This document shows positions 1 to 41,252 of a stretch of 41,252 bases of DNA, in pieces. Origin of the DNA: a virus. Location of the stretch: positions 1 to 41,252 of the IMG/VR virus record IMGVR_UViG_3300023109_000045, one strand, 5' to 3'. How positions within the stretch are numbered: the stretch's first letter is position 1; every line of letters starts with the position of its first letter. A model generated the notes under the pieces. The model was not told the origin of the DNA. It ran no database searches and was given only the letters and a program-made list of their open reading frames with translations. Made by a program: the position numbers and the translations under genes.

Positions 1-2
1 AT

Positions 3-710
3 GAACAACCATTTTATCAAATAGCTAATCTACCAACTTATAAGTGTAGAGCACAACTCTTCGAATATAGTGGCGAAGATCTCGATACAGGTGTTATTGA
101 TATTGATAACATTGAAGTCAATAATACGTATCAATACGTGCTGTATTATACAAAGCCAACAACTGGACTTGCTACATCGACTATATCAGCTGGATCCGTA
201 TCGTCAATATCAATTACAGACAGTGGCGATGGGTATAGAGAAACATTCCCAGATCTTACGTTCTCATCTCCTGATAGTGGAACAACTGCAACTGGTACTG
301 CGCAAACGGCGTCTGGTAGAATCACAACTTTAACAATTACAAACCCAGGTTCTGGTTATACATCAGCTCCTACAGTTTCAATTGAAGCTCCACAGGGTGT
401 AGACTTTGATAGAGGTGAGAAAATTATACAGACATTTGCATCTGGTGTTAAAATGTCTGCTGAAGTTGTTATGCAAAAAGATTCAGACGGTGCAGTATAT
501 GTCACACACGTTGGAGCTGACGACGGTAAGTTCCACACATTCGTTGCAGGTAGAGATATTATTGGTCAAACTACAAACGCGATATCTACACTAAAATCTA
601 CTTCTGAATTAAATAACATGACTGATACAGAAGATAACTCAGATTTTGATGATGTAGGAGCAGACTTTATTGACTTCAGCGAAAATAATCCTTTTGGAGA
701 TCCTGACTAA
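3..710 (+). CDS. 14: Neck protein gp14, 5'-truncated by window edge
   Basis: The frame is open from the window edge and ends in a TAA that overlaps the next ATG (TAATG), giving 235 visible residues; T4 gp14 is 256. The position directly before gp15-gp16-gp17 is that of T4 gene 14, which makes part of the head-tail neck. The visible start, with a FYQIANLPTYKCRAQLFEYSGE-type beginning, fits this family. An unusual part is two consecutive beta-rich units at about nt 192-398, each with an ItxxGxGY motif (SISITDSGDGY and LTITNPGSGY, the second followed by TSAPTVSI). The C-terminus is acidic. The name rests mainly on synteny and remembered family resemblance; the true start lies outside the window. 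Confidence 0.75.
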   Translation, partial: EQPFYQIANLPTYKCRAQLFEYSGEDLDTGVIDIDNIEVNNTYQYVLYYTKPTTGLATSTISAGSVSSISITDSGDGYRETFPDLTFSSPDSGTTATGTAQTASGRITTLTITNPGSGYTSAPTVSIEAPQGVDFDRGEKIIQTFASGVKMSAEVVMQKDSDGAVYVTHVGADDGKFHTFVAGRDIIGQTTNAISTLKSTSELNNMTDTEDNSDFDDVGADFIDFSENNPFGDPD

Positions 711-1501
711 TGTTTGGTAATTATTTCTATCATCAAAGAACAAGAACTGCTGTAGCTACATTTGGTAAACTGTTTAATGATATTTATGTTCTTCGGAAAA
801 ATAAAGCAGGTTCAATTGTAAGCACATTAAAGGTTCCACTTTCTTATGGACCAAAACAAAAATTTTTAGAACGTATCGCAGAACAAGCTGATTTGGTTGA
901 CGATGACAAGGTTGCTATAAAGCTACCTAGAATGTCATTTGAAATTACTGGTGTTTCATACGATACTTCGCGGCAGCTGCCTAAATCAAATGATTTCAAT
1001 AGAGCGGGTTCAACTGCAAATACCAGAAACAAATTTAGAAGTGGTCAACCATACGTAATTAATTTTGATTTGTCTGTTTTTGCTAAATCACAAGATGATG
1101 CACTACAAATTGTAGAACAAATCATTCCATATTTTTCACCACAATATACTTTAACAATTAAACCATTCGCTGATTTTGATACTATTACTGAAGATGTTCC
1201 AATTATCTTAAGTGGAGTTAGTCTTTCAAATGAATACGAAGGTGATGTCGGTGGAAGACAAACAATACAATATAGTTTAGCATTTGAAATGCACATCTAT
1301 TATCATGGACCAATTAGCGATAACGAGATTGTTCGCAGAGTCGATGCAAATACTTTCCTTATTGGCTCAGGTAATGCTGATTCAGATATTCCTTTAAGCA
1401 GAATTACAACTACACCTACTCCAATTGGTGTATCAGCAGATAGTGACTTTGGATTTAGTACAAGTATTGTAGATGCGATTGATAGTGACGCTGGAGTTTA
1501 A
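710..1501 (+). CDS. 15: Tail sheath stabilizer / tail completion protein gp15
   Basis: This 263-residue protein (T4 gp15 has 272) starts MFGNYFYHQRTRTAVATFGK, a typical gp15 opening with a small N-terminal domain that loads onto the tail terminus. gp15 forms a hexameric ring on top of the sheath and tube and joins the tail to the neck. The ATG overlaps the gp14 stop by one base, and GGAG lies about 10 nt upstream. It is followed by gp16 after 2 nt, so the neck, tail-completion and terminase genes form one translational unit. The last 40 residues are Asp/Ser-rich and look poorly structured. Confidence 0.88.
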   Translation: MFGNYFYHQRTRTAVATFGKLFNDIYVLRKNKAGSIVSTLKVPLSYGPKQKFLERIAEQADLVDDDKVAIKLPRMSFEITGVSYDTSRQLPKSNDFNRAGSTANTRNKFRSGQPYVINFDLSVFAKSQDDALQIVEQIIPYFSPQYTLTIKPFADFDTITEDVPIILSGVSLSNEYEGDVGGRQTIQYSLAFEMHIYYHGPISDNEIVRRVDANTFLIGSGNADSDIPLSRITTTPTPIGVSADSDFGFSTSIVDAIDSDAGV

Positions 1502-1503
1502 TA

Positions 1504-1875
1504 ATGACAGATTCTGATAAAGACGACAAGCTAGAAAAAGATTTTGAATATTCAAGAGCTACATACTACGAGCTTATCGAAAAAGGAAAAGAAAGTTTAG
1601 AATTAGCAATTAGAGTTGCTGAAGAAACAGAACACCCAAGAGCTATTGAGGTTCTAGGTCAAATGCTTAAACACACATCCGAAGTTAATGGACAACTTAT
1701 GGATTTGAATAAAAAGCAAAGAGCGCTGCTTGATAAACAAGAACAGCTGCTTATTGATAAACAGCAAAATAATATTTTTATTGCGTCTACGACTGAGTTA
1801 CAAAGAATGCTTAGAGACGATATGAAAGAGGTGATTGAGAATGCCACGGAAAAAGACGGACAGCTACCTAGGTAA
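1504..1875 (+). CDS. 16: Small terminase subunit gp16
   Basis: The product is 123 residues, shorter than T4 gp16 (164). It is almost wholly helical and charged, with a central segment (EVLGQMLKHTSEVNGQLMDL) matching the coiled-coil oligomerization core of T4-type small terminases. These form rings that regulate the large terminase and recognise DNA for packaging. GGAG stands 6 nt before the ATG. The 3' end overlaps the chosen gp17 start by 35 nt in another frame, so translation of the two subunits is probably coupled. Identification combines helical pattern and position between gp15 and gp17. Confidence 0.85.
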   Translation: MTDSDKDDKLEKDFEYSRATYYELIEKGKESLELAIRVAEETEHPRAIEVLGQMLKHTSEVNGQLMDLNKKQRALLDKQEQLLIDKQQNNIFIASTTELQRMLRDDMKEVIENATEKDGQLPR

Positions 1876-3439
1876 TCCAAACGTAAAGCGTGAAGGGGTA
1901 GATGACCAGTGGGATAAAGAAAAAGTCGAAGAATACAAAAAGTGTATGCTCGATCCAGTTTATTTTGCTAGGACTTACGTAAAAATTGTTCATCTTGATT
2001 TAGGATTAGTTCCATTTCAGCTATATCCTTATCAAGAAGAAATGTTTAGTAAATTTAACGAAAATAGGTTTAACATTGTTCTCGCATGTCGTCAATCAGG
2101 TAAGTCAATATCTGCCTGCGCCTACTTACTCTGGTACGCGTTATTCAGACCAGAACAAACCATTGCTATCTTGGCTAACAAAGGTGCTACCGCGAGAGAA
2201 ATGCTTTCGCGTATTACTCTTATGTTGGAAAATATTCCTTTCTTTTTACAACCCGGCACTAAAGCTCTTAATAAAGGTAGTATTGAGTTTGGGAATAATT
2301 CTAGGATTCTCGCAGCTGCTACTTCTGGGTCTTCTATCCGTGGTCTTTCTGTCAACCTTCTTTATTTAGATGAGTTTGCTTTTGTAGAAAGAGCTGCTGA
2401 ATTTTACACCTCAACATATCCTGTTGTGTCTTCTGGCGAAAACACTAAAGTTATTATTACTTCAACAGCAAACGGTGTCGGTAATACTTTCCATAAAATA
2501 TGGGAAGGTGCAGAGCAAAAGGTAAATGAATTCAAATCGTTTCGTGTTGATTGGTGGGATGTTCCTGGCCGTAACGATGTATGGAAAGAAGAGACAATTA
2601 ATAATACGTCTCAAATCCAGTTCGATCAAGAGTTTGGTAATACATTCTTTGGAACAGGTGATACGCTTATAAGCGCGGAATGTTTATTGAATTTAAGAGC
2701 AATGCAACCTCAGCAATCTTTAGAAGGTGGGGAGCTTTTAATTTATAAAGAACCGGAAGCTTCTGGTGATTATTTAATGACAGTTGATGTTGCGAAGGGA
2801 AGAGGTCAGGACTATTCTACTTTTACTTTAATCGACATAAGCAAGCGCCCTTTCGAGCAGGTTGCGGTGTATCGAAACAACACTATCTCGCCTTTACTCT
2901 TCCCTAACATTATCTATAAGTATGCGAAACTCTACAACGAAGCTTATATTGTGGTTGAGGCAAATGATCAAGGCGGAGTAGTTTGTCATGGATTATATTA
3001 CGATTTAGAATATGAAAACCTGCATGTAACATCTAGCATAAAATCTAGTTCTCTTGGAATTGAAATGAATAGAAAAGTCAAACGACTTGGGTGTTCAGCA
3101 ATTAAAGATTTACTAGAGACTAATAGGCTTAATATTATTGACGAAATTACTATTATGGAAATTTCTACATTTGTTTCTAAAGGTATATCATTTGAAGCAA
3201 GTGATGGTAACCACGACGATTTAATGATGAATTTAGTCATGTTTGGCTACTTTGTTTCATCACAATTCTTCGGTGATATGACTGACATTAATATTAAAGA
3301 CATGCTATTCAGACAAAAAATGAAAGAAATCGAAGACGACTTGCCTCCATTTGGTACTATAGACAATGGTCTACCAGAGTACGTTGAACCGCTAGAAGAT
3401 GGTGATGGCTGGGCTGTCGAATATGTGAACGACATATAA
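1841..3439 (+). CDS. 17: Large terminase subunit gp17 (ATPase and nuclease)
   Basis: The packaging motor protein has 532 residues (T4 gp17: 610). The N-terminal ATPase shows Walker A CRQSGKS (residues 83-89), Walker B LLYLDE (173-178) and the coupling segment ITSTANG. The C-terminal RNase H-like nuclease shows the acidic positions in MTVDVAKGRGQDYS, VVEANDQGG and DGNHDDLMMN. I chose ATG 1841 because AGAGG lies 9 nt before it; the in-frame TTG at 1835 would leave only about 3 nt to the same site. The gene overlaps gp16 by 35 nt. It translocates DNA into the prohead and makes the headful cut. Confidence 0.97.
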   Translation: MPRKKTDSYLGNPNVKREGVDDQWDKEKVEEYKKCMLDPVYFARTYVKIVHLDLGLVPFQLYPYQEEMFSKFNENRFNIVLACRQSGKSISACAYLLWYALFRPEQTIAILANKGATAREMLSRITLMLENIPFFLQPGTKALNKGSIEFGNNSRILAAATSGSSIRGLSVNLLYLDEFAFVERAAEFYTSTYPVVSSGENTKVIITSTANGVGNTFHKIWEGAEQKVNEFKSFRVDWWDVPGRNDVWKEETINNTSQIQFDQEFGNTFFGTGDTLISAECLLNLRAMQPQQSLEGGELLIYKEPEASGDYLMTVDVAKGRGQDYSTFTLIDISKRPFEQVAVYRNNTISPLLFPNIIYKYAKLYNEAYIVVEANDQGGVVCHGLYYDLEYENLHVTSSIKSSSLGIEMNRKVKRLGCSAIKDLLETNRLNIIDEITIMEISTFVSKGISFEASDGNHDDLMMNLVMFGYFVSSQFFGDMTDINIKDMLFRQKMKEIEDDLPPFGTIDNGLPEYVEPLEDGDGWAVEYVNDI

Positions 3440-3441
3440 AT

Positions 3442-3449
3442 TATAAATA
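3442..3449 (+). promoter_or_regulatory. T4-type late promoter upstream of gp18
   Basis: TATAAATA is a perfect match to the T4 late promoter core read by gp55-RNA polymerase. It lies 3 nt after the gp17 stop and about 65 nt before the gp18 ATG, with no gene in between. The following GAATCAGGTGA tract and the GAGAGGAAG ribosome site fit an mRNA leader for the abundant sheath protein. Confidence 0.85.
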
Positions 3450-3513
3450 GAATCAGGTGAAAAAAAAATCGTATTATGTGGTCTTATAAAAAATAATTGA
3501 GAGGAAGAAGCAA

Positions 3514-5241
3514 ATGGCATTTTCAGAATCTCCTTCAATTGTAGTCAGAGAGATAGATCTATCCGGTGTCGTGCCGAGTGTTCAATCTTCCACTGGTGCG
3601 ATTGCAGGTAACTATTCTTGGGGTCCAATTCTTGTTCCGACGAAGGTAGATAACGAAGCAACCTTAGCGGAAAAGTTTGGCGCACCCAACACGACAAACA
3701 CCTTTGACTTTCATTCAGCATCGTATTTCTTGAAGTATGCAAATACTCTTCAAGTAGTTCGTGTAAATGATTCAAATGGTGACAACGCCTTTATTGGTGG
3801 CACTGATTCAAACAGTGCAGAAATTAAATCTTTCGATGACTGGCAAAATGGTCGCGGAGCAGCAATGGATTCTGATGGCAGATTCTTTGTAGCTAAGTGG
3901 GCAGGAGCTCTTGGCAACTCACTAAAAATTGAAATTTGTGGTCAAGATTCCAATGATTCAGCCTTTGAAGGATGGACATATAAAAATAATTTTGATGCAG
4001 CTCCGGGTACATCGGATTTTGCAAGTAAGAGAAACGCACTTAACGACGAAGTACACGTCGCAATTGTAGATAGAAACGGTAAGTTCACAGGAACTGTCGG
4101 TGAAGTTTTAGAAACTTTCCCATTCGTATCTCTCGCTCAGAACGCAGTTACACCTGATGGTACATCTAGCTATATTAAGGACGTTATCAACAATAGGTCA
4201 GAATATGTTTGGCTTGCTGGATTTGATGCTAACTTTACTGCAGCGAATGCAGGTACAGACGCAGACTCAGCTGATAACTATGCACTAGGAACAGCCCAAC
4301 CAGATTTCCAACTGGCAAATGGTGCTGATGCTAACTTTAATGGTACAGGTGCATTAGGTAGGTTCCTTGAAGGTTATGACCAGTTCGAAGACAAAGACAA
4401 TATTGAAATTGATTTCATTATTGCTCCACGTACTCGTACTCGTACAGCTAACACCACAATAACAAATGATCTTGTTTCAATTGCTGAAGCTAGAAAAGAT
4501 TGTGTGGTTACTACATCCCCTTCACTAGCAGATGTAATTACGTCAACAGATCCGGCAACAAGCACTGTCGAAGCTGCAGCTACTTACACACCATCAAGTT
4601 ACTTAATCGTAGATAATAACTTCTTTAAGATTTACGATAAGTACAATGATCAATACATTAATATTCCTTCTGCATCATCAACAGCTGGACTCATGGCTGC
4701 AACCGACTTTGTCGCTGCTCCTTGGTTCTCACCTGCTGGTCCAAGACGCGGACGTTATCTTGGTGTAACATCGTTATTGACATCTCCTAATAAGTCACAA
4801 AGAGATACTTTGTACAAAGCAGGTGTTAATCCGATTGCAAACATTCCGGGCCAAGGTGTCTTGTTGTTCGGTGACAAAACAAAAATGAACAGACCTTCTG
4901 CATTCGACAGAATTAATGTTCGTAGATTGTTCCTTGTCATTGAAAGAGCGATTGCATTAGCAGCTAGAAACGTAATGTTCGAGTTTAACGATGAGTTTAC
5001 TCGTGCAGAATTCGTCGGAATCGTTGAACCCTTCCTTAGAGAAATCAAAGGTCGAAGAGGTATCACAGACTTCAGAGTTGTATGTGACGAAACAAATAAC
5101 ACTGCCGCTGTGGTTGATAGAAACGAATTCATTGCTAACATCCTAGTTAAACCTGCAAGAAGCATCAACTTTGTAACGTTGAACTTTGTCGCAGTCAGAA
5201 CTGGTGTTGACTTTGAAGAAATCGCCGGCGGCGTAGCTTAG
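3514..5241 (+). CDS. 18: Tail sheath protein gp18
   Basis: This 575-residue protein (T4 gp18: 659) has the classic sheath start MAFSESPSIVVREIDLS and a conserved C-terminal domain with NVRRLFLVIERAI and a late LVKPARSINFVTLNFV. It is the contractile sheath subunit that surrounds the tail tube. The middle is rich in Asn, Asp and Thr, as expected for surface-exposed insertion domains. A strong ribosome site (GAGAGGAAG) and its own late promoter precede it, and gp19 follows after 11 nt, so sheath and tube are co-transcribed. Confidence 0.96.
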   Translation: MAFSESPSIVVREIDLSGVVPSVQSSTGAIAGNYSWGPILVPTKVDNEATLAEKFGAPNTTNTFDFHSASYFLKYANTLQVVRVNDSNGDNAFIGGTDSNSAEIKSFDDWQNGRGAAMDSDGRFFVAKWAGALGNSLKIEICGQDSNDSAFEGWTYKNNFDAAPGTSDFASKRNALNDEVHVAIVDRNGKFTGTVGEVLETFPFVSLAQNAVTPDGTSSYIKDVINNRSEYVWLAGFDANFTAANAGTDADSADNYALGTAQPDFQLANGADANFNGTGALGRFLEGYDQFEDKDNIEIDFIIAPRTRTRTANTTITNDLVSIAEARKDCVVTTSPSLADVITSTDPATSTVEAAATYTPSSYLIVDNNFFKIYDKYNDQYINIPSASSTAGLMAATDFVAAPWFSPAGPRRGRYLGVTSLLTSPNKSQRDTLYKAGVNPIANIPGQGVLLFGDKTKMNRPSAFDRINVRRLFLVIERAIALAARNVMFEFNDEFTRAEFVGIVEPFLREIKGRRGITDFRVVCDETNNTAAVVDRNEFIANILVKPARSINFVTLNFVAVRTGVDFEEIAGGVA

Positions 5242-5252
5242 GGAGATAAAAC

Positions 5253-5780
5253 ATGGCTATTTTAGGAGTAGATGACTTTAAGTCAAAAATCCGAGGTGGT
5301 GGTGCTCGCCCTAATCTTTTTAAGGTGACACTTAACTTCCCAGGATATGCAGGTGGTGATGTAGAATTAGCATCATTCATGTGCAAAACCGGACAACTAC
5401 CGGCCTCAACAATTGCACCTATTACGGTTCCTTTCCGTGGTAGACAATTGCAAATGGCAGGTGACAGAACTTTCGAACCGTGGTCTGTAACTATCATTAA
5501 TGACACAGATTTTAATGTTAGAGACGCTATGGAACGTTGGATGAATGGTATGGCTGCTCATACTCAAAACACTGGACTAACTTCAGTAACTGAGTATGAA
5601 GCTGACATGATTGTTGAACAGCTAAATAAGGCTGGTGATACAATTAAGACTTACAACTTTGTAGGTGCTTTCCCAACTAACGTATCTGCTATCGAACTTG
5701 CATATGATGCAAACGATACGATCGAAGAGTTTACCGTTGAGTTCCAGATTCAGTACTGGACATCCAACACGACAACTTAA
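5253..5780 (+). CDS. 19: Tail tube protein gp19
   Basis: The 175-residue product (T4 gp19: 163) begins MAILGVDDFKSKIRGGGARP, followed by the FKVTLNFPGY strand, and contains IIND and MERWMNGM segments typical of the myoviral tube fold. It polymerises into the inner tube through which DNA passes. AGGGAGA is 6 to 12 nt before the ATG. It follows gp18 directly, and a hairpin terminator stands immediately after its stop, closing the sheath-tube unit. Confidence 0.95.
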   Translation: MAILGVDDFKSKIRGGGARPNLFKVTLNFPGYAGGDVELASFMCKTGQLPASTIAPITVPFRGRQLQMAGDRTFEPWSVTIINDTDFNVRDAMERWMNGMAAHTQNTGLTSVTEYEADMIVEQLNKAGDTIKTYNFVGAFPTNVSAIELAYDANDTIEEFTVEFQIQYWTSNTTT

Positions 5781-5787
5781 ATAAATA
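5780..5787 (+). promoter_or_regulatory. Late promoter variant (AATAAATA) upstream of gp20
   Basis: AATAAATAG overlaps the last base of the gp19 stop. It differs from the T4 consensus only at the first base, and the run ATAAATAGAAT is shared with the gp18 late promoter. By T4 spacing, transcription would begin near 5793, inside the stem of the following terminator hairpin. Confidence 0.55.
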
Positions 5788-5790
5788 GAA

Positions 5791-5828
5791 TGGAAGCCGG
5801 CGCAATAGTCGGCTTCCAAACTTTTTTT
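5791..5828 (+). terminator. Rho-independent terminator after gp19
   Basis: The perfect 8-bp arms GGAAGCCG (5792-5799) and CGGCTTCC (5810-5817) are separated by a 10-nt loop and followed by AAAC and seven T residues. It lies between gp19 and gp20, so it should lower read-through from the sheath/tube unit into the portal gene. Confidence 0.9.
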
Positions 5829-5842
5829 AACTAGGTGATTTA

Positions 5843-7429
5843 ATGGCTGAAGACAACAACAACGGCATTAAGATTTTTGGATTTGAGATCAAAAGATCTC
5901 CAAAAGAACAATCAAAAAATCTGCCTTCAATAGTTCCGCCACAAGATGATGATGGCGCAGGATATGTAACTGCATCCGGATCTCATTATGGACAATATAT
6001 TAATTTAGACGGAGATGAGTCTAAAGATAACCACCAAGCGATTATGAAATATCGTGGTGTAGCATTGCATCCTGAAGTAGACGATGCTATTGAGAATATT
6101 ATTAACGAAGCAATTTCTGCATCAACCGATGGGGCGCCTGTTGAGCTGAACCTAGAAAATGTTGATGCTTCAAACAAAATCAAAAAACAAATGGAAGAAG
6201 AGTTTACGCGTATTGTGCGTATGCTTAACTTTACTGAAAATGGCCACGATATGTTTAAGCGCTGGTACATTGACGGTAGAATGTATCACCATTTAATTGT
6301 AGAGCCTAAAAGTCCTAAATTGGGCATTCAAGAAATTAGAAATATTGATGCTGCTAAAGTCAGAAAAATTAAGCAGATTAAAAAGAAAAAAGATGAAGCA
6401 ACAGGTGCTGATATAGTATCCAATGTTGAAGAATTTTATATTTTCCAAGATAAACCTGGGCAACAGAAGCAAGGTGTAAAGCTTTCGCTTGATTCAATAA
6501 GTTACGTAACCTCAGGTCTTCTTGACGATAAAAGAAAAAAAGTAGTTTCACACCTACAAAAAGCGATTAAACCAATTAATCAATTAAGAATGATGGAAGA
6601 CTCTCTTGTCATCTATCGTCTCGCGCGAGCACCCGAGCGCAGGATCTTTTATATTGATGTAGGTAACTTACCGCGTGGGAAGTCAGAGCAGTATCTCAAA
6701 GATATTATGGCTAGATATCGCAATAAGCTAGTTTACGATGCAAACACTGGCGAATTGAAAGACGATCGCAAGCATATGAGTATGCTTGAAGACTTCTGGC
6801 TTCCTAGACGTGAAGGTGGCCGTGGAACACAAATTGAAACTCTCCCAGGCGGAGAAAACCTAGGTCAGATTGACGATATTGTATATTTCCAAAAGCGACT
6901 ATATAGAGCGTTAAATGTTCCTATTAGTAGACTGGAGCAAGAATCTCAATTCAGCTTAGGTAGAGCTACAGAGATTAGTCGAGACGAGTTAAAATTTCAT
7001 AAGTTTATCGAAAGACTTAGAAGAAAGTTCTCTACTCTATTCCTTGAAATCCTTAAAAAGCAGTTAATGCTAAAAGGTATTATCACTGAATTAGATTGGG
7101 ACGACTGGCGAGCTCATATTACAGTTGACTATGTAAGAGACAACCACTTTACTGAATTAAGAGATTCAGAAATTTTAAGAGAAAGAATTGCATCATTAGA
7201 TGCAGTTGCTAATTACATTGGCCCAGAAGGGTTTTTCTCAAAAGAGTGGGTCTATAAAAATATTCTTCAACTATCTCAAGAAGAGATGGAAGATATGTTG
7301 AAGCAAATAGAATCTGAAGCAAGTGATGGAGAAGCAGAAGCTGAACCCGAGGAACCCGAACAGGAGCAACCTGATGATAATGAACCAGAGCAAGAAGAAC
7401 CAGAACCCGAACCAGAACCTGAAGATTAG
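5843..7429 (+). CDS. 20: Portal vertex protein gp20
   Basis: At 528 residues (T4 gp20: 524), this is the dodecameric portal through which DNA is packaged and on which the prohead starts to assemble. Recognisable family segments are YRGVALHPEVDDAIENIINE, FKRWYIDGRMYHH, LARAPERRIFYIDVGNLPRG and RLEQESQFSLGRA. The last ~40 residues are a low-complexity Glu/Pro tail that may be flexible. AGGTGA precedes the ATG at 5843. The next small gene starts inside the acidic tail in another frame. Confidence 0.97.
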   Translation: MAEDNNNGIKIFGFEIKRSPKEQSKNLPSIVPPQDDDGAGYVTASGSHYGQYINLDGDESKDNHQAIMKYRGVALHPEVDDAIENIINEAISASTDGAPVELNLENVDASNKIKKQMEEEFTRIVRMLNFTENGHDMFKRWYIDGRMYHHLIVEPKSPKLGIQEIRNIDAAKVRKIKQIKKKKDEATGADIVSNVEEFYIFQDKPGQQKQGVKLSLDSISYVTSGLLDDKRKKVVSHLQKAIKPINQLRMMEDSLVIYRLARAPERRIFYIDVGNLPRGKSEQYLKDIMARYRNKLVYDANTGELKDDRKHMSMLEDFWLPRREGGRGTQIETLPGGENLGQIDDIVYFQKRLYRALNVPISRLEQESQFSLGRATEISRDELKFHKFIERLRRKFSTLFLEILKKQLMLKGIITELDWDDWRAHITVDYVRDNHFTELRDSEILRERIASLDAVANYIGPEGFFSKEWVYKNILQLSQEEMEDMLKQIESEASDGEAEAEPEEPEQEQPDDNEPEQEEPEPEPEPED

Positions 7430-7628
7430 AGAGCCATATCAATCAATAATTCTAAATTTGTCAAAGAATATTGATATTGCATCTGAACAATTTAGCAAAA
7501 CCGGCGATGAAGGTTATGCATGGCAATATGTGAGGTTAAAAGAAGAACTTTGTGAGTTAAAAGAATTCATAAAACAAAAAGAACGGAAGTCACAAGACGT
7601 TCCGGAGACATTTCTTAATAGTAATTAA
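7374..7628 (+). CDS. Small hypothetical protein between portal and gp67
   Basis: The predicted protein has 84 residues. I chose ATG 7374 because AGGAG (7362-7366) lies 7 nt before it; this puts the first 18 codons inside the portal acidic tail, in another frame. The part beyond the portal stop is charged and helical, for example YVRLKEELCELKEFIKQK, while the N-terminus is Asn/Lys/Gln-rich because it reads through the repetitive portal tail. I do not recognise a family. In T4, gene 67 follows gene 20 directly, so this is an extra gene in the core-protein region. An internal start beyond 7429 (for example TTG 7457) cannot be excluded. Confidence 0.6.
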   Translation: MIMNQSKKNQNPNQNLKIREPYQSIILNLSKNIDIASEQFSKTGDEGYAWQYVRLKEELCELKEFIKQKERKSQDVPETFLNSN

Positions 7629-7646
7629 CGTTAAGAACTAATTTTT

Positions 7647-7654
7647 TATAAATA
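7647..7654 (+). promoter_or_regulatory. T4-type late promoter upstream of gp67
   Basis: This is a perfect TATAAATA in the 55-nt gap between the small post-portal gene and gp67, about 30 nt before the ATG. It would drive the core, protease, scaffold and capsid genes from gp67 to gp23. Confidence 0.85.
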
Positions 7655-7683
7655 ATAAACAGCAACAAGTGGAATGAAAAACT

Positions 7684-7926
7684 ATGGATATTGCAACATT
7701 AATTCAAAATGCAGCTGACGGTGATAACGTTGGAGCATCAACAATTTTTGATGAGCTGATGGCAACTAAAGTGAATGACGCGTTAGAAGCAGAAAAAGTA
7801 AAAATGGCTGATGTCGTTTTCAACGGCGCTACAGATGAGGATCCTGAGATCGAAGACGAAGATCTAGAGGACGATAAATCTGAAAGCGACGAAGAAGAAG
7901 ACGAAGAAGACGAAGACGAGTCATGA
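7684..7926 (+). CDS. 67: Prohead core protein gp67
   Basis: The 80-residue product is exactly the length of T4 gp67. It has the same build: a helical N-terminal half (MDIATLIQNAADGDNVGAST) and a very acidic C-terminal half made almost only of Asp, Glu and Ser. In T4 this small core protein is a target of the gp21 protease, and its fragments remain in the head as an internal peptide. The end overlaps the gp68 start by ATGA. Assignment rests on architecture, length and order. Confidence 0.85.
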   Translation: MDIATLIQNAADGDNVGASTIFDELMATKVNDALEAEKVKMADVVFNGATDEDPEIEDEDLEDDKSESDEEEDEEDEDES

Positions 7927-8135
7927 AATTCGTTGAATTTCGAGAGGCGCTAAAGAAGGGGATGCCGCCGGGTGAACATGTATTTGACAAAAAAGTTAAA
8001 GGTGTCGAAATCATGATTCATAAGGATAAGAACAAGTTTGCACTCTACATTGATAGAGAGAAGCTTGATGATTTCCCTAACATCAATATGGCTAAAAAAG
8101 CCGGAATGGAATTTGTAAAGCAGGCAGGCCAATGA
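7923..8135 (+). CDS. 68: Prohead core protein gp68-like
   Basis: The 70-residue basic protein starts MKFVEFREALKKGMPPGEHV and is only half as long as T4 gp68 (141). It occupies the gp68 slot between gp67 and the gp21 protease, with ATGA overlaps on both sides. The MKFVEFREAL start resembles the N-terminus of marine gp68-like proteins as I remember them. Its likely role is a minor scaffold-core component affecting head shape. The name depends largely on synteny. Confidence 0.65.
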   Translation: MKFVEFREALKKGMPPGEHVFDKKVKGVEIMIHKDKNKFALYIDREKLDDFPNINMAKKAGMEFVKQAGQ

Positions 8136-8791
8136 AACTAATTAGCGAATACAATCATAAAGACGTACAGTGTATTGTCGAAAAAACAGAAGACGGAAAT
8201 AAGAAGTACGTTATTGAAGGCGTATTTGCACAAACAAATAAAAAGAATCGAAATGGACGTATTTATCCTAAAGCTATCGTAGAATCTGCGGTAAACAAAT
8301 ACGTTACAGAACAGGTAAAACAGAAGAGAGCCGTCGGTGAATTGAATCACCCAGAAGGGCCCACTGTTAACCTAGATAAAGTTTCGCACCTAATCACTGA
8401 CCTTCATTTTGAAGGCGATGATGTGGTCGGAAAGGCAACTATTCTGCCGACTCCTATGGGTAAAATCGTCGAAGGTTTGCTCGAAGGTGAAGTGCAGCTA
8501 GGTGTCTCAACTCGTGGTATGGGTAGTCTTGAGCAACAAAATGGCGTCATGGTCGTTAAAAGCGATTATGTTCTAAATACGGTTGACATCGTGCAAGATC
8601 CATCTGCTCCTGGAGCTTTCGTTAATGGAATTATGGAAGGTGTAGAGTGGGTATGGAACAACGGCATTATTGAAGCACAAGAAATTGAGAAAATGGAGAC
8701 CGAAATCAAAAACGCTCCACGTTCGGATCTTTACGAGGTTCAAACACGTGAGTTTAAGAATTTCCTCTCGTTACTCAAAACAAATATGTAA
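8132..8791 (+). CDS. 21: Prohead core protease gp21
   Basis: The 219-residue protein (T4 gp21: 212) is the serine protease that degrades scaffold and trims capsid proteins before packaging. The fold-defining motifs are KNRNGRIYPKA, the catalytic-His segment VGELNHPEG (His73) and the catalytic-Ser segment GVSTRGMGSL (Ser126), followed by a YVLNTVDIVQDPSAP segment. It overlaps gp68 by ATGA and is followed after 11 nt by the scaffold gene it cleaves. Confidence 0.95.
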   Translation: MKLISEYNHKDVQCIVEKTEDGNKKYVIEGVFAQTNKKNRNGRIYPKAIVESAVNKYVTEQVKQKRAVGELNHPEGPTVNLDKVSHLITDLHFEGDDVVGKATILPTPMGKIVEGLLEGEVQLGVSTRGMGSLEQQNGVMVVKSDYVLNTVDIVQDPSAPGAFVNGIMEGVEWVWNNGIIEAQEIEKMETEIKNAPRSDLYEVQTREFKNFLSLLKTNM

Positions 8792-8802
8792 AGGAGTCAA
8801 TT

Positions 8803-9888
8803 ATGACTGAAGATCAAAATGTAGATCAAGAAGTTGAACTCCATGACAATGAGAGCGAAGTCGTGGAAGAAGCTCATGATCCGAAAAATGCTGAAGCACA
8901 GGCTGCAGATTCTATAGGCAAAGCAGGCGACGCTGGCCCAGCGGGTAAAGAGCCGGGTGGCAAGGGTGGCAAAGCTGATGCTATGGAAAAGCCTAAGACC
9001 AAAGCTGGAATGATCAGTGCTATGTATCAAAAGTTAGGGGCCATGAAGAAAATGGATCTCGATGCAGCTTTTGACAAAATGATGGATAAAGGTGAAGATG
9101 AAGAAGAAAAAACTAATGAGTCTGTTGAAAGTTCAAGTGACGATCGTGTTGCTGACTTCAACTATGAAGGCGAATTAGGCGCACTTATCGAGTCTGAAGC
9201 TACTCTTTCAGAAGAGTTCAAAGCTAAAACAGCTGTAATCTTTGAAGCAGCATTAAAATCTAAGCTATCAGAAGAAATTGATAGATTGGAAGAAAACTAT
9301 ACAACTGAATTGTCAGAAGAGATTGACGCAGTCAAAACTCAGATGGTCGACAAAGTTGATAGCTACCTCAACTACGTGGTTGAACAATGGATGGAAACAA
9401 ACAAGATTGCAATCCAGAACGGTCTCCGTACTGAAATTGCAGAAGACTTTATGACTAAGTTGAAAGACTTGTTTACTGAGTCTTATGTTGAAGTTCCAGA
9501 ATCCAAAGTAGACCTAGTTGACGAGCAGTCAGATCGTATCACAGAGCTCGAAGAGCAACTGAATACACAAATGACTAATGCAATTGCTGTGTCTGAAGAA
9601 CTGGAAATCCTAAAGCGGGATGCGATTATCGCAGAAGCTTCTAAGGGTCTTGCAGAAACTCAGATTGAAAAGCTTGCAAAGCTTGTCGAAGACGTTACCT
9701 TTGACGATGAAGCTTCTTTCTCTAAGAAAGTTGCAACAATCAAAGAAACATACTTCACTGAAGCAACTAAAACTAACGAATCTATTATCGAAGAAGACGC
9801 TAATGACAATGACGGTGAAGCCGAAACTGTTGTATCTTCAGCGATTATGGAGCAGTACATTACTGCGATCCGCAAATCTGCTACTTAA
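8803..9888 (+). CDS. 22: Major prohead scaffold protein gp22
   Basis: The 361-residue scaffold is longer than T4 gp22 (269), with an extra N-terminal stretch rich in Gly, Lys and Ala (GDAGPAGKEPGGKGGK). The rest is acidic and strongly alpha-helical with coiled-coil heptads, and it ends in IMEQYITAIRKSAT, the usual gp22 C-terminus contacting the capsid shell. It forms the inner core of the prohead and is digested by gp21. AAGGAG lies before the ATG, and gp23 follows after 11 nt. Confidence 0.93.
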   Translation: MTEDQNVDQEVELHDNESEVVEEAHDPKNAEAQAADSIGKAGDAGPAGKEPGGKGGKADAMEKPKTKAGMISAMYQKLGAMKKMDLDAAFDKMMDKGEDEEEKTNESVESSSDDRVADFNYEGELGALIESEATLSEEFKAKTAVIFEAALKSKLSEEIDRLEENYTTELSEEIDAVKTQMVDKVDSYLNYVVEQWMETNKIAIQNGLRTEIAEDFMTKLKDLFTESYVEVPESKVDLVDEQSDRITELEEQLNTQMTNAIAVSEELEILKRDAIIAEASKGLAETQIEKLAKLVEDVTFDDEASFSKKVATIKETYFTEATKTNESIIEEDANDNDGEAETVVSSAIMEQYITAIRKSAT

Positions 9889-9899
9889 GGGAGTCCAAA

Positions 9900-11231
9900 A
9901 TGCAGACTTATGATAAACTTGTAGAAAAGTGGGCTCCAGTATTGAATGAAAATTCAGCTGGTGACATCAAAGATACCCACAGACGCGCTGTAACCGCAGC
10001 CGTTCTCGAAAACCAAGAACGTGCTCTTTCAGAAGAGCGTGCTCAATACCAAGGCCTTTCAGAAGCAGCCCCAGCGGGTGCTAATACTGGCTCAATCGGA
10101 ACTTGGGACCCTGTCCTGATTTCTCTAGTAAGACGTGCAATGCCTAACCTTATGGCATACGACGTTGCTGGCGTTCAGCCAATGTCTGGTCCAACTGGCC
10201 TTATCTTCGCGATGAAGTCACGTTACGGTGCTGGTACAACAGGCTCAACAGAAGCATTGCATGCAGAAGCAGATACTCGCTTCTCAGGCACACAGACCGG
10301 AGCTGCTCAGCCAGCTGATGGATCTGGTTTCGCTGGCAAAACCGATGCAGGCTCAGACTCCTCATTGGATAACGACAGAGACACAGCCCTAAAAACAATG
10401 GGTATGACTACTGATTCAGCTGAAGCACTCGGCGATGCCTCTGGCAATGCTTTTGCTCAGATGGGTTTCACAATTGAGAAATCAACTGTGACAGCTAAGT
10501 CAAGAGCTCTTAAAGCTGAATACTCTCTAGAACTTGCTCAGGATCTAAAAGCGATCCACGGCTTGGATGCAGAAACTGAGTTGGCAAATATCTTGTCTGC
10601 TGAAATTCTTGCTGAAATCAACAGAGAAGTAATCAGAACTGTTAACTCACAGGCGAAGACTGGTGCATCTACTGGCAACACAGCCATTAACGGTATCTTC
10701 GACGTACAGACAGATGCCGATGGCAGATGGTCAGTTGAGAAGTTCAAAGGTCTAATGGTTCAGATCGAAAGAGAAGCAAACCAAATTGCTAAAGATACAC
10801 GTAGAGGTAAAGGTAACTTTATGATCTGCTCATCTGATATTGCATCAGCTCTTGCTGCCACTGGCATGCTTGACTATGCTCCAGCAATTGCAGCTAACCT
10901 TAACGTAGATGACACAGGCAATACATTTGCTGGTGTTCTTAACGGCAGAATGAAGGTCTACATCGACCCATATGCATCTGTTGATTACGTAACTGTTGGT
11001 TATAAGGGTACAAACCCATATGATGCAGGTCTCTTCTATTGCCCATACGTTCCACTAACAATGGTGAGAGCGGTTGGTGAAGATAACTTCCAACCTAAGA
11101 TTGGTTTCAAAACTCGTTACGGTATGGCTTCAAACCCATTCGTAGGAGCAACACCTGCTGATGGCCTAGCTGCTGCTAAGTCTAATCAGTATTACAGAAT
11201 CTTTAGAGTCGACAATATCCTCGGCGCATAG
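9900..11231 (+). CDS. 23: Major capsid protein gp23
   Basis: The HK97-fold major head protein has 443 residues (T4 gp23: 521). Typical marine gp23 segments are KLVEKWAPVLN near the start, RRAVTAAVLENQE, WDPVLISLVRRAMPNLMAYD, GVQPMSGPTGLIFAMKSRYG and the C-terminal PKIGFKTRYGMASNPF. T4 gp23 loses an N-terminal peptide to gp21, and the first ~65 residues here are the corresponding region. AAGGGAG precedes the ATG. A strong terminator follows the stop. Confidence 0.97.
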   Translation: MQTYDKLVEKWAPVLNENSAGDIKDTHRRAVTAAVLENQERALSEERAQYQGLSEAAPAGANTGSIGTWDPVLISLVRRAMPNLMAYDVAGVQPMSGPTGLIFAMKSRYGAGTTGSTEALHAEADTRFSGTQTGAAQPADGSGFAGKTDAGSDSSLDNDRDTALKTMGMTTDSAEALGDASGNAFAQMGFTIEKSTVTAKSRALKAEYSLELAQDLKAIHGLDAETELANILSAEILAEINREVIRTVNSQAKTGASTGNTAINGIFDVQTDADGRWSVEKFKGLMVQIEREANQIAKDTRRGKGNFMICSSDIASALAATGMLDYAPAIAANLNVDDTGNTFAGVLNGRMKVYIDPYASVDYVTVGYKGTNPYDAGLFYCPYVPLTMVRAVGEDNFQPKIGFKTRYGMASNPFVGATPADGLAAAKSNQYYRIFRVDNILGA

Positions 11232-11246
11232 GTTTTAATAATCTGG

Positions 11247-11275
11247 AAAAGGGGGGCTTCGGCCCCTCTTTTTTT
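11247..11275 (+). terminator. Strong rho-independent terminator after gp23
   Basis: A G-rich stem (11251-11257 with 11262-11268, one G-T pair) is closed by a C(TTCG)G tetraloop, extended by A-T pairs on both sides and followed by a run of T. It ends the head-gene transcription unit directly after the capsid stop. Confidence 0.93.
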
Positions 11276-11276
11276 G

Positions 11277-11305
11277 TGTACTTTCGGTATAAATAGTGTT
11301 ATAAT
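11277..11305 (+). promoter_or_regulatory. Sigma70-like promoter of gp3-uvsY-uvsW, with late core nested in spacer
   Basis: TGTACT (11277-11282), 17 nt, then TATAAT (11300-11305) with TG at the extended -10 matches the promoter family found before gp55, gp45, gp43, AGT and uvsX. The spacer holds a perfect late core TATAAATA (11288-11295). The predicted starts are near 11312 (host type) and 11301 (late), both just before the ribosome site of gp3. Confidence 0.7.
11288..11295 (+). promoter_or_regulatory. T4-type late promoter upstream of gp3
   Basis: This is a perfect TATAAATA, 28 nt before the gp3 ATG and downstream of the gp23 terminator. It lies between the -35 and -10 elements of an overlapping host-type promoter, so the two polymerase forms would compete for the same DNA. 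Confidence 0.8.
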
Positions 11306-11323
11306 AGTCTATAAAGGTGTAAC

Positions 11324-11857
11324 ATGGCAATCAATACAACAACAGTCACATCCGGTGTTGATACTTCGACACTAACGACGAATACAAACTATTTGCAACC
11401 AAATGGATTTAGAATTTCTATTGATAGAAAGTACTTTCCAAATTTGCAGTTTTTTGCACAGAGTGTGTTTCATCCATCAATGATGGTAAACGCATCTGAA
11501 CTTAATTATTCGAGAATTGGTAGAATCCCTATCCCAGGTGATTCTATAACACACGCTGATGTTACATTCAATGTTATGTTAGATGAAAACATGTCATCAT
11601 ACATGGAAACATATAATTGGCTTCATACATTTACCGACAGAAATCAATCAAGCGCTGCAGATACCGCGTCTGGTCCAACTACAGCTGATATTACTGTATC
11701 TGTCTTAAGTTCACATAATAATGTTGTAAAGAAAATCATATATAGAGATGCATTCCCAGTTAGTTTAGGCGATGTTGTTTTTGAAGCAGCTGCTGGCGAT
11801 GTACAATATATAATTTGTCCTATAACATTTAGCTTTACGGATTTCGATATAATATGA
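11324..11857 (+). CDS. 3: Tail completion and sheath stabilizer protein gp3
   Basis: The 177-residue protein is close to T4 gp3 (176). Shared features are a RIPIPGDS segment, then FNVMLDENMSSYMETYNWLH, which matches the F-VDED-SW-YEWM pattern of gp3 and tube-like proteins, and a terminal beta segment ITFSFTDFDI. gp3 caps the end of the tail tube. It sits alone after the gp23 terminator with AAAGGTG before the ATG, and it overlaps the next gene by ATGA. A second tube paralogue would be the alternative, but size and the order gp23-gp3 favour gp3. Confidence 0.75.
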   Translation: MAINTTTVTSGVDTSTLTTNTNYLQPNGFRISIDRKYFPNLQFFAQSVFHPSMMVNASELNYSRIGRIPIPGDSITHADVTFNVMLDENMSSYMETYNWLHTFTDRNQSSAADTASGPTTADITVSVLSSHNNVVKKIIYRDAFPVSLGDVVFEAAAGDVQYIICPITFSFTDFDII

Positions 11858-12471
11858 TTCTTGCTGTTGGCGACAGCTTCTTTGATTCCACATCTGCTTG
11901 TTACTCAAACATAAAATTAAAAACTTGGCCAGAACACTTCGATGGCGACGTAAAAGTCATTGGATATTCAGGCTGTGATAATTACAAAATCTTTCAAACT
12001 ATAATGGAAGAGTTTGATAAACATAATTACGATACGTTATGTGTAAATTGGACTCAACTGCATAGGTGTACAATAGGTACTAGTAATTTTGTTATGAGTG
12101 GACACGAGAAAGGGAGTGAAGCAAATTTTATCAAACATCTCAGCGAGTTAACTCAATGGTATCAATTGAAAGTTATGATAGAAAAGTTTACAGCTTTAAG
12201 ACAAGCAATAAGTTATTTGCCATGTAAGACTTATGAAATTATGGGCGCATATCCGTTTGGTCACAAAACCAAATATAAGATTATTGGCGAGCAAAAAACA
12301 CAAGATATATACTGGGATCTAATTGAGAACTCAGCACACGTTAGACTTGCTAGTTATGTCGAAGAAACCGCCGGATCAAAATGGACAGATGTGTTCATTA
12401 CTGAAAATGATGGCCACCCGAATAATGAAGGTCATGAGTTAATATATAATTGGATAAAGGATAAATTATGA
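11854..12471 (+). CDS. SGNH/GDSL hydrolase-like protein
   Basis: The 205-residue protein has the SGNH hydrolase block I GDSFF at the very N-terminus (Asp7, Ser8) and a block-V-like DGHPNNEGH near the C-terminus (Asp186, His188). These supply the Ser-Asp-His triad of esterases and acyl hydrolases. Blocks II and III are not obvious, though SGCDNYKI and VNWTQLHR are candidates. No signal peptide is visible, so it should act in the cytoplasm. It is joined by ATGA overlaps to gp3 and uvsY. The substrate is unknown; deacylation of a virion or cell-surface glycan is only a guess. Confidence 0.65.
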   Translation: MILAVGDSFFDSTSACYSNIKLKTWPEHFDGDVKVIGYSGCDNYKIFQTIMEEFDKHNYDTLCVNWTQLHRCTIGTSNFVMSGHEKGSEANFIKHLSELTQWYQLKVMIEKFTALRQAISYLPCKTYEIMGAYPFGHKTKYKIIGEQKTQDIYWDLIENSAHVRLASYVEETAGSKWTDVFITENDGHPNNEGHELIYNWIKDKL

Positions 12472-12911
12472 TAGATCTTGAAAGCATCCACAAAATGTGG
12501 AAAGAAGACGCGAAAATTAATAAAAAACTAGATGATGCTTCTCTAGAAACTCCAGTCTTACATGCAAAATACCTTGAAATTATAGGTCACTTAAAAATGC
12601 AAAAGCGTAGAGCTGAAAATACTCAAAAGATTTTGCTTAAACAAAAGTGGCTTTACTATAATGGTAAAATGTCTCAAGAAGAAATTGCAGAATATGGTTG
12701 GGACTTCGATCCATTTCAAGGATTAAAAGTTTTGAAAGGCGAAATGGAATATTACTACGAAGCAGACACTGACATTCAAAAGTCTGAAGATAAAATTCAG
12801 TACATAAAAACTTGCATAGATACAGTATACGAAATAATTGAAAATGTAAAATGGCGCCATCAAACAATTGGCAACATGATAAAGTGGAGACAGTTCGAGG
12901 CTGGTGTCTGA
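12468..12911 (+). CDS. uvsY: Recombination mediator UvsY
   Basis: The product has 147 residues (T4 UvsY: 137). It is helical and charged, with KMWKEDAKINKKLDDAS at the start and the family-typical C-terminus MIKWRQFEAGV (T4 ends in RAFEAGK). UvsY loads UvsX onto ssDNA covered by gp32. It overlaps the preceding gene by ATGA and the uvsW start by 8 nt, and the uvsY-uvsW order is conserved in T4-like phages. Confidence 0.93.
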   Translation: MIDLESIHKMWKEDAKINKKLDDASLETPVLHAKYLEIIGHLKMQKRRAENTQKILLKQKWLYYNGKMSQEEIAEYGWDFDPFQGLKVLKGEMEYYYEADTDIQKSEDKIQYIKTCIDTVYEIIENVKWRHQTIGNMIKWRQFEAGV

Positions 12912-14388
12912 TTTAATATCAATCAAAAAAATAAATGATAGCGCAATATTTGTAGATTGCGAACGCGGTGTTGCGCAAGAACTTTCTGAGTTTTTTTCGT
13001 TCTACATCCCGGGTTATAAGTTTATGCCTGCATATAGGAATAAAGTATGGGATGGAAAAATTCGTTTGTTTAATGTTAACAATTGCGAATTACCTCTTGG
13101 CTTATTGACATATGTTATAAACTTCGCTAAGAAGCTTAACTACGAAATAACCGTAGAAGATCAGCTTATGCATACTAATAAGTATGATGAAGACGACATT
13201 ATGAGTTATATCGATTCTTTAGACTTGCCTTTCAGTGTAAGAGACTACCAGTTTGATGCAGTCCAACGAGCTTTAACTGTTAAGAGAGCTATTCTTCTTT
13301 CACCCACAGGTTCAGGTAAATCTTTAATCATTTATATTATTATGAGGTTTTTACTCGAAAAACTAGAAAACCAAAAAGTTTTAGTGATTGTTCCTACTAC
13401 TTCTCTTGTAGAACAAATGTATACAGACTTTGAAGAATATTCAGAAAAAGACGAAGCTTTTGATGTAAGAGACGAAGTTCATAGAATTTATTCTGGTAAA
13501 CCAAAAACGAATTTATCTGAAAATATTATTGTTACTACATGGCAATCTGTTTATAAATTACCTAAGACTTGGTTTGAACAATTTGGTGTAGTGTTTGGTG
13601 ATGAAGTACATGGATTTAAGTCAAAATCTCTTACGTCAATCATGAACAAATGCGAAGTTGCTCCATATAGGTTTGGAACAACAGGAACTCTTGATGGTAC
13701 TCAAACACATAAGCTTGTATTGGAAGGATTGTTTGGCCGCGTTTTTAACGTAACAACTACTTACGATCTTATGGAAAGTGATACTCTTGCACAGCTGAAA
13801 ATTCAAGCAATTGTTTTGAAACATTCTGAAGAAGTTCGTAAAGGATTTGGCAAAAGAAAATATCAAGACGAAATAGATTACATCGTAAGAAACGAAAAGC
13901 GAAATAACTTTATTAGAAATCTTACTGTAGATCAAACAGGTAATACTCTTGTATTGTTTCAATTTGTTGAAAAACATGGAAAGCCTCTTTATGAGTTGAT
14001 AAATAGTAAGGTAGACGAAGGAAGAAAAGTTTTCTTTGTCTCAGGTAATACTGAAACTGGCGATAGAGAAGCTATTCGTCGAATAACGGAGAAACAAAAA
14101 GATGCTATTATCGTGGCAAGTCTTGGGACTTTTAGTACTGGGATTAATATCAGAAATCTCCATAACATTATATTTGCTTCACCATCTAAGTCTCAGATTA
14201 AGGTTCTTCAATCTATTGGACGAGGATTACGTAAGTCTGATGATGGCCGCAGAACTACACTCTACGACATCACCGACGACTTATCATGGAAACAGAGAAA
14301 GAATTACGCCTATTTACACGGAGCCGAAAGATTGAAAATTTACTCTAGAGAAAAGTTCGAAGTGAAGCTTTTCGAGATTGGTATATAA
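12904..14388 (+). CDS. uvsW: RNA-DNA and DNA helicase UvsW
   Basis: The 494-residue SF2 helicase (T4 UvsW: 503) has Walker A SPTGSGKS (133-140), DEVH (233-236), GTTGTLDG (motif III region), ASLGTFSTGINI (motif V) and QSIGRGLRKSDDGRR (motif VI). The N-terminal ~100 residues correspond to the UvsW DNA-binding domain. It unwinds R-loops and branched DNA and shifts replication from origin-dependent to recombination-dependent initiation. The start is GTG at 12904, overlapping the uvsY stop. Confidence 0.96.
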   Translation: MSDLISIKKINDSAIFVDCERGVAQELSEFFSFYIPGYKFMPAYRNKVWDGKIRLFNVNNCELPLGLLTYVINFAKKLNYEITVEDQLMHTNKYDEDDIMSYIDSLDLPFSVRDYQFDAVQRALTVKRAILLSPTGSGKSLIIYIIMRFLLEKLENQKVLVIVPTTSLVEQMYTDFEEYSEKDEAFDVRDEVHRIYSGKPKTNLSENIIVTTWQSVYKLPKTWFEQFGVVFGDEVHGFKSKSLTSIMNKCEVAPYRFGTTGTLDGTQTHKLVLEGLFGRVFNVTTTYDLMESDTLAQLKIQAIVLKHSEEVRKGFGKRKYQDEIDYIVRNEKRNNFIRNLTVDQTGNTLVLFQFVEKHGKPLYELINSKVDEGRKVFFVSGNTETGDREAIRRITEKQKDAIIVASLGTFSTGINIRNLHNIIFASPSKSQIKVLQSIGRGLRKSDDGRRTTLYDITDDLSWKQRKNYAYLHGAERLKIYSREKFEVKLFEIGI

Positions 14389-14392
14389 TAAC

Positions 14393-14902
14393 ATGGCACA
14401 ATTACAGATTGCACTAAGACAACTTAAGCTAACGAACGGTGAAGAACTAGTTTGTGAAATTATGGACTATGGCGATTATGAAGATGAAGAAAATCATATG
14501 GCTGTGAGAAATCCTTTCAAATTAGTTGCTATAGAACACGCTAGAGAAAATGTTAGATATTATGCATTTAGACCTTTTATGCTATATCAAGGTGATGGGA
14601 ATCATGTACAAATTATAAACCCACACCATGTAGTTGCAGAATGTACACCTACACGTGAAATGATCGAAAAATATACAAAAGCTGTTGACGATCATAATAG
14701 TAATGAAGAAACACAAGTTCTTAAATCTTTAGATGAAACTAAAAAGGCAGTGAACGAATATTACGATAAAATCCAAGAGATGGTAAAATCAGGTAAAGGC
14801 AATGATCTCCCCTTTGATCTTGCAACTGAAGTTGAGATTGAATATGATTCAGATCTTAGCGGTAATATTATTACGTTCCCAGGATCAAGTACTAAACATT
14901 AG
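14393..14902 (+). CDS. Sm-like (LSm-type) conserved phage protein
   Basis: The 169-residue protein opens with an Sm1-like pattern, LRQLKLTNGEELVCEIMDY, continues with AVRNPFKLVAI and YYAFRPFMLYQ strands, and has an Sm2-like IINPHHVVAECTPT. This is followed by a helical region and a tail. I recall a structure of an Sm-like protein of putative cyanophage origin with this kind of sequence. Such proteins form rings that may bind RNA, comparable to Hfq. ATG 14393 was chosen over the in-frame TTG 14378, although neither has a strong ribosome site. A minus-strand promoter beyond its 3' end would give RNA antisense to this gene. Confidence 0.6.
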   Translation: MAQLQIALRQLKLTNGEELVCEIMDYGDYEDEENHMAVRNPFKLVAIEHARENVRYYAFRPFMLYQGDGNHVQIINPHHVVAECTPTREMIEKYTKAVDDHNSNEETQVLKSLDETKKAVNEYYDKIQEMVKSGKGNDLPFDLATEVEIEYDSDLSGNIITFPGSSTKH

Positions 14903-14938
14903 AAAACTGTATATCCCTATCCTCAACAGTACTCTTTA

Positions 14939-14967
14939 ATTATACCACAGTTTTCCGCAAATGTACA
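14939..14967 (-). promoter_or_regulatory. Minus-strand promoter of the TGTACA family
   Basis: On the minus strand the DNA reads GGTGTACA, then exactly 17 nt, then TGG-TATAAT with the extended -10. This is as good a match as the plus-strand copies. The predicted start is near 14932 and reads leftward, antisense to the Sm-like gene and uvsW. No minus-strand coding gene is evident behind it. Confidence 0.7.
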
Positions 14968-15004
14968 CCCCTAAAATGCAAAATAATAAAAATAATTTTA
15001 ATGG

Positions 15005-15033
15005 TGTACAAGCGGTACATACTATGGTATAAT
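15005..15033 (+). promoter_or_regulatory. Host-type promoter of gp55-gp47-gp46
   Basis: TGTACA (15005-15010), 17 nt, then TATAAT (15028-15033) preceded by TGG. The predicted start near 15040 leaves a leader of about 23 nt with the strong ribosome site CAGGAGGT before the gp55 ATG. It is divergent to the minus-strand copy; the two TGTACACC/GGTGTACA boxes form an inverted repeat. Confidence 0.8.
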
Positions 15034-15062
15034 TATCTTATATTATTTCACAGGAGGTTCAG

Positions 15063-15647
15063 ATGAAGCCAAAGGATAGACCGCATTACGTAAATAACGC
15101 ACAGTTTTCACAAGCTGTGGTTGATTATGTACAGACGGTCAGAGAAGCTAAATCGAACAAATCAACTCTTCCAATCGTACCAAACTATATTGCCGGCTGT
15201 TTTTTACGAATAGCCGAAGGTTTGTCTCACAAATCTAATTTTATTCGTTATACATATCGCGAAGAAATGGTCATGGATGCAGTTGAAAATTGTTTGAAAG
15301 CTATCGAAAATTATAACTTAGAAGCAGCAACAAGAACCGGTAAACCTAATGCATTTGCGTACTTTACTCAAATTAGTTGGTTTGCTTTCTTACGACGTAT
15401 TGCTAAAGAAAAGAAACAACAAGATGTCAAATTCAAATACCTAGAACAATCTGGCATTGAAGCATTTATGGATGGTGCAGGTGAAAACGAAGTAGCTAGA
15501 ACTGTAGCCACTCATTTCGTTGATACCCTTAAGGAACGTATTGATAAAGTACGAAGTCATGATACTCAGGTCAAAGCATTTTCAAAAGCTAATAAGCAAA
15601 AACGAAAAAAGCAGGTAGACTCTGACCTAACAGAATTTATGAAATGA
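15063..15647 (+). CDS. 55: Late-transcription sigma factor gp55
   Basis: The 194-residue protein (T4 gp55: 185) has the family core YREEMVMDAVENCLKAIENY followed by NAFAYFTQISWFAFLRRIAK, equivalent to sigma region 2. gp55 directs RNA polymerase to TATAAATA late promoters together with the gp45 clamp, which ties late transcription to replication. The extreme C-terminus SDLTEFMK after a basic linker fits the hydrophobic/acidic clamp-binding tail known in T4 gp55. It has a strong AGGAGG ribosome site and overlaps gp47 by ATGA. Confidence 0.95.
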   Translation: MKPKDRPHYVNNAQFSQAVVDYVQTVREAKSNKSTLPIVPNYIAGCFLRIAEGLSHKSNFIRYTYREEMVMDAVENCLKAIENYNLEAATRTGKPNAFAYFTQISWFAFLRRIAKEKKQQDVKFKYLEQSGIEAFMDGAGENEVARTVATHFVDTLKERIDKVRSHDTQVKAFSKANKQKRKKQVDSDLTEFMK

Positions 15648-16705
15648 AAATAGCGATTCTTAATGATACTCATTGTGGTATCCGTAACTCTTCAGAAATA
15701 TTCAACAATAATGCAGAACGCTTTTACGAAGAAGTGTTCTTTCCTTACTTAATTGAAAATGATATTAAACAGATCGTACACCTTGGCGATTATTACGATC
15801 ATAGAAAATTTATTAACTTCAAAGCTTTAAGTTCTAATAGAAAGCATTTCTTACATAAACTTCGTGAGTATGGAATGTCTATGGATATTATCCCAGGCAA
15901 CCATGATACCTTTTATAAGAACACAAATGAACTTAACTCTTTGAAAGAACTGTTAGGTCATTATATGAATGAAGTCCATATTGTTATGGAACCTACAGTA
16001 ATGACTTACGGTTCTTTGAAGCTAGGTCTTATCCCTTGGATTTGTCAAGATAACTACGAACGCTCTATGGATTTTATTGCCAAGTGCGATGCAGATATGA
16101 TTGGTGCTCACCTTGAACTTTCTGGCTTCGAAGTAATGAGAGGCATGAAACATCATGGTGGTATGGATCCAAACTTATTCAAACGATTTGAATTAGTAAT
16201 GTCTGGTCACTTTCATTGTCGTTCTCACGAAGGCAATATCAAATATCTTGGAAGTCAGCTAGAATTCTTTTGGTCAGATGCTCATGACCCTAAGTATTTC
16301 CATGTCTTAGATACTGAAACTAGAGAACTAACCGCTATACACAATCCAAATACTTTGTTTGAAAAAATCACGTATGACGATGAAAAAACAGATTATAGCA
16401 GCTATGAAGTAAAACATCTAAATCAGAAGTTTGTAAAAATAGTTGTTAAAAACAAAACAGATCTATTTACTTTTGATAGATTTGTTGATAGAGTTATTAA
16501 CGAAAGCCCGCTTGAAGTTAAAATACAAGAAAACTTCGAAGAATTCCTAGGCGATAATGTTGAAGATGAAAGCGTATCATTAGAAGACACTCAGACTCTT
16601 TTAGATACGTATGTAGATAATGTTGAAACAGATCTCGATAAACCTGCACTTAAAGTTCAGATGCGAGATTTAATGAAAGAAGCACAAAGCCTCGAAATAG
16701 TATGA
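15644..16705 (+). CDS. 47: Recombination nuclease subunit gp47 (Mre11/SbcD-like)
   Basis: At 353 residues (T4 gp47: 339), this metallophosphoesterase has all core motifs: NDTHCG (Asp8, His10), HLGDYYDH, IPGNHD and SGHFHCRS. With gp46 it resects DNA ends for recombination-dependent replication and degrades host DNA. It overlaps gp55 and gp46 by ATGA on each side, so the three proteins are translated as a coupled set. Confidence 0.97.
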   Translation: MKIAILNDTHCGIRNSSEIFNNNAERFYEEVFFPYLIENDIKQIVHLGDYYDHRKFINFKALSSNRKHFLHKLREYGMSMDIIPGNHDTFYKNTNELNSLKELLGHYMNEVHIVMEPTVMTYGSLKLGLIPWICQDNYERSMDFIAKCDADMIGAHLELSGFEVMRGMKHHGGMDPNLFKRFELVMSGHFHCRSHEGNIKYLGSQLEFFWSDAHDPKYFHVLDTETRELTAIHNPNTLFEKITYDDEKTDYSSYEVKHLNQKFVKIVVKNKTDLFTFDRFVDRVINESPLEVKIQENFEEFLGDNVEDESVSLEDTQTLLDTYVDNVETDLDKPALKVQMRDLMKEAQSLEIV

Positions 16706-18411
16706 TAATATTTAAGCAGCTAAAATACAAAAATTTCTTATCAACTGGTAATACTTGGACTGAAATAGATTTTCTTAAGTCTAAGTCTACGCTTGTGGTA
16801 GGACACAATGGATCTGGCAAATCTACGTTATTGGACGCAGTATCGTTTGGTTTGTTTGGTAAGCCTCATAGATCCATCAATAAAAATCAACTTGTAAACT
16901 CAATCAACCAAAAAGATTGCTTGGTTGAATTAGAATTTAGTATTGGCAAAAACGAATTCAAAGTAATTAGAGGCATTAAGCCTAATAGGTTTGAAATTTG
17001 GAAAAACAAGCATATGATTAATCAATCATCACATGCTAAAGAATACCAAAGAGTTCTTGAACAAAACTATCTTAAACTAAATCATAAATCTTTTCACCAA
17101 ATTGTTGTGCTTGGCTCATCATCCTTTGTTCCTTTTATGCAATTACGAAATGACATTAGACGTGAAGTAATTGAAGATCTACTTGACATTAATGTATTCT
17201 CAAAGATGAATCAGCTTCAAAAAGAAAAGGCTGCAATCCTCCGCGAGCGCATGCGAGATAATGATTATCAAATAGATATTATAAAGAATAAACTAGAAAC
17301 ACAGAAAAAGTATATTAGCGATGTTAAGGTACTCACTGAGCAAAATATATCATCAAAGAAAAATCAAATCGAGGAATCTGATTCCCAGATTAAAGCTCTT
17401 GAAAAAGAAAACGCCGAATTTTCTGAAGAAGTTGATAGAAAACAAAACCCCATCGAAGTAGAGTTAAATTCTCTTCACGATAAAAAGCAATCACTGTTAC
17501 AATATAATGCTCAGTTTAAGCAACAAATGAGTCAGATAACTAAAGATGCAAAATTCTACGAAGAAAATGAATCGTGTCCAACATGCTCTCAAGATATTCT
17601 AAATGAGCTTCGACAAGAAAAGCTTTCTGCAGCGAAGTCAAAAGCTAAAGAACTTAAAAGTGCTATGGATATTGCATCTGTAGAATCAACTAGTGTAGAA
17701 GAAAAAATCACAAAGCTTAGTGAAGCATTAAACTGGGTACGTGAAAAGCAAAACACTATACAGTCTAATAGCAGACAGATTTCAACTTTCCGTTCGCAGA
17801 TTGATACTCTAAAAAATGAATTAGAAACAAGTGCAGTAGCTGACTTAAACTTAGCTCAAGAAGAACTAAAAAATATCCAAGCATCTAAAGAATCGTTAAT
17901 TGAATCTAAATTCAAAATGAATGAAGATAAATCTTATAACGATGTAATCCTTGAAATGCTTAAAGACACAGGTATTAAAACAAAAATCATTAAGCAATAT
18001 ATACCTGTTATAAATAAGTTCGTTAATCAATATTTGCAAGTGTTAGATTTCTTTGTACACTTTGATCTAAATGAATCTTTCCAAGAAACAATTAGATCTA
18101 GACACAGAGATGAGTTTACATACGACTCGTTTTCTGAAGGCGAAAAACAAAGAATTGATTTGGCACTACTATTTACGTGGCGCCAGATTGCAAAAATGAA
18201 GAATTCAGTAGCAACTAACCTGCTGATTCTCGATGAGACTTTTGACTCATCACTAGATCATGATGGCGTTGACAACCTCATGAAAATTTTATACAACTTG
18301 GACGATAACACTAACACTTTTGTTATCTCTCATAAAGGAGATATTCTCGATGGCAAATTTGCTGAAAAGATCGAATTCGTTAAACAAAAGAACTTTAGTC
18401 AAAAAAAGTAG
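16702..18411 (+). CDS. 46: Recombination nuclease ATPase gp46 (Rad50/SbcC-like)
   Basis: The 569-residue SMC-type ATPase (T4 gp46: 560) has Walker A GHNGSGKST (34-42), a long coiled coil interrupted by the zinc hook CPTC (292-295), the signature FSEGEKQRIDLALLF and Walker B LLILDETFDS. It partners gp47 in end processing. The stop lies next to the TGTACA box of the gp45 promoter, with no terminator visible between them. Confidence 0.97.
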   Translation: MIIFKQLKYKNFLSTGNTWTEIDFLKSKSTLVVGHNGSGKSTLLDAVSFGLFGKPHRSINKNQLVNSINQKDCLVELEFSIGKNEFKVIRGIKPNRFEIWKNKHMINQSSHAKEYQRVLEQNYLKLNHKSFHQIVVLGSSSFVPFMQLRNDIRREVIEDLLDINVFSKMNQLQKEKAAILRERMRDNDYQIDIIKNKLETQKKYISDVKVLTEQNISSKKNQIEESDSQIKALEKENAEFSEEVDRKQNPIEVELNSLHDKKQSLLQYNAQFKQQMSQITKDAKFYEENESCPTCSQDILNELRQEKLSAAKSKAKELKSAMDIASVESTSVEEKITKLSEALNWVREKQNTIQSNSRQISTFRSQIDTLKNELETSAVADLNLAQEELKNIQASKESLIESKFKMNEDKSYNDVILEMLKDTGIKTKIIKQYIPVINKFVNQYLQVLDFFVHFDLNESFQETIRSRHRDEFTYDSFSEGEKQRIDLALLFTWRQIAKMKNSVATNLLILDETFDSSLDHDGVDNLMKILYNLDDNTNTFVISHKGDILDGKFAEKIEFVKQKNFSQKK

Positions 18412-18440
18412 TGTACAATCTGTCAAAACTATGGTATAAT
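18412..18440 (+). promoter_or_regulatory. Host-type promoter of the gp45-gp44-gp62-regA operon
   Basis: TGTACA (18412-18417), 17 nt, then TATAAT (18435-18440) preceded by TGG. It starts right at the gp46 stop. The predicted start near 18447 leaves a leader of about 29 nt containing the AAAGGAC ribosome site before the gp45 ATG. Confidence 0.8.
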
Positions 18441-18475
18441 AACTATATTATAATCAAACAAAGGACTTTTTTGTT

Positions 18476-19153
18476 ATGGAACTGAAAGAATCAACCCTAT
18501 CAATTCTTAAGAATTTTGCCAGCATCAATCCAAATATCGTGATTGCTGAAGGTAATACTCTTAAGACTATTACTGAAGCTAAGAATGTCTTAGCTACTGC
18601 TACTGTCGAGGAAAGCTTTCCTAAGACAGTTGGTATTTACGACCTAAGTGAATTCCTTGGTGTGCTTAGTCTAGTAGACTCACCTAAGCTTGAATTCAAC
18701 GATGATTTTGCACTTGTATCTGATTCGTCTGGTCGTTCAAAAGTAAAGTACTTCTTCTCAGACATTGAAATGTTGACGGCACCGTCTAAAGATATTACAA
18801 TGCCTAGTGAAGATGTTAAGTTTACTTTAGATGCTGGTACTCTAAGCAAGCTTAAACGAGCATCATCTACCCTTGGTCACTCAGAAGTATCTGTTAAAGC
18901 AGTGTCCGAAGGCATTATTGAGTTGTCTATTATTGATAACCAAAACGCAACTTCAAATACTTTTTCTATTCAAGTAGATGGAGAATATACCGAGGCTAAT
19001 TTCAACTTTATCCTCAACATTAATAACATGAAAATTATTGATGGAGATTATGATGTGGCGATTTCGTCAAAGCTAATCTCAAATTTTGTTAACAAAGGAG
19101 TGTCCATCCAGTACTGGATTGCACTCGAAAAATCTTCAACGTTTGGAGCTTAA
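18476..19153 (+). CDS. 45: Sliding clamp gp45
   Basis: This 225-residue protein is nearly the same length as T4 gp45 (228). It opens MELKESTLSILKNFASINPN, the standard gp45 N-terminus, and has the repeated beta-alpha pattern of a two-domain clamp that trimerises around DNA. It gives processivity to gp43 and activates late promoters through gp55. It heads the classic 45-44-62-regA order. Its own promoter is directly upstream. Confidence 0.95.
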   Translation: MELKESTLSILKNFASINPNIVIAEGNTLKTITEAKNVLATATVEESFPKTVGIYDLSEFLGVLSLVDSPKLEFNDDFALVSDSSGRSKVKYFFSDIEMLTAPSKDITMPSEDVKFTLDAGTLSKLKRASSTLGHSEVSVKAVSEGIIELSIIDNQNATSNTFSIQVDGEYTEANFNFILNINNMKIIDGDYDVAISSKLISNFVNKGVSIQYWIALEKSSTFGA

Positions 19154-19154
19154 T

Positions 19155-19376
19155 ATGACTGAAGAAAAGAAAACTGAAGCAGCTGAAGACCAGCATGCTC
19201 AAATCTATGAAATCGCTAATCGTGCTGCTAGAAGTACTATTGCTGTAGTAGACGCTCTCACCCAGCGAGGTGGTTTCAAAGGAGAAGAATTATCGACTAT
19301 TGGTACATTGCGTGACCAGTCAATTTCAATTATTCAACTCTGCGAAAACTACCAACAGGAACAAGCACAAAAATAA
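19155..19376 (+). CDS. Small conserved-looking protein between gp45 and gp44
   Basis: The 73-residue protein starts MTEEKKTEAAEDQHAQIYEI. I set the start at ATG 19155, where GGAG lies 7 nt upstream; longer in-frame versions run into gp45. It is acidic at the N-terminus and then helical (IANRAARSTIAVVDALTQRG). In T4, gene 44 follows gene 45 directly, so this is an insertion into the replisome operon. I recognise no family; its location suggests a clamp or clamp-loader accessory role, but that is inference. Confidence 0.7.
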   Translation: MTEEKKTEAAEDQHAQIYEIANRAARSTIAVVDALTQRGGFKGEELSTIGTLRDQSISIIQLCENYQQEQAQK

Positions 19377-19407
19377 CTTGTTCAACTTTATATTATGAGG
19401 ATTGTGA

Positions 19408-20346
19408 ATGTCAAATGACTTTTTATGGGTAGAAAAGTATCGCCCAAAAACTGTACAACAGTGTGTATTACCTAGCCAACTGCTAACTCAGTTCCAGCTA
19501 ATGGTTGATTCTGGTGAATTACAAAACATGCTTTTCACGGGTACTGCTGGATTAGGTAAGACCACTGTTGCACGCGCTTTATGTAACGAGTTAGATCTCG
19601 ACTACATACTAATCAATGGTTCTGAAGAAGGTAATATAGACACTCTTCGGACAAAAATAAAACAGTTTGCAAGTACTGTATCACTGCAAGGTGGATATAA
19701 AGTTGTCATTCTCGATGAGGCTGATTATCTTAATCCACAATCTACACAACCTGCTCTTCGCGGATTTATCGAAGAGTTTGCTAATAACTGTAGATTTATT
19801 CTAACATGTAATTTCAAAAATAGAATTATTGAACCTTTGCATTCTCGTTGTGCTGTCTATGAGTTTAATACTTCTAAGAAAGATATGGTAGATCTTTGTG
19901 GTAATTTCCATAAACGCCTTTGTACTATTCTCGATGGCGAAAAGATTGAATACAATCAAAAAGTTCTTGCAGATCTTATTATGAAATTTGCACCTGATTG
20001 GCGTAGAGTCTTAAATGAATGCCAAAGGTATTCTACATCAGGTCAAATCGATAGCGGTGTTATGGTATCGCTTAGTGATAACAGTTACGATGAACTGTTT
20101 ACATCATTAAAACAAAAAGACTTTAAGAAGATGCGGCAATGGGTCGTCAACAATATTGACACTGATGCTTCATCTATTTTTCGTGGAATCTATGACCGCA
20201 TGTCTGATAAAGTAAATCCACAGTCTGTTCCTCAGTTAGTCCTTATCTTAGCAGACTATCAGTATAAAAATGCATTTGTTGCTGATCATGAACTTAACGT
20301 TGTAGCTTGTATGACGGAGGTAATGGCAAATGTGGAGCTCACGTAA
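19408..20346 (+). CDS. 44: Clamp loader large subunit gp44
   Basis: The 312-residue AAA+ ATPase (T4 gp44: 319) has Walker A GTAGLGKT (45-52), the DEAD box in ILDEADYL (103-106) and the arginine-finger SRC motif (146-148). Four copies join one gp62 to open and load the gp45 clamp. GAGG lies 7 nt before the ATG. The 3' end overlaps a small membrane-protein gene by 17 nt; a GGAGG ribosome site for that gene lies inside gp44. Confidence 0.97.
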   Translation: MSNDFLWVEKYRPKTVQQCVLPSQLLTQFQLMVDSGELQNMLFTGTAGLGKTTVARALCNELDLDYILINGSEEGNIDTLRTKIKQFASTVSLQGGYKVVILDEADYLNPQSTQPALRGFIEEFANNCRFILTCNFKNRIIEPLHSRCAVYEFNTSKKDMVDLCGNFHKRLCTILDGEKIEYNQKVLADLIMKFAPDWRRVLNECQRYSTSGQIDSGVMVSLSDNSYDELFTSLKQKDFKKMRQWVVNNIDTDASSIFRGIYDRMSDKVNPQSVPQLVLILADYQYKNAFVADHELNVVACMTEVMANVELT

Positions 20347-20506
20347 TGTTTGGTCTATATGGTGTAAGACTATTGGAAGTAAGATAACGAATGATAATCG
20401 TCAAAATGACATCGCAGCAATCATTCGTACTATATGGGTTATTACTCACATGGTCGCTTGCTTTTTTATTATCATTCATAATGGCATAAAGATAGGTTGG
20501 TTTTAA
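20330..20506 (+). CDS. Small membrane protein between gp44 and gp62
   Basis: The 58-residue predicted protein starts MWSSRNVWSIWCKTIGSK and carries a strongly hydrophobic segment, IIRTIWVITHMVACFFIIIH, near the C-terminus. GGAGG lies 9 nt before the ATG, the start overlaps the gp44 end, and its stop overlaps the gp62 ATG (TAATG). The gene therefore fills the gp44-gp62 gap exactly, which argues for real coupled translation. It has Trp-rich character and one likely membrane helix. No family is recognised; a membrane tether for the replisome or a small toxic/holin-like protein are open possibilities. Confidence 0.7.
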   Translation: MWSSRNVWSIWCKTIGSKITNDNRQNDIAAIIRTIWVITHMVACFFIIIHNGIKIGWF

Positions 20507-20883
20507 TGAATCCGTTCGAATACGTACAAGCAATCAATGATACTAAAAAAGATATTATGGTTGACGATATTGCAGAAAAAGGTTATAACGCCTTTATGGT
20601 AAATCGTAGTCTATCTTATTTTAATGATACAGTATTAATTGCGAATGAAATGAATCGCCATAGTCACTTAGATAGTCGTCTACAATTTGACTTTCTTATA
20701 AATATAGTTAGAAAGCGTAAAAGATTTTCAAAATGGGCAAAGCCTCAAGTTGAGAGTGATATTGAAGTGATTAAAGAATACTATGACTATAGCAACGAAA
20801 AAGCTCGTCAAGCCATCTCACTTCTATCACCCGATCAAATAAATGGGTTGAGAAAAAAGGTGAGTAAAGGTGGAACAAAGTAA
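20506..20883 (+). CDS. 62: Clamp loader small subunit gp62
   Basis: The 125-residue protein (T4 gp62: 187) starts MNPFEYVQAINDTKKDIMVD and has NAFMVNRSLSYFNDTV, both characteristic of the gp62 N-terminus. It is shorter than in T4, as usual in marine relatives as far as I recall. I chose ATG 20506, which overlaps the stop of the small membrane-protein gene; the in-frame TTG 20497 is less likely. The C-terminus overlaps the regA start. Confidence 0.93.
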   Translation: MNPFEYVQAINDTKKDIMVDDIAEKGYNAFMVNRSLSYFNDTVLIANEMNRHSHLDSRLQFDFLINIVRKRKRFSKWAKPQVESDIEVIKEYYDYSNEKARQAISLLSPDQINGLRKKVSKGGTK

Positions 20884-21283
20884 CTTAATAGAGTGGACTC
20901 CAGGCAATATGCTGGAAGTAACCCTCGGCGAGCCAGATGATTTCCTAAAAGTAAGAGAAACACTAACTCGTATAGGCGTGGCATCACGCAGAGATAAAAA
21001 ATTATTTCAATCTTGTCATATATTACATAAACAAGGTAGATATTTTATCGTACATTTCAAAGAATTATTTTTGCTTGACGGCAAAAAGGCAAATCTAGAG
21101 GAATCAGACATTGCTCGTAGAAACACAATCGCTACTTTAATGAGTGATTGGGGCTTGATCGATATTCATACAAAAGAATCGTGTCAAGAAAAAGCACCAT
21201 TAAGACAAATCAAAATCATTCCTTTCAAAGAAAAACAGGAATGGGAACTTTGTCCAAAATATAATATTGGGAGTAAAACATGA
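20870..21283 (+). CDS. regA: Translational repressor RegA
   Basis: The protein is 137 residues from GTG 20870. From residue 14 it aligns well with my memory of T4 RegA (122 residues): MLEVTLGEPDDFLKVRETLT, then FQSCHILHKQGRYFIVHFKE and the terminal WELCPKYNIG. RegA binds the start regions of many early mRNAs and blocks ribosomes. Two starts compete: GTG 20870 has a strong AAGGTGAG site 5 nt upstream, while ATG 20909 matches the T4 N-terminus but lacks a clear ribosome site. It overlaps gp62 and the next small gene. Confidence 0.95.
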   Translation: MEQSNLIEWTPGNMLEVTLGEPDDFLKVRETLTRIGVASRRDKKLFQSCHILHKQGRYFIVHFKELFLLDGKKANLEESDIARRNTIATLMSDWGLIDIHTKESCQEKAPLRQIKIIPFKEKQEWELCPKYNIGSKT

Positions 21284-21474
21284 GAGAGCAAATGATTAAA
21301 GCATTACTTGCACATGCAGAAGGTGAGGTAGCCTTACATAAAGCAAACGTGGAAGTATACTTAGCCAATCCCGCAGGAATTGGTGAACACTCGGATATCA
21401 TGGAGGCAGTACAAGCTGAGCTAGATAAAATGGCACATGCTACTGATCGCATTGAAATGATTAAGAGTCTATAA
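21280..21474 (+). CDS. Small helical protein downstream of regA
   Basis: The 64-residue protein, MREQMIKALLAHAEGEVALH onward, overlaps regA by ATGA and the next mini-gene by TAATG. It is composed of two amphipathic helices joined by a short NPAGIGEHSD turn. I recognise no family, though small genes in the regA-hsp20 interval are common in marine T4-like phages. Tight coupling to regA makes early expression likely. Confidence 0.75.
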   Translation: MREQMIKALLAHAEGEVALHKANVEVYLANPAGIGEHSDIMEAVQAELDKMAHATDRIEMIKSL

Positions 21475-21599
21475 TGGATTGGCTTACAGCTGATCTTATC
21501 GATGCAATGAATGAGACATCGTGGTTCGATGGAATTGGAACTATTGTTGTTTTGCTTGCAGCATATGCAGCGTATCGATATATAAAGAAAAAACTATAA
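21474..21599 (+). CDS. 41-residue single-pass membrane mini-protein
   Basis: The predicted protein MDWLTADLIDAMNETSWFDG continues into a hydrophobic helix, GIGTIVVLLAAYAAYRYI, and ends KKKL. The positive C-terminus suggests an N-out/C-in single-pass topology. The ATG overlaps the preceding stop as TAATG. It is too short for usual gene finders, but its coupled start and clean membrane-helix design support it. Function unknown. Confidence 0.6.
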   Translation: MDWLTADLIDAMNETSWFDGIGTIVVLLAAYAAYRYIKKKL

Positions 21600-21612
21600 A
21601 AACATAAAATGT

Positions 21613-21620
21613 TATATATA
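21613..21620 (+). promoter_or_regulatory. Possible late-type promoter for hsp20
   Basis: TATATATA differs from the late core TATAAATA at one base. T4 spacing would place the start near 21626, exactly at the first base of the leader hairpin, giving a leader of about 55 nt. The match is imperfect, and AT-rich DNA yields such words by chance. Confidence 0.3.
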
Positions 21621-21625
21621 GTATT

Positions 21626-21680
21626 GGACGCCGTTTAATACGGGTCCTAAACAAACCTTGCTAGTCAATAGGAGGAACAT
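21626..21680 (+). promoter_or_regulatory. Structured hsp20 leader; ROSE-like RNA thermometer candidate
   Basis: Hairpin 1 (21626-21647) pairs GGAC-G-CCG with CGG-GTCC around TTTAATA, with one bulged G. Hairpin 2 (21657-21675) pairs CTTGCTA with TAGGAGG around the loop GTCAA, burying the whole AGGAGG ribosome site. The anti-SD strand contains TTGCT (UYGCU), whose G faces a G of the SD, the hallmark of ROSE thermometers upstream of small heat-shock genes in proteobacteria. The stem is weak (C-G, U-G, U-A, G.G, C-G, U-A, A-U), as needed for melting. Confidence 0.55.
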
Positions 21681-22139
21681 ATGACTGGAAACTTCGCCTA
21701 CCCGCGAAACGCTTTTTTGGGTTTCGACCACATCTTCGATCAGCTTGAGAGTATTCACAAGCATGCGAAGGATACCTATCCACCACATAACGTAGTTAAA
21801 GAAGAAGAGATGAAATATTCTCTAGAACTCGCCGTGGCTGGATTCAAACAAGAACATATTGATATCTCTGTAAATGATGGAGTGCTTGACATTAATGGTG
21901 ACAGGCCACAACGTCGTGAGCAAGATAAGTACGTTCATAAAGGTATTAGTGCGAGAAATTGGAAGAAGTCATTTAGACTGTCCGAATATACGGAAGTAAC
22001 TGGAGCTGATCTTACCGATGGGATCTTGACTGTTAATCTAGAAGTCATCCTACCAGAAGAGAAGCGGCCTCGTAAAATCAAAATTGGTATTAACGAGGAA
22101 TCAACAAATGACACAAATAGTACTAGACGCAAGCCATAA
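21681..22139 (+). CDS. hsp20: Small heat shock protein Hsp20
   Basis: The 152-residue protein has an N-terminal arm (NAFLGFDHIFDQLESI) and an alpha-crystallin domain from about residue 38 to 140, with YSLELAVAGFKQEHIDISV, the GVLDINGDR strand and DLTDGILTVNLEV, the equivalent of the A-x-x-x-GVL-x-V signature. Hsp20 chaperones bind unfolding proteins; in marine T4-like phages the gene is common and its role is probably in scaffold or replisome protein folding. It has the strong AGGAGG site described under the leader entry. The 3' end overlaps the next gene in another frame. Confidence 0.95.
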   Translation: MTGNFAYPRNAFLGFDHIFDQLESIHKHAKDTYPPHNVVKEEEMKYSLELAVAGFKQEHIDISVNDGVLDINGDRPQRREQDKYVHKGISARNWKKSFRLSEYTEVTGADLTDGILTVNLEVILPEEKRPRKIKIGINEESTNDTNSTRRKP

Positions 22140-22335
22140 CGTATGGACTGCACTTAAAAAGACACTTGAAGGAATGATGGTCGGATATATGATCGGTCGC
22201 CAAACTTCTGCCAATAGGCACGTAGCGCAGCAATTGATCAATGTCGGAGAATACAGGCAAGATGAATATTACAACTTGGTTGCATCATTAAATACTAAAA
22301 CGATTGCTTCTATTAGATCTGAGTTCGATTCATGA
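22108..22335 (+). CDS. Small hypothetical protein overlapping hsp20 end
   Basis: The predicted protein has 75 residues from ATG 22108, which has GAGGAA 7 nt upstream; the longer in-frame version from TTG 22084 is less likely. It begins MTQIVLDASHNVWTALKKTL and contains a moderately hydrophobic GMMVGYMIGRQTSANRHVAQ segment. It overlaps hsp20 by 32 nt and the next mini-gene by ATGA, so it belongs to the hsp20 unit. I recognise no family. Confidence 0.7.
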   Translation: MTQIVLDASHNVWTALKKTLEGMMVGYMIGRQTSANRHVAQQLINVGEYRQDEYYNLVASLNTKTIASIRSEFDS

Positions 22336-22466
22336 TTACTGCAATAAAATCATGGTGGAAAACAGTTAATATGTCAGCATCAGAAAAGTATCTATCTGAA
22401 GCTACAGATCATGTAGATCTCGAAAATCGCATGAAACAGCTAAAGTACAAGGGTTACTGGATCTAA
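22332..22466 (+). CDS. 44-residue mini-protein, DUF3563-like motif
   Basis: The predicted protein begins [20 protein letters not shown] and continues [20 protein letters not shown]. The pattern YL-x-x-A-x-D-x-x-DLE-x-R resembles the short conserved core of DUF3563-type mini-proteins of proteobacteria and phages, as I recall it. The ATG overlaps the preceding stop as ATGA. It ends just before the terminator that closes the hsp20 unit. Function is unknown; the family likeness is tentative. Confidence 0.6.
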
Positions 22467-22476
22467 AAAAAATGAA

Positions 22477-22502
22477 AAAAAAGGGCTTTCGGGCCCTTTT
22501 TT
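22477..22502 (+). terminator. Rho-independent terminator before gp43
   Basis: The ten-base arms AAAAAAGGGC (22477-22486) and GCCCTTTTTT (22493-22502) pair perfectly around TTTCGG. With A-runs on one side and T-runs on the other, it could act on both strands. It closes the operon ending in the 44-residue gene and abuts the gp43 promoter. Confidence 0.92.
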
Positions 22503-22504
22503 GG

Positions 22505-22533
22505 TGTACAATTGCTGCAAACAGTGGTATAAT
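22505..22533 (+). promoter_or_regulatory. Host-type promoter of gp43
   Basis: TGTACA (22505-22510), 17 nt, then TATAAT (22528-22533) preceded by TGG. The spacer is nearly identical to that of the uvsX promoter (shared ATTGCTGCAA, then GTGG). Seven nt after the -10 box is 22540, the A of the gp43 ATG, so the mRNA may be leaderless. Confidence 0.8.
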
Positions 22534-22539
22534 TATATT

Positions 22540-25050
22540 ATGACAAACACACCTTTCTATACTTCCGTTGCACGTTATGGCAACAAACTTCTTTATCGTG
22601 GCTACAACCATGAAGGTCACCGCGTTGAAAGAAGAATCCCTTTCAAACCTACACTCTATATGCAGTCTAAAAACCAAGACTCTGAATGGAAAGCTTTGGA
22701 CGGCACTTCTGTCGAACCTATTAATTTCGATAGCATGCGCGAAGCTAAAGAGTTTATGGAAAAATACAGTGATGTCACTAACTTTAAGGTTTATGGCAAC
22801 ACAAACTATGTCCATCAATACATCACCGAAAGATTCCCTCGCAATGTAGAATTCAATCGTAGTATGATTGATGTATGCAATATTGATATTGAGGTTGCAT
22901 CTGATGAAGGATTCCCCTTTCCTGAACAAGCTGCTCATCCTGTTATCTCTATTGCATTAAAATCTAGTCGTCGTGGATACTACTATGTGTGGGGTCTTGG
23001 TGACTATGAACCAAACACAGAAAACACTTTCTATTTTCGTTGCAGCTCAGAAGCACAGCTTCTAGAAAAGTTTCTTAAGTGGTGGTCTGAACATACTCCT
23101 GATGTTATTACTGGTTGGAATACACGCCTATTTGATATTCCATACCTTGTAAATCGTATGAATAAAGTTTTGTCTCCCGAAGAAATTAAAAAGCTTTCTC
23201 CCTGGGGATTGGTCCAGTATCGTCAGCTGACTATCAAAGGCAAAAAGATGGATGCCTATGAAATCACTGGTATACAACAGCTTGACTATCTGGACCTTTT
23301 CCAAAAGTTCGGTTATTCATATGGTGCACAAGAATCTTACAAACTTGATAATATTGCGTATGTCGTCCTTGGTGAACGTAAAATGTCGTATGAAGAATTC
23401 GGTAATTTACATACGCTATATAAAGAAGATCACCAAAAGTTTATTGACTATAATATTCGTGATGTAGAACTTATTGACCGCCTTGAAGATAAGATGGGTT
23501 TAATTACCTTAGCTGTCACTGTAGCTTACAAAGGTGGTGTTAACTACCAAGATACGTTTGGTACGACAGCCATATGGGATTCAATTATCTATCGTCAACT
23601 AACTCAACGTAAAGTTGCTATTCCACAAAATGCTGATACACCAAAGACACCTTATGCTGGTGGTTATGTTAAAGAACCACAGGTTGGTATGCACGAATGG
23701 GTAGTATCATTTGATTTGAACTCACTGTATCCAAACTTAATTGTTCAAAGCAATATGTCACCTGAAACAATCACCAACATTCGTGTTGATGAAGGTGTTA
23801 GTCATTACCTTAAATTTGCTCAAACTGATCTTGACCCTCTACATCCTGACGATAGAGCTAAAGACTTTGCTGTTGCTGCTAATGGATCGACTTATAGCAA
23901 AGAACGCCTTGGTGTTTTACCTGAAATCATTATCGAATATTATGACGAACGTAAGTCAGTTAAAAAGCAAATGCTTGCTGCTATGCAAGAATACGAAAAA
24001 ACAAAAAGCTTTGAACTAGAAAAAGAAATCAATCAACTTGAAAATCGTCAGATGGCGATTAAAATTCTACTCAACTCTCTTTATGGTGCACTTGGCAATC
24101 AATACTTCCGCTATTTTAATCAGAATGTTGCTGAAGGTATTACGTTGTCCGGTCAGCTTGCTATTCAGTGGGCTGAGGTTGAAATGAACAAAACTATGAA
24201 TGAAGTCCTTAAAACACAGGACAAAGACTATGTCATTGCAATGGATACCGATTCTCTTTATGTTAACTTTGGTCCTCTTATTAAAGAACTAAATCCTAAA
24301 GATCCTGTTAAGTTTCTCGATAAAATATGCAACGACCATTTTGTACCACGCCTAGCTAAAAGTTATGAATCAATGGCGTATAAGATGAATGCTTATAATA
24401 ACCGTATGGTTATGGACCGTGAAGTTATTGCAGATCGTGGTCTTTGGACTGCAAAGAAACGATACATACTCAATGTACATAATTCAGAAGGTGTACAGTA
24501 TGCTGAACCTAAACTTAAAATCATGGGTATTGAAGCGATTAAGTCTTCTACACCTGAAATTGTTCGTGGTAAGTTTAAGGAAGTATTCAAAACAATTATA
24601 TCTGGTGATGAAACTGCTACTCAAAACTTTATTCAAGCTTTCAAATCAGAATTCAAATCACTACCGCCTGAAAAGGTATCGTTTCCACGTGGTGTGTCTA
24701 ACCTAACTGATTGGTCAGATAGAAAACTAATCTATAAGAAAGGTACACCTATTCACGTACGTGGTGCCTTACTATATAATTCACAACTAAAAGGTAAAGT
24801 TCTCGAAAAGAAGTATGCCTTAATTCAAAATGGTGAAAAGCTTAAGTTCTGTTACTTAAGATTGCCTAACCCAATCAAGGAAAATGTAGTATCATTTCCA
24901 GATTACTTGCCACCTGAGTTTAATCTCCACAAGTATATCGACTATGATAAACAATTTGACAAAACTTTCCTTGATCCACTGAAACCCATCCTCGATGCTG
25001 TAGGGTGGAACGCTGAAGATCAAATGACATTGGAGGATTTCTTCGTATGA
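22540..25050 (+). CDS. 43: DNA polymerase gp43 (family B)
   Basis: The 836-residue polymerase (T4 gp43: 898) has the 3'-5' exonuclease motifs NIDIEVA (Asp116, Glu118), [14 protein letters not shown] and [14 protein letters not shown]. The polymerase motifs are [12 protein letters not shown] (Asp392), [13 protein letters not shown] and [12 protein letters not shown] (Asp569, Asp571). The C-terminus [10 protein letters not shown] is a clear PIP-like clamp-binding tail. The start is ATG 22540; upstream in-frame codons from TTG 22501 run through the promoter and terminator. No ribosome site precedes this ATG. The following MazG-like gene overlaps by ATGA. Confidence 0.97.
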
Positions 25051-25475
25051 GTGCACCTTTCAAAGGCGACTTGCCTTATGATATAAACTTTATGCATGCT
25101 AAATATGGTGTGCATGAATGGATTAAACAAAATAAAGATAAGCCTGAACTATTACAAAAGTTCTTAAAGTTTCGTCTTTCATTCCTTATGGAAGAACTAC
25201 AAGAAACAGAAAAAGCTGTTGATGAAAAAGATTCTGAAGAAGTAGTTGATGGTCTTATTGATTTAGTAGTTGTCGCTCTTGGCACATTAGATGCTTTTGG
25301 AGTAGATACATATCGAGCTTGGGATGAAGTACTTCGTGCTAATCTCGATAAAGAAGTTGGTGTAAAAGAATCGCGTCCTAATCCATTAGGAATGCCTGAT
25401 TTAATTAAACCTGAAGGCTGGGAAGCTCCAACACATAGAGGAAACCATGGCATTATCCCTAACGCTTTTCAATAG
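25047..25475 (+). CDS. MazG-like nucleotide pyrophosphohydrolase
   Basis: The 142-residue all-alpha NTP pyrophosphatase-like protein carries the metal-binding pattern EELQE (49-53), then [12 protein letters not shown] (Glu65, Asp68, Asp72), followed by [12 protein letters not shown]. Such enzymes cleave (d)NTPs or alarmone-type nucleotides to monophosphates. In T4, gp56 removes dCTP and dUTP so that hydroxymethyl-dCTP is used instead; no gp56 is seen here, so this protein is one candidate for that job. It follows gp43 by ATGA. Substrate is not determinable from sequence. Confidence 0.75.
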
Positions 25476-26379
25476 TATATTTGATAATAAGACAGACAAA
25501 CGAGTTGATGTTCATGACTTCAATGCGTTTGAACGCGTCTTATATCAACTTGCTGAAAAGCCTAGAAAGGGTAAGAAAGATGCCGAACTTATGTCACCTG
25601 CTGTATATAAACCTGACACAACACGTTCAAATGATAATGTAGTTGAATGGTCTATGTGGTGTGCAGTTGATGTTGATGATTTCGAATTTGAAGGAGATTT
25701 ATTTGATGCTCTTAACAAACTTTTTGGTAGTTGGCGTTGGGTGTGTTATTCTACTGCTAGCTCTACTATTGATGCACCGAAATTCAGACTTGTATTCCCA
25801 CTTGCATATGGCGTTGAACGAGATAGAATCAAAGCCTTCTGGTATGCGCTCCAAAGTGAGCTCGGAGAACTTGGAGATAAGCAGACTAAAGACTTGTCTC
25901 GCATGTATTACATCCCAGGCAACTATAATGGTGCTGATAATTTTATATTCAGTAATCGTAACGGCAATACTATTGACCCGGACGTATTAATCGCTAAGCA
26001 TCCAATGCCTAAAAAGTCTAGTGGTAATAGCTTTTTTGATAGACTACCGGCTGAAATGAAAGAAGCTGTTATTTCTCATCGTAAAGCAAACTTAGATAAT
26101 ACTGCAACTAAGTGGTCTTCTTATCGTGATTGTCCTTACTTTCCTAAAAAACTAGCAACAGAATATCAAGTCATAAATAACACAGGCTGGTATCACAAAA
26201 TGTATCAAATTATGGTAGCTGTCGCAAGCAATGCTATTCGTAACAAATATCCAATTACTTCGTCAGAAGTATCTCAACTGTGTAGAGAATTCGATACTGA
26301 CACCGGTAATTGGTACCAAAATAGACCACTTGACAAGGAGGCAGATCGTGCAATTGAATACGTCTACAGAAATCTTTAA
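25447..26379 (+). CDS. Primase-polymerase-like (AEP-type) protein, candidate
   Basis: The 310-residue protein has a pattern like archaeo-eukaryotic primase domains of phages: a VDVDD motif (74-78), then YSTASST (101-107) and PKFRLVFPL, then KDLSRMYYIPGNY (148-160). In typical members the middle motif is a Ser/Thr-x-His; here the His position is not conserved, so catalysis is uncertain. The C-terminal third is helical with WYHKMYQIMVAVASNAIR. GAGGAAA precedes the ATG, and it overlaps the MazG-like gene by 29 nt. T4 uses gp61 primase, which is not in this window. The family call is remote and unverified. Confidence 0.5.
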   Translation: MALSLTLFNSIFDNKTDKRVDVHDFNAFERVLYQLAEKPRKGKKDAELMSPAVYKPDTTRSNDNVVEWSMWCAVDVDDFEFEGDLFDALNKLFGSWRWVCYSTASSTIDAPKFRLVFPLAYGVERDRIKAFWYALQSELGELGDKQTKDLSRMYYIPGNYNGADNFIFSNRNGNTIDPDVLIAKHPMPKKSSGNSFFDRLPAEMKEAVISHRKANLDNTATKWSSYRDCPYFPKKLATEYQVINNTGWYHKMYQIMVAVASNAIRNKYPITSSEVSQLCREFDTDTGNWYQNRPLDKEADRAIEYVYRNL

Positions 26380-26806
26380 TATGGATATGAGCTTTAGCAT
26401 TGACGATATAGAAGACAAACATGAATGGAGCGAAAGGGCTATGAATGAAGCAAAACAAATTCATAGAAAACCTTCTACTGCTCGAGGTAGAACCCTTAAT
26501 GAGATATATGAAGTATGTTTATACGGTCATGCTGCAGAACAGTATCTTCTCGAAAAAGGTTATATGGACGACATTCGAGATTATAAAGATATTATTGATC
26601 CTCAAGGCGATCCAATAGAAATCAAATGTACTGAACACCTTGGCAACGTTCCTTATGTATTAGCTAGATGTCAATCAGCTAAACTTGAAACATGGCGTAA
26701 ATACCCTGATATTGTCTATGTTTTTATCAACAATAAGAAGTCTAAAGAGTATATTCATGAAGGAATATATGTATGGAATGGAAATAAATTTGAACTTTTT
26801 TCCTAA
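26348..26806 (+). CDS. PD-(D/E)XK nuclease-like protein
   Basis: I start this 152-residue protein at GTG 26348, which has a perfect AAGGAGG site 6 nt upstream; ATG 26381 has none. The motif DIIDPQGDPIEIK (Asp81/Asp84, Glu91, Lys93) fits the PD-(D/E)XK nuclease core, preceded by a helix with YEVCLYGHAAEQYLLEKG and followed by VYVFINNKKS. Possible roles are branched-DNA resolution in place of T4 gp49 or host-DNA degradation. It overlaps the preceding gene by 32 nt. The catalytic motif is visible, the biological role inferred. Confidence 0.6.
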   Translation: MQLNTSTEIFNMDMSFSIDDIEDKHEWSERAMNEAKQIHRKPSTARGRTLNEIYEVCLYGHAAEQYLLEKGYMDDIRDYKDIIDPQGDPIEIKCTEHLGNVPYVLARCQSAKLETWRKYPDIVYVFINNKKSKEYIHEGIYVWNGNKFELFS

Positions 26807-26854
26807 GTGGTTGATTTTGTTGAAAATAAAAATGCACTTTTTCGCACTTTTTCC

Positions 26855-26883
26855 TTTACTTTTGACAAGAACTATGGTATAAT
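26855..26883 (+). promoter_or_regulatory. Promoter with extended -10 and weak -35
   Basis: TATAAT (26878-26883) preceded by ACTATGG is identical in this part to the gp45 and gp55 promoters, but the -35 slot holds TTTACT instead of TGTACA. It lies in the 114-nt gap (26807-26920) after the nuclease-like gene, and the predicted start near 26890 precedes AAGGAAGG and the next ATG. Within the gap, GCACTTTTT occurs twice close together (26834-26849). Confidence 0.65.
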
Positions 26884-26920
26884 ATACTTATAAAATGATA
26901 AAAGGAAGGAAACCAAAATC

Positions 26921-27187
26921 ATGAAAAACTTAAAAAAACTAATCAATTCTTATAAAACTCAAGCTAAGGCTAAATGGGCTATTAGAGAAGATATGTCTGA
27001 TATGTACCTTGAAGATGCTGCAGATGCTGCAGCTGTTCTTACTCACATATTAGCTGGTAAGCTAAATAGAGCTTCTGAACACTTATCTTCTAGAGATACA
27101 ATTGTTCGTGAAGCAATTTGTGTAGCAATTGCCGAAGATAAAGGTAATGACTACTTGGTAGAAAACTTTGGTTGGAGTGTAAAATAA
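26921..27187 (+). CDS. Small helical protein of unknown function
   Basis: The 88-residue protein begins MKNLKKLINSYKTQAKAKWA and is helical, with an Ala/Asp-rich middle (EDAADAAAVLTHILAGKLNR). AAGGAAGG lies ahead of its ATG, and a promoter with a TATAAT box precedes it. The stop overlaps the next ATG (TAATG). I recognise no family. As the first gene of a unit that leads to nucleotide-modification genes, it is likely expressed early. Confidence 0.75.
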   Translation: MKNLKKLINSYKTQAKAKWAIREDMSDMYLEDAADAAAVLTHILAGKLNRASEHLSSRDTIVREAICVAIAEDKGNDYLVENFGWSVK

Positions 27188-27393
27188 TGGCTATGCTTTT
27201 CAAATATACTGGTGGCATTATTATGGGCCTATCTTTCTTTGTGGTTCTCGGTACAGCTGGCGCTGATTGCGATGGTGCATGTATGGAAAACTCACTAACA
27301 GTTTCAGAAATATTATTTAACATAGCCTATGCATCTATTGCTGGTTTCGTAGGTTATAAAATGTACAGATATGGAGATGACTATCTTGGTTAA
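27187..27393 (+). CDS. Small two-helix membrane protein with Cys pair
   Basis: The 68-residue protein starts at ATG 27187 (overlapping the previous stop) and begins MAMLFKYTGGIIMGLSFFVV. One hydrophobic helix is near the N-terminus and a second, EILFNIAYASIAGFVGYKMY, near the C-terminus. Between them lies a short loop GADCDGACMEN with two cysteines that could form a disulfide in the periplasm. The first helix also resembles a signal peptide. Function unknown. Confidence 0.7.
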   Translation: MAMLFKYTGGIIMGLSFFVVLGTAGADCDGACMENSLTVSEILFNIAYASIAGFVGYKMYRYGDDYLG

Positions 27394-27721
27394 AACAGTT
27401 AAAGAACGTGAATCTGTAAAGGTTCTCGAAGAATGTATTGAACTACAAAAACGTAAAGGTGAAGACTATCAGTCTGCTAAATCTAACGTAGTACAAGCAA
27501 TGCATTATCGTCGTGGTGTAGATACTATCTATGATATTATGCACGGTAAAATGATGCGTGCTGCATCCTTACTTGAATCTGGTGAAGATCCTAATCACGA
27601 ATCATTAGAAGATACGTTTATGGATCTTATTAATTATTCTTCGTTTGCAGTATCATATATGCGTGGTACAATGGATGGACAAGATCCTGATAATGATATG
27701 TTCAATAGGCCAAAAAAATGA
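27371..27721 (+). CDS. DUF1599-like nucleotide-modification-associated protein
   Basis: The 116-residue protein shows KGEDYQS near residue 35, YDIMHGKMMRAASLL in the middle and EDTFMDLINYSSFAV near the end. This K-x-x-DY plus K-x-x-R plus DLxNY arrangement is like DUF1599 (nucleotide modification associated domain 1), thought to be an all-alpha nucleotide-processing fold. Its neighbourhood with a dCMP hydroxymethylase supports a role in modified-nucleotide supply or dCTP removal. The start is uncertain: ATG 27371 lies 22 nt inside the previous gene, and ATG 27377 or TTG 27386 are also possible. Confidence 0.6.
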   Translation: MEMTILVKTVKERESVKVLEECIELQKRKGEDYQSAKSNVVQAMHYRRGVDTIYDIMHGKMMRAASLLESGEDPNHESLEDTFMDLINYSSFAVSYMRGTMDGQDPDNDMFNRPKK

Positions 27722-28059
27722 AAGTCAGTGCTCTTAATATCGGCGGAGACATCGTAAAGTCAGACGATCGTTATGTCGTTACAGATAATAGGCTTCTAAA
27801 TAATTTAGTGTTGAGTACTACAGATTTATTTGCTAAAAAATCTACCAGTGGTCACGCTCACCCAGGTCAAGAAGAAGTTTATTATTTTCGTCAAGGTTCT
27901 GGTAGAATGGAACTTATTGATACCAATGGCGTACACCACGATGAAAAAGTAAAAGCTGGTGATATTGTTTTAATTCCAGACGGATGGTTTCACCGCGTGC
28001 ACGCAGGCCCGCACGGATGTTATTTCGTTTGTGTATTTGATGGAAAGAGAGAACATTGA
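27718..28059 (+). CDS. Cupin-domain protein A
   Basis: The 113-residue single-domain cupin has motif 1 in GHAHPGQEEVYYFRQGSGRM (His46, His48, Glu52/53) and motif 2 in GDIVLIPDGWFHRV (His92). These ligands would hold a divalent metal. Small cupins act as sugar-phosphate isomerases, epimerases or dioxygenases, or only bind small molecules. It overlaps its neighbours on both sides (ATGA upstream, TTGA downstream), so it is made together with the cytidylyltransferase-like protein and the hydroxymethylase. Confidence 0.8.
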   Translation: MKVSALNIGGDIVKSDDRYVVTDNRLLNNLVLSTTDLFAKKSTSGHAHPGQEEVYYFRQGSGRMELIDTNGVHHDEKVKAGDIVLIPDGWFHRVHAGPHGCYFVCVFDGKREH

Positions 28060-28469
28060 AAGTAGGACTTACAGCATCTACATTTGATTTGCTTCACGCT
28101 GGACATATTGCTATGTTAAGAGAAGCTAAATCACAATGTGATTATTTAATTGTTGCATTACAGGTTGACCCTACTTTAGATAGGGCTGATAAGAATGCAC
28201 CTATTCAAAGTATCGTAGAACGTCAGGCTCAGGTTGCTGCAGTAAAATATGTTGATGAAGTCATTATTTATTGTACAGAAGCCGATTTACTTGATATAAT
28301 AAACATGTATGATATTGATGTACGAATCCTTGGAGAAGAGTATCGTCAAAAAGATTTCACAGGTAAAGACGAATGTCGCAATCGTGGCATTGAACTTTAC
28401 TTTAATAAACGAGACCATAGGTTCTCATCATCAGATCTAAGGGAGAGAGTCTGTGCAAAACGTAAATGA
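28056..28469 (+). CDS. Cytidylyltransferase-like nucleotidyltransferase
   Basis: The 137-residue protein has the HxGH motif at STFDLLHAGHIAMLREAK (HAGH 14-17) and a C-terminal FSSSDLRERV in place of the usual ISTT segment. It resembles glycerol-3-phosphate and related cytidylyltransferases (TagD/RfaE-type), which make CDP- or ADP-activated alcohols and sugars. The start is TTG 28056, fused with the cupin stop as TTGA. It overlaps the hydroxymethylase gene by 17 nt. The real substrate is unknown; the setting suggests supply of an activated group for DNA or nucleotide modification. Confidence 0.75.
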   Translation: MKVGLTASTFDLLHAGHIAMLREAKSQCDYLIVALQVDPTLDRADKNAPIQSIVERQAQVAAVKYVDEVIIYCTEADLLDIINMYDIDVRILGEEYRQKDFTGKDECRNRGIELYFNKRDHRFSSSDLRERVCAKRK

Positions 28470-29151
28470 TATTCGAGAGTTATTTGTTAACGCACTCGAA
28501 AATAAAGAATTCACCACTGATCGTAATGGTAGTAAAACCATCGAAGTAATTGGCGCTTCCTTCCTTGCCAATGAACCGGCGATCTTTGGTGAACCAAATG
28601 AGGATTACATCAATGCTGAAGTGGATTGGTATCTTGGTATGTCTACCAATATCAATGACATACCTTACGGTGATGAGCCTCCTAAAGCTTGGCAAATGGC
28701 TGCTAATGACCACGGTGAAATTAACTCTAACTATGGTAATCTTATTTTTAGTGATAAGTATTATCGCCAATTTGACAATGTAGTTAATGAACTATTGTGG
28801 AATATGGATTCTCGTCGAGCCATTATGATTTACAATCGTCCATCAATCTGGACAGAATTTAATGAACTTGGTAAGAATGATTTTATCTGTACTAATGCAG
28901 TTAGCTACTATATTCGTAATGCTAAAATTCACGCTGTAGTCCAAATGCGATCTAATGATGTAGTCTTTGGTTATAAGAATGATTATGCATGGCAGCACTA
29001 TGTTTTGAATCAGGTGACACAAGCATACAATCAACAATATCTTGGTAATGCTGCTGATGCAGATTATCGTAAAGAAATGGAAGTTGGTGATATAACTTGG
29101 CAAGTTCAAAACTTGCATGTTTATGAAAGGCACTTTGATTTAGTAAAATGA
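28453..29151 (+). CDS. 42: Deoxycytidylate 5-hydroxymethylase, T4 gp42-like
   Basis: The 232-residue protein (T4 gp42: 246) matches gp42 over its length: TIEVIGASFLANEPAIFG, then GEINSNYG, then SRRAIMIYNRPS, then the catalytic-Cys segment FICTNAV (Cys146) and VVQMRSNDVVFGYKNDYAW, ending in LHVYERHFDLV. It belongs to the thymidylate synthase fold but has the C-T-N active site of dCMP hydroxymethylase rather than the P-C-H of ThyA. It converts dCMP to 5-hydroxymethyl-dCMP with methylene-tetrahydrofolate. The start is GTG 28453, preceded by GGGAGAGAG. Confidence 0.92.
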   Translation: MQNVNDIRELFVNALENKEFTTDRNGSKTIEVIGASFLANEPAIFGEPNEDYINAEVDWYLGMSTNINDIPYGDEPPKAWQMAANDHGEINSNYGNLIFSDKYYRQFDNVVNELLWNMDSRRAIMIYNRPSIWTEFNELGKNDFICTNAVSYYIRNAKIHAVVQMRSNDVVFGYKNDYAWQHYVLNQVTQAYNQQYLGNAADADYRKEMEVGDITWQVQNLHVYERHFDLVK

Positions 29152-29492
29152 TTGCAGGAAAAGTTTGGGGACAAACGGAACTTATAGAAGCAAATGGCGC
29201 CTGTGAGTTTCATCGAATTGAATATAAAGCAGGAATGCAATGTTCAGAACATAAACATGAATTTAAGTGGAATGGCTTTTATGTAGAGTCAGGCACTATG
29301 ATGATTAGAGTATGGCAGGAAGATCAAGGATTAGTTGATGAAACTATCTTGTATCCCGGCGATTTTACAAAAGTAAAGCCAGGACTCTATCATCAGTTTA
29401 TTGGAATTGAAGACGGAATTGCTTTTGAATTGTATTGGGCAGAATTCAATCATAACGATATTAAACGTAAAACATCAGGTGGTAAAACATAA
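29148..29492 (+). CDS. Cupin-domain protein B
   Basis: The 114-residue cupin has motif 1 in CSEHKHEFKWNGFYVESGTM (His35, His37, Glu47) and motif 2 in PGDFTKVKPGLYHQFIGIED (His82). It differs clearly from cupin A, so the two are not a recent duplication. It sits by overlaps between the hydroxymethylase and dCMP deaminase genes. A metal-dependent sugar or small-molecule enzyme is likely; the exact role is not visible in the sequence. Confidence 0.8.
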   Translation: MIAGKVWGQTELIEANGACEFHRIEYKAGMQCSEHKHEFKWNGFYVESGTMMIRVWQEDQGLVDETILYPGDFTKVKPGLYHQFIGIEDGIAFELYWAEFNHNDIKRKTSGGKT

Positions 29493-29992
29493 TGTATGAT
29501 AAGTGGGACAAACGCTATCTCTTATTGGCCAAGCATATTGCTTCGTGGTCAAAAGATCCTTCAAGACAAATTGGTGCAGTAGCTGTTGGAGACAACGGTG
29601 AAGTATTAGCACAAGGATATAATGGTTTCCCACGAGGCATTGAAGACTACCCTGAAAGATATGAGCACAGACCGACAAAATACAAGTTTGTAGTTCATGC
29701 AGAAATGAATGTCATATATAACTCATCATGGAATGGTGTATCTCTTGCTGGTTCGACACTATACGTATATGGTTTACCTGTTTGTAGCGATTGTGCTAAA
29801 GGTATTATCCAAGTAGGTATTGAACGAGTAGTAATGGTTGATCAGATTATTCCAGAAGATTGGAGAAATTCTGCAAGCCAGACATTTGAAATGTTTGACG
29901 AAGCAGGTATTGTATATGAATTTGTTAGTTTAGACGATGGTCCATATGAAGATAATGTTGTTGAGCTTAAACCAAAAAAAGATTTCGAATAG
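29492..29992 (+). CDS. cd: dCMP deaminase
   Basis: The 166-residue protein (T4 Cd: 193) has the zinc site HAEMN (His69, Glu71) and PVCSDC (Cys98, Cys101), together with KDPSRQIGAV and YNGFPRG typical of deoxycytidylate deaminases. It turns dCMP into dUMP, which the ThyX encoded at 38617 converts to dTMP, while the gp42-like enzyme competes for the same dCMP. The start overlaps the cupin B stop as TAATG. The next promoter begins 13 nt after its stop. Confidence 0.95.
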   Translation: MYDKWDKRYLLLAKHIASWSKDPSRQIGAVAVGDNGEVLAQGYNGFPRGIEDYPERYEHRPTKYKFVVHAEMNVIYNSSWNGVSLAGSTLYVYGLPVCSDCAKGIIQVGIERVVMVDQIIPEDWRNSASQTFEMFDEAGIVYEFVSLDDGPYEDNVVELKPKKDFE

Positions 29993-30004
29993 TGAATTTT
30001 TTAG

Positions 30005-30033
30005 TGTACAAACCCTCATATATATGATATAAT
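30005..30033 (+). promoter_or_regulatory. Host-type promoter of the DNA-glycosylation operon
   Basis: TGTACA (30005-30010), 17 nt, then TATAAT (30028-30033) preceded by TGA. The predicted start near 30040 leaves a leader of about 23 nt with AGGTGA before the ATG at 30063. It would drive the glycosyltransferase, epimerase, dehydrogenase and methyltransferase genes. Confidence 0.78.
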
Positions 30034-30062
30034 AACTATTATAATAAAGACAGGTGAAAAAT

Positions 30063-31283
30063 ATGAAAGTCGTACATATTCTAGGCCGCGGCATTGAAGG
30101 CTGCGGTGTAACTCGATTCACGCTCGAGTTAAAAGATTGGGCACTTAAAAAGGGGTGGGATTATACAGTCTATGCTCCTAGCGATAAAAAGTGGACACGT
30201 GCTGCATCTCACTACCTAGATGAAAATATTAAACAGTGGAAGTGGGGTAATAAACCTGCTCGTGGAGATACGATCTGCGGCACTGAAATAATTACCGAAG
30301 ATTGCAATAAGGCTGATTTAGTACTTATTGGTTCATTACCATCGAAAGGACACCCTGACGATTGTATCGAAAACTTCGGTAAAATGATTGATGGAATCAC
30401 GACTAAAAAAGTTATGATTCAACACGATCATAAAATGATGTCTATCAAGCGTAATGCTTTGCTTGATGATGTTATTAAATCTGCAAACGTTATTCTATCT
30501 TATTCTACTAAAAGTCCTTTTATGGATTACTGTAGAAATCTTGGTGCTAAGGCTAATTCATATAGCTTTTGTAATGGCGTTAATGTAGAAAGCATTCGTA
30601 AACAATATTGGAAACCTATTGAAGATCAAGATCCAAATCATTTGAAATGGATTGGCAGGTCTGCATATTGGAAAGGTTTCGATGTTATGTTCGACTTACA
30701 GAAAAGTTTACCAGATCCTTTGTACACATTAGAAGGAATGGAGAAATCAATTCAATTTGTTGATATCCGCGAAAAATTTGAATTCCACGAAATGGCTGAA
30801 AACTTTGATGTTGAAACAGTAGCTGGTGGAAAGCCTTATGTTTTTGGTGCATTCAAGCATGCTGAAATGTTAGAACGTATGTCAAAGTGTGGCTTTGGTT
30901 TTCAATTGACAACTCTTCAACCTGAATATATTCAAAACTTTATTGAATTTACTCACTTAGAAATTGCAGCTGTTGGTGTAGTTCCAATCTTTAGAAAAGC
31001 TTTTGGCGATCATTGTACACATTTGCAAACTGGCAATAAACTTACTGCTGATAAAAACACTGGTACTATATGGGCTGGTGAAGTAGGTACAGACTGGTCA
31101 GAAACTATTGAAGTCATAAATAAGCTTAGAAAAGATAATGTAATGCGTGACGAATGGCGAGAAATGGCTTACGAATATTACGCATCACATAATGGACCAG
31201 ATGTATCGTTCCCTGATATATTTGACAAAATTAACAAAACACCAGATAATCAACCACAAGGACTAGAGGAATTTTTCGCATGA
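30063..31283 (+). CDS. agt: DNA glycosyltransferase, T4 alpha-glucosyltransferase (AGT) homologue
   Basis: The 406-residue protein (T4 AGT: 400) matches AGT along its length: GRGIEGCGVTRFTLELKDW (8-26), QHDHKMMSIKRN, WIGRSAYWKGFDVMFD, EMLERMSKCGFGFQLT and FIEFTHLEIAAVGVVPIF. T4 AGT moves glucose from UDP-glucose to 5-hydroxymethylcytosine in DNA. The homologue has about 14 residues beyond the T4 end, finishing PDNQPQGLEEFFA, a clamp-binding-like tail. I chose ATG 30063 (AGGTGA 5 nt upstream) over GTG 30054. The next two genes encode UDP-sugar enzymes, so the donor sugar may not be glucose. Confidence 0.9.
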   Translation: MKVVHILGRGIEGCGVTRFTLELKDWALKKGWDYTVYAPSDKKWTRAASHYLDENIKQWKWGNKPARGDTICGTEIITEDCNKADLVLIGSLPSKGHPDDCIENFGKMIDGITTKKVMIQHDHKMMSIKRNALLDDVIKSANVILSYSTKSPFMDYCRNLGAKANSYSFCNGVNVESIRKQYWKPIEDQDPNHLKWIGRSAYWKGFDVMFDLQKSLPDPLYTLEGMEKSIQFVDIREKFEFHEMAENFDVETVAGGKPYVFGAFKHAEMLERMSKCGFGFQLTTLQPEYIQNFIEFTHLEIAAVGVVPIFRKAFGDHCTHLQTGNKLTADKNTGTIWAGEVGTDWSETIEVINKLRKDNVMRDEWREMAYEYYASHNGPDVSFPDIFDKINKTPDNQPQGLEEFFA

Positions 31284-32239
31284 AACAAAGAATTTATATC
31301 ACTGGCATAGCCGGAATGATCGGATACCACACAGCAATGAAACTGCATAGCGAAGGTTATGAAGTTTTTGGTTGTGATAACTTTAATCCATACTACGATC
31401 CACAGCTAAAATACGATAGAGAAAAACTATTGAACGAAGCTGGAATTCCACCTGAAAATATTTTGAGTCTTGATATTAATGCTATTAATTGGGCTAGTCA
31501 ATTAGAAAACATGGATGCCATAATCCACTTAGCAGCTTTTGCTAATCCACGGCACTCTATGGAAATGACCGAACCATATATCGATACTAATATCACTGGT
31601 ACTATGAAAATTGCTCAAGGTGCTGAACGATCAAAATGCCCAGTTATTTACGCATCATCGTCATGCGTCATGCATGGTCAGCCGCTTCCATGGAACGAAC
31701 ACGATAAAGGTGAACACCAAAATAACCCTTATGGTTGGTCTAAGTATGTAAACGAATGTCAGTTTGCACATAGTAATGTTCCAAAATCTGCTGGTCTTCG
31801 TTTCTTTACAGTCTATGGTCCTTACGGTCGACCTGATATGGCGCTGTTTAAGTTTGCAGATGGCATTGTAGCAAATGAGCCTATTGATCTATATAACTTT
31901 GGAGATATGAAACGTGACTTTACTTACGTTGACGACATTGTGCAAGGTATTAAAATTGTAACTGATAACATTCTTGACGGTAATCAAGAAAAAGATCATG
32001 AAATTTTCTGTATTGGTTATGGTGAACAAGTAGAGCTTGTGCAGTTTGTAGATGAAATTGAAAAGAATCTTGATCGTAAAGCAATTCGTAACTTAGTACC
32101 TAAGCATGTAGCTGATACTCCAGAAACTTGGTCAGATACTACTAAATTGCAAAAGCTTGGATATAAACCAACCACTTCAATTGAAGTAGGTGTAAAGAAC
32201 TTTATTGAATGGTACAAAGGCTATTACAATGTTAATTAA
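31280..32239 (+). CDS. UDP-glucuronate 4-epimerase-like NAD-dependent epimerase
   Basis: The 319-residue extended SDR has the nucleotide-binding TGIAGMIGYH (8-17), the Ser segment YASSSCVMHG (124-133) and the catalytic pair Tyr151/Lys155 in YGWSK. The NPYYDPQLKYDRE loop and GRPDMALFKF followed by GDMKRDFTYVDDI are typical of UDP-glucuronate 4-epimerases, giving UDP-galacturonate. It overlaps the AGT homologue by ATGA and the dehydrogenase gene by 11 nt. UDP-glucose 4-epimerase or a UDP-xylose-type decarboxylase are alternatives; the GRPDMALF segment argues for the former group. Confidence 0.8.
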   Translation: MKQRIYITGIAGMIGYHTAMKLHSEGYEVFGCDNFNPYYDPQLKYDREKLLNEAGIPPENILSLDINAINWASQLENMDAIIHLAAFANPRHSMEMTEPYIDTNITGTMKIAQGAERSKCPVIYASSSCVMHGQPLPWNEHDKGEHQNNPYGWSKYVNECQFAHSNVPKSAGLRFFTVYGPYGRPDMALFKFADGIVANEPIDLYNFGDMKRDFTYVDDIVQGIKIVTDNILDGNQEKDHEIFCIGYGEQVELVQFVDEIEKNLDRKAIRNLVPKHVADTPETWSDTTKLQKLGYKPTTSIEVGVKNFIEWYKGYYNVN

Positions 32240-33062
32240 TCGAAATCTTCAAGTAGGTATTGTAGGCCACGGCTTTGTGGGTAAAGCTGTGGACTATGGC
32301 TTTAGCCAATCCAATGTCGATAAGTTTATTGTAGATCCTAATTACGATACTACAATTAAAGAACTAAGTGACTTTGATCCTGATATTACGTTTGTTGCAG
32401 TACCTACTCCAATGGAAGATGATGGAAAGATTGATGCATCTATCGTTAAAAAGGTAGTTAAAGAACTTATAGATAACACTAAAGGTTTCATTGTAGTTAA
32501 ATCCACAGTGACTCCGGATATTATGATAGAGCTGTCAAAGCTTTCGAAAGAACGTCTTGTTTACAACCCTGAGTTCCTTACTGAAAAAAATGCAAACGAT
32601 GATTTCGTCAACCCTAAAATGCACGTGTTCGGTGGTGATCCGGCGACTTGCAGATACATCGAAGAAATGTACGCCAGTTATTCTTTATGCAGGCCATGTC
32701 CTGTCTTCCACGTTTCAATTGCTGAAGCAAGCCTTATCAAGTATGGAATCAACAGTTTCCTCGCTACGAAAGTCTTGTGGTTCAACCAGTTCTTTGATGT
32801 TGTTAACGGTCATGGAAACTTTAATAGAATTATCGCTGCTATCGGTACTGATCCTCGTATCGGTCATAGTCACACTGTTGTACCTGGGTTTGATGGCCGT
32901 CGCGGTTACGGTGGTGCTTGTTTCCCTAAAGATACAAAAGCTTTATCATTCTTTGCTCCAGAGTTCACTGTTCTCGAAAAAGTAATTGAAGCTAATAATC
33001 AACTTCGTTCTGGATATGAGAGGGACGATAGAGAGAAAGAGCAAAACGTAAATTATGACTAG
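32229..33062 (+). CDS. Short UDP-glucose 6-dehydrogenase-like protein
   Basis: The 277-residue protein has the Rossmann motif VGIVGHGFVGKAVDYG, then VAVPTPMEDDGKID, VVKSTVTP, YNPEFLTEKNA and the catalytic Cys231 in GYGGACFPKDTKAL. These are the signatures of UDP-glucose/GDP-mannose dehydrogenases, which oxidise UDP-glucose to UDP-glucuronate. Full enzymes have roughly 390-450 residues; this one stops soon after the catalytic Cys and lacks the C-terminal UDP-binding domain. ATG 32229 has AAAGG 8 nt upstream. It overlaps both neighbours. Activity may need a partner or a different substrate. Confidence 0.82.
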   Translation: MLINRNLQVGIVGHGFVGKAVDYGFSQSNVDKFIVDPNYDTTIKELSDFDPDITFVAVPTPMEDDGKIDASIVKKVVKELIDNTKGFIVVKSTVTPDIMIELSKLSKERLVYNPEFLTEKNANDDFVNPKMHVFGGDPATCRYIEEMYASYSLCRPCPVFHVSIAEASLIKYGINSFLATKVLWFNQFFDVVNGHGNFNRIIAAIGTDPRIGHSHTVVPGFDGRRGYGGACFPKDTKALSFFAPEFTVLEKVIEANNQLRSGYERDDREKEQNVNYD

Positions 33063-34245
33063 TTATGCAAGTATTGTTCCACTTATAGGTGGAGAAACCT
33101 TTGCTATGCAAAATGTGTTTGGTGTTAAACCTGAGTACATTTTATCATACTCAGGATTTGAAGCAAACGATAGCCAATTGGTGAATTATTATGAAAACGA
33201 AGTTCCCTATATTAAACTCGATGAAGGAGGAAAAGCTCCTCATAAAGTGGATGTTGTCAACTCTGTATGTCCTTGTGCTGGTCTTTCTAGCCTTAGTGTT
33301 TCTTCATCATCTAACTCAGAACATAATGACTGGATGGTTAAGTCTAGCGAATACATCCTTGAAACAGTCTCACCAAAAGTTTTATGGGGAGAAAATGCGC
33401 CAAGACTCGCATCAGCAATGGGTGAACCTGTCGTACGACAGCTTAGAAAACTCGCCGCAAAACATGGATATACATTCAGCTTATACAAAACTAAAAGTAT
33501 CTTACACGGACTAAGTCAAATTCGTGATAGAGCATTCTTTTTCTTTTGGAAAGGTAATAGCGTACCTGTTTTTGATTATTATAAACGCCCTCATAAACTC
33601 ATTGAAGACCAGATTAGATCTTCTGCAAGAAACGATGCAGATCCAATGTCTGATCTTATTGTACAAAAAGAGAAACCTTCAGAAAACCCATATTACAGAT
33701 ATGTTTTAGAGGAGATGCACGGTGGCATTAATCACACAGACTTTTTTAAGATCATTGAAAAAACTACGAACGTATTGCATCACTTTGAAGACGAAGGTGG
33801 TTCATACTATGATATGGCTAAGTGGATGGTGAAAGAAGGATACGAAAAGCATTCTCAAAAATGTATTCGTATGGGAGATAAGTTAAAGTCAGGCGGTAAC
33901 ATTATGCGTAAGACTACTGAAATCCCAAAAAATTATATCGGAGCTTTTGTAGGTCATATGCCTATTATGCTTACACACCCTGATGTTGATAGGTATCTTA
34001 ACGTTAGAGAGTGTTTAGATATTATGGGTATGCCTAAAGACTTTCAACTTCAAGGCGGTGTAAAGAATCTAAATATGATTTGTCAGAATGTTCCTGTTAC
34101 TACTGCATCTGATATGGCTGCAAACGTTAAAGACTTTATTGCTGGTAACTTAAAAACAATTAAGTCTAATTTTGCTATTCAAGATAATAAGCAACAAAAG
34201 TTTTGGTCAGAACCAGAACCTTCTACATTAGAAGCGTTTATGTAA
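33055..34245 (+). CDS. C5-cytosine DNA methyltransferase-like protein
   Basis: The 396-residue protein follows the order of C5-MTase motifs in altered form: PLIGGETFAMQNVFG (motif I), SVCPCAGLSSLS (motif IV with nucleophile Cys74; canonical PCQ is PCA), WGENAPRL (VI), GLSQIRDRAFFF (VIII), VRECLDIMGMPKDF (IX) and CQNVPVTTASD (X). It thus probably binds DNA and acts on cytosine C5, but hydroxymethylated C5 is already occupied. Its terminal STLEAFM after a loose linker resembles the clamp-binding tails of gp43 and the AGT homologue. It overlaps the dehydrogenase gene by 8 nt. Confidence 0.8.
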   Translation: MTSYASIVPLIGGETFAMQNVFGVKPEYILSYSGFEANDSQLVNYYENEVPYIKLDEGGKAPHKVDVVNSVCPCAGLSSLSVSSSSNSEHNDWMVKSSEYILETVSPKVLWGENAPRLASAMGEPVVRQLRKLAAKHGYTFSLYKTKSILHGLSQIRDRAFFFFWKGNSVPVFDYYKRPHKLIEDQIRSSARNDADPMSDLIVQKEKPSENPYYRYVLEEMHGGINHTDFFKIIEKTTNVLHHFEDEGGSYYDMAKWMVKEGYEKHSQKCIRMGDKLKSGGNIMRKTTEIPKNYIGAFVGHMPIMLTHPDVDRYLNVRECLDIMGMPKDFQLQGGVKNLNMICQNVPVTTASDMAANVKDFIAGNLKTIKSNFAIQDNKQQKFWSEPEPSTLEAFM

Positions 34246-34246
34246 T

Positions 34247-34846
34247 TTGGCAGAATGGAAAAGTGAAATGTGGCAAGATGACACTCCAGCAGCAATCAAA
34301 ATTAATCTAGGTTGCAGTACTCAAAAAATGGAAGGAATGATAAACGTAGACATCACTCCTACATGTAACCCTGATAAGGTTATGGACATTTCAAAACCAT
34401 GGGATTTCCCTGACGATTACTTTGATGAAATTCACGCTTATCATATTTTAGAACATCTTGACTACGAACAATTTATTGAATGTATGAAAGAAATATATAG
34501 GTGTGGCAAAGATGGATGCTTTGTTAAAGTAGAAATACCTCATCCATACAATGATAAGTATTGGATTGATCCTTCTCATAAACTTCCTATTATGGCAGAA
34601 ACGTTTAATATGTTTCACAGAGACGTTTGCATAGATATGGAAAGAGCAGGTCAAGGTAATACACCGTTAGCAATAATTCATAATATCAATATCGTTCCAC
34701 TTGAATGGCATAGATATTTAGAAAAAGACATTCAGCAAAAACTAGATCGTGGTGAACTTACAAAAGATGAAGTAGACCACATGGAAATACACCAAAACAA
34801 CATTGTCTGGGCTTATGGCGTAGACCTAAAAGTTGTAAAAATATAA
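34247..34846 (+). CDS. Class I SAM-dependent methyltransferase
   Basis: The 199-residue protein has motif I KINLGCSTQKMEGMINVDIT (LGC 21-23) and the following FDEIHAYHILEHL, as in many small-molecule and sugar methyltransferases. The start is unclear: TTG 34247 directly follows the previous stop without a good ribosome site, and ATG 34268 has GGAAAAGTG ahead. The gene ends the glycosylation operon, just before the uvsX promoter. Its target is unknown; a nucleotide-sugar or the DNA-borne sugar would fit the context. Confidence 0.75.
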   Translation: MAEWKSEMWQDDTPAAIKINLGCSTQKMEGMINVDITPTCNPDKVMDISKPWDFPDDYFDEIHAYHILEHLDYEQFIECMKEIYRCGKDGCFVKVEIPHPYNDKYWIDPSHKLPIMAETFNMFHRDVCIDMERAGQGNTPLAIIHNINIVPLEWHRYLEKDIQQKLDRGELTKDEVDHMEIHQNNIVWAYGVDLKVVKI

Positions 34847-34856
34847 AAATTAATGG

Positions 34857-34885
34857 TGTACAATTGCTGCAATCTGTGGTATAAT
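34857..34885 (+). promoter_or_regulatory. Host-type promoter of the uvsX operon
   Basis: TGTACA (34857-34862), 17 nt, then TATAAT (34880-34885) preceded by TGG. From -40 to +1 it is almost identical to the gp43 promoter. The predicted start near 34892 leaves a leader of about 23 nt containing AAAAGGAG before the uvsX ATG. Confidence 0.82.
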
Positions 34886-34914
34886 TATCTTATAAAATTG
34901 AAAAGGAGAACTGC

Positions 34915-35970
34915 ATGTCAATTATGGACAAGCTGAAAAAGAACTCGAGACTTGGTCATACAGAAATTTTGTCTGAATCAAAGTTCTTTACTGAAAAAGA
35001 AATGACACCAACAAATGTTCCGATGGTAAACGTAGCTTTATCAGGTTCTACTGAAGGTGGTTTAGCACCAGGGCTTACTGTTCTCGCTGGTCCTTCAAAA
35101 CATTTCAAAACATCATTTGCATTACTTATGGCTGCGGCATATCTCAACAAACATGATGATGCTGTTATGCTTTTTTATGATTCTGAGTTCGGTAGTCCTC
35201 AGAGTTACTTTACGCAATTTGGTATTGACACTAGTCGCGTTTTACATACACCAATTACAAATGTCGAAGAGCTCAAATTTGATTTAGTACATCAACTTGA
35301 TAATATCGATAGACAAGATAAAGTAATTGTAGTTATTGATTCAATCGGTAACCTTGCTTCTAAGAAAGAAATGGAAGATGCACTGAATGAAAAATCAGTA
35401 GCAGATATGTCACGTGCTAAAGCTCTAAAAGGTTTGTTCAGAATGACAACACCTTATTTGGCTATGAAAAATATTTCACTACTAGCTGTCAATCACACTT
35501 ACAAAGAAATTGGATTATTTCCACGTGATATTGTAGGTGGTGGAACTGGTATCTACTACTCTGCTGATAACATTTGGATTCTTGGACGTCAACAAAATAA
35601 AGTAGGTACAGAAATTAAAGGCTATCACTTCGTAATCAACGTGGAGAAAAGTCGTTATGTTAAAGAAAAATCAAAAATTCCTATCTCAGTTTCTTGGGAA
35701 GGTGGCGTTGAGCAGTATAGTGGTTTGCTCGCCGTTGGTCTTGCTGGCAACTATGTTGCTAAGCCTTCTAACGGTTGGTACTGTCATGTTGACCGTAGCA
35801 CTGGCGAGCTTATGGATGCCAAAGTCAGAGAGAAAGATACTCTAAAAGCAGAGTTCTGGACTCCACTTTTTGAAAATACAGATTTCAAAGAGTTTATTAA
35901 AAAGCAATATTCAATTGGTGCTGATTCTCTAGTTTCTATGGATGAAATAGTGGAAGAAGCAAATGATTGA
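34915..35970 (+). CDS. uvsX: RecA-like recombinase UvsX
   Basis: The 351-residue protein (T4 UvsX: 391) has the UvsX-type Walker A GPSKHFKT (59-66), LFYDSEFGSP, the Walker B region VIVVIDSIGNL, and NHTYKEIGLFPRDIVGGG. It forms filaments on ssDNA, helped by UvsY, and drives strand exchange for recombination-dependent replication. It is shorter than T4 UvsX and has a compact acidic C-terminus. AAAAGGAG precedes the ATG, and it overlaps the next gene by 8 nt. Confidence 0.96.
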   Translation: MSIMDKLKKNSRLGHTEILSESKFFTEKEMTPTNVPMVNVALSGSTEGGLAPGLTVLAGPSKHFKTSFALLMAAAYLNKHDDAVMLFYDSEFGSPQSYFTQFGIDTSRVLHTPITNVEELKFDLVHQLDNIDRQDKVIVVIDSIGNLASKKEMEDALNEKSVADMSRAKALKGLFRMTTPYLAMKNISLLAVNHTYKEIGLFPRDIVGGGTGIYYSADNIWILGRQQNKVGTEIKGYHFVINVEKSRYVKEKSKIPISVSWEGGVEQYSGLLAVGLAGNYVAKPSNGWYCHVDRSTGELMDAKVREKDTLKAEFWTPLFENTDFKEFIKKQYSIGADSLVSMDEIVEEAND

Positions 35971-36280
35971 TTTAGACAGAAAAGCAGAAGGACTCGACTA
36001 TGAGTTGATTCCTTCTAAAGAACTATTAGAAGCAGAACAAGCTTGGGATGTAAGAATCCTAAAAGGGGATTTTACCGAATCGATTATTCGTTTTGGTAAT
36101 ATTCAAGTTGACGGTAAAAATGGACAAATGCATTTTAATTTTACTGTTATTGAATCCCCTATTGAAGATTTAACGCCAGACAGTGTTGATCTTCAAAACG
36201 AAGTGGGCAGTATATTGCACTCTGTACTTGAGTCAGCTATTGCTAAAGATGAACTACAAATGAATGAGGTAAAAACTTGA
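35963..36280 (+). CDS. Conserved-looking hypothetical protein after uvsX
   Basis: The 105-residue acidic protein begins MIDLDRKAEGLDYELIPSKE and looks like a small alpha/beta domain: WDVRILKGDFTESIIRFGNI forms likely strands and the C-terminal part is helical. I recognise no family. It overlaps uvsX by 8 nt and the kinase-like gene by TTGA, so it is co-translated with both. Confidence 0.75.
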   Translation: MIDLDRKAEGLDYELIPSKELLEAEQAWDVRILKGDFTESIIRFGNIQVDGKNGQMHFNFTVIESPIEDLTPDSVDLQNEVGSILHSVLESAIAKDELQMNEVKT

Positions 36281-36801
36281 GTTATAAAATCTTGATATGC
36301 GGATTGCCAGGCGCAGGAAAAACTTGGCTAGCTGAAAGGCTCGTTAAAGAACTGCCAGAGTGTGCTTGGTTTAATGCAGATCAAATCCGTAAAGCTGCTA
36401 ATGACTGGGACTTTTCTCCTGAAGGAAGAACTAGACAAGCCCAAAGAATGTACGCATTGTGTGACTTCGAAAACTGGAATGAGAGAAATGCTCTTGCAGA
36501 TTTTGTTGCACCGACGGAGGCAACTCGGGAAGAGTTTGATGCAGATGTCACAATTTGGATTAATACAATCACTGAAGGCAGGTATGAAGATACTAATAAA
36601 ATGTTTGAACCAGCCGAAACAGCCGATTTTATTGTCACTGAACATATGACTGAAGAAGAAGTGCCAGCATTTGCTCAAGAAGTTTTGCAACACATTGAAA
36701 AGAAACCTGCAGTAGTTCAAGTAGATGGCTATAATGATGAATGGGCTGCGCCTTTTGGTGATAGCAATTCAGTTCCTGATTTTATTAGAGGAGAAAGATA
36801 G
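36277..36801 (+). CDS. APS-kinase-like P-loop kinase
   Basis: The 174-residue protein has Walker A GLPGAGKT (9-16) and then WFNADQIRKAANDWDFSPEG with RTRQAQRMY, the pattern of adenylylsulfate-kinase-like enzymes. These phosphorylate small molecules or nucleotides with ATP. The start is TTG 36277 with GAGGT 6 nt upstream, fused to the preceding stop as TTGA. T4 needs gp1 to phosphorylate hydroxymethyl-dCMP; this kinase could serve a similar modified-nucleotide step, but that is inference. It is followed directly by a nucleotidyltransferase gene. Confidence 0.75.
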   Translation: MSYKILICGLPGAGKTWLAERLVKELPECAWFNADQIRKAANDWDFSPEGRTRQAQRMYALCDFENWNERNALADFVAPTEATREEFDADVTIWINTITEGRYEDTNKMFEPAETADFIVTEHMTEEEVPAFAQEVLQHIEKKPAVVQVDGYNDEWAAPFGDSNSVPDFIRGER

Positions 36802-37241
36802 TGGTTGGAATATCAAAAACTGCAACATTAGAAGCTGAAGGATTTGATTGGCTAAAACCTACGGTCCAAATGCTTGGAAGATGGCAGCCTTGGCATGATG
36901 GACACCAAGAACTTTTTAGACGTATTCATGCTATTACAGGCCAAGTAGTAATTATGGTTCGTAGAGTTCCTAGTGATACTGAAGCTAACGAAAGAGTTCC
37001 AGGGCAAGACGATAATCCTTTTAATGTTGAAGAAGTAATGGAAAATATTGTTCAAGGTTTAAGAAAAGATTCCTTTACTTTGGGCAAAGACTATGTTATA
37101 ATGGTAGTACCAAACATTGTGGATATCAGCTATGGTCGTGGTGTAGGTTATACTTTCACTGAACACGATCTTGGTAAAGATGTTCATGACATCAGCGCAA
37201 CATCAATTCGCAAGCAAATGCGGGAAGACGGAAAACTTTGA
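36801..37241 (+). CDS. HxGH-type nucleotidyltransferase
   Basis: The 146-residue protein has the motif GRWQPWHDGHQELFRRI (His32 to His35, H-D-G-H) and a C-terminal DISATSIRKQMREDGK that corresponds to the ISTT/SxTxxR segment. It is a nucleotidylyltransferase of the adenylyl/cytidylyl family (NMNAT, PPAT and ATP-sulfurylase-like enzymes share the motif). The start is GTG 36801, sharing one base with the preceding stop. Paired with the P-loop kinase gene, it suggests a two-step activation of one metabolite. The substrate is not known. Confidence 0.78.
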   Translation: MVGISKTATLEAEGFDWLKPTVQMLGRWQPWHDGHQELFRRIHAITGQVVIMVRRVPSDTEANERVPGQDDNPFNVEEVMENIVQGLRKDSFTLGKDYVIMVVPNIVDISYGRGVGYTFTEHDLGKDVHDISATSIRKQMREDGKL

Positions 37242-38620
37242 GTACTAGTATCGAGCAAGCAGTCCTTAGATCTCTCCTCACGGACGAAAAGTACATGAGG
37301 AAAGTTCTACCTTTTATCAGACCTGAGTATTTTGAAGGGCCTTACAGAGTTCTCTTCAAAGAGGCAGGTAAGTTTGTAGCAAAATACAATAAGCTACCTA
37401 CTGCCGAAAGTCTTGTGATTGAATTACAAGAAGCTAATAATATGTCTGATGAACAGTTTCAAATTTCTATGGATATTATCCCGAATTTGTTTAAGGCTGA
37501 AGAGGTGGATAGTGATTGGTTGCTCGATACTACCGAAAAATGGTGTCAAGATCGTGCATTACATAACGCCATTATGGAATCTATTTCTATTATTGATGGT
37601 AAGCACGAATCACTAACTAAAAACGCATTACCAGATATTTTGCAAAAAGCTCTGGGTGTTGCATTCGATACAAACGTGGGGCATGATTATGTTGAAAACG
37701 CAGAACAAAGATTTGAATTCTACAACAAAGATGAAGACCGTCTTCCATTCGATCTTGAGTACTTTAATAAGATTACAAAGGGAGGTATCCCGAGCAAAAC
37801 TCTTAATATTGCTCTCGCTGGGACTGGCGTTGGTAAATCTTTGTTTATGTGTCATGTTGCTGCTGCTGCATTAACACAAGGTAGAAATGTTCTGTATATC
37901 ACTATGGAAATGGCAGAAGAACGTATTGCAGAACGTATTGATGCTAACTTACTTAACGTAGCAATTGAACAAATTGAAAAGCTACCTAAAACTTTGTTTA
38001 CTGAAAAGGTTGCTGAACTTGCTAAAAAGACTAATGGTAAACTTATCATTAAAGAATATCCTACTGGTTCTGCTCATTCTGGTCATTTCAGAGCTCTTCT
38101 TAACGAACTAAAACTTAAAAGACAATTTCAACCTGATATAATCTTTATTGATTATCTAAACATTTGCTCATCATCTCGGATGAAAGGTATGGGTGGATCT
38201 ATCAATTCATATAATTATATAAAAGCAATTGCTGAGGAGTTACGTGGTCTTGCTGTTGAATTTGATGTACCTGTATTTTCTGCGACTCAAACTACTCGTA
38301 GTGGATTTACAAATAGTGATGTTGGACTTGAAGATACGTCTGAAAGCTTTGGTCTACCAGCTACAGCGGATCTTATGTTTGCTCTTATTTCGACAGAAGA
38401 ACTAGAAAAATCTGGCCAACTTATGGTCAAACAATTGAAGAATAGATATAATGATCCAACAAAATATAAACGTTTTGTTGTCGGTGTCGATAGATCTAAA
38501 ATGAGATTATTTGATGCTGAAGAAAGTAACCAAACACTAATGGATGATACGCCAGTGTTTGATAAATCTACAACCGCAGAGCGTATCAGTGCTGAAAAGT
38601 TTCAAGGATTCAAGCTATGA
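37238..38620 (+). CDS. 41: Replicative DNA helicase gp41 (DnaB-like)
   Basis: The 460-residue protein (T4 gp41: 475) has Walker A ALAGTGVGKS (192-201), Walker B IIFIDYLNICSS, and TQTTRSGF with the following SESFGLPATADLMFAL. It forms the hexameric helicase of the primosome at the fork. The start is TTG 37238, fused to the previous stop as TTGA. It overlaps thyX by ATGA. Confidence 0.95.
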   Translation: MSTSIEQAVLRSLLTDEKYMRKVLPFIRPEYFEGPYRVLFKEAGKFVAKYNKLPTAESLVIELQEANNMSDEQFQISMDIIPNLFKAEEVDSDWLLDTTEKWCQDRALHNAIMESISIIDGKHESLTKNALPDILQKALGVAFDTNVGHDYVENAEQRFEFYNKDEDRLPFDLEYFNKITKGGIPSKTLNIALAGTGVGKSLFMCHVAAAALTQGRNVLYITMEMAEERIAERIDANLLNVAIEQIEKLPKTLFTEKVAELAKKTNGKLIIKEYPTGSAHSGHFRALLNELKLKRQFQPDIIFIDYLNICSSSRMKGMGGSINSYNYIKAIAEELRGLAVEFDVPVFSATQTTRSGFTNSDVGLEDTSESFGLPATADLMFALISTEELEKSGQLMVKQLKNRYNDPTKYKRFVVGVDRSKMRLFDAEESNQTLMDDTPVFDKSTTAERISAEKFQGFKL

Positions 38621-39282
38621 GTGTAAGACTTATTTCATATTCACAAACAACGGAGAATCTACATGTCGGTAACGATATACAGGAACTCGTGGCGTATTGC
38701 GCCCGTGTCTCCAATCCCTCAAACCAAATTAACGAAGAGACCTCGGCAAAATTGCTACGTTATCTTGCACAACACAAACATTGGTCGCCTTTCGAAATGG
38801 TGTCTGCTTGCTTAGAGATCGAAACAACTCGCGATATTGCAAGGCAAATTTTACGCCATCGTTCATTTTCATTCCAAGAGTTTAGCCAAAGGTATGCTAA
38901 TCCAGTAGAAGATTTAGAATTTGTTCGGAGAGGTGCAAGATTGCAAGATCCTAAGAATCGACAAAATTCTATTGATGCAGCTGATATTCAAACACAAGAC
39001 ATGTGGGATATGAAGCAACAAGAAGTTATTGCTAAATCTAAAGAAGTTTATAACTGGGCAATCGAACAAGGGATTGCAAAAGAACAAGCGAGGTCGGTAT
39101 TACCCGAAGGCCTGACGATGTCTCGCTTATATGTTAATGGTACCTTACGATCGTGGATTCATTTCATTGATCTTAGGTCAGGCAACGGTACACAACGAGA
39201 ACACATGGCAATTGCTCAAGCATGCGCCAAAGCAATTTCGCAGGTGTTCCCTACAATTGAGGAGTTTGCTAATGGAGATTAA
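38617..39282 (+). CDS. thyX: Flavin-dependent thymidylate synthase ThyX
   Basis: The 221-residue protein has the ThyX signature RHRSFSFQEFSQRY (80-93), which binds FAD and dUMP, and later ARSVLPEGLTM and LRSWIHFIDLRS typical of the family. It makes dTMP from dUMP using methylene-tetrahydrofolate and NADPH. T4 has the unrelated Td enzyme; ThyX is common in marine phages. With dCMP deaminase and the gp42-like protein it divides the dCMP pool between thymidine and hydroxymethylcytosine. Its end overlaps the next start. Confidence 0.96.
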   Translation: MSVRLISYSQTTENLHVGNDIQELVAYCARVSNPSNQINEETSAKLLRYLAQHKHWSPFEMVSACLEIETTRDIARQILRHRSFSFQEFSQRYANPVEDLEFVRRGARLQDPKNRQNSIDAADIQTQDMWDMKQQEVIAKSKEVYNWAIEQGIAKEQARSVLPEGLTMSRLYVNGTLRSWIHFIDLRSGNGTQREHMAIAQACAKAISQVFPTIEEFANGD

Positions 39283-39661
39283 TTATACTGGTGCTGGAGT
39301 AGAAGACGAATATCGTCAAATCAGATTTAACTTTGACCAAAATTTAGAAAATAATACAACATATCTAAATAATGTTAATATTGCATATGATCCACCAGTG
39401 GATTACGCTTTTAACGAAGGTGAACTTCTAAAAGAAATTAAAGCCTATATCGATACAACGTACGATGCTCACTACTCGCAAGGTAAATATCAAGCAACAC
39501 AAATCATTGAAGATTGTGGCCACGGTATGGGATTTGCTTTAGGTAATGTACTTAAGTACTGTCAGCGTTATGGAAAAAAAGAAGGCCTGAATAGAGCAGA
39601 CCTTCTTAAAGTAGTACATTATGGAATTATAGCATTAGCTATGCATGATAGAAAAGACTAG
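39272..39661 (+). CDS. DUF3310-like phage protein
   Basis: I start this 129-residue protein at ATG 39272, where GAGGAG lies 7 nt upstream; the longer in-frame reading runs inside thyX. The second half, HYSQGKYQATQIIED followed by GFALGNVLKYCQRYGKKEG and ADLLKVVHYGI, resembles DUF3310 (the HY...GNxxKYxxRxxKK...DLxK pattern), a small helical family often placed near nucleotide genes. Its molecular role is unknown. The stop overlaps the stop of the minus-strand gene in CTAG, and no terminator is visible between them. Confidence 0.7.
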   Translation: MEINYTGAGVEDEYRQIRFNFDQNLENNTTYLNNVNIAYDPPVDYAFNEGELLKEIKAYIDTTYDAHYSQGKYQATQIIEDCGHGMGFALGNVLKYCQRYGKKEGLNRADLLKVVHYGIIALAMHDRKD

Positions 39662-40203
39662 CGATTAGCTAAAGGATTATCTAAACTCTTTTGTAGTTTT
39701 ATATCGAGATTCTTTTCAAGGTTACCTAACTCTCTTTTAACGTAACCTTCCATGCCTGACACTTTGTCATTAAAACGATTAGATGCATCGTCAATCATAA
39801 TACGAGCATCTTTTTTAGTTCTATCCATAAGAGCCTGTGCTTCATCTTCTACCTTATCGATATCGTTTTCGACTTTGTCTAGTATTTTTTCCATACGAAC
39901 TAAGTCACCGCGTAAATCATGTTTTGCATCACGCATGAAATCAACCTGTTCGCCAATCGCATCTTTGATAATACCTACTTCTTCTCTGGTCATGACCATT
40001 TCTTCTTTGATAAGTGCAAGGTTCTTATCAAACTCTGATAGATCTGGTGCTACATAGTTTGTAATTTGTTCTTTCATATCCATATAATCTTTGTAGAACT
40101 CAAAGCCTCCCCACAGTCCACCGCCTAGTGTACCGATGAGTGGCAAGACTAATAGGAGCTTACTGCCACCTAACTTGATTCCACCGTATTCTATTTCAGC
40201 CAT
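39658..40203 (-). CDS. Membrane-anchored coiled-coil protein
   Basis: The 181-residue protein starts MAEIEYGGIKLGGSKLLLVL and has one N-terminal hydrophobic segment, KLLLVLPLIGTLGGGLWGGF, with the rest (from about residue 40) a long charged coiled coil. The AGGAG site overlaps the stop of the preceding minus-strand gene, 10 nt away, so they form one leftward operon. Similar small anchored coiled-coil proteins accompany structural genes in marine T4-like phages, as far as I recall. I see no catalytic motif; a virion or membrane-associated spacer is plausible. Confidence 0.75.
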   Translation of the reverse strand: MAEIEYGGIKLGGSKLLLVLPLIGTLGGGLWGGFEFYKDYMDMKEQITNYVAPDLSEFDKNLALIKEEMVMTREEVGIIKDAIGEQVDFMRDAKHDLRGDLVRMEKILDKVENDIDKVEDEAQALMDRTKKDARIMIDDASNRFNDKVSGMEGYVKRELGNLEKNLDIKLQKSLDNPLANR

Positions 40204-40213
40204 TTATTTGCTC

Positions 40214-41252
40214 CTAATTGAAATTGTATTGTGAATCTTCCATCGCACCAAATTTTGGATCATTGAGGAACCATCTAGAAAACTGATGATCTACTACTGA
40301 TTGAGGTGGATAAAAATTAACTTGGTTTAGTTTTTTTGTTGTGTATACGTCTTTGAAGTCAGGCACAAAACTAATCAATGCTAAAACTCTTCTTTGAATA
40401 TCAAGTGACTGCTCAAGTGTTATAGCTTTTTCTAATTCTAATGTAGCTTCTACTGCTTTTTGTGCTATGAGTAGTCGCATCTTGTCCCGCCTAGAAGTAT
40501 TCTTGTTAGGTACGACTTTCCGTTTGTCTGCTTTTCCCTTGGTTCCGACCATTCCGTCGGGCCTATTACTATTATCGGAGACTTGTACTTCATCTTCGAG
40601 TGAGGACTCTGACTTCCCTTCTTTGGAATTCGATTCTTGTTCCAGTTGCGCGATTTCTGCTTCAATGTCGTCCTCCATATTCTTTCCTCCACCACCATTA
40701 CGAGGATCTTCTGCATCAACATCATTTGTTGATTCTTCTAGTTGACTAATTTCATTCTCAATATCATCTTCTAAATTTAATTCACCATCAGCACTTTCAC
40801 CTTCAGCTTCTAATGCTGCAATTTCTGCTTCAATGTCATCTTCGAGTACTTGAAATTCGTCTCCAAACGCAGGTATGTTACCTTCTTCTTGAACATTTTC
40901 GTCTACATATTCAAATTCAAAAATAGGAATTTCTGCAGAGTAAATAGGTTCACTGTATTCTTGTTCTAAAACATTTTCTACTATTGGATCGTATATTTCA
41001 ACTGCATCGTTGTCCATAGAAAAATCTACAAATCCAATACACTGATCACTATATTGTGCATCCATAGAACATTGTTCATCAAAGTATGCGTCTGCATATC
41101 CAGAACATCCCGGATCGTATAAAGGATCTAAATTACAATTTGCGATATAATAGTCTGGGCAGCTTGGATCACTTGCAGGATTTTGATTGCAAATTAAATT
41201 TTGATTTGCAGTTGAGTATCCTTGACAGCTAGGATCAAATAGTGGGTTAGCA
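40214..41252 (-). CDS. Cys-rich repeat protein, C-terminal part (truncated at window end)
   Basis: The frame is open from the window edge, so the gene starts outside; the first internal ATG at 41065 is not the real start. The visible N-terminal part has Cys-rich repeats of the type NPLFDPSCQGYSTA, ASDPSCPD and DPLYDPGCSGYADAYFDEQC, known from large structural proteins of marine T4-like phages. Then follow three acidic repeats, LEDDIEAEIAALE, LEDDIENEISQLE and MEDDIEAEIAQLE, with a fourth degraded copy. The C-terminus is globular-looking (FYPPQSVVDHQFSRWFLNDP). A virion or tail protein is likely. Confidence 0.7.
   Translation of the reverse strand, partial: ANPLFDPSCQGYSTANQNLICNQNPASDPSCPDYYIANCNLDPLYDPGCSGYADAYFDEQCSMDAQYSDQCIGFVDFSMDNDAVEIYDPIVENVLEQEYSEPIYSAEIPIFEFEYVDENVQEEGNIPAFGDEFQVLEDDIEAEIAALEAEGESADGELNLEDDIENEISQLEESTNDVDAEDPRNGGGGKNMEDDIEAEIAQLEQESNSKEGKSESSLEDEVQVSDNSNRPDGMVGTKGKADKRKVVPNKNTSRRDKMRLLIAQKAVEATLELEKAITLEQSLDIQRRVLALISFVPDFKDVYTTKKLNQVNFYPPQSVVDHQFSRWFLNDPKFGAMEDSQYNFN

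Follow-up and report, generated by a model that had tools for sequence, protein, structure and literature searches.

The hsp20 gene of a T4-like phage carries a 5' leader that is probably a viral ROSE-like translational control, opened by heat and acting on late hsp20 transcripts. The gene lies in a stretch of 41,252 nucleotides (IMG/VR record IMGVR_UViG_3300023109_000045, positions 1 to 41,252; here the window), a phage fragment with recognisable tail sheath, portal, DNA polymerase, clamp loader, and regA genes. The anatomy of the leader, the burial of its SD, its deep conservation with compensatory change, its specificity for hsp20 and the position of its predicted promoter can all be read directly from sequence.

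Anatomy of the hsp20 Leader

The hsp20 gene is located between regA and the DNA polymerase gene, and its product is a small heat-shock protein by both profile matches listed in Table 1, as the earlier note had assumed in calling this a leader of a phage hsp20. The reading frame given there was correct, with ATG 21681 as the start codon. A start further downstream was considered and rejected, as this ATG, the SD spacing, and the MTG N-terminus are kept in relatives. An alpha-glucosyltransferase gene (phrog_2888), possibly for DNA modification, was also seen at 30054-31283 of the window.

Table 1: Features of the hsp20 leader region, in positions of the window.
Feature	Position	Strand	Description	Evidence
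Late promoter box	21613..21620	+	T4-type box TATATATA, 7/8 to TATAAATA	Sequence; predicted +1 at ~21626
Hairpin 1	21626..21647	+	GGAC-G-CCGU / ACGG-GUCC: GGAC 21626-29, bulged G21630, CCGU 21631-34, loop UUAAU 21635-39, ACGG 21640-43, GUCC 21644-47	Folding; two-sided changes in all 8 pairs across phages
Linker	21648..21655	+	UAAACAAA, unpaired, between hairpins 1 and 2	Sequence; model R2 alignment
Hairpin 2	21656..21675	+	CCUU-G-CUA (anti-SD) with UAG-GAGG (whole SD AGGAGG): CCUU 21656-59, bulged G21660, CUA 21661-63, loop GUCAA 21664-68, UAG 21669-71, GAGG 21672-75	ROSE_3 match 21622-21686; descriptor; covariation
U(U/C)GCU motif	21658..21662	+	Here UUGCU, opposite AGGA 21670-21673	Sequence; motif definition in PMC11182007, PMC11342760
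Loop GUCA	21664..21667	+	In hairpin 2 loop; complementary to UGAC 21682-21685 at the start codon	Folding energies
hsp20	21681..22139	+	Small heat-shock protein, 152 aa	PF00011 E=1.9e-18; phrog_432 E=1.4e-36

When the sequence was read directly, a bulged hairpin followed by a hairpin burying AGGAGG was found base for base as the earlier note had described it. All of AGGAGG (21670-21675) is base-paired within hairpin 2, which ends 5 nt before the start codon of hsp20. The UUGCU motif faces the SD as U-A, U.G, bulged G, C-G, and U-A, with G21660 as the bulged base, and this is the ROSE arrangement that had been claimed for it. The two hairpins have a bulged-G module in common (21626-21675), namely, a pyrimidine, the bulged G, and a C facing GG. 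In hairpin 1 the module is widespread, being present in 150 of 201 phage leaders by a descriptor that requires it, and there it might be a second sensor or a contact for a protein. The leader folds more stably than shuffled sequences (z score -2.8), the minimum-energy fold consisting of hairpin 1 and an alternative hairpin at the start codon.

At 37°C, and with coding sequence included in the folding, ViennaRNA favours this alternative (CUAGUCA/UGACUGG) by 2.2 kcal/mol. It takes the start codon rather than the SD and is mutually exclusive with hairpin 2. The AGUC/GUCA on which it depends occurs in the hairpin 2 loop of 66 of the 81 loci of the window's clade, in three different loop contexts, and was not found in the hairpin 2 loops of the other phages compared. 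Either hairpin would in principle repress, hairpin 2 because the SD is hidden and the alternative because the start codon is. A pseudoknot using the loop GUCA and the UGAC at the start codon is another possible form of this pairing.

Similarity to the ROSE Families of Rfam

The leader was searched with all 4227 Rfam families. ROSE_3 (RF02523) gave the only sensible match, over its full length, with 22.4 bits (E=0.014), or E=4.5e-4 at the same score when ROSE_3 alone was run over the 41-kb record. The covariance search with the ROSE models that the earlier note had proposed thus returned ROSE_3 as the best match, under its cutoff of 43. No Rfam gathering score was reached anywhere in the window and, the score being below that of ROSE_3, the leader stands outside the membership of RF02523. 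Matches to IRES_Tobamo, BaMV_CRE, sR38, and S15 near the leader were far under their own thresholds and were discarded as chance.

Controls place the score in context. The E. coli ibpA leader reached 100.4 bits in ROSE_2, and two alphaproteobacterial hsp20 leaders remained below the cutoffs (L354, 41.1 bits against 45 in ROSE; Sphingomonas, 26.3 bits against 43 in ROSE_3). Since such bacterial hsp20 leaders also fall short, a ROSE_3 score under the cutoff is weak counter-evidence. ROSE_3 also matched the hsp20 leaders of the methylophage Melnitz-3 (34.1 bits) and of phage C48C1 (26.8 bits), the other two weak Rfam matches in the ten named-phage loci being enterobacterial sRNAs below threshold.

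ROSE-like elements are 5' UTRs directly upstream of small heat-shock genes, with two to four hairpins, the SD in the last one, and a U(U/C)GCU imperfectly paired to the SD around a bulged G; the leader has each of these features, with two hairpins that covary. It shares with ROSE_3 the two hairpins, the hairpin 1 core GAYGCCG...CGGGUC with one bulged G, the bulged-G anti-SD strand facing the SD, and the place directly upstream of a small heat-shock gene. It differs from ROSE_3 in being shorter (deletions of 3, 1, and 2 nt against the model), AT-richer, viral, and preceded by a phage late promoter. ROSE_2 (RF01832, E. coli ibpA) and the short ROSE-like thermometers of Pseudomonas ibpA have the same U(U/C)GCU with its bulged G opposite the SD, and the gene is likewise an ibpA/hsp20 whose protein has R93; no match to ROSE_2 was found in the phage leaders. 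With the rhizobial ROSE (RF00435) the leader shares the principle and the kind of gene, and this family matches the hsp20 leader of an alphaproteobacterial relative (L354), but it is longer (94 positions) and had no match in the window.

Late Promoter and Predicted Transcript Start

T4 late promoters have their box at positions -13 to -6. With the box of the window, which begins 13 nt before hairpin 1 as a T4-type late box does before a transcript start, taken as these positions, +1 falls at 21626, where hairpin 1 begins; we infer that the late polymerase uses this box. A start downstream of 21657 would have told against a thermometer, and the predicted one is upstream of this point. With +1 on the first base of hairpin 1, the late mRNA would carry the complete lock, unlike the arrangement of T4 gene e. 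Of 149 phage leaders, 109 have a sequence agreeing with the T4 late box TATAAATA at 7/8 positions or more no further than 35 nt upstream of hairpin 1, compared with 5% of random stretches. Counted over matches of 6/8 or better, box and hairpin 1 are separated, first base to first base, by a median of 13 nt in the clade of the window and of 11 to 13 nt in other groups. A 41-aa ORF with one hydrophobic stretch (21474-21599) ends just before this promoter.

Conservation of the Leader in Phages

Eighty viral contigs encode an Hsp20 that is 79-88% identical to that of the window. In every one of them a hairpin, AACCUUGC, GGAGG, and AUG line up, and in nearly every one a box like TATATATA or TATAAATA precedes them. 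Both hairpins were also found in ten divergent named phages (cyanophages, pelagiphages, a methylophage, and Agrobacterium and Sinorhizobium jumbo phages), and the arrangement of the window recurs in most of the 243 other viral loci that four scans supplied. The bulged-G SD hairpin is present in 200 of 201 distinct phage hsp20 leaders, compared with 20% of shuffles that keep the SD. Both hairpins occur together in 150 of the 201, compared with 0.3% of dinucleotide shuffles, by a two-hairpin descriptor that was composed after the sequences had been seen.

A covariance model (R1) was built from eight close leaders. As the length of hairpin 1 varies, MAFFT alignments put it out of register, and a seed of leaders with hairpins of equal length followed by alignment to the model was used instead. 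R1 was run on 210 kb of loci, of which nearly all had been held out, and found distant hsp20 leaders: every match with E<0.1 was at an hsp20 leader, except for one at the head of an hsp20 operon (L307); two weaker matches were found elsewhere (E 0.28 and 0.6). Of 82 sources, for the most part cyanophage loci that had been held out, the broad model R2 matched 81, always at the leader of hsp20. When whole phage records were searched, R2 matched at exactly one place in 12 of 13. Eleven of these sites were directly before hsp20 and one (G015/L307) was before the small ORF heading the hsp20 operon. The leader that R2 missed, that of S-B68, has by eye the same plan with an altered SD helix, UUUUAC-G-CU with AGGUAAAA. 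In the window, R2 matched 21624-21686 with 63.7 bits (E=4.8e-13) and otherwise gave one weak match (E=1.6).

The pairing in related hsp20 leaders, whose conservation the earlier note had named as a test, is kept with compensatory changes both within the clade and across phages. The alignments in which they were counted were fitted to the model, and hence are biased towards its structure: in that of the clade (42 leaders) 96.7% of pair cells are standard with two-sided changes at 8 of 15 pairs, and in the broad one (60 distinct rows from many phage groups, one of which, L081 653-683, is not an hsp20 leader) 96.9% are paired with two-sided changes at 11 of 15 pairs and a covariation of 0.298 versus 0.122. 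For the clade alignment, none of 500 shuffles was as good, and sliding the partner by 1-3 columns lowered the pairing to 43-61%. Across phages all eight pairs of hairpin 1 covary, with 97.4% of cells paired. Hairpin 2 covaries in its loop-side pairs (CU/AG, CAU/AUG, CAA/UUG) and in one outer pair; the pairs facing the SD are nearly fixed, as is expected of an SD.

Two neighbourhoods were observed in passing. In a 202-kb phage (L307 306-1062) the ROSE-like element is followed by an ORF of 79 aa that resembles phasins (Pfam Phasin_2, E=0.014, under the cutoff) and then directly by hsp20, so the element may control an operon of these two genes. In Sinorhizobium phage Phosso and Agrobacterium phage Atu_ph07 (L084, L087), hsp20 and its leader adjoin an annotated thymidine kinase and the protease adaptor ClpS, possibly a proteostasis cluster.

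How the Leader May Control Translation

Burial of the SD by a bulged-G helix is the published mode of action of ROSE elements (PMC11182007, PMC11342760), whose heat response requires the bulged G (PMC11342760). By analogy, the phage fold would repress translation, and temperature, possibly together with the release of Hsp20 from its own leader, would open it. Late in infection, the phage-type late promoter would start the hsp20 mRNA on the first base of hairpin 1, giving a leader that is little more than the element itself. Hairpin 2 would pair the whole SD through a strand weakened by the bulged G and the U.G pair and would keep ribosomes off. Heat would then loosen this weak hairpin, and Hsp20 would be made as host and virion proteins start to unfold. 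Low translation in the cool and a rise with heat are expected on the analogy with published ROSE action. In a folding scan of SD accessibility against temperature, the phage leaders rose no more than shuffles did, and the E. coli ibpA leader, a described ROSE thermometer run as a control, likewise showed no rise.

Another input, either joint with heat or the main one, could be Hsp20 itself. E. coli IbpA binds its own ROSE-type 5' UTR and represses translation until aggregates draw it away, a repression that depends on R93, an aromatic at position 34, and basic residues at 97/98 (PMC10474464). A phage Hsp20 that bound its leader in the same manner would be drawn off by unfolded or aggregating proteins, from host damage or excess capsid protein, and the element would serve first of all to sense aggregation, with its part as a thermometer coming second. 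Such self-repression is compatible with opening by heat, and the two may act together; we give it about one chance in three. R93 is typical of IbpAs from alpha- and gammaproteobacteria, the groups with ROSE (PMC10474464), and the repression residues are mostly kept among 240 distinct phage Hsp20s (R93 in 239, Y or F at 34 in all 240, K or R at 97 in 237). By our own reasoning, moreover, sea temperature would change little within one infection. Against this, R93 could be retained for folding, a basic residue at 98 is present in only 17 of the 240, and no RNA binding by a phage Hsp20 is known. The protein of the window has R93, Y34, and K97, but Ser98. A fuller scheme, which we put forward as speculative and somewhat less likely than self-repression taken by itself, would unite a late promoter on the first base of a thermometer with a self-repressing Hsp20 into a combined heat and aggregation sensor in late infection of marine T4-like phages, including cyanophages with a core hsp20; in the window's clade, SD and AUG would be locked together or in turn by the pairing of loop and start codon.

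The remaining explanations seem to us improbable to differing degrees. Hairpins at the 5' end can stabilise mRNAs, and hairpin 1 starts at the predicted +1; it might thus protect the late mRNA from decay, with the SD hairpin as a by-product that has no regulatory opening. We regard this as unlikely, as it leaves unexplained the near-invariant YGC/AGGA anti-SD strand, the compensatory loop-side pairs, the ROSE_3 match, and the occurrence of the element before hsp20 alone in each phage record. Timing of the T4 gene e type, by which the hairpin silences early read-through and late transcripts escape by starting inside or after it, is less likely still. A late promoter does lie just upstream, and the upstream operon of regA and small ORFs could read through, but the late start is predicted at the first base of hairpin 1, which leaves the lock complete on late mRNAs, and the same element is found on apparently chromosomal hsp20 genes of SAR11; on these grounds it was rejected. 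We attach the least weight of all to the leader as a target of the translational repressor RegA, whose gene is close by in the window (phrog_242) and near hsp20 in C48C1, S-CAM4, and S-B68. RegA acts on early genes, at short sites that lack structure, whereas hsp20 has a predicted late promoter, and the structure also occurs on bacterial chromosomes and in phages that have hsp20 elsewhere in the genome; RegA was therefore rejected as the main regulator.

Relation to Described RNA Thermometers

The earlier note knew of no described phage example. For thermometers in general this does not hold: phage-encoded ones have been described in lambda cIII, in SPbeta blyA (a fourU), and in the sigma-70 leader of a phage (also a fourU) (PMC10586365, PMC11182007). 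These, however, are without a ROSE motif and are not on a chaperone gene, and lambda cIII closes rather than opens with heat. For ROSE or a small heat-shock gene the statement stands: we found no phage ROSE element in the open-access literature on phages and ROSE or RNA thermometers, in which a subscription paper could be missed, and no mention of the leader RNA in the cyanophage sHSP papers checked. The ROSE kind is thus known, and as far as the open-access literature shows its viral members are undescribed.

Thermometers on the sHSP genes of cyanobacteria, the relatives of cyanophage hosts, are similar in the gene that they control (Synechocystis hsp17 and Anabaena). That of Synechocystis hsp17 differs in being one short hairpin, and the Anabaena sHSP leaders include a ROSE-like one as well as one that acts mainly on the start codon, by blocking it (PMC4166951). 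In T4-like cyanophages hsp20 is a core gene (PMC3037559). A conserved lock on it predicts synthesis of phage Hsp20 in infected cells that are hot or laden with unfolded protein, and such a lock would tie phage gene expression, by way of an RNA, to the stress of the host and the temperature of the sea. To our knowledge, no trigger of cyanophage hsp20 has been described. The models built here could seed the missing Rfam family.

Bacterial Relatives and Origin

Most of the closest bacterial hsp20 genes that we found are from alphaproteobacteria, and a bulged-G anti-SD leader is present on many of the genes found; the sample was drawn with a single methylophage protein as query and is biased towards relatives of that protein. 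An alignment of ten Hsp20 proteins had no stretch conserved enough for a scan of bacterial genomes. The same leader is present on SAR11 hsp20 genes (L347, L352, L361, L365, and L400). Their flanking ORFs are conserved and look chromosomal, being by eye prolyl-oligopeptidase-like and glutathione-synthetase-like. In the protein tree, the SAR11 Hsp20s are sister to the Mosig-like pelagiphage proteins (support 100/99), one of them being 67% identical to that of Mosig, and the jumbo-phage Hsp20s group with other bacterial Hsp20s (support 99/96); the deep forks of the tree are weak. This suggests that hsp20 and its leader moved together more than once, in one direction or the other.

Two bacterial assemblies contained what look like phage sequences. 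A 188-kb contig (L404, NZ_RMVE01000006.1) in an assembly of Nonlabens xiamenensis (Bacteroidota) has an hsp20 and leader identical to those of cyanophage L124; probably the entire contig is a contaminating cyanophage genome. In a Rhodobacteraceae MAG (genome G006) with six R1 matches, at least one of these (L421) is on a contig with the T4-like replication gene order and hsp20, which suggests phage contigs binned with the host.

Follow-up and report, generated by a model that had tools for sequence, protein, structure and literature searches.

The 41,252-nucleotide window (the whole stretch of DNA that was analysed, from a T4-like environmental virus) carries genes for a dCMP 5-hydroxymethylase (HMase), a homologue of the T4 alpha-glucosyltransferase (AGT), an SDR of the UDP-glucuronate 4-epimerase type and a short UDP-glucose-6-dehydrogenase-like protein (UGDH). 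These genes probably form a phage operon for the glycosylation of hydroxymethylcytosine (hmC) with its own donor pathway, in which the SDR and the UGDH feed the donor, most likely UDP-galacturonate. According to this proposal, dCMP would be hydroxymethylated ahead of polymerization, and the AGT, tethered to the replication clamp via its C-terminal LEEFF tail, would glycosylate hmC in the nascent strand. The short UGDH would convert UDP-glucose to UDP-glucuronate, which the SDR would turn into UDP-galacturonate by C4 epimerization. We infer these substrates, the epimerized product, the donor choice of the AGT and the resulting base of virion DNA, whose sugar would most likely be galacturonic acid, alpha-linked if the stereochemistry of T4 AGT is kept. 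Since the operon holds sugar-transfer enzymes and an acidic-donor pair that is found beside three unrelated kinds of transferase, the sugar on the DNA may well be an acidic one and not glucose.

Organization of the operon

All genes described here lie on the plus strand. The upstream part comprises a DUF1599 ("nucleotide modification associated domain 1") protein (27371-27721; PF07659, 1.1e-6), whose gene is again found upstream of the HMase in related loci, a small cupin protein A (27718-28059; Cupin_1/Cupin_2, ~1e-7), also present in several relatives, and a cytidylyltransferase-like protein of the HldE-C/TagD type (28056-28469; PF01467, 1e-13; TIGR02199 and TIGR01518 below cut-off), which accompanies all glycosyltransferase types in related loci. 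The HMase (28453-29151) is followed by cupin protein B (29148-29492; phrog_7851; PF07883, 9e-7), a dCMP deaminase (29492-29992; PF00383, 8.6e-18; phrog_174, 4e-44), the AGT (30063-31283), the SDR (31280-32239) and the 277-residue UGDH (32229-33062). The downstream end reaches a C5-cytosine DNA methyltransferase-like protein (C5MT; 33055-34245; PF00145, 2.6e-15) and the UvsX gene. A SAM-dependent methyltransferase-like protein (34247-34846; phrog_6636, 6.6e-14) is confined to the closest relatives, with four distinct proteins. A separate thymidylate synthase of the phrog_85 family (38617-39282; 8e-75) is taken to be ThyX.

A preliminary description had placed the four enzymes between 28453 and 33062, and their identities, positions and strand were borne out; the same range also holds cupin protein B and the dCMP deaminase, and two starts were corrected, most likely to ATG 32229 for the UGDH and to ATG 30063 for the AGT (alternative GTG at 30054). 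Short overlaps couple the HMase/AGT/SDR/UGDH operon genes and the gene order is repeated in tens of other contigs. This repetition, together with the E-values, excludes a chance origin of the four-gene cluster.

Predicted formation of hmC and the glycosyltransferase

The closest PDB match of the HMase is T4 dCMP hydroxymethylase (1b49, E=1.3e-67), with homology over the full length and 50.7% identity to T4 gp42. The context of the catalytic Cys (DFICTN) is conserved, as is the dCMP-selecting Asp (T4 Asp179), which lies in RSNDVVFGYKNDYAWQ and is replaced by Asn in chains 6a9a/6l18. The enzyme is hence predicted to make hm-dCMP. A 5-hydroxy-dCMP synthase of the RB69 type was ruled out, the identity to the RB69 homologue ORF048c being 25% as against 50.7% to T4 gp42.

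The AGT matches PF11440 at 4e-51 (174.6 bits, cut-off 25) and T4 AGT structures (1y6f) at E=2.7e-63 across residues 2-395, and the HDH, WIGR..WKG and E-F-T-H-L-E motifs are common to both proteins. The preliminary reading of a T4 gp42-like hydroxymethylase and a full-length T4 AGT homologue, and with it of hmC synthesis and an AGT-type DNA transferase, is supported by this homology and the conserved key residues. A PF11440 search of AGT-free contigs gave no match, but its controls were equally silent, so that this search by itself is no proof of absence; an HMase search is limited in the same way.

The AGT ends in the peptide PQGLEEFFA (31254-31280), a clamp-binding-type tail that follows the pattern LxxF(F/L/M etc.) at the C-terminus. 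Such LxxFF-type tails were found in 23/30 AGTs, 30/34 C5MTs (STLEAFM in the window) and 29/30 DNA polymerases, and in none of the SDRs (0/28) or UGDHs (0/47), against a background of 12/443. Polymerase-like tails are thus confined to the DNA-acting enzymes AGT and C5MT as opposed to SDR and UGDH. For T4 AGT, binding to the clamp gp45 has been described (PMC13216743), and the LEEFF tail of the window AGT may bind a clamp as well.

The SDR

The best PDB matches of the SDR are 5u4q (2.5e-66), the Bacillus cereus UDP-glucuronate 4-epimerase BcUGAepi (6zl6, 6.6e-32) and MoeE5, and UDP-xylose synthases match far more weakly (~1e-12). According to the residue roles described for this family (PMC7984243; PMC12338863), YxxxK is conserved (YGWSK), as is the product-binding Arg (Arg185 equivalent, in RPDM), in line with the 4-epimerase-like protein proposed earlier. 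The carboxylate network Thr/Ser126-Ser127-Ser128 is incomplete: the window SDR reads SSC, with Cys rather than a decarboxylase-type Glu at position 128. Among the matches listed, [ST]SC was found in 112 viral SDR sequences, in comparison with [ST]SS in 67/70 bacterial relatives. By these motifs, the window SDR bears the signature of a UDP-GlcA 4-epimerase and not that of a decarboxylase, and Cys for Ser appears as a change within the carboxylate-binding pocket of the phage SDRs. The absent Glu and the weak scores rule out a UDP-xylose synthase for the window.

The same Cys bears on a different outcome, in which the donor is a uronate derivative, either a decarboxylated pentose (UDP-xylose/arabinose type) or a furanose, and the DNA sugar may be neutral. 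Disruption of the carboxylate grip in BcUGAepi leads to decarboxylation (PMC12338863), and it is the gripping Ser128 that the phage SDRs have exchanged; furthermore, a second SDR with a decarboxylase-type Glu is present in the related loci L082/L083, genes for UDP-galactopyranose mutase (GLF) accompany the transferase GTx (see below), and a pentose on phage cytosine is known from Thanatos (PMC12838424) and RB69. Such a derivative is nevertheless improbable here, as the product-binding Arg is present and the Glu absent in the window SDR, the window operon has no second SDR and GLF was absent from the five AGT contigs with SDR that were tested.

The short UGDH

The UGDH consists of the N-terminal NAD and central domains only (PF03721 + PF00984). 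Its catalytic Lys/Asn/Cys/Asp/Glu residues are invariant, with the motifs GGACFPKD, NPEFLTE and KYGIN, and its AlphaFold2 model (pLDDT 92.9) matches 3gg2 in Foldseek (4.6e-17). The earlier identification as UDP-glucose-dehydrogenase-like stands as far as these domains and residues are concerned, but it had overlooked that the C-terminal UDP-binding domain PF03720 is missing, as shown by a profile search of the window UGDH. The domain is likewise absent in all 46 distinct phage UGDHs checked. No separate gene for it was found either: PF03720 was absent from six longer related contigs or genomes and was detected in 14/14 control genomes. As the phage UGDHs are without a UDP-binding domain, their substrate may differ. 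UGDH also occurs in AGT-free phages, beside cytidylyltransferase, phosphomannomutase and KdsA-like genes.

The missing domain, combined with retained catalytic residues, would suit an enzyme that oxidizes C6 of glucose on DNA, after transfer by the AGT; the use of UDP-glucose by all AGTs would then also fit the ~66% identity to the window AGT of AGTs that occur without SDR/UGDH. We regard this as very unlikely, because no UGDH has a clamp-type tail, the adjacent SDR resembles enzymes of free UDP-uronates and UGDH is found in phages that have no AGT.

Recurrence of the SDR-UGDH pair

The viral SDRs were sampled as the best 80 nearest matches of seeds mostly from glycosyltransferase-linked loci. 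Among the matches listed, 79 distinct loci were obtained, with AGT in 54, GTx in 9 and TAGT in 6. Of the 83 SDR genes listed, 52 have AGT and 9 have GTx immediately upstream (61 in all), usually with an overlap (-4 bp) between the two, and UGDH is next in 58. On the AGT tree, pairing with SDR must have changed two or more times, which favours the donor reading. The pair hence recurs beside three unrelated kinds of DNA transferase, within the replication/modification module, as the preliminary assignment to one DNA-modification module had implied. In the complete phage C48C1, it occurs together with a dioxygenase of the Tet/JBP type and a homologue of GTx, which indicates that the pair does not depend on the HMase route; Tet_JBP had no match in the TAGT contigs G024, G025, G026 and G028. 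In L092, the position after GTx is occupied by another donor-type gene, GLF, which is also a neighbour of GTx in phage C48C1 and in Aeromonas phage 25.

GTx corresponds to phrog_14998, a putative transferase. Its AlphaFold2 model (pLDDT 60) gave weak Foldseek matches, several of them to GT-B glycosyltransferases and none at E<0.001, so that the structure is no more than suggestive of a glycosyltransferase. It may represent an unrecognised candidate family of DNA glycosyltransferases.

Choice of the donor

It is also conceivable that the AGT adds plain glucose from host UDP-glucose as in T4, with SDR and UGDH serving a change of host surface polysaccharide or a drain on UDP-glucose. The existence of close AGTs without the pair is consistent with this, as is the occurrence of UGDH in AGT-free phages with KdsA-like, phosphomannomutase and cytidylyltransferase genes. 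A search in two lineages for alignment columns that distinguish AGTs with SDR from those that lack it gave no parallel change; reading donor specificity from the AGT sequence was dropped for lack of such a signature, which also suits plain glucose. This explanation is nonetheless unlikely, given that the pair comes after DNA transferases of three unrelated types in the replication/modification module and that no GT2/GT4 family enzyme for surface glycans scored above cut-off in four AGT-relative contigs of 146.6, 121, 91 and 64 kb. The lack of an alternative GT2/GT4 user in those contigs supports use of the SDR/UGDH donor on DNA. A GT4-type enzyme is present in one AGT contig, G031.

The preferred reading of a UDP-galacturonate donor may extend, tentatively and with somewhat less than even confidence, to a group of T4-like environmental phages. 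These would place galacturonic acid on hmC by means of clamp-tethered enzymes and an exchangeable set of donor genes (either SDR-UGDH or UDP-galactopyranose mutase) that pairs with unrelated transferases (AGT, GTx, TAGT), with an extra negative charge per modified cytosine. If true, hmC glycosylation in phages would be widened from neutral to acidic sugars, and the acidic sugar should alter recognition by restriction, CRISPR and Type IV enzymes as well as the charge of packaged DNA. That one donor pair is coupled again and again to different DNA transferases suggests a testable rule, by which the DNA sugar could be predicted from gene order.

Comparison with known systems

The preliminary description considered a uronate on phage DNA to be new. 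This does not hold as such, since the DNA of Bacillus phage SP-15 carries phosphoglucuronate(lactone) on hypermodified uracil and the phage encodes a UGDH, the proposed source of this negatively charged sugar (PMC5977210). SP-15 differs in its modified uracil (DHPU), the phosphodiester attachment of the glucuronate and a teichuronic-acid-like gene cluster; hmC or AGT is not described. A literature search found no relevant report of galacturonate on phage DNA, and hmC with a glycosidic bond to a uronic acid would still be new as far as the surveyed literature shows.

RB69 had been cited as a precedent for arabinosyl-hmC. The arabinose of this phage is now described on 5-hydroxycytosine, the product of another enzyme of the TS family (PMC13390438), so that RB69 is no precedent for hmC. 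RB69 and Mosigvirus share phage-encoded genes for a non-glucose donor between DNA polymerase and UvsX, but RB69 uses a 5-hydroxy-dCMP synthase and arabinose-5-P isomerase/NTP-transferase genes (PMC13390438), and UGDH/SDR annotation was absent in the stretch examined. Shewanella phage Thanatos (deoxypentosyl-cytosine) likewise provides the activated sugar for its DNA cytosine itself, through a UDP-sugar pyrophosphorylase and not UGDH/SDR (PMC12838424). BcUGAepi and MoeE5 have the fold family, YxxxK, the Arg185 equivalent and the [ST]S of the carboxylate network in common with the phage SDRs, and differ from them at Ser128. T4 hmC glucosylation resembles the window in its gp42-type HMase, dCMP deaminase and full-length AGT; T4, however, takes host UDP-glucose and is without UGDH/SDR, while the window AGT, ~33% identical to that of T4, ends in a tail like that of the polymerase and is coupled to genes for donor synthesis.

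Operon layout and predicted modified base

The window (41,252 bases) is probably a fragment of a virus genome, and belongs by its core genes with the T4-like myoviruses (tail sheath, terminase, portal, major head protein, clamp, clamp loader, polymerase, UvsX and DnaB-like helicase). A single + strand operon lies between primase and UvsX, in the order DUF1599 protein, cupin, cytidylyltransferase, dCMP hydroxymethylase (HMase, 28453-29151), cupin, dCMP deaminase, T4 α-glucosyltransferase homologue (AGT), UDP-glucuronate-4-epimerase-type protein (SDR, 31280-32239), short UDP-glucose-dehydrogenase-like protein (UGDH), C5-cytosine methylase (C5MT) and SAM methyltransferase. HMase, AGT, SDR and UGDH proved real and placed as in the preliminary description, apart from two shifted starts (AGT to ATG 30063, UGDH to ATG 32229). 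The two cupins and the cytidylyltransferase-like protein accompany the operon at 27718-28469 and 29148-29492, and a thymidylate synthase (phrog_85), separate from HMase, is found at 38617-39282.

Judged by sequence, the HMase, which belongs to the TS family, is of the T4 gp42 type: its match to the dCMP hydroxymethylase 1b49 has E=1.3e-67, and it shares 50.7% identity with T4 gp42 versus only 25% with RB69 ORF048c, and keeps the catalytic Cys. It also retains Asp where Asn stands in the 6a9a and 6l18 chains; in T4, Asp179 is the residue that selects dCMP.

Probable sugar-donor enzymes

DNA glycosylation very probably draws its donor from SDR and UGDH, and the sugar on hmC is somewhat more likely than not a uronate, with galacturonate the best candidate. 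The structures nearest to the SDR are 5u4q, BcUGAepi (6zl6, whose residue numbering was checked and agrees with PMC7984243) and MoeE5, with UDP-xylose synthases much weaker. With residue roles taken from the literature on the family (PMC7984243; PMC12338863), YxxxK and the product-carboxylate-binding Arg are retained and the decarboxylase Glu is absent. A decarboxylated or furanose derivative as donor is thus considered unlikely; UDP-galactopyranose mutase was likewise absent from all five SDR-bearing AGT contigs tested, though present in one GTx contig (G023; GTx, a putative transferase, phrog_14998) and in G026, a contig with another DNA transferase type (TAGT, TET-associated transferase, PF20691). 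In the Thr-Ser-Ser carboxylate network, 112 viral sequences have Cys as the third residue, where 67 of 70 related bacterial proteins have Ser.

The UGDH consists of NAD and central domains with invariant catalytic residues, and its confidently predicted structure (pLDDT 92.9) matches UGDH structures (3gg2, 4.6e-17). The UDP-binding domain was absent from 46 of 46 distinct phage UGDHs checked (274-335 aa), most phage UGDHs ending in a conserved tail, REKEQNVNY, in its place; PF03720, the Pfam family of that domain, was also missing from all six long contigs or genomes searched, the complete phage genome C48C1 among them. That so short an enzyme oxidises sugar already on the DNA is nevertheless highly improbable, and the C-terminal tails bear on this. 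The window AGT aligns to T4 AGT across residues 2-395 (E=2.7e-63), and its end, PQGLEEFFA, resembles those of the DNA polymerase (MTLEDFFV) and C5MT (STLEAFM). Across related loci, such a C-terminus was seen in 29/30 polymerases, 23/30 AGTs and 30/34 C5MTs, versus 0/28 SDRs, 0/47 UGDHs and 12/443 other ORFs. As the sliding clamp gp45 is a binding partner of T4 AGT (PMC13216743), we infer that AGT and C5MT would act on DNA at the clamp, with SDR and UGDH soluble. The C5MT-like protein (33055-34245) is conserved among these phages whether or not they have SDR and UGDH.

In two loci (L082:8091-9056, L083:6227-7192), a tandem second SDR, which has Glu of the decarboxylase type (TGE) in place of Ser128, is possibly a pentose branch.

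Gene neighbourhoods in related viruses

Viral contigs were scanned with UGDH, AGT and GTx and with a profile of the SDR, and the neighbourhoods obtained show that the operon parts are interchangeable. The order HMase-deaminase-AGT-SDR-UGDH-C5MT-UvsX (type A) occurs in two deep AGT lineages; type B is AGT-C5MT-UvsX without SDR or UGDH (AGT identity up to 67%), and type C is the type A operon with a 374-aa GTx in the AGT slot. In type D, TAGT accompanies SDR, UGDH, cytidylyltransferase and PMM-like genes (L155, L158, L161-L163, L151, L165, L166), HMase being absent within the stretch read; at L155 a GT4-like gene lies immediately upstream of SDR. Type E loci hold UGDH but neither SDR nor AGT, in the company of cupin, PMM-like and cytidylyltransferase genes, and the contig of one such locus (L013) carries GTx and SDR elsewhere.

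At 79 distinct SDR loci, a sample biased by a profile seeded with C48C1 and loci already transferase-linked (TAGT loci lay outside the seed) and by a scan limited to the 80 nearest matches, the transferase was AGT in 54, GTx in 9 and TAGT in 6. The remaining ten include C48C1 and four loci (L109, L132, L147, L156) that start near SDR and continue into C5MT-UvsX, so that their upstream side is mostly cut off. Of 83 SDR genes, 52 had AGT and 9 had GTx as their immediate 5' neighbour, the two reading frames mostly overlapping by 4 bases, and UGDH came next after SDR in 58. Beside this adjacency, plain glucose transfer, with the SDR/UGDH pair in an unrelated role, appears fairly unlikely, though type B loci are compatible with it. 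A comparison of AGTs with and without SDR showed no parallel residue change that would indicate donor choice.

GTx, annotated as a hypothetical protein (L072:10041-11162, - strand), has further members in L080-L092, C48C1 (50998-52032) and T4-like Aeromonas phages, among them Aeromonas phage 25 (4004-5080). Since it replaces AGT in hmC operons and adjoins a Tet/JBP gene in C48C1, it is a candidate new DNA glycosyltransferase family. Tet/JBP dioxygenase, GTx homologue and UDP-galactopyranose mutase are consecutive in C48C1 (L251, mutase and GTx region 49583-53030); the mutase also adjoins GTx in Aeromonas phage 25 (L250, 2899-5080) and occupies the SDR slot in L092 (5977-8114), which suggests a furanose donor for DNA modification. 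Together, the SDR/UGDH and mutase placements show a nucleotide-sugar-making gene repeatedly adjoining a DNA transferase. Tet_JBP was not found in the TAGT contigs searched (G024-G026, G028).

Other features were observed in these phages. A small uracil-DNA-glycosylase-superfamily protein (weak PF03167) lies between dCMP deaminase and transferase in L065 (4933-5298) and 14 more loci, with none seen in the window. L103 has two adjoining ORFs, both labelled AGT, in a single operon. Some UGDH or SDR phages carry QueE- and FolE-like genes, assigned by reading the sequence, and QueC-like genes, assigned by Pfam (L016:13112-14050 and relatives; L107:1966-2646), and 7-deazaguanine modification may coexist there.

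Comparison with known systems

RB69, earlier offered as a precedent for arabinosyl-hmC, does not serve as one, since RB69-type phages make 5-hydroxycytosine (PMC13390438); its arabinose is on that base, whereas the window encodes a gp42-type HMase. Uronosyl-hmC and a donor cassette common to unrelated DNA transferases are apparently new, no report of either having been found in the literature searched. The wider claim that uronate on DNA would be new does not hold for phage DNA in general: a negatively charged sugar is already known from SP-15, where it is phosphoglucuronate on hypermodified uracil (PMC5977210), whereas the uronate proposed for the window would be carried by hmC.
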